In this document: piece after piece, positions 1 to 21,470 of the stretch
Numbering within the stretch: the first letter of the stretch is position 1
Layout of the letters: every line of letters begins with the position of its first letter
Origin: a virus
Virus record (IMG/VR): IMGVR_UViG_3300049846_000507
Location: 1-21,470 of that record
Length of the DNA: 21,470 nt
Reading direction: 5' to 3' (one strand)
Notes under the pieces: model-generated
The model's database searches: none
What the model saw: only the letters and a program-made list of their open reading frames with translations
What the model was told of the DNA's origin: nothing
Translations under genes and position numbers: made by a program

Positions 1-2
1 GT

Positions 3-1889
3 ATTCCTGAGTCCAACAAAAAGGATGCCAGCCGACAAGATGAGAAGTTTGAGGGTAAGGCAGAAATTTGGGAAATCTGGTGCGAAGCCACTAATAAAGT
101 TTACTGGATTCAAACCAATTACGAAAATATTTTAATCGAAGAGACAGAACCGCCTATTAAGTTTGAGGGCTTTTATCCTTGTTCTGTTATTAGACAAACC
201 CAAGACCCTAACAGTGTAATCCCAGTATCTGATTACTCTCATGTTAAGGACCAAATCCTTGAGGTAGAGCGCCTTACCACTCGTATTCATGCGCTAACTC
301 AGGCAGTACGGCCTAATTTCCTTTACGATGCTGCTATGGGTGATTACCTTGAGCAGTTGTTTCAAGATGACCTTAAAGGTATTGGTGTCACCGGCTGGAC
401 CGCTAATAAGGGGCGTGGTGGTTTGCAAGGCGGCATGGAGTTCTTGCCAGTTGAGCAGTTCGTAAGCGTACTTAATACGCTACAGCAAAACCGGCAATCA
501 GCTTTGCAACAGCTTTACGAAACACTAAAAGTATCAGACCTATTGCGTGGTACATCAGAGCAATACAAGTCAGCTACGGCTAACAGACTTGAAAGTGCTT
601 GGTCATCCCTTGGCTTAATCGTGCGTCAGAACATGTTCTGCAAATTTATCTCTGATGCCATTATGCACCTTGGCACGATTATTGCAGAGCAGTTTGACGA
701 AGAACGCATTTTAGACGTTGGTGATGCTGATAGACTTATTAGCGAGACTTTACCAACTCCAGCACCGCAGCCACAGATGCCCCCACCTCAGCCAGAGGTT
801 CCGCTTCCTGGTGAGCCAGTGGAAGAGCCGGAAGGTATGCCAGAAATGCCGGAAGGCATGGAAGCTCAAATCCCTGGCAATCCAGAAGCAGAGCTTGAGC
901 GTATTGAAGCTGAGATAATTGATATTTTACGAGATAGTAAAGAGCGCAATTACCGTATCCAAATAGCTTCCGACTCTATGGTAGCTATTGATCAGCAACA
1001 GCAGCAGCAAGAAGGCACTGTACTTATTCAGGCCGCTGGTGGGTTCTTTGATCAAATGCGTGGCCTAGTAGAGCAATACCCGCCATTAGCTCAGTTTAGC
1101 TTATCCTTATTTCAAAACTTTATTAAGCGCTTTAAGGGCGGTAAGGAAATCGACGGATTATTTAGCAAGGCTCTTAAAGAGATTGAGCAAATCTCCAAAG
1201 CTAAAGAAGAGGCAGCCAAGCAGCCGCCACCTCCAGATCCTAAGACACTTGAGATTCAGGGCCGTATGCAGATTGCACAGGTTGAGTCGCAAGCTAGGCT
1301 TCAAGCTACTCAAATGGAAATGCAAGACAAAGCCGTTAAGAATCAGCTCGCAGCTCAAGAACAACAGCTTAAAATGCAGCGTGATCAGCTTGAGGCGCAG
1401 CTTCGAGTACAAGACCAGCAATTTAAAGAGTACATGGAACAGCAGCGCCTTGCTATTGACCAACAGGAAGTGCAAGTCAAAGCACAAGCCGTACAAGTTG
1501 ATATGCTTAAAGTTCAGTCGATGGCTCAGACTGAAGCAGATAAAAATCTTATTAAGCAAGAAACTCAGCAGATGTCGCATATTCTGGAGATACAGCGCCT
1601 TGAGCTTGAGAACATGCGGATTAAATTATCTGAGTCAGAAAAGCTAATGGAAGAGCGCAGACTTGCTTCTGAACAAGCGCTAGAGCAAGTCAGGTTACGT
1701 ATGGAGCAGGTTAATACGCCAAGGCTAATGAGCATGGGCGGTATGACAGGCCGTAAGAAGTCAGGCAAGATAATTACTGATGACAACGGCAATCCAACAG
1801 CGATTGAGATAACAGAGCAACCAGAAGTAAAGGTACAACGAATAACTTTAGACGAAGAAGGCAACCCTAGCGGGATTGAATTAGAATAA
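3..1889 (+). CDS. Phage portal protein, 5'-truncated by window edge
   Basis: The frame is open from base 3, so the start lies outside the window; 628 codons remain. The ATG at 336 is internal. The portal is the dodecameric ring at the capsid vertex through which DNA is packaged and ejected. Visible support: the early segment with EIWEIW and KVYWI followed by GFYPC, and a middle segment with RNYRIQIASDSM and a following helical stretch (FFDQMRGLVEQYPPLAQF). These match the pattern I know from podoviral portals. Between them is a Pro/Glu/Met-rich linker (fragment residues about 250-291). The last 220 residues are a long Gln-rich coiled coil ending in two short copies of a GNPxxIEI-type motif in an acidic tail. 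The stop overlaps the next ATG (TAATG). The terminase is expected upstream, outside the window. Confidence 0.9.
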   Translation: MPESNKKDASRQDEKFEGKAEIWEIWCEATNKVYWIQTNYENILIEETEPPIKFEGFYPCSVIRQTQDPNSVIPVSDYSHVKDQILEVERLTTRIHALTQAVRPNFLYDAAMGDYLEQLFQDDLKGIGVTGWTANKGRGGLQGGMEFLPVEQFVSVLNTLQQNRQSALQQLYETLKVSDLLRGTSEQYKSATANRLESAWSSLGLIVRQNMFCKFISDAIMHLGTIIAEQFDEERILDVGDADRLISETLPTPAPQPQMPPPQPEVPLPGEPVEEPEGMPEMPEGMEAQIPGNPEAELERIEAEIIDILRDSKERNYRIQIASDSMVAIDQQQQQQEGTVLIQAAGGFFDQMRGLVEQYPPLAQFSLSLFQNFIKRFKGGKEIDGLFSKALKEIEQISKAKEEAAKQPPPPDPKTLEIQGRMQIAQVESQARLQATQMEMQDKAVKNQLAAQEQQLKMQRDQLEAQLRVQDQQFKEYMEQQRLAIDQQEVQVKAQAVQVDMLKVQSMAQTEADKNLIKQETQQMSHILEIQRLELENMRIKLSESEKLMEERRLASEQALEQVRLRMEQVNTPRLMSMGGMTGRKKSGKIITDDNGNPTAIEITEQPEVKVQRITLDEEGNPSGIELE

Positions 1890-2287
1890 TGGCAAACGCA
1901 CTCTATCCTAAAGGTAAGGAAAAGTTTGGATCTGCTTTAATCAACTTGCCTAGTGATACTATCAAAATAGCTTTGATAGATACTGGCGTTTACACTTACA
2001 GCTCAACTGATGAGTTCTTTTCAGCAGCTTCATCCGCTGTAGTCGGGACGGCAGTGACATTAGCGTCAAAGACAATAACTAACGGCGTGTTTGATGCGGC
2101 AGATGTAACTTTTACTTCTGTTACTGGCGCATCCGTAGAAGCTCTTATCATCTACAAAGATACAGGGTCAGCAGCTACATCCCCGCTGATTATGTATCTT
2201 GACGTAGCAGCAAGCGGATTACCTGTTACACCAAACGGGAACAACATTGATGTTCAGTTTAATGCTTCTGGAATCTTTGCACTTTAA
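1889..2287 (+). CDS. Small phage virion protein (head/neck accessory type)
   Basis: 132 residues, starting inside the portal stop codon (TAATG), so translation is probably coupled to the portal. The pattern MANALYPKGKEKFG, IKIALIDTGVYTYS, a central ITNGVFDAADVTF and SPLIMYLDVASGLPVTPNG belongs to a family widespread in tailed-phage structural clusters. No enzyme motif, signal peptide or membrane segment is seen; the second half looks like a compact beta fold. The precise position in the virion is not established from sequence. Its site directly after the portal suggests a minor head or capsid-surface protein. Family membership is recognised from memory, and the structural role is inferred. 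Confidence 0.75.
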   Translation: MANALYPKGKEKFGSALINLPSDTIKIALIDTGVYTYSSTDEFFSAASSAVVGTAVTLASKTITNGVFDAADVTFTSVTGASVEALIIYKDTGSAATSPLIMYLDVAASGLPVTPNGNNIDVQFNASGIFAL

Positions 2288-2296
2288 AGGAGATTT

Positions 2297-2728
2297 ATGG
2301 CCGATAACGTAGGATATACGCCAGGAACAGGGGCAACGATTGCAGCCGATGATATTGCTTCAGTTCTGTATCAGCGAGTAAAAATATCAGAAGGTGCTGA
2401 TGGTAGTGCTACTGACGTATCTGCTGCCAATCCAATGCCATCTTCAGTACCAGGCGCAGTATCAGCAACAATACTTAGCTTAACTACGGCAGCAACAGGA
2501 ACTAACTGGACTGCGTTCGCTTCTACAACGTGCCAATCACTAGACATTGTAAATACATCTTCAGTGTCTATCGAATACAGGCGTGGTGGTGCTGGTAGCA
2601 CAATGACCATTCTTAGCGGTTCTTCTCGCCTTGTTGTAGGCATTACTAACGCTAACCAAATAGAAGTTAGGCGAGTAGACACAAGCAATACGCAGATAAC
2701 TATTCCAGCAGAGGCAATAGTAATATGA
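2297..2728 (+). CDS. Small phage virion protein with conserved N-terminal motif
   Basis: 143 residues with an ideal ribosome binding site (AAAGGAG, bases 2286-2292) ahead of the ATG. The N-terminus carries GYTPGTGATIAADDI and YQRVKISEGADGSATDV, a segment I recognise from phage structural proteins. The rest (about residues 55-143) is a Ser/Thr-rich beta domain ending in strands around LDIVNTSSVSIEYRRG and NQIEVRRVDTSNTQITIPAEA. No catalytic motif is visible. It overlaps the next gene by ATGA, linking it to the glycine-rich protein that follows. It is probably a capsid- or fibre-associated accessory protein; the exact role is unknown. Confidence 0.7.
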   Translation: MADNVGYTPGTGATIAADDIASVLYQRVKISEGADGSATDVSAANPMPSSVPGAVSATILSLTTAATGTNWTAFASTTCQSLDIVNTSSVSIEYRRGGAGSTMTILSGSSRLVVGITNANQIEVRRVDTSNTQITIPAEAIVI

Positions 2729-3660
2729 CGGGAACGCTGACCAGGCTACCTGGTGGTGGCATACGCATTATTCGTGAGTATACGTCTTCCGACACTTGGA
2801 CTAAACAAGCCGGATTAAAGTCTGCTTATGTTGTTTGCGTAGGCGCTGGTGGTGGTGGTGGTTCTGGTGCTCGAAATGCCGGAGGTTCTCTTAAAACCGG
2901 AGGGGCGGGCGGAGGAAGTGGGGCAATAGCAACTCGTCTTTTAATGGCATCTGAGATTGGAGCGACTGAATCAATTACAGTAGGCGCTGGAGGAACAGGA
3001 GGCGCAGCACAAACAGCAGATAATACCGCAGGGAATCCAGGAGGCGCTGGCACATCTTCATCATTTGGAACTCTTGTTGTTGGTCGATTGGGCGCTGGTG
3101 GAAATGCTGGAAGCCTTACCGCAACTCCAACTGGAGGCGCTGGCGGCGCTGTAGCAAACTGTACTCCTCCTCAATATCCAACTATTCCTGGGATTGTAGG
3201 AACGTCAGGCGGAAATGCAAACGGAACTGCGGCAAGTGCTGTGTCAATGCAAACTGTAGGCATCTCAAGTGGAGCTGGCGGTGGAGGAATTACCGCAGCA
3301 AGTGGAACTGGTTCAGGAGGGGCTGGTGGGCGAGCTTTTAACATAAACGGCACTCAATCTGCTGCTCGTGCTGGTGGTGGTGCGGGAACTGGAGTCGCTG
3401 GCACTGCTGGTTTAGACAATTACGCCTTACAGCTTTTAAATGACTACTTAACTAGTGCACAACTTACTAACGGCGTAGGCACGTCTGGCGCAGGTGGAGG
3501 GAGTGGAAATACTACAGGCACCGTAGCGGGCGGCGATGGTGGTAAAGGCGGGAATTGCGGCGCTGGTGGTGGTGGTGGCGGAGCTTCTAGCAACGGAGCA
3601 AACAGCGGCAAAGGGGGCGATGGTGGAGCAGGTTTAGTAATTGTAGTGGAGTATTATTAA
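2725..3660 (+). CDS. Glycine-rich fibre/adhesin-like virion protein
   Basis: 311 residues. A short N-terminal beta segment (REYTSSDTWTKQAGLKSAYVVCVGAG, about residues 17-43, given in part) leads into a long Gly/Ala/Ser-rich body with repeated GAGGGGG, GGAGGG and TGGAGG runs, ending in DGGAGLVIVVEYY. The pattern of a YTSSDTWTK-type start, many glycine runs and a VIVVEYY end is typical of phage glycine-rich tip or fibre domains, in which polyglycine strands can pack as a sandwich in receptor-binding proteins. ATGA overlap with the preceding gene. It lies among head genes rather than beside the main tail fibre at 18322, so it may be a head fibre or a second adhesin. The fold class is fairly secure; binding function is inferred. 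Confidence 0.75.
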   Translation: MTGTLTRLPGGGIRIIREYTSSDTWTKQAGLKSAYVVCVGAGGGGGSGARNAGGSLKTGGAGGGSGAIATRLLMASEIGATESITVGAGGTGGAAQTADNTAGNPGGAGTSSSFGTLVVGRLGAGGNAGSLTATPTGGAGGAVANCTPPQYPTIPGIVGTSGGNANGTAASAVSMQTVGISSGAGGGGITAASGTGSGGAGGRAFNINGTQSAARAGGGAGTGVAGTAGLDNYALQLLNDYLTSAQLTNGVGTSGAGGGSGNTTGTVAGGDGGKGGNCGAGGGGGGASSNGANSGKGGDGGAGLVIVVEYY

Positions 3661-3661
3661 C

Positions 3662-3844
3662 GTGCCGTACTACGCAGTTTTTTATCAACAGAAGTGTGTT
3701 GCTAAGATTGTATGGGATGGCGCTTCTCCTTACTACACGCCATTTTTATACGATGAAATAGTTCCTGATCCAGAAAATCAAATACCAGTACACAATGGAG
3801 ATGAGCCAGTCTATCCACCTGGGGGCGAGGGAGAAGGTGAATGA
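3662..3844 (+). CDS. 60-residue fibre-associated small protein, GTG start
   Basis: 60 residues starting at GTG, one base after the stop of the glycine-rich gene, with GGAG (3648-3651) ten bases upstream as ribosome binding site. The sequence begins MPYYAVFYQQ with an IVWDGAS motif, then an acidic/proline tail (PPGGEGEGE). Small proteins with a start of the YAV...xxIxWDG type commonly sit directly after phage fibre genes, so a partner or assembly role for the glycine-rich protein is a reasonable inference. There is no membrane segment or signal peptide. ATGA overlap with the next gene supports that it is translated. Confidence 0.65.
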   Translation: MPYYAVFYQQKCVAKIVWDGASPYYTPFLYDEIVPDPENQIPVHNGDEPVYPPGGEGEGE

Positions 3845-4680
3845 GCTTTTTAACGCTTCTACAGACTCAGGCCGCTACTCAGACGATAACTCTCAATAGA
3901 GTAGAGTCTACTGCTCAAATCTTCCTACCTACGGTAGTTCAAGCTGGTGGCACTCAAACTATTACGCTTAACCGGCTAGAGTCGACCGCTCAAATATTCT
4001 TACCTACAGTCACACAGGTTGGCGGAGCTCAAACGATAACACTTAATCTGCTTGGCCCTACCTCGCAGATATTTTTACCAACAATCACTTCAGTCTCTAG
4101 CGTTGTTGATACCTCTGATATTCTTACCAGGTATAAGCGCAAACGGTCAGAGTCTAAAGAAGAAGAAGAGATAGCAGCACAGCTACTAAAAGCTAGGCAA
4201 AAGCGGCCACAAGTAGAGCAAAAGTCCAGAGAGTTACGCAACTGGAAGAAGCTAATCTACGAAGCTATATACGGAGCAGATACCGTAGAAGAGCTAAATG
4301 CCATTGATGCAACCAATGTTCCAGCAGATTCGCCTGAAGTTGTAGCAGCAATATTAGCTGAGATAGAAGAGCAGAAAGCACTTCGTAAGGCTGAGATTAA
4401 GCTAAAGATGGAAGAAGCGTCGTTACAAGCGGCGCAGCTAGAATCGCAAATATCTGAAAGAATTGATGAGCAAAAACGTGCAATTCAGGCTATAAAGGAC
4501 TTACAGCAGGAAGTAATGACCCGCCATGCTGTAGCAGTAGAAGCGGCAAGACAGATGGAAATGCAAGCGTTCTTACAGCTACAAGAAGCAGAACGTAAGG
4601 CTGAGGAGTTTACCCGCAAACGAAATAACCGTATAAAGCGATTAAAGGCTTTAATGTGGTTAGCAAAAATAGACCTATGA
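3841..4680 (+). CDS. Virion protein with three 25-residue beta repeats and a long coiled coil
   Basis: 279 residues. Residues 13-37, 38-62 and 63-87 are three tandem copies of a repeat with core QTITLNxxxSTAQIFLPT. Repeats of this kind (alternating ITL and xIFxPTV strands) occur in phage structural proteins and probably form a beta structure. A KRKRSESKEEEEIA segment follows, then a region around LRNWKKLIYEAIYGADTVEELNAID, and then a charged alpha-helical coiled coil to the end (about residues 170-279; Glu, Lys, Gln and Arg rich). The first repeats differ at many third codon positions but little in protein, so the repeat is under selection. ATGA overlaps on both sides. It is probably a head- or fibre-attached structural protein; no family name is assigned. 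Confidence 0.7.
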   Translation: MSFLTLLQTQAATQTITLNRVESTAQIFLPTVVQAGGTQTITLNRLESTAQIFLPTVTQVGGAQTITLNLLGPTSQIFLPTITSVSSVVDTSDILTRYKRKRSESKEEEEIAAQLLKARQKRPQVEQKSRELRNWKKLIYEAIYGADTVEELNAIDATNVPADSPEVVAAILAEIEEQKALRKAEIKLKMEEASLQAAQLESQISERIDEQKRAIQAIKDLQQEVMTRHAVAVEAARQMEMQAFLQLQEAERKAEEFTRKRNNRIKRLKALMWLAKIDL

Positions 4681-5000
4681 CAAAATACAAACTGTTCCAG
4701 TGGTGTCACGTTAAGCAGAAAGTAGTTCCAATAGAGCAGGTAGAGCGTAGAGCACAGTCTAATGCTCGTGACTTGTTTATCCAAGACGAGATGGAACCGA
4801 CTCGCAATCCGCTAAATCCTAAAGAAGTCTATACCAGTAAATCAAAGCTACGGGCGGCCTATAAGGCTGCTGGAGCTGTTGAGGTTGGCGATTCCTACGA
4901 TAGAGGGTACATCCCCGACCACGAGTCGGGCGCATCCACTCGCAGGATGGCCAAAGAGTTAAGCAACAAAATAATAGATAGGTATAGAAATGGAAGATAA
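4677..5000 (+). CDS. Conserved small podoviral protein upstream of scaffold
   Basis: 107 residues from the ATG at 4677, which overlaps the previous stop as ATGA. An in-frame GTG at 4656 would add seven residues but would deepen the overlap, so the ATG is preferred. The conserved core is FIQDEMEPTRNPLNPKEVY followed by TSKSKLRAAYKAAGAVEVG, a pattern I know from many podovirus-type genomes just before the scaffolding gene. It is small, basic and soluble. Its role is not established; the position suggests a head-assembly helper or minor virion protein. It overlaps the scaffold gene by 11 bases. Confidence 0.75.
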   Translation: MTKYKLFQWCHVKQKVVPIEQVERRAQSNARDLFIQDEMEPTRNPLNPKEVYTSKSKLRAAYKAAGAVEVGDSYDRGYIPDHESGASTRRMAKELSNKIIDRYRNGR

Positions 5001-6021
5001 CGAGATCTTAAATCCTACAGATACAGAGCTTACCGTAGAGCGTGAACCGGCTAGTTTATCGATTAGGCAGTCCCTAAAACAGCAATTCAAAAGCGGCGGC
5101 AAAGAGGAGGACGGTAACACAGAAGCAAGTGAAGCAGATAGCTCCAACGAGAATGTCAGCGTAGTTTCTCAAGAAACTGCACAGCCAGCGCCGATACCAT
5201 TGGCTCCCCCCGCTGACATGAACGCTGCCGAAAAGGATGCTTTTCTTAACCCGACTCCTGCTAATGCTCATGTTTTACAATCCTATTTAAACCGTAGGGC
5301 TTACGAAACACGATCTGACTATAGCCGAAAAATGCAGGAGGTTGAACAGCTAAAACGTCAAACCTCTGGGCTATACGAGACAATCAAGCAGTACGAAGAC
5401 GAGTACGCTAGGGATGGTATTTCTATAGCTGACGTTACCAGGCGAGCCGTTGCATGGGATAAAGCTATGCAAGCTAACCCAGTAGCAACTGCACTTGATT
5501 GGCTAAATTCTTACGGTATCAATCCGCAAGACTTAACCAACTATCAACCACAAGAAGCGCAGCAGCCACAATACCTAACCAGGGAAGATGCAGAACGCAT
5601 AGCTGAAGAGCGATTTAAGTCTATTCAATCAGAGAACGAAAAAAAGGCACTTGAGTACTACAACCAACAGGTAGTAAACTCATTTATGAATAACAAGCCG
5701 TTATTCAGGGATCCAGAAACAGCTTCTCAATTAGAGGCTGAAATGGCTCCAGTTGTTCAGGCTTTAAATGCTACAGGGCGGTACTCCTCCCCTGAGCAAG
5801 TACTAGAGACTGCGTACAACTATGTGGTTAACGGCAATCCGACTTTTTCCGGTCTCGTTCAAAAAATGACCGCAAAGCCGGTAATACAGCAGCAGCAAGC
5901 AGTAGCTCAAAAGGCGAAACAAGCTGCCAAATCAATATCTGGCTCCGCCGGTAGCGGGACTCCCAGGGTACAATCAAAATCACTAGGGGATAACCTGCGT
6001 CGGCGATTCATAGGAGAATAG
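4990..6021 (+). CDS. Capsid scaffolding protein
   Basis: 343 residues, directly before the major capsid gene, as expected for a scaffold that guides procapsid assembly and then leaves the head. The composition fits: an acidic disordered N-terminus (residues 1-75, rich in Glu, Ser and Asn), an alpha-helical middle (NRRAYETRSDYSRKMQEVEQ and on), a Gln-rich linker around residues 180-195, a second helical part, and a basic C-terminus ending NLRRRFIGE. Basic C-termini contact coat protein in known scaffolds. A segment VATALDWLNSYGINPQDLTNY resembles scaffold-type proteins of related podoviruses. No protease motif is seen. It starts within the preceding gene, so expression is probably coupled. Confidence 0.8.
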   Translation: MEDNEILNPTDTELTVEREPASLSIRQSLKQQFKSGGKEEDGNTEASEADSSNENVSVVSQETAQPAPIPLAPPADMNAAEKDAFLNPTPANAHVLQSYLNRRAYETRSDYSRKMQEVEQLKRQTSGLYETIKQYEDEYARDGISIADVTRRAVAWDKAMQANPVATALDWLNSYGINPQDLTNYQPQEAQQPQYLTREDAERIAEERFKSIQSENEKKALEYYNQQVVNSFMNNKPLFRDPETASQLEAEMAPVVQALNATGRYSSPEQVLETAYNYVVNGNPTFSGLVQKMTAKPVIQQQQAVAQKAKQAAKSISGSAGSGTPRVQSKSLGDNLRRRFIGE

Positions 6022-6059
6022 CCATACGGTTATCCCATAAACTTTAAGGGATAACTAAA
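6022..6059 (+). promoter_or_regulatory. Hairpin in the major capsid gene leader that includes its ribosome binding site
   Basis: The short gap before the capsid gene contains an 8-bp perfect stem, GTTATCCC (6029-6036) with GGGATAAC (6048-6055), extendable by one G-T pair (6028/6056), with an 11-base A/T-rich loop. The only Shine-Dalgarno-like sequence, AAGGG (6046-6050), lies partly in the 3' arm, nine bases before the ATG. There is no T-tract, so it is not a standard terminator. It could tune translation, protect the transcript, or be an RNA processing site. The pairing is seen; the role is inferred. Confidence 0.55.
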
Positions 6060-7016
6060 ATGGCTAATTTAGAAGAGGCAATTGTATCAACCCTCTGGGA
6101 TCAGTCAGAAGAGATAGCGGACTTGGTGCTTCACCACAACCCGCTTACCTCAACTCTGGACGAGAAGGGAAGAATCAAGAAGATTGGCGGCGGCTATGAG
6201 CTCCGTAAGCCAGTAATGTACAACGATGCAGCAGTAGGTGGATTCTATCAGGGATATCAGGCTTTTGACCTATCCTCGATTGATGACCTTACAGCTTTCC
6301 GTTTCCAGATTAAGCAGTGCTATGAGCCTGTAGCGATGAACGGACGCGAAAAGCGTGCGAATCGTGATGAGGCTGCCTTGCTTGATCTAGCTGAGGCTAA
6401 GATGGAAGCTGCTATCGAGCGCCTAAAGAATACAGTTTCTACCTCCCTTCGTGGCGATGGAACTGGAGCTGGTGGACTAGAGTTTGACGGTGTTAAGAAA
6501 GCCGTTTCAACTTCTCCGTCTTCTGGTACTTACGGTGGAATTGATCGTACTGCTAACCTCTGGGCTAGAAACTACGCAACAAACGTAACTCTAACCGCTG
6601 CAAACGTTCAGGAGAATATTACCGATGTTATCAGCCGCTTAACTCGTGGCTCTGAGGCACCGGACCTTGGTCTTATGGATCGTACAGCCTGGAAGAATCT
6701 CCATAGCTCACTAACTGCAATTCAGCGTATTCAGCTTCCAACAAAGAAGGCTGTAGCTGGTTTCCGTGTTCTTAGCTATGACGGATGCGATTTCGTGTTC
6801 GATGGTGGATACGGATCGTCAGTTCTTGAGTCGAACTCATGCCGATTGCTCAATACTAAGTATTGGACATTCGATATGGTTCGTGGAGCTGACTTTAAGC
6901 CACTAACGCCAACTATGGACCGTCCGATTGACCAGGATGCTTTCTTCACCGTAATTATCGTTGAAGGGAACCTCTGCTGTTCAGCTCCGGCTCTCCAGGG
7001 TGTAATTTACGCTTAA
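6060..7016 (+). CDS. Major capsid protein (HK97-type fold expected)
   Basis: 318 residues, right after the scaffold and before a decoration-like gene. The N-terminal helix region runs MANLEEAIVSTLWDQ. Then come GGYELRKPVMYNDAAVGGFYQG (seen in part, residues about 46-67), the long helix with AALLDLAEAKMEAAIERLKNT (in part), a GLEFDGVKKAV segment, and GGIDRTANLWARNYA, the 'GGID...WxxN' signature common in capsid proteins of this podoviral type. The C-terminal part has LMDRTAWKNLHSS and DCxFVFDGGYG-like strands ending in a hydrophobic tail. No N-terminal delta domain of the HK97 kind is present, in agreement with a separate scaffold. Length matches the family (about 300-350). Leader hairpin described separately. 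Confidence 0.88.
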   Translation: MANLEEAIVSTLWDQSEEIADLVLHHNPLTSTLDEKGRIKKIGGGYELRKPVMYNDAAVGGFYQGYQAFDLSSIDDLTAFRFQIKQCYEPVAMNGREKRANRDEAALLDLAEAKMEAAIERLKNTVSTSLRGDGTGAGGLEFDGVKKAVSTSPSSGTYGGIDRTANLWARNYATNVTLTAANVQENITDVISRLTRGSEAPDLGLMDRTAWKNLHSSLTAIQRIQLPTKKAVAGFRVLSYDGCDFVFDGGYGSSVLESNSCRLLNTKYWTFDMVRGADFKPLTPTMDRPIDQDAFFTVIIVEGNLCCSAPALQGVIYA

Positions 7017-7032
7017 TTAGGAGGATTGGAAT

Positions 7033-7518
7033 ATGTCACAGGTAGGATCATTTGGTGTTAATTATAAGAAAACTTTTACGGATACTAATCTTCCGTTGCC
7101 AGCACCACTGGCTACAGTTGGTTCGCTCGTAGAAGGTGACTTCGTATTTGTTCAGGCTGATGGAGCTATTGACCAGTACGGTTTCGTAAAAATCGAAGCT
7201 GATGGTCAGGCTGCTATGCTGACAACTACAAATGCTGGATCTAATGCACTCATGGTTGGAGTAGCTCAGGTAGCTGCTCTTGATAATGAGTATCTTTGGG
7301 TCTGGATCGGCGGCCCTATGGGCGGCGGTGTAGGTAAGGGTATTCGTGGTAAGGTAGCTGCAAGTTATGTTGCTAAGGCTAACCTTAACACAACTGCAAC
7401 AGCAGGTGTGGCCGACGATGCTTCTACTACACTGATCAAGGGTGGTGTTGGACTTGCTTCAACAACTCCTGCGGCTGCTGTAGAGCTTGGCTCAGTAGAT
7501 CACCTACGAGTCAACTAA
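7033..7518 (+). CDS. Probable capsid decoration protein
   Basis: 161 residues with a strong ribosome binding site (TAGGAGG, 7018-7024). It is rich in Ala, Gly, Val and Thr with beta-type segments: LVEGDFVFVQADGAIDQYGFVKIEAD (in part, residues 32-57), then ALMVGVAQVAALDNEYLWVWIGG, then AGVADDASTTLIKGGVG. The 'GVAQVA...EYxWVWxxG' pattern is typical of small capsid-surface or decoration proteins encoded just after major capsid genes. No catalytic motif. A rho-independent terminator follows directly after the stop, so this gene ends the scaffold-capsid transcription unit or a strongly attenuated part of it. Confidence 0.68.
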   Translation: MSQVGSFGVNYKKTFTDTNLPLPAPLATVGSLVEGDFVFVQADGAIDQYGFVKIEADGQAAMLTTTNAGSNALMVGVAQVAALDNEYLWVWIGGPMGGGVGKGIRGKVAASYVAKANLNTTATAGVADDASTTLIKGGVGLASTTPAAAVELGSVDHLRVN

Positions 7519-7525
7519 CCTAAAT

Positions 7526-7550
7526 GGGGGGTAGCAATACCCCCCTTTTT
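7526..7550 (+). terminator. Rho-independent terminator after decoration gene
   Basis: A perfect 8-bp stem GGGGGGTA (7526-7533) / TACCCCCC (7538-7545) with a GCAA tetraloop, followed by five T. GCAA is a stable GNRA loop. It sits between the capsid/decoration genes and the next small virion gene, just before that gene's GAGG ribosome binding site. It would lower transcription of everything downstream relative to capsid protein. Confidence 0.88.
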
Positions 7551-7560
7551 GTGAGGATTT

Positions 7561-7968
7561 ATGCCTATATTAGAAGATTTGATGGGATTGGGTATGCCTG
7601 GAGAACAGGCTAGTGTGTTGTCAGCCAACACTCTTAGCGCAGCTCCAACGTATGCAGCTTCCAGCGCTCTCACAGCAAGTGGTACTTCTATTACAGACGC
7701 TTTAACACTTACCTCGTTTGTTAACTTGGTTGGTACAGCAGCGTTAAATAGCGGTGTTCGTTTGCCAATTACATGTCCAGTAGGGCAGTGTGTTTATATT
7801 GCTAATAACGGAGCTAATGCAGTTCGTGTATATGCTCAGAGTTCGCAAACAATAAACACAAGTATTGCTGGAGCTACAGGAGTTTCGGTAGCTACAACTC
7901 AAGGCGTTCAGTGTATCCGCCAGTCGGCTACCAACTGGATTGTCTTGCTACATACTAAGGCGACTTAG
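7561..7968 (+). CDS. Small beta-rich virion protein, gene bracketed by terminators
   Basis: 135 residues, GAGG ribosome binding site at 7553-7556. The N-terminus MPILEDLMGLGMPGEQASVL is a helix seen at the start of many small phage virion proteins. The rest is a Ser/Thr/Ala-rich beta domain with SGVRLPITCPVGQCVYIANNG, NAVRVYAQSSQTIN and TNWIVLLHTKAT. The core 'GVRLP...GxxVxxxNNGANAxxVY...IN' is a recognisable phage structural pattern, probably a capsid-surface or fibre-base protein. It stands alone between two strong hairpin terminators, so its transcription is separated from both neighbours. Confidence 0.68.
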   Translation: MPILEDLMGLGMPGEQASVLSANTLSAAPTYAASSALTASGTSITDALTLTSFVNLVGTAALNSGVRLPITCPVGQCVYIANNGANAVRVYAQSSQTINTSIAGATGVSVATTQGVQCIRQSATNWIVLLHTKAT

Positions 7969-7975
7969 TTTTAAA

Positions 7976-8002
7976 GGGGGAAGCAATTCCCCCGATTTTT
8001 TT
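7976..8002 (+). terminator. Second rho-independent terminator with GCAA loop
   Basis: A perfect 7-bp stem GGGGGAA (7976-7982) / TTCCCCC (7987-7993), loop GCAA (7983-7986), then GA and seven T (7996-8002). It has the same plan as the terminator at 7526-7550: G-run, GCAA loop, C-run, T-run. It begins seven bases after the stop of the 135-residue gene and ends just before the next ribosome binding region. Confidence 0.88.
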
Positions 8003-8011
8003 AGGTGATTT

Positions 8012-8266
8012 ATGCCAGATTTTACCCCAAGTAACCCAGGCGCTATGTTCCCAGCGTATAAGCTAACCGCTGTAACCCCTAGCGATGCAACAGAGCTAGT
8101 GGGCGTTAGAGCCTTATGGGTAGGCGGTGCGGGAACCGTTGTTATTATAGCTTGCAACGATACAGCTTCAGTTTCATTAACAGTGCCAGCAGGTACATTA
8201 CTTCCTATTTTTGCAAGAAAGGTTATGGCCGCTTCTAGTGCCACAAACATTGTAGCTTTTTACTAA
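8012..8266 (+). CDS. Short spike-base-like virion protein
   Basis: 84 residues, start at the ATG after an AGGTGATTT leader. The sequence runs through YKLTAVTPSDATELVGVRALWVGGAG, a strand VVIIACNDTASVSLTVPAG, and ends VMAASSATNIVAFY (the first segment is seen in full in the protein at residues 16-41 and is quoted here only as landmarks AVTPSDATEL, VRALWVGGAG). This layout of 'VTPSD..L..VRALxVGGAG...VPAGxLLPI...V.A..T.TNIxAxY' matches what I recall of the RCAP_Rcc01079-type spike base protein family of gene transfer agents and related phage proteins. No enzymatic motif. Family call is from memory and moderately sure; placement at the head surface is inference. Confidence 0.65.
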   Translation: MPDFTPSNPGAMFPAYKLTAVTPSDATELVGVRALWVGGAGTVVIIACNDTASVSLTVPAGTLLPIFARKVMAASSATNIVAFY

Positions 8267-8275
8267 AGGAGAGTT

Positions 8276-8359
8276 ATGGGCGTAGGAATAGGTACATCAG
8301 TTTCGACACCGGCAACAATTGCAGGACCAACAGAAGAAGAGCCGATAATACCAGAATAG
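8276..8359 (+). CDS. 27-residue microprotein
   Basis: A short frame ATG-TAG of 27 codons (MGVGIGTSVSTPATIAGPTE, then EEPIIPE) that fills the gap between two larger genes. It has one of the best ribosome binding sites in the window, AAAGGAGAG (8265-8273), at a proper distance from the ATG; without this frame that site would serve nothing. The N-terminal GxGxGTS stretch resembles the starts of some phage structural proteins, and the tail is acidic with prolines. No membrane segment. Function unknown; could be a small virion peptide or the remnant of a longer protein. Confidence 0.6.
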   Translation: MGVGIGTSVSTPATIAGPTEEEPIIPE

Positions 8360-8383
8360 TATTTAAAAATAACAAGGATTAAA

Positions 8384-8869
8384 ATGGCGTCTTTAGATGA
8401 CATTATAGAAGCCCTGCAAACTCGTAATAGTATAATAAAAAAAAGAAATGCTGCTCAAAAAGCATATGCACTTATGAAGGCATTTGAAACTGAGTCTGCG
8501 CCTTCCGGATCTGCGGCATACGAAATTGGGAAATACCTTACTGAAAAGGCAATCGCAGACCAAATTGATTTAAATACAGCATTTAGTTCAATGGGTGGCG
8601 TTACTGGGTCGTATCAGGCTGGAAGTTCTCCTGACCAAGTAGCATTAGAAAACTTATTAACTAATGCGCCAAATGCTCTTGCTGGACAGGAAGGGTTGTC
8701 ATACTCATTACCGGCTGCGGCTTTGGATAAAATAGCAAAGCAAAGTTTACTCGAAAGAGCTTTGTTGGATATAGATCCAGTAGCTCAATCAATAGCAAAT
8801 CCACGACCGAAGTTATCAGAACTTGATTTATTAGGGGCTTTGAAAAGCGTATTTACCTCAGAAGAGTAA
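8384..8869 (+). CDS. Hypothetical phage protein, mostly helical
   Basis: 161 residues, AAGGA (8374-8378) as ribosome binding site. I do not recognise a family. The first 60 residues look helical and basic (IIKKRNAAQKAYALMKAF, then YEIGKYLTEKAIADQ). A flexible Gly/Ser part follows (GGVTGSYQAGSSPDQ), then two more helical segments ending in LDLLGALKSVFTSEE. No signal peptide, membrane segment or catalytic motif. It is placed between small virion genes and the conserved protein at 8918, so a virion or assembly role is likely by context only. A hairpin lies in the gap just after it. Confidence 0.6.
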   Translation: MASLDDIIEALQTRNSIIKKRNAAQKAYALMKAFETESAPSGSAAYEIGKYLTEKAIADQIDLNTAFSSMGGVTGSYQAGSSPDQVALENLLTNAPNALAGQEGLSYSLPAAALDKIAKQSLLERALLDIDPVAQSIANPRPKLSELDLLGALKSVFTSEE

Positions 8870-8882
8870 AGTGTGGTATGAA

Positions 8883-8906
8883 TAAGTAGGCACTGATGCC
8901 TATTTA
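8883..8906 (+). other. Intergenic hairpin without T-tract
   Basis: TAGGCA (8887-8892) pairs with TGCCTA (8897-8902) around a CTGA loop. The stem extends outward to 8883/8906 with A-T pairs and one G-T pair, about 10 bp in all. Only three T follow within the stem and the next ribosome binding site (GGGAG) comes right after, so it is a weak terminator at best; an RNA processing or stability element is as likely. Confidence 0.45.
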
Positions 8907-8917
8907 GGGAGATAATT

Positions 8918-9568
8918 ATGGCACAAGTAGACTGGGGGAGCATAATGTCAGGACAGCAGCAGCAGAAAAAGCGCTATGCTGGAATGAACGTGCAGTTTTT
9001 CTATGCTTACAACGAGAATGAAGAGAAGTCGCTAAAAGAAGGTCGTCCTATATTTGACGAGATTCCTTCTATTAGCATCCAGGTTCCAGGTGGAGATACA
9101 ACGGTTAGACGTATTGAGCCGCAAGATATTCACGAATACCCAGAAAAGTACCAGGCTTTTATGGCTGGTTCTGAGCCTGTAACTGAAGGCACACCGCTTG
9201 CTGAGTGGCCTATGATACCAGGGACTGCCATGCGCGAGTTCCAGTATCTTGGCTTTAAAACAGTAGAGCAGGTGGCTAACGCTACAGAGGACGCCAAGCG
9301 CAAGCTAGGAACACTATCCAAGTTTGTTAAACTGGCTAAGGAGTGGTTGGCCGCAGCTAATTCTGACCAGAATGACGTGGCTAAACTCAAAGTCCAGCTA
9401 GAGCAATATCAGACAAAGTACGCAAAGTTAGAAGAGAAGTTAGAGCTTCTTATGCAGCGTATTGAGGCTAGCGAGGGTACAGATTTGCGTGATGAGCGTA
9501 CATCTGACCCGTTAGATGATGAGCCAACAGCAACGCCAAGGCTAAGGGGTAGACCAAGGAGAGTATGA
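8918..9568 (+). CDS. Conserved podoviral protein of unknown function with C-terminal coiled coil
   Basis: 216 residues with a GGGAG ribosome binding site. The conserved part is FDEIPSISIQVPGGDTTVRR followed by EPQDIHEYPEKYQAFMAGSE and VTEGTPLAEWPMI, a block I recognise from structural clusters of many podovirus-type genomes and for which no activity is established to my knowledge. After it come a helix-hairpin-like segment (LGFKTVEQVANATEDAKRKL), a coiled coil (about residues 148-185) and a basic tail ending RLRGRPRRV that may contact DNA. Position just before the head-tail adaptor suggests a head-completion role. ATGA overlap with the adaptor gene. Confidence 0.72.
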   Translation: MAQVDWGSIMSGQQQQKKRYAGMNVQFFYAYNENEEKSLKEGRPIFDEIPSISIQVPGGDTTVRRIEPQDIHEYPEKYQAFMAGSEPVTEGTPLAEWPMIPGTAMREFQYLGFKTVEQVANATEDAKRKLGTLSKFVKLAKEWLAAANSDQNDVAKLKVQLEQYQTKYAKLEEKLELLMQRIEASEGTDLRDERTSDPLDDEPTATPRLRGRPRRV

Positions 9569-10428
9569 GCATAGCTACGGTTATACAGAATGTCGCTAAC
9601 GAAGCTGGCTACACCGTAGAGTCTAATATCTTTACCTCTACAGAAACGACAACCAAGCAGCTTTTAGCGATAGCTCAACGTATAAATCGTGATATTTTTG
9701 AGGCGTATCCTTGGCCTAAGTGTTACGCCGCTGGCTCGATAACGCTGGTAGATGGGCAGTCAACCTACCCTCTACCGGCGGCTTTTTCTAATTACCAGTA
9801 CGAAACATTTTGGAATCAAAGCACTAGATGGCGTGTACTTGGCCCTATTTCTGAGCAGGACTATGCACAGCTTCAGGGCTATGGACTAATGCCTACAATT
9901 TACCAACGCTTTCAGATTAGGGGACTTAGTAATAACGAATTATTTATTAGTCCTACACCTGGAGCAAATACAGCAGGGCAGGTGCTGATATTTGAGTACA
10001 TAGCTGATAGGTCGGTAGTACCTAGAACATGGGTAACTTCTACCGCATTTCCTGCCAACTCTTACTGCATATACAACGGCAACTACTATACAACTACGGC
10101 TGGAGGCACTACAGGAGCCACAGCACCAACGCATACAAGCGGAAGCGTGTCGGATGGTGGTGTGACATGGACCTACTACAACGGCATTTATGACCAATTT
10201 AGAGCCGATACAGATACAAGCATATTTCAAGAGAAGTTACTTGAGCAGGGCATACTAGAGCGCTTTGCTCAAATACATGGACTTGATGGTGTGCAGCCAT
10301 TATTTTTGCAACAATTGCATGATGAATATGGCCGCACCAAAGCGGGTAAAGTTGTTTATGCTGGTGGGTTTAGTAGACCTACTCAGTTTGCAAGAAGTGG
10401 AATAGCTGCATTTGGGAGCTGGATATAA
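9565..10428 (+). CDS. Head-tail adaptor with an inserted carbohydrate-binding-like domain
   Basis: 287 residues; AAGGAG site (9556-9561) and ATGA overlap. The N-terminal part (residues 1-150) is an adaptor: helix VIQNVANEAGY, LLAIAQRINRDIFEAYPWPK, strands SITLVDGQSTYPLPAAF and FQIRGLSNNELFISPTPGA, FEYIADR. The C-terminal part resumes with YDQFRADTDTSIFQEKLLEQ and LERFAQ. These features fit the gp4/gp11-like connectors that bind under the portal in short-tailed phages. Between them, residues 156-205, lies a separate module with W at its start, NGNYYTTTAGGTTGATAPTH and DGGVTWTYY, the typical pattern of a small chitin/carbohydrate-binding-like domain found in many phage virion proteins. The adaptor call is good; the binding role of the insert is inferred. 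Confidence 0.8.
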   Translation: MSIATVIQNVANEAGYTVESNIFTSTETTTKQLLAIAQRINRDIFEAYPWPKCYAAGSITLVDGQSTYPLPAAFSNYQYETFWNQSTRWRVLGPISEQDYAQLQGYGLMPTIYQRFQIRGLSNNELFISPTPGANTAGQVLIFEYIADRSVVPRTWVTSTAFPANSYCIYNGNYYTTTAGGTTGATAPTHTSGSVSDGGVTWTYYNGIYDQFRADTDTSIFQEKLLEQGILERFAQIHGLDGVQPLFLQQLHDEYGRTKAGKVVYAGGFSRPTQFARSGIAAFGSWI

Positions 10429-11648
10429 TGAATGAGCAAGCGATGAATCCTAACGCTCCGGCGTTTGCAAGAAGCAATCCTAGAGCTTATTACGCTTGGC
10501 TAACTAGCCAGGGGCTAGGGCATAGAGAAGCTTTTGATCAGACTACAAGTGTTTTTGGTCAACCTAAGACGCCGCAGCAAATTGCTGAAGAACAAGCAAA
10601 AGCAAATCAGATAGGCGGATTGGCTCAAACAGGTGGGGCAATAGCTGGAGCTATAGGAACACAATATTTAGCAAGTCAATTATTCGGAAGTGGAGCGGCT
10701 GCGGCTGGTGGAACTGCTGGAGCAGCAGGAGCCGCTGGAGCTGCTGGCGCTGCTGGAGCGGCAGGAACGGCTGGTGCTGCGGGGGCTGGAGCTGCTGGCG
10801 CAGGTGCCGCAGGTGCTGGCGCTGCCGGAGCCGGAGCAGGAGCAGCCGGTGCGGCCGGAACAGGTGCCGCCGGAGCTTCTACATTAGGAGCTATAGGAGC
10901 CGTAGCTTTGCCAGTGGCAGCTATTGCATTAGCAGCTAATAATGCCTGGGAAACGGGCATGAAAGATATTGTGCGTGGTCGTGGCACTCGTGAAGATTGG
11001 ATAAATCAAGGCGTAAATATGTTTGGTGGCGCTGCTCCTAATCTTGCGCTTCGCTTAATGGGCAAGCGCTCTATTGGTGCCATGATGACTTCAGGCAAGT
11101 CTAATGCTCAAGCTTTACGCGATGATTTTCGTGGTGATTTAAAAGAGTCAGGGGTAGCAGATAAAGACTACATGGTTACTCTTGCCGATGGTTCTAAGTT
11201 TAACATTGGACTAGACGGTAAGACTAAATACAAAAATATAGATGAAAAAACTACTCGCAATGCTTGGGATGTAGATTGGTCTAATCCATTAGCTAAACTT
11301 GCATCTGAAAAGATAGATCCAATGATTCGTAAAATATACGGAGCAGATGATCCAAAGGCTAAGTTTTTTCCTGGTCAATACACAGGAATGTTAGTCAACG
11401 CTGCTACAAGTAATGCTAAAAACGAAGCTGAGGTAATGGCAAACATTGAAGCCATGATGGGCAAGTCAAAATTCGCTCAACAAGCTGGAGTAGGTATTAC
11501 TCCACCGAAGCCACAAAAGCCACCAAAAGGCGAAGTGGTTCGTGTATCCCCTGGTATGTATATGAATGACAAGGGACAAGTTGGTCCAGCTAAAACAGTT
11601 AAGGAAGCACTAAGGGCAAACTATAGCAAAACTAAGGAGAAGAAATAA
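10428..11648 (+). CDS. Virion protein with Gly-Ala-Ala tract and hydrophobic segment, probable internal (ejection) protein
   Basis: 406 residues; GGGAG (10414-10418) precedes the ATG, which overlaps the adaptor stop. N-terminal NPRAYYAWLTSQGLGHREAF is followed by a Gly/Ala segment (GGAIAGAIGTQYLASQLFG), then a collagen-like Gly-X-Y tract with almost only Ala (residues 94-150), then a hydrophobic stretch LGAIGAVALPVAAIALAAN (153-171). The C-terminal half is soluble (RNAWDVDWSNPLAKLASEKI and a basic tail) and has RVSPGMY at 372-378, a motif also in the next gene. Gly/Ala-rich, membrane-prone proteins between adaptor and nozzle genes are common in podovirus-type phages and are often internal proteins. 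No enzyme motif. Function inferred. Confidence 0.6.
   Translation: MNEQAMNPNAPAFARSNPRAYYAWLTSQGLGHREAFDQTTSVFGQPKTPQQIAEEQAKANQIGGLAQTGGAIAGAIGTQYLASQLFGSGAAAAGGTAGAAGAAGAAGAAGAAGTAGAAGAGAAGAGAAGAGAAGAGAGAAGAAGTGAAGASTLGAIGAVALPVAAIALAANNAWETGMKDIVRGRGTREDWINQGVNMFGGAAPNLALRLMGKRSIGAMMTSGKSNAQALRDDFRGDLKESGVADKDYMVTLADGSKFNIGLDGKTKYKNIDEKTTRNAWDVDWSNPLAKLASEKIDPMIRKIYGADDPKAKFFPGQYTGMLVNAATSNAKNEAEVMANIEAMMGKSKFAQQAGVGITPPKPQKPPKGEVVRVSPGMYMNDKGQVGPAKTVKEALRANYSKTKEKK
10707..10877 (+). repeat. Gly-Ala-Ala coding repeat
   Basis: An irregular GC-rich triplet array (GCN/GGN codons) encoding about 57 residues of GAA, GAG and GTA triplets. Synonymous codons vary between units, so it is not a recent exact tandem expansion. 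It produces long proline/alanine-rich open frames on the opposite strand that are artefacts of the base composition. Confidence 0.8.
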
Positions 11649-12271
11649 TGGCAGAGCGTGGCAAGAAACTAAGTGGAGCATTACGCAACGACCCTAAAAA
11701 TAAACCTACAGAAAGGTTATCTCCTGGGGTATATCGCAGTGCTGGTGGTGGACTTGTAACTCAAGGGGGGCGGCAGATACAGCGCCCAACTCAAGTTTCC
11801 TCTCCTTACAATAACGTTAACATGAATCAGGGACAGAGCCCTACAAACTGGGTAAACGACCAAGTACTACGAAATTTTTCGCCAGGGCAGTTTGATTCTA
11901 TGCAGCAGTCTTCTATGGGAATGGACGCAGCTAGAGCTGGAGCAATGGCGGGATTGGCGGGAAGTGGTGACATAGATCCAGGCAGTAGAGCCCCAGATAG
12001 TTTTAGAGGAATGTTAAACCCTGGCGCATCTGCTCCTCAGTTTGACCCAAATCGGCCTGATTTATATCATAACCTGCCTGGTCAAATACAAAATGGATTA
12101 GGCCAGCCAATGACAATGCCACAGATACCACAAGCATCAGCAAATAATGGTGGTAGGTATCGTTTAAGCCCTGGTGTGTACGGAACACAACAGCAAGCTA
12201 TGGACCAATACAATCAGCAGACGCAGCAGTTTAACGCTAGTCTACCAGCACGGTTAATAAAGAGATATTAA
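11648..12271 (+). CDS. Low-complexity virion-cluster protein with RLSPGVY motifs
   Basis: 207 residues, overlapping both neighbours by one base (TAATG). Rich in Gln, Asn, Pro, Gly and Met and probably disordered. Two exact RLSPGVY motifs occur at residues 23-29 and 172-178, and a weaker NFSPGQF at 76-82. The preceding protein carries the variant RVSPGMY near its C-terminus. The N-terminus also has GALRNDPKN, much like GALTKDPKN at the start of the protein encoded at 13878. No known domain, membrane segment or catalytic site. By position it may be a small ejected or tail-internal protein, and the repeated motif may be a docking site. Function unknown. Confidence 0.6.
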   Translation: MAERGKKLSGALRNDPKNKPTERLSPGVYRSAGGGLVTQGGRQIQRPTQVSSPYNNVNMNQGQSPTNWVNDQVLRNFSPGQFDSMQQSSMGMDAARAGAMAGLAGSGDIDPGSRAPDSFRGMLNPGASAPQFDPNRPDLYHNLPGQIQNGLGQPMTMPQIPQASANNGGRYRLSPGVYGTQQQAMDQYNQQTQQFNASLPARLIKRY

Positions 12272-13875
12272 TGGCATTTCAAGGGTTCACAATGTCACCT
12301 CCTTACGGGGGGTTGGACGCAGTAAGTCCAATAGACAACATGGATCCATCTTTTGCGTTGGAGTTAGTAAACGTATTCCCTGGGGCGGGAGCGCCGTCGG
12401 TTAGACTTGGGTATACTCAGTTTAATACCGGCGGTACTTCTATTCCAGCGGTGCCAATTAACTTTATTAGGGAGCTTCCCCTTGCTGATGGAACTAAGCA
12501 TCTTATCGCTGCTACTGATAGCAATCTTTATAAGATACTAGTAGACGGCACAGTATCAACAGTAACTAACGCAACTCCGCATACAGATAGCAGGTTTAAC
12601 TCAGAAATATTCGCCAATAACTTGTACCTTTGTAACGGTATAGATATCCCACAGGTTTATACCGGTACTGGTAACGCCGCTAACGTAACCTTTACCTGTT
12701 CCGCTGGATTAACTAATTTAGTTTCGGTAGCTGCTTACAAGCGTAGACTTTACTTTGTTCAGAAGAACTCAATGTCCGTTTGGGCACATGCTTCAGTGGA
12801 TGTACCTGGAACCAGCGGCTCTCCTAAGCTAGATGAGATTCCTGATATTAAGTATGTAATGACCAAAGGTGGTTACTTGCTATTCGCTGGTAGCTACACT
12901 AATCAGACAGCTTCCACCTCTCAAGACTTATTCTTTGCTTGCAGCTCAGAGGGCGAGCTAGTTTTTTACAGCGGGACTGGTCCTTCGGATTGGTCTCTGG
13001 TGGCTCATTATTACATAGCTAAGCCAGTAGGATTTAGAGCGTTTATTAGAGTAGATGCTGACGTTTGGATTATTACTCAAGACGGTATAGTACCAATATC
13101 AGCGCTATTTCAAAGCGATTCAGCATCAGCCTTAATGGTGGTAAGTGGCAAGGTTAATCCTATTATATCCAATGCCGCTGAGACGTTTAAGTTCTCGCAC
13201 GATTGGTCTGGCTTTGTATGGCCTAGAGGTAGGCGGGTTTATATTTCAGTACCTCAATCGAGCACTGAGAACTACTTTTTAGTGTACTCGCTAGACACTA
13301 AAGGCTGGACTACTTTTAGGCTATTTGATGGCGCTCACGCTAACTCTTCTTGTTACGCATTTGATCATCCGTTCTATGCTTCTTTAACCGGTATAGTTTA
13401 CCAGGGCGAAACAGGCCAGGCTGATGCCATTACTACTACCTCATCAGGCCAGGCTATTACCTTTGCTGGACGAACTGCGTTTAGCTTTTACGGTAGCAGA
13501 GGAAACTACAAAGCATTTAAAGATATAAGGCCGTTGCTAAAAGTTAAAAAAGGCGTGACGCTTAGTTTAGGCTTAGACACTGACTTTAAGAGGTCGGCAG
13601 TGGTTACAAGTGTTACAACTCCAGCTAGTAATTTTACTCCTTGGGGTAGTCCTTGGGGCGTAGCTCCAGGAACGTACTTACCAATTCCACCGTATACTCT
13701 TATTCCAGCAGTAACGCCTTTACCTTGGTCCGCTGACGTAGAATATACGTTTGACAGGTACGCAGTTAAAGGGCAGGGGCATTGTGCGGCGGTGCGATTT
13801 GGTGGTGCAATAAAGAATACCACCTTAGATATTTATGGCTTTGAAATACGTTACGATTTAGGCGGACAAGTATAA
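12271..13875 (+). CDS. Tail nozzle / stabilisation protein (beta-propeller type)
   Basis: 534 residues, start in the previous stop (TAATG). All-beta and rich in aromatic residues. The N-terminus PYGGLDAVSPIDNMDPSFAL with LVNVFPGAGAPSVRLGYTQF is the characteristic entry of proteins of the gp10/gp12 type in short-tailed phages, which plug and extend the portal-adaptor channel. Blade-like repeats follow: HLIAATDSNLYKI, NNLYLCNGIDIPQVYTG, AYKRRLYFVQKNSMSVW, GYLLFAGSYT, DVWIITQDGIVPISAL, RVYISVPQSSTENYF, LVYSLDTKGWTTF. The C-terminal 120 residues look like a separate beta domain (LSLGLDTDFKRS, YTFDRYAVKGQGHCAAVRFG). Length is somewhat below P22 gp10-like and T7 gp12-like relatives but within the class. 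Confident as tail nozzle. Confidence 0.82.
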   Translation: MAFQGFTMSPPYGGLDAVSPIDNMDPSFALELVNVFPGAGAPSVRLGYTQFNTGGTSIPAVPINFIRELPLADGTKHLIAATDSNLYKILVDGTVSTVTNATPHTDSRFNSEIFANNLYLCNGIDIPQVYTGTGNAANVTFTCSAGLTNLVSVAAYKRRLYFVQKNSMSVWAHASVDVPGTSGSPKLDEIPDIKYVMTKGGYLLFAGSYTNQTASTSQDLFFACSSEGELVFYSGTGPSDWSLVAHYYIAKPVGFRAFIRVDADVWIITQDGIVPISALFQSDSASALMVVSGKVNPIISNAAETFKFSHDWSGFVWPRGRRVYISVPQSSTENYFLVYSLDTKGWTTFRLFDGAHANSSCYAFDHPFYASLTGIVYQGETGQADAITTTSSGQAITFAGRTAFSFYGSRGNYKAFKDIRPLLKVKKGVTLSLGLDTDFKRSAVVTSVTTPASNFTPWGSPWGVAPGTYLPIPPYTLIPAVTPLPWSADVEYTFDRYAVKGQGHCAAVRFGGAIKNTTLDIYGFEIRYDLGGQV

Positions 13876-13877
13876 TT

Positions 13878-14765
13878 ATGGCAAGAAAAGGCGCATTAAC
13901 TAAAGACCCTAAGAATAATAATAAAAAAACTAGCAGCGTTCCTACAAGAGCGGAAAATCGCGCTATATTTGACACTTTGTCCCCTGCTCAACAAGCTGAG
14001 TATAGTAGGATACGAGCATCTCAAGGCGGTCAAAAAGCTCTAGAGTTTTTAAAAGGAGCGGGCCAGCAATCAGTAGCAACAACTACGCCGGTAGGAGTTA
14101 CGGAGCAAGGCTTTATGGGAGCAGGTCAAGCATACCAAGATATGCTGCAAAGGTTTGGCGGGGAGCAGTATCAGCCACAATTTGAGCAAGAAATGGAACG
14201 TGCTAGGCAGAACGTAATGAATCAGTTCGAGCGCCGTAATAATCAAGCGTTTGCTCAACAGCGTCAGGACTTTGAAACTACCATGGCCAATAAGGGAGTT
14301 GCTCCTGGAAGCCAGCAGTATCAGCTAGAGCTTAAATCGCTAAATGATAGGCAAGACATGGCTCGCCAAGAAGCTATGGGCGCAGCAGAGCAAGCAGCTT
14401 ACAGCGTACAGAATCAGCAATTTGGTCAAGCTGGTCAATTAGCTATGAGACCTTACGAGCAGTGGAATGTATTGCAACAGCCTTATGCAACTGGAATAAC
14501 GTCACAATATCAAATGCAAGCAGGGGCTCAAGCGCAAGAATATGCTAAAGAGCTTGCAGCTTTAGAGAATAAATACAAACTACAACAGATTAGAGCTACT
14601 CCTCGTGGTGGTGGAGGAGGTGCTCAGATAGATCCATATACACAAATGGAAATTGATTCTTTAAGAACTGGATATCCAGGCAAGCAGCCTAATCCTAATG
14701 CCCAATTTGTAACTGGTGTAGTGCAAGGCGGGGGGCAGCAAATTATAAATAGGACAAATAAATAA
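13878..14765 (+). CDS. Gln-rich helical virion protein, probable internal or tail-tube protein
   Basis: 295 residues. N-terminus basic (MARKGALTKDPKNNNKKTS), sharing GALxxDPKN with the protein encoded at 11648. The middle is helical and Gln/Arg-rich: QPQFEQEMERARQNVMNQFE, RQDFETTMANKGVAPGSQQY, LKSLNDRQDMARQEAMGAAE. The segment with MANKGVAPGSQQYQ, and repeats of the 'Q...F..QRxDFETxxANKGxxPGSxxY' kind, is something I recognise from podoviral virion proteins next to the ejection genes. The C-terminus has a GGGGGAQ linker. No membrane segment. It is probably an internal virion protein or part of the ejection apparatus; evidence is context plus pattern. Confidence 0.65.
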   Translation: MARKGALTKDPKNNNKKTSSVPTRAENRAIFDTLSPAQQAEYSRIRASQGGQKALEFLKGAGQQSVATTTPVGVTEQGFMGAGQAYQDMLQRFGGEQYQPQFEQEMERARQNVMNQFERRNNQAFAQQRQDFETTMANKGVAPGSQQYQLELKSLNDRQDMARQEAMGAAEQAAYSVQNQQFGQAGQLAMRPYEQWNVLQQPYATGITSQYQMQAGAQAQEYAKELAALENKYKLQQIRATPRGGGGGAQIDPYTQMEIDSLRTGYPGKQPNPNAQFVTGVVQGGGQQIINRTNK

Positions 14766-14766
14766 C

Positions 14767-16104
14767 ATGGCAACACTAGAAGAAGCATTAGCAGGACTTA
14801 ATTACACTGGTGCTGATACTGGTTATGGTATAGCTGCACAAACGCTAAACCAGATGACGCCGCAGCTAATCAACCCCTATGGCTCTACAGGGCAAGCCGT
14901 TGGTATTGGATTAGGTTCGATTCTTCTTCAGTCTTTACTAGGCTATCAAGCTAGGCAACAAGCTTCACAAAATACTTTAGAACTAAACAGTTTGGCCAAT
15001 CAGCTAATGACTAAGACTACTCCAGAGGCTCGTACTGAGTTTATTGGCAGCGTGTCTGACCCAATGTATCAGGGACGTTTGTCTACGCTATCGACTGCAT
15101 TAATGCAGCAAGAAGCAGCTAGAAAAGCTAAGGCTGCTGATAAATTATTAGAACTTGAAACTGCGGCTAAATTTAATCTTGGCGATTTAGGAACTCAACT
15201 TTTTGACAGAGAACAAAAAGCAAAAATGGATCAATTGGCCGCTTCTCACCCTCCTAAACCTGGGCCAACTACTTTTGGCCCTCAAGAACCTATTATTAAA
15301 AAAGGTCTTTTTGGAGAATATGAAACTACAGCAGACAAACGAAATCGATTGATCAAAGAAGCTTCTAATTTAGGAGTTCCTCCAAGTGATAGGCTTGACT
15401 ATGCAAATAGAAATTTAAAAACCGAAGAATTACAAACTAAACAATCATTAGACGAATTGAAAAAATCAAGGGAAGCTATTACGAATGCGGATTATATAAT
15501 CTCAAGGGCAATAAGTGGAATAGCAGGTGCAGGGCAGACTGGCGGTCCAGCATTATATGCAGGAGCTAGAAATTTTGCTTCGTCTATATATCAATATTTA
15601 CCAACTAAAGGTGGGAAAGAAGAGGTTGCACAAAGGGTTGCTGAGGCAGAGTTAGACTCTATTAGACCTGAAATTATTAAAAATTTAAGATCTCCAGGTG
15701 CTGTTTCAAATTATGAAGATAAGTTACTTATAGGAGCTGGGCCGTCCTCTAGCAATACGCAAGCTGAAAACACTCGCATATTGTCCAATATGATTGAATA
15801 CAACAAGCTAAACAATGAGTACGTAAACTTTCTAGAGACCTATATTCAAGACAAAGGAGATGCTTCTGGCGCTGCTCAATTATGGGATCAGTATAAAAAA
15901 GACCAAGTAATTAAAAATAATCAAATTAATCCAAATAGGTTGCCATGGGCTGATTATTTCAAACAAAAAAAAGAAATAGGAATATCAGATAATACCTCTC
16001 TGCAAAATGATATTGCTACGTTAAGAGAGATTCTTGCACAGCCTGTAAGCGAAGCTACCAAAGCCGCCGCTCAAGACAAATTAAATCAACTATTGGGTCA
16101 ATAA
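14767..16104 (+). CDS. Probable internal virion (ejection) protein
   Basis: 445 residues. A Gly/Leu-rich segment at residues 41-60 (TGQAVGIGLGSILLQSLLGY) could insert into or lie on a membrane. Long helices follow (NTLELNSLANQLMTKTTPEA, LSTALMQQEAARKAKAADKLLELE in part), then a proline-rich linker (SHPPKPGPTTFGPQEPI, about residues 159-175), then a second helical half with a Gly/Ala-rich patch (SGIAGAGQTGGPALYAGARN). It lies directly before the transglycosylase-bearing protein, as expected for a set of ejection proteins that leave the head with the DNA. It has no catalytic motif of its own. Family not named. Confidence 0.65.
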   Translation: MATLEEALAGLNYTGADTGYGIAAQTLNQMTPQLINPYGSTGQAVGIGLGSILLQSLLGYQARQQASQNTLELNSLANQLMTKTTPEARTEFIGSVSDPMYQGRLSTLSTALMQQEAARKAKAADKLLELETAAKFNLGDLGTQLFDREQKAKMDQLAASHPPKPGPTTFGPQEPIIKKGLFGEYETTADKRNRLIKEASNLGVPPSDRLDYANRNLKTEELQTKQSLDELKKSREAITNADYIISRAISGIAGAGQTGGPALYAGARNFASSIYQYLPTKGGKEEVAQRVAEAELDSIRPEIIKNLRSPGAVSNYEDKLLIGAGPSSSNTQAENTRILSNMIEYNKLNNEYVNFLETYIQDKGDASGAAQLWDQYKKDQVIKNNQINPNRLPWADYFKQKKEIGISDNTSLQNDIATLREILAQPVSEATKAAAQDKLNQLLGQ

Positions 16105-18320
16105 TGGCAAGTGTTGATGAAATCAAAGCTATGGCACAGGCAGATTTGGCTCAGCCAAATTTTACACCTGCTCCTAGTGCCCCAGCTCCTACACAATTAC
16201 AAAGCTTAATAGATCAACCAACTCGTGCGCCTACTGACGTAGAACTTGGAGTTGCTCAACTTCGTGCAATGTCACCATTAGAGCAAGCTGCGGCAGATTT
16301 AGAAGGTCGTAAGTTATTATTTCAAGAAGGATTAAGTTTTGGCGTACTACCTAAAGTTGGGGCTGCTGCTACTTCGCTAAAAGAAGCATTATACGGGACT
16401 CCTATTACAGAGGCTTTCGGGCAAGCTGTTACGCAACAAGATATATTAAAAGAATTTACAAGACAAAAAGAATTAGAGAATGACAATTTAATTCTTGGAC
16501 TTACTGGCCCTGAATTGGCTGGCGGATTAGTTTCTCCTATTGGGCGTTTATACACCCCGACTAAAGTTGCAGCGGGAACTCCTTTAGCATCAGCACTGGC
16601 AACTCGTGGGTTAAACATAGGCAAAGCCGCAGGTACTGGCGCTGGTGCAGCTGGATTGCAAACATTTTTATCCACTCCTGGAACGCTAGAAGAGAGGTTG
16701 TTAGCAGCAGAAAAATCAGCAGAAATTGGCGCTGAATTTGGAGGTGGGTTTGGAACATTGGGGCAAATTGCAAGTATGGCTGGTCCCAAAATTCGGTCTT
16801 TGGGAAGAGCAGCTCAAAGAAGTGCAATAGGGGCACGCCAAGGAGATTATTTAAAAACTGCTAGCAAGAAAAACTTTGTGCCAAATCAAGAGGGCACATA
16901 TACCTTAACACAACAGGGGATAGATAATGTAATAGAAAAGGGATATTTGGGAGATTCGTTTAACCCAATGTTGCAAAGTAACAATTTAAATGTTTCAATG
17001 CGTCAATTGAATGATAGCTTAGATAATAAAATCGCAGCAGTCGATTCTGCTGGAGTCCAAGTAAAAACCCCACAATTTATAAACCTAGTTCAAAATATAC
17101 AAAAAGGGCGGGATTTTGGTGGTATAAATCGACAACGATATGCAGATAAATTAAACGAAATAAAAGCAGATATTGCTTCACAAAAAACAAATAGATTGCA
17201 ATATTTACAGGATCAAAAAAAGTATTTTGGGTCTTTATACGATCCGACTGGAACTAGCGCAGATGCAAAATTTAATCGTGCGGTTTATCACGAGTTGCAA
17301 TCTGTAATAGAGCAACATATCCCAGAAGCTAAAAATATAAATGAAGATTTACAAAGTATTATTCTTACAAAACCTATTATTGATAGAAGAAAAGCAGAAG
17401 CAAGCGCTGGCGCAAATAAACTATTTCAGGCGCTAGGAAGAGCGACTTATACTACAGGAGGATTATTTGGCGCAGGTGCTCGATTGGCTGGCACTGGCCC
17501 TACTGGCGCAATTCTTTTATCTGCTGGAACTAAAGGAGCAGCAAGCCCGACTGGGAGAAATATAATTGGACAAATATTAAGCGGCGGTTTGAGTAGTGCA
17601 AATATTAACAATACTGGACTGCGTTTAGGCCAATTAGCAAGTCGCCCTGAAGTAGTTTCGATACCAAATGAAACAATAGTAGATAGTGCTCCTACGCCAA
17701 CTCCTCCTGCGGTAGATTTAAATGTAAAAGACATTTTAGCCGCCGCTGAAGCGGAATTAGGGCGTTCGATAATAGGTCCTGCAAATATTCCAACGCCAGA
17801 ACCAACGCTAGAGCCTGAAACTATTACAGTAGGCAAACAAAACATAAGCATTCCAACAGGTGAAGGGTTTGCTCCGGTTAATCTTGTTAAGGCTGTAATG
17901 CAAGTAGAGTCGGCTGGGGATCCTTTGGCTATAAGTTCCAAGGGGGCTAGAGGACTAATGCAGCTTATGCCGGCGACGGCTAAAATGTTAGGAGTAGATC
18001 CATCTGACCCACAACAAAATGTAGAGGGTGGTAGTAAGTATCTTCAACAGCAAATCAATGCGTTTGATGATGTTAAGTTAGGACTAGCGGCGTACAACTG
18101 GGGGCCAGGTAGTATTAGGTCTGCTATATCGGATGCTAAAAGCAACGATTGGGAAACAATAGTTAAGCGACTTGGTGTAAAATATAAGCAAAACTCTAAA
18201 ATCAAAGAACGTGCAGGAGCGCCTAAAAATAGTCGCTATGGAGTTCCTGAAGAAACATATTTGTATGTTACAAAAGTTTTAAACAATTTAGAAAAGTTAA
18301 ACAATTTAGTAGAGGCATAA
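16104..18320 (+). CDS. Large internal virion protein with C-terminal lytic transglycosylase domain
   Basis: 738 residues. The C-terminal domain (about 590-735) is a soluble lytic transglycosylase (SLT family): catalytic Glu602 in QVESAGDP, then GLMQLMPAT (617-625) and AAYNWGPG (662-669), the three standard motifs. It cleaves peptidoglycan glycan strands to open the wall for DNA entry. The rest is typical of ejection proteins: a Pro/Ala-rich N-terminus, Gly/Ala-rich hydrophobic stretches (about 137-225 and 440-505: LAGGLVSP, GKAAGTGAGAAGL, TGGLFGAGARLAGTGPTGAI), a charged helical middle, and a Pro/Thr-rich linker (about 530-580) before the enzyme. In T7 gp16 the transglycosylase lies at the N-terminus; here it is C-terminal. 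Catalytic motifs are complete, so activity is likely. Confidence 0.88.
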   Translation: MASVDEIKAMAQADLAQPNFTPAPSAPAPTQLQSLIDQPTRAPTDVELGVAQLRAMSPLEQAAADLEGRKLLFQEGLSFGVLPKVGAAATSLKEALYGTPITEAFGQAVTQQDILKEFTRQKELENDNLILGLTGPELAGGLVSPIGRLYTPTKVAAGTPLASALATRGLNIGKAAGTGAGAAGLQTFLSTPGTLEERLLAAEKSAEIGAEFGGGFGTLGQIASMAGPKIRSLGRAAQRSAIGARQGDYLKTASKKNFVPNQEGTYTLTQQGIDNVIEKGYLGDSFNPMLQSNNLNVSMRQLNDSLDNKIAAVDSAGVQVKTPQFINLVQNIQKGRDFGGINRQRYADKLNEIKADIASQKTNRLQYLQDQKKYFGSLYDPTGTSADAKFNRAVYHELQSVIEQHIPEAKNINEDLQSIILTKPIIDRRKAEASAGANKLFQALGRATYTTGGLFGAGARLAGTGPTGAILLSAGTKGAASPTGRNIIGQILSGGLSSANINNTGLRLGQLASRPEVVSIPNETIVDSAPTPTPPAVDLNVKDILAAAEAELGRSIIGPANIPTPEPTLEPETITVGKQNISIPTGEGFAPVNLVKAVMQVESAGDPLAISSKGARGLMQLMPATAKMLGVDPSDPQQNVEGGSKYLQQQINAFDDVKLGLAAYNWGPGSIRSAISDAKSNDWETIVKRLGVKYKQNSKIKERAGAPKNSRYGVPEETYLYVTKVLNNLEKLNNLVEA
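18279..18309 (+). repeat. 13-bp direct repeat at the end of the transglycosylase gene
   Basis: TTAAACAATTTAG occurs at 18279-18291 and again at 18297-18309, an 18-base period in frame. It encodes the duplicated LNNLEKLNNL near the C-terminus. Probably a small internal duplication. Confidence 0.6.
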
Positions 18321-18321
18321 T

Positions 18322-19236
18322 ATGGGCTGGAGCGGCGGGTCTTACACAAAGGGTAATGCAGGTACAGGCGGTTGGGCTGGGGATGCTTCCGCTGGCATAG
18401 GTATAGAAGCTGGTCGGCATGATACTCAAGACAATGACTTTGCTACTGGTATCAATCAGTGCCTAAATAAAGATGGTTCTAACTCAGCTACTGCTAATCT
18501 TAATCTTGGTGGTTTTAGATATACTAATGCTGGCTCTGCTACAGGCAGGACTGATTTAGCTCAAGTAGCTCAAGTCCAGGACGGAGATTATATCTGGCTT
18601 GGTACTACAGGTGGAACAGCTACAGCGATGACAGCTACGGCTGCTCCTGCTATTCCAGCTTATAAAACTGGCCAAAAGTTTAGGATGAAAATAGGGACTG
18701 GCCTTAGTTCTACAGGAGCAACTCCAACGTATCATACGCTAAACATTAACTCATTAGGAGCAAAGGATATTGCTTCTAACGATGGAAGTAATGCGTCCCC
18801 AACTCTAGGAACATGGGTAGCTGGTTCTATCATAGAGTTAGTTTATGGCGGGACTTATTTTCATATCATAAATGACCCTGGGGCATGGCTAACTTATACA
18901 CCTACCTTTACGCCAAACGGTGGAAGTCTTAGTTCTCTTAACATTGTAAGAGCTGCATATAAAAAAACAGGGAGAACACTACATTTAAATGTATATGCAA
19001 CATTTAATACAACTGGAGTAGGGACCAATATAAATGTTAGTGTGCCGGTTAATATACAGCCTACAGCAACGACCTTTTATGCTATTTCTATGATGTATTC
19101 AGGAAGTTTAAAAACTGGATACATTACTAACAATAGTGCAGCAGTGTTGGCTAATTATGTTGATTTAGCCAGTGGAACGTGGGGCACTAATACTTCCTCT
19201 GCTGTTTATATCAATACTACATACGAGGCTGTATAA
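18322..19236 (+). CDS. Tail fibre / receptor-binding protein
   Basis: 304 residues, one base after the previous stop, GAGG (18312-18315) upstream. Three parts are visible. Residues 1-85: GWSGGSYTKGNAGTGGWAGD, DFATGINQCLNKDGSN, NLNLGGFRYTNAG and TDLAQVAQVQDG, the common N-terminal attachment and shaft start of phage fibres. Residues 88-184: a shaft module with PAYKTGQKFRMKI, TLNINSLGAKDIAS and SIIELVYGGTYFHIIND. Residues 188-304: a C-terminal beta domain opening WLTYTPTFTPNG, with TGRTLHLNVYATFNTTGVG and VSVPV, likely the receptor-contacting tip. No enzymatic (depolymerase) motif is apparent and it is short, so it is a slim fibre rather than a spike. The host receptor cannot be predicted. Confidence 0.82.
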   Translation: MGWSGGSYTKGNAGTGGWAGDASAGIGIEAGRHDTQDNDFATGINQCLNKDGSNSATANLNLGGFRYTNAGSATGRTDLAQVAQVQDGDYIWLGTTGGTATAMTATAAPAIPAYKTGQKFRMKIGTGLSSTGATPTYHTLNINSLGAKDIASNDGSNASPTLGTWVAGSIIELVYGGTYFHIINDPGAWLTYTPTFTPNGGSLSSLNIVRAAYKKTGRTLHLNVYATFNTTGVGTNINVSVPVNIQPTATTFYAISMMYSGSLKTGYITNNSAAVLANYVDLASGTWGTNTSSAVYINTTYEAV

Positions 19237-19496
19237 TGAACTGGGAACAAACTTTACCACCTGGAATACTTGCCGCATCTGCATCAGATGAGCTTATTGC
19301 TCAATCAATTAGAACGTGGCGTAATTTTAAATTGGCTGCATCTGATTGGACGCAACTACCTGACGTAAACCTAACTAACAAATGGGATTGGGCTGTGTAT
19401 CGTCAGCAGTTGCGTGACATGATGCAGCAGCACTCTGACCCTAAACTGATTGTATTTCCAACAGCTCCTGGTGTTTCAGTTACGATTACGCCATGA
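19236..19496 (+). CDS. Tail assembly chaperone-like small protein
   Basis: 86 residues, starting in the fibre stop (TAATG). The centre reads RTWRNFKLAASDWTQLPDVN, then WAVYRQQLRDM and a late FPTAPG. This 'R...LxASDWTQLPD...W..YRQxLRD...P..P' pattern is the Phage_tail_APC (phage tail assembly chaperone) motif found next to fibre genes. In such families the protein helps fold or assemble fibres, or is a small fibre-associated domain. Its place directly after the fibre fits that. ATGA overlap with the next gene. Confidence 0.78.
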   Translation: MNWEQTLPPGILAASASDELIAQSIRTWRNFKLAASDWTQLPDVNLTNKWDWAVYRQQLRDMMQQHSDPKLIVFPTAPGVSVTITP

Positions 19497-19909
19497 AATT
19501 AAGACTTGTCAGAGTATCAGAGTACAACGGCGCAACTATGGGCGTGTTATGTATCGATGACATGCCTGAGTTCGTTACGTTGGAAGATGCCTGGCGAGAT
19601 AATGAACGTAAGATTAGCTGCATACCTGTAGGCCGGTATAAGGTTAAGCCAAGACAAAGCCCTAAGTTTGGCAGAACGTGGCAAGTGATGGACGTACCAG
19701 AGCGGGACCATATCTTGTTTCATGCTGGTAATACGCATAAGGATACGCATGGTTGCATCTTGCTTGGTATGCAGTTTGGTAAAATTGGAAGCGAGTCGGC
19801 TATCTTAGCTAGTAGGTCCGCCTTTAATAGGTTTATGGATCTAATGGCGGGTGCTCCCGAAGCAGAGTTAATTGTGATTGACGCTTACGGTGGAGGCAGG
19901 GTGCACTAA
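19493..19909 (+). CDS. DUF5675 family protein, possible cell-wall enzyme of the lysis cassette
   Basis: 138 residues. The layout fits DUF5675: LVRVSEYNGATMGVLCID, VTLEDAWRDNERKISCIPVG, GRYKV, then VPERDHILFHAGN and DTHGCILLG. The pair His77 (HAGN, 77-80) and His86-Gly87-Cys88 (HGC) after a 'IPxGxY' strand resembles the catalytic His and Cys arrangement of YkuD-type L,D-transpeptidases. DUF5675 proteins have no activity that I know to be shown. The gene lies between fibre genes and the membrane, exported and holin genes, so a peptidoglycan role is an inference. No signal peptide. Overlaps the previous gene as ATGA. Confidence 0.75.
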   Translation: MKLRLVRVSEYNGATMGVLCIDDMPEFVTLEDAWRDNERKISCIPVGRYKVKPRQSPKFGRTWQVMDVPERDHILFHAGNTHKDTHGCILLGMQFGKIGSESAILASRSAFNRFMDLMAGAPEAELIVIDAYGGGRVH

Positions 19910-20148
19910 TGACTGGCGACTTTACGGAAGTTAAATACTGGTTTGATATACTTATAAAGGCGGTAATAGGTGTATTTGTTTCTCTTATTAGCATGGATTA
20001 CAGAGCGGTTAAGAATAGTCTGCACGAGTTGGAAAACCACAAATACCATGTATCGGCTGATGTCCAGGTTATTCAGACGGAACTAGCCTACATTAAAGGC
20101 CGGTTGGATAAGATTGATTCTAAGCTTGATAAGGCGTTAGACAGATGA
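19909..20148 (+). CDS. Membrane-anchored coiled-coil protein, lysis-cassette candidate
   Basis: 79 residues; GGAGG site about ten bases before the ATG, which overlaps the previous stop. A hydrophobic segment (about residues 11-29, YWFDILIKAVIGVFVSLIS) is followed by a charged coiled coil to the C-terminus (VQVIQTELAYIKGRLDKIDS). The plan of one N-terminal membrane helix plus a soluble coiled coil fits several small phage lysis proteins: an inner-membrane spanin-like protein, an antiholin, or a holin partner. There is no lipobox and no obvious outer-membrane partner gene, so I do not call it a spanin. Placement next to the exported protein and holin supports a lysis role. Confidence 0.6.
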   Translation: MTGDFTEVKYWFDILIKAVIGVFVSLISMDYRAVKNSLHELENHKYHVSADVQVIQTELAYIKGRLDKIDSKLDKALDR

Positions 20149-20957
20149 GATGGGTTACTGCCATTTGTGCCTTATTGCTTTCTTTAGCATCTGCTCATGC
20201 TGCCCCTAGTTTGCTAGGGATATGTCACAAAGATTTTAACTGTGATGGGGTAAATAAGCTCTATAGCGGGCAGGATAAGCTAGTTATTAGTTACCTTGAG
20301 AATACCTTTGGCAACGAGTGCAAGTGCCTTACCCGCCTGTTAAGCGACCCTAGACCTAAAGTTATACGCGCCCACCTAATACAAAGCCCATGCATGAGAA
20401 ACAAGCGCTGTGGGCGTTATGAGGCGTTATGGGGCTATACAGCGGCGTCAGCTAATAGAGCTATAAAGAATCCTAAAAGTAGGTTACGCACAAGATTTCA
20501 ACAAACTGTGGATAACTTTAACCGGCGTATATCAGGGGTTAGTAATTTGACCTGCTATGTCAGCCCATGCCTGGAGTGTGACTTGAATGCGAATAGTCGA
20601 AGAGTACTTATCGATATTGTATCTGCTGCTTTGCCTGTGTGTAACGTGGTGGACAATCCATACCGGCAACGCTGCCTCCCTGGATATACCTGTGAGCAAC
20701 ACGGAGAAAATCCTACTTTATCTGCCCCTTGTATAGTTGATATGGACGGTAGCGACGGGGTTACTATCGACTTAAAGAAATGGGTGGCCAAATACAAGCA
20801 ATGTGATTTATCCTTTTATTGGGAGCCCTGGATGAATTGCATACGGGGTGAGTTTGTAGATCCTAGAAGCCGCAACTGTAGTTACGGTAAGTCTATATTT
20901 GAAGGTGCTATATGTCGCTCATTCTTGCATCCATCCTCCGCCACTTGCTCACGTTAG
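20145..20957 (+). CDS. Exported cysteine-rich protein in the lysis cassette, possible hydrolase
   Basis: 270 residues, ATGA overlap with the previous gene. A clear Sec signal peptide is at residues 1-19 (MRWVTAICALLLSLASAHA, predicted cut before APS). The mature part has 18 Cys, an even number, as expected for disulfides in the periplasm. Landmarks: VIRAHLIQSPC, GRYEALWGYTAASANRAI, VSPCLECDLN, VCNVVDNPYR, CEQHGEN, CIVDMDGSDG, FYWEPWMNCIRGEF and FVDPRSRNC. The alternation of strands ending in acidic or polar motifs with helices hints at a TIM-barrel glycoside-hydrolase-like fold, with Glu in SPCLE and Asp/Glu in DMDG and WEPW as candidate active-site residues. I do not assign a known family. 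Between a membrane protein and a holin, it may be an exported endolysin or lysis factor; that is inference. Confidence 0.65.
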   Translation: MRWVTAICALLLSLASAHAAPSLLGICHKDFNCDGVNKLYSGQDKLVISYLENTFGNECKCLTRLLSDPRPKVIRAHLIQSPCMRNKRCGRYEALWGYTAASANRAIKNPKSRLRTRFQQTVDNFNRRISGVSNLTCYVSPCLECDLNANSRRVLIDIVSAALPVCNVVDNPYRQRCLPGYTCEQHGENPTLSAPCIVDMDGSDGVTIDLKKWVAKYKQCDLSFYWEPWMNCIRGEFVDPRSRNCSYGKSIFEGAICRSFLHPSSATCSR

Positions 20958-21100
20958 CCGCTGGCGCATTAGTAACCGTTGGTGTAGCTGAGCATGATGC
21001 TGCCAACCTAGCTGCTGCTGCTGAACCTGTACTTGGTGGAGCTATCCTTTACGGTGCTTCCCAGGCTTGGTCAATTATTGAGAAGAAGAAGAAGCGCTAG
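20912..21100 (+). CDS. Small holin
   Basis: 62 residues, starting inside the exported-protein gene (46-base overlap, different frame), with AAGG shortly upstream. There are two hydrophobic segments: residues about 2-26 (SLILASILRHLLTLAAGALV and on) and 39-56 (PVLGGAILYGASQAWSII), with a strongly basic C-terminus KKKKR. The 'RHLLTxxxGALVxxGV...GG...WSxxxKKK' plan matches small phage holins (Pam3-gp28-like as I recall). It would form the inner-membrane lesion that starts lysis. Last gene on the + strand; its stop shares CTAG with the convergent gene. Confidence 0.75.
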   Translation: MSLILASILRHLLTLAAGALVTVGVAEHDAANLAAAAEPVLGGAILYGASQAWSIIEKKKKR

Positions 21101-21417
21101 GTTCTGCTGGAACGGTAGGACTGTGGCTTTTTAGTCCGTCCTATCGTTTTAATTCTATGCCGTATCTTTGCTACGGCGTCTTCCCTATCTAACAGCATTG
21201 AGCAGATATAGACTAGGTTGTATTGCCTTGGGGTATCCTCCCAGAAGAAGCTGTGAAGGTCAGCTGCATAAAGCGGGGTTAGCTCTTGAGCTGGAGCGCA
21301 TAAGTCAGAAATAGCCCTATCAATAACTGCAAGCCATAAAATGTATTCAGGGCAGATATGCCCATTGGATTCTTCCATTATTAGGTCGTTTAGCTTAATG
21401 GGGGTCTCGTCTTGCAT
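21097..21417 (-). CDS. Conserved small phage protein, convergent strand
   Basis: 106 residues. The core YILWLAVIDRAISDL, LYAADLHSFFWED and LVYICSMLLDREDAVAKIRH resembles a small phage protein family of unknown role ('LWxAVIxxAIxDL...A..FF...ICxxLxxD...VxKIR') often seen outside the structural block. It has no membrane segment or signal peptide. The stop overlaps the holin stop by sharing CTAG (21097-21100), and its basic tail (RTKKPQSYRSSRT) is encoded through the terminator hairpin. No good Shine-Dalgarno sequence precedes the ATG at 21417; an internal ATG 13 codons later has none either. It marks the start of an opposite-strand region, probably early genes. Confidence 0.7.
   Translation of the reverse strand: MQDETPIKLNDLIMEESNGHICPEYILWLAVIDRAISDLCAPAQELTPLYAADLHSFFWEDTPRQYNLVYICSMLLDREDAVAKIRHRIKTIGRTKKPQSYRSSRT
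21112..21150 (+). terminator. Terminator hairpin ending the late + strand transcript
   Basis: ACGGTAGGAC (21112-21121) pairs with GTCCTATCGT (21138-21147), 10 bp with one G-T pair, 16-base loop, and a run of four T (21147-21150). An alternative shorter stem GGACT/AGTCC (21118-21122 with 21133-21137) is also possible. It sits 11 bases after the holin stop and lies within the 3' end of the convergent minus-strand gene. Confidence 0.65.
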
Positions 21418-21470
21418 TTAACCAAGGCTAAAAAGTCCTCGATATACATAGTTACTAGCCAGGGCCGATT

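Follow-up and report, generated by a model that had tools for sequence, protein, structure and literature searches.

The window, that is the whole stretch of DNA analysed here, is an IMG/VR virus record of 21,470 bases. The gene under study, hereafter the target, lies in this record within a run of genes on the plus strand:

19493-19909, plus strand: DUF5675 protein with a YkuD-like H...HGC motif (E 1.8e-34)
19909-20148, plus strand: 79-aa protein with an N-terminal transmembrane (TM) segment and then a coiled coil, i-spanin-like in topology, directly upstream of the target
20145-20957, plus strand: target open reading frame for a putative secreted 18-cysteine TIM-barrel protein (270 aa, stop codon included in the coordinates)
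20145-20201, plus strand: putative Sec signal peptide MRWVTAICALLLSLASAHA, residues 1-19, assigned from sequence, with a hydrophobic N-terminus and an A-X-A type cleavage site in the homologs
20202-20954, plus strand: predicted mature barrel domain (AlphaFold2, pLDDT 93.7, pTM 0.90)
20912-21100, plus strand: 62-aa holin of the Phage_holin_10 family (Pfam E 1.7e-8)

The ATG start codon of the target shares bases with the stop codon of the upstream coiled-coil gene (ATGA), and the holin gene begins some 45 nt before the target gene ends, an overlap conserved across the cassettes. The N-terminus of the product, MRWVTAICALLLSLASAHA followed by APS, has the features of a Sec-type signal, in which a short stretch of positive charge precedes a hydrophobic core and the A-H-A cleavage site, and the protein would accordingly be exported. 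The mature part contains exactly 18 cysteines, with a nineteenth residing in the signal peptide. The initial annotation, which had described at this position an exported protein with a signal peptide ending in AHA and 18 mature cysteines, encoded between a membrane coiled-coil gene and a holin gene, is confirmed on these points, as it is for the motifs VIRAHL, SPCLE, VVDNP, EQHG, DMDG and WEPW.

The target reading frame is far from chance, because it is kept in 126 full-length homologs, with identity down to about 20-23%, and 22 columns are fully invariant in an alignment of 80 representatives. Relatives are present on more than 100 IMG/VR contigs (108 by one motif search, and more than 108 among the matches listed of a pattern scan). 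The same note had been unable to name a family, and indeed neither the target nor its homologs find a family match in Pfam, PHROGs, NCBIfam or PDB sequences; specifically, comparison of 80 members with Pfam and NCBIfam gave no glycoside hydrolase (GH) match, and PF00150 is absent from the window. A tblastn search of 50,697 phage records (INPHARED) with the window protein and five divergent members returned no relative. In GTDB genomes, no relative of the close family was detected and the far family, described below, gave one contig, in a proteobacterial MAG. Three clear relatives were retrieved from BFVD (A0A6J5M538, A0A6J5SYH0 and A0A6J5MYV4), uncharacterised proteins of uncultured Caudovirales phages that carry no function or family label; they share the fold of the target (Foldseek E 7e-16 to 2e-12, 23-29% identity) and are probably true relatives. 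No description of the family was found in the open-access literature.

Elsewhere in the window, positions 6060-7016 encode the major capsid protein, with 26-33% identity to those of Mx8, Bradyrhizobium, Stenotrophomonas, Ruegeria and Microcystis phages, a distant kinship pointing to a Gram-negative host. The product of 12271-13875 matches phrog_5107, labelled 'amidase' (E 1.4e-52), yet it is located among structural genes, and the label may be wrong. In another record (G023, loci L265/L266), the target is found at both ends of the 35,040 bases, in overlapping parts, which suggests that the genome is complete, at about 34.4 kb, and has redundant ends.

The cysteines of the family are lost in pairs. 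Across 66 representatives, which are related by descent so that co-loss counts are not independent events, C33-C61, C83-C89, C137-C166 and C196-C220 always disappear together, and C232-C245, C257-C268 and C142-C145 do so in nearly all cases. Among 135,135 matchings of these 14 variable cysteines, the proposed pairing alone gives the best score. In a far branch of the family C27 and C59 are lost together, as are C177 and C183 by the same profile alignment. From this pattern we infer nine disulfides in the mature target, in agreement with the secreted, disulfide-rich character first proposed; such a number fits the oxidising periplasm.

The far branch itself consists of proteins of about 327-333 aa, with no signal peptide, with the cysteine pairs mostly lost and with an extra C-terminal region. 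Its link to the target is given by profile comparison (E 5e-13 for a 327-aa form), and its members include:

L283, 4339-5319, minus strand: far-branch member
L333, 5169-6194: far-branch member
L335, 5989-6999: far-branch member

The order DUF5675, TM/coiled coil, target and holin is kept in 73 of 75 distinct loci; the two exceptions are each without one outer gene, and one of them is at a contig end. When loci are scanned from the conserved holin motif, the target is found directly upstream in 106 and is absent there in 6. Linkage to a holin within a lysis cassette, one of the traits of the endolysin class, is therefore observed for the target. The protein family to which it belongs is new and well supported, and its association with phage lysis genes is strong. 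Constant pairing with holin genes had been named as a check in the initial annotation; pairing with lysis genes is near-constant, and a few relatives lie away from them. In L279, L282, L283 and L300 the far form is encoded on the opposite strand, at a distance of about 2-3 kb from the cassette. L151, a contig of 59.9 kb, bears a tandem pair with long C-terminal extensions (7732-9057, 442 aa, and 9056-10501, 482 aa) that is flanked by replication-type genes and remote from lysis genes.

What changes around the target is its partner lysin. In the window and in most relatives this is the adjacent DUF5675 protein, probably a companion peptidoglycan enzyme, and some longer contigs also have a TM-anchored SLT elsewhere. 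The best phage-record match of the window DUF5675 protein is in a 5-kb Microviridae record, MW202581 (46.6% identity). Among divergent relatives the partner is an SLT transglycosylase (L249, L243, L193, L202), a GH24 lysozyme (L188, L209), an M15 peptidase (L199) or DUF5675 (L166), so that the linkage of the target to lysis survives exchange among four unrelated lysin types. Moreover, the secreted form occurs in three contigs of 32-34 kb (G015, G030, G031) where the only peptidoglycan-hydrolase domain found is an SLT, borne by a probable virion protein longer than 1100 aa, and where DUF5675, phage lysozyme, M15_3 and Amidase_2 are missing. A similar picture is seen in a contig with the far form (G028), where the SLT is in a 779-aa frame and those four domains are likewise absent. 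Checks of these contigs for GH19 and GH108, which had no positive control, gave no match, and an unrecognised endolysin may be present in them. The idea of a target purely accessory to other endolysins was dropped on the basis of these four contigs. Taken together, the changing partners and the contigs with the secreted form indicate an accessory role in some phages, with others showing no lysin candidate besides this protein. The earlier proposal of a lysis enzyme or endolysin is thus sustained as far as linkage to the lysis cassette is concerned, but, as another probable lysin adjoins the target in the window and in many relatives, the protein need not be the endolysin.

A possibility that we regard as unlikely, while giving it real weight, is that the target occupies the slot of a spanin, being a periplasmic enzyme that acts on outer-membrane or surface glycan (LPS, exopolysaccharide) in the last step of lysis, with the neighbouring DUF5675, SLT, GH24 or M15 protein as the endolysin. 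Its coexistence with four unrelated lysins would be understandable on these terms, as would the TM/coiled-coil gene of i-spanin-like topology directly upstream and the fact that inspection of 74 loci revealed no conserved lipobox protein within the cassette. In addition, identifiable spanins are missing from 13% of Gram-negative Caudovirales, and alternative outer-membrane disruptors are an open question (PMC12819732). On the other hand, several lineages show no other free-standing lysin, and the signal-less far form suits a holin-released enzyme better. A candidate o-spanin also exists: in longer relatives a 60-aa lipoprotein is conserved on the other strand, 5-6 kb downstream and beside the TM-anchored SLT, and in L188 and L209 a lipoprotein is found directly downstream of the target relative. 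The statement that these phages are devoid of an o-spanin candidate was dropped for this reason, and therefore the claim that the target replaces a spanin cannot be made. An opposite-strand block at L274:7730-8919, conserved with equivalents in L257, L259, L264 and L268, comprises a secreted protein of about 106 aa, a lipoprotein of about 60 aa (SGCTGMEVGGKLWVSRVDERQESQ), a 54-aa TM protein and a TM-anchored SLT next to RecT; it is possibly a second envelope module.

The preferred reading, a Sec-exported enzyme hydrolysing envelope glycan at the lysis stage, draws on the predicted fold. An AlphaFold2 model of the mature chain built on 80 diverse homologs reached the pLDDT and pTM values given above; an earlier one, on 45 close homologs, had a pLDDT of only 75.7. 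The better model alternates alpha and beta elements, with strands at residues 46-51, 72-77, 135-140, 167-170, 182-186, 196-199 and 222-225 and an N-terminal bridge near residue 21, that is, seven strands which together with the bridge yield an eight-strand pattern. Foldseek comparison of this model with the PDB returned mostly TIM barrels, with a Klebsiella mannanase at the top (E 5e-3, TMq 0.50), an L-ribulose 3-epimerase in second place, and further matches to GH29, GH2 and GH5 enzymes and to non-glycosidase epimerase and aldolase-type barrels. A GH35 match of the first model (E 9e-4) did not recur with the better one and is not relied on. An eight-stranded alpha/beta barrel is thus a well-supported prediction, in line with the possible barrel of the initial annotation. 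Its further suggestion of a glycoside-hydrolase-like protein is retained with moderate support: glycosidase is the likeliest class and most fold matches are glycosidases, but its scores against PDB folds are modest.

In 126 full-length homologs, R75, E144, R152, D170, E184, H186, D199, D201, W226 and N231 are invariant. The motifs at the predicted strand ends are:

20367-20375, plus strand: R75-x-H77, end of strand 3 (R75 in 126/126, H77 in 125/126; both kept in far relatives)
20574-20576, plus strand: E144, end of strand 4, candidate acid/base (126/126; kept in far relatives)
20694-20705, plus strand: E184-x-H186-G187, end of strand 6 (126/126; kept in far relatives)
20739-20750, plus strand: D199-x-D201-G202, end of strand 7 (both aspartates 126/126; in far relatives D199 is replaced by S and D201 is kept)
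20820-20837, plus strand: W226-E227-P-W-M-N231, end of strand 8 (W226 and N231 kept, E227 variable)

Nine of the 14 invariant polar or aromatic residues are located at the C-terminal ends of strands (hypergeometric p 0.001), as expected for a TIM-barrel pocket, and E144 is flanked by the putative C142-C145 bridge. The far branch retains R75, H77, E144, E184, H186, G187, D201, G202, W226 and N231, with N at position 170 and S at 199. Conservation of the acidic motif residues, whose substitution would have counted against the original reading, is true of E144, E184 and D201 throughout, but E227 of WEPW and D204 vary among the 126 homologs and D199 is lost in the most distant relatives. As universal catalytic residues, E227 and D204 were rejected for their variability, and D170 and D199 for their replacement in far relatives. 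Since these relatives keep E144 and D201 and change 170 and 199, the most economical catalytic pair is E144 on strand 4 and D201 on strand 7, the latter as candidate nucleophile.

The same residues bear on a second, rather improbable alternative, namely that the protein acts on the envelope as a metal-dependent TIM-barrel enzyme whose chemistry is that of an isomerase, a deacetylase or a phosphodiesterase-like protein, with an E-D-H-D arrangement on strands 4-5-6-7 (E144, D170, H186, D199/D201). All these positions are invariant in the 126 homologs, and the epimerase ranks second among the fold matches. The asparagine and serine of the far relatives weaken this metal quartet, given that E144, E184, H186 and D201 stay, and glycosidases make up the majority of fold matches.

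In L335 the far form is preceded by a coiled-coil gene that closely resembles its counterpart in L205, where the secreted form comes next, and the place behind the tail-fibre gene is the same; in L333, too, a signal-less, cysteine-poor relative is found in that slot. The alternation of secreted and cytosolic forms at one slot is as expected of a periplasm-acting enzyme that leaves the cytoplasm by Sec or through the holin lesion, and argues against a purely structural or antiholin role. A non-catalytic periplasmic holin regulator (antiholin) or superinfection-exclusion protein, to which export and the adjoining, overlapping holin gene might point, is consequently very improbable, in view also of the several different holin-like partners and of an enzyme-like pocket conserved to about 20% identity. 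More tentatively, the family could be a new GH family serving as phage endolysin at one conserved slot with two export modes, one through Sec with nine disulfides and the other cytosolic, cysteine-poor and holin-dependent.

Catalysis, its glycosidic chemistry, its substrate and its timing are what we infer from these features. In the reading that we favour, to which we give about an even chance, the target is an undescribed Sec-exported lysis-stage TIM-barrel enzyme with nine disulfides and an E144/D201 pocket that hydrolyses envelope glycan. Made from a gene of the lysis cassette, which follows the tail genes, the protein would leave by Sec, be cleaved after AHA and fold in the periplasm into a compact eight-stranded barrel braced by the disulfides. 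At the C-terminal mouth of this barrel, a pocket in which E144 and D201 are helped by R75/H77, E184/H186 and W226/N231 would hydrolyse envelope glycan, most probably peptidoglycan strands, acting when the holin fires, alongside or, in some phages, in place of a conventional endolysin. Distant relatives, which have neither signal nor disulfides, would serve the same purpose but start from the cytosol, presumably being released by a holin.

What appears to be a lysis protein family, present on more than 100 environmental phage contigs, is missing from Pfam, PHROGs, NCBIfam and INPHARED. As an endolysin, the protein would join GH25 as a further TIM-barrel class and reveal a locus that switches between Sec and holin export; an action on the outer membrane would instead partly answer how phages with no recognisable spanins finish lysis.

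With spanins and disruptins the target shares secretion and a position between lysin and holin, but it is neither a lipoprotein nor a TM protein nor a short cationic peptide, and has a large enzyme-like domain. In particular, the lipobox and lipoylated cysteine of o-spanins and u-spanins are not found: the cleavage site is the SPase I-type AHA, and C27 is preceded by LGI, LGM, LAL and similar. GH25 phage lysozymes are known TIM-barrel endolysins and resemble the target as barrel-shaped phage lysins; they differ in that the target has no Pfam GH25 match and D-x-E is absent, residue 142 being C, V or M. In clan GH-A (GH5, GH26, GH2, GH35), a catalytic Glu at the end of strand 4 is combined with a Glu at the end of strand 7. 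The target departs from this clan in having Asp (D199/D201) rather than Glu on strand 7 and no Asn before the strand-4 Glu, in giving no sequence or GH profile match and weak fold scores, and in its size of only about 250 aa with nine putative disulfides. What it would share with clan GH-A, with strands taken from the AlphaFold2 model, is the (beta/alpha)8 barrel, a Glu at the end of strand 4, a carboxylate at the end of strand 7, His on strands 3 and 6 and Trp on strand 8.
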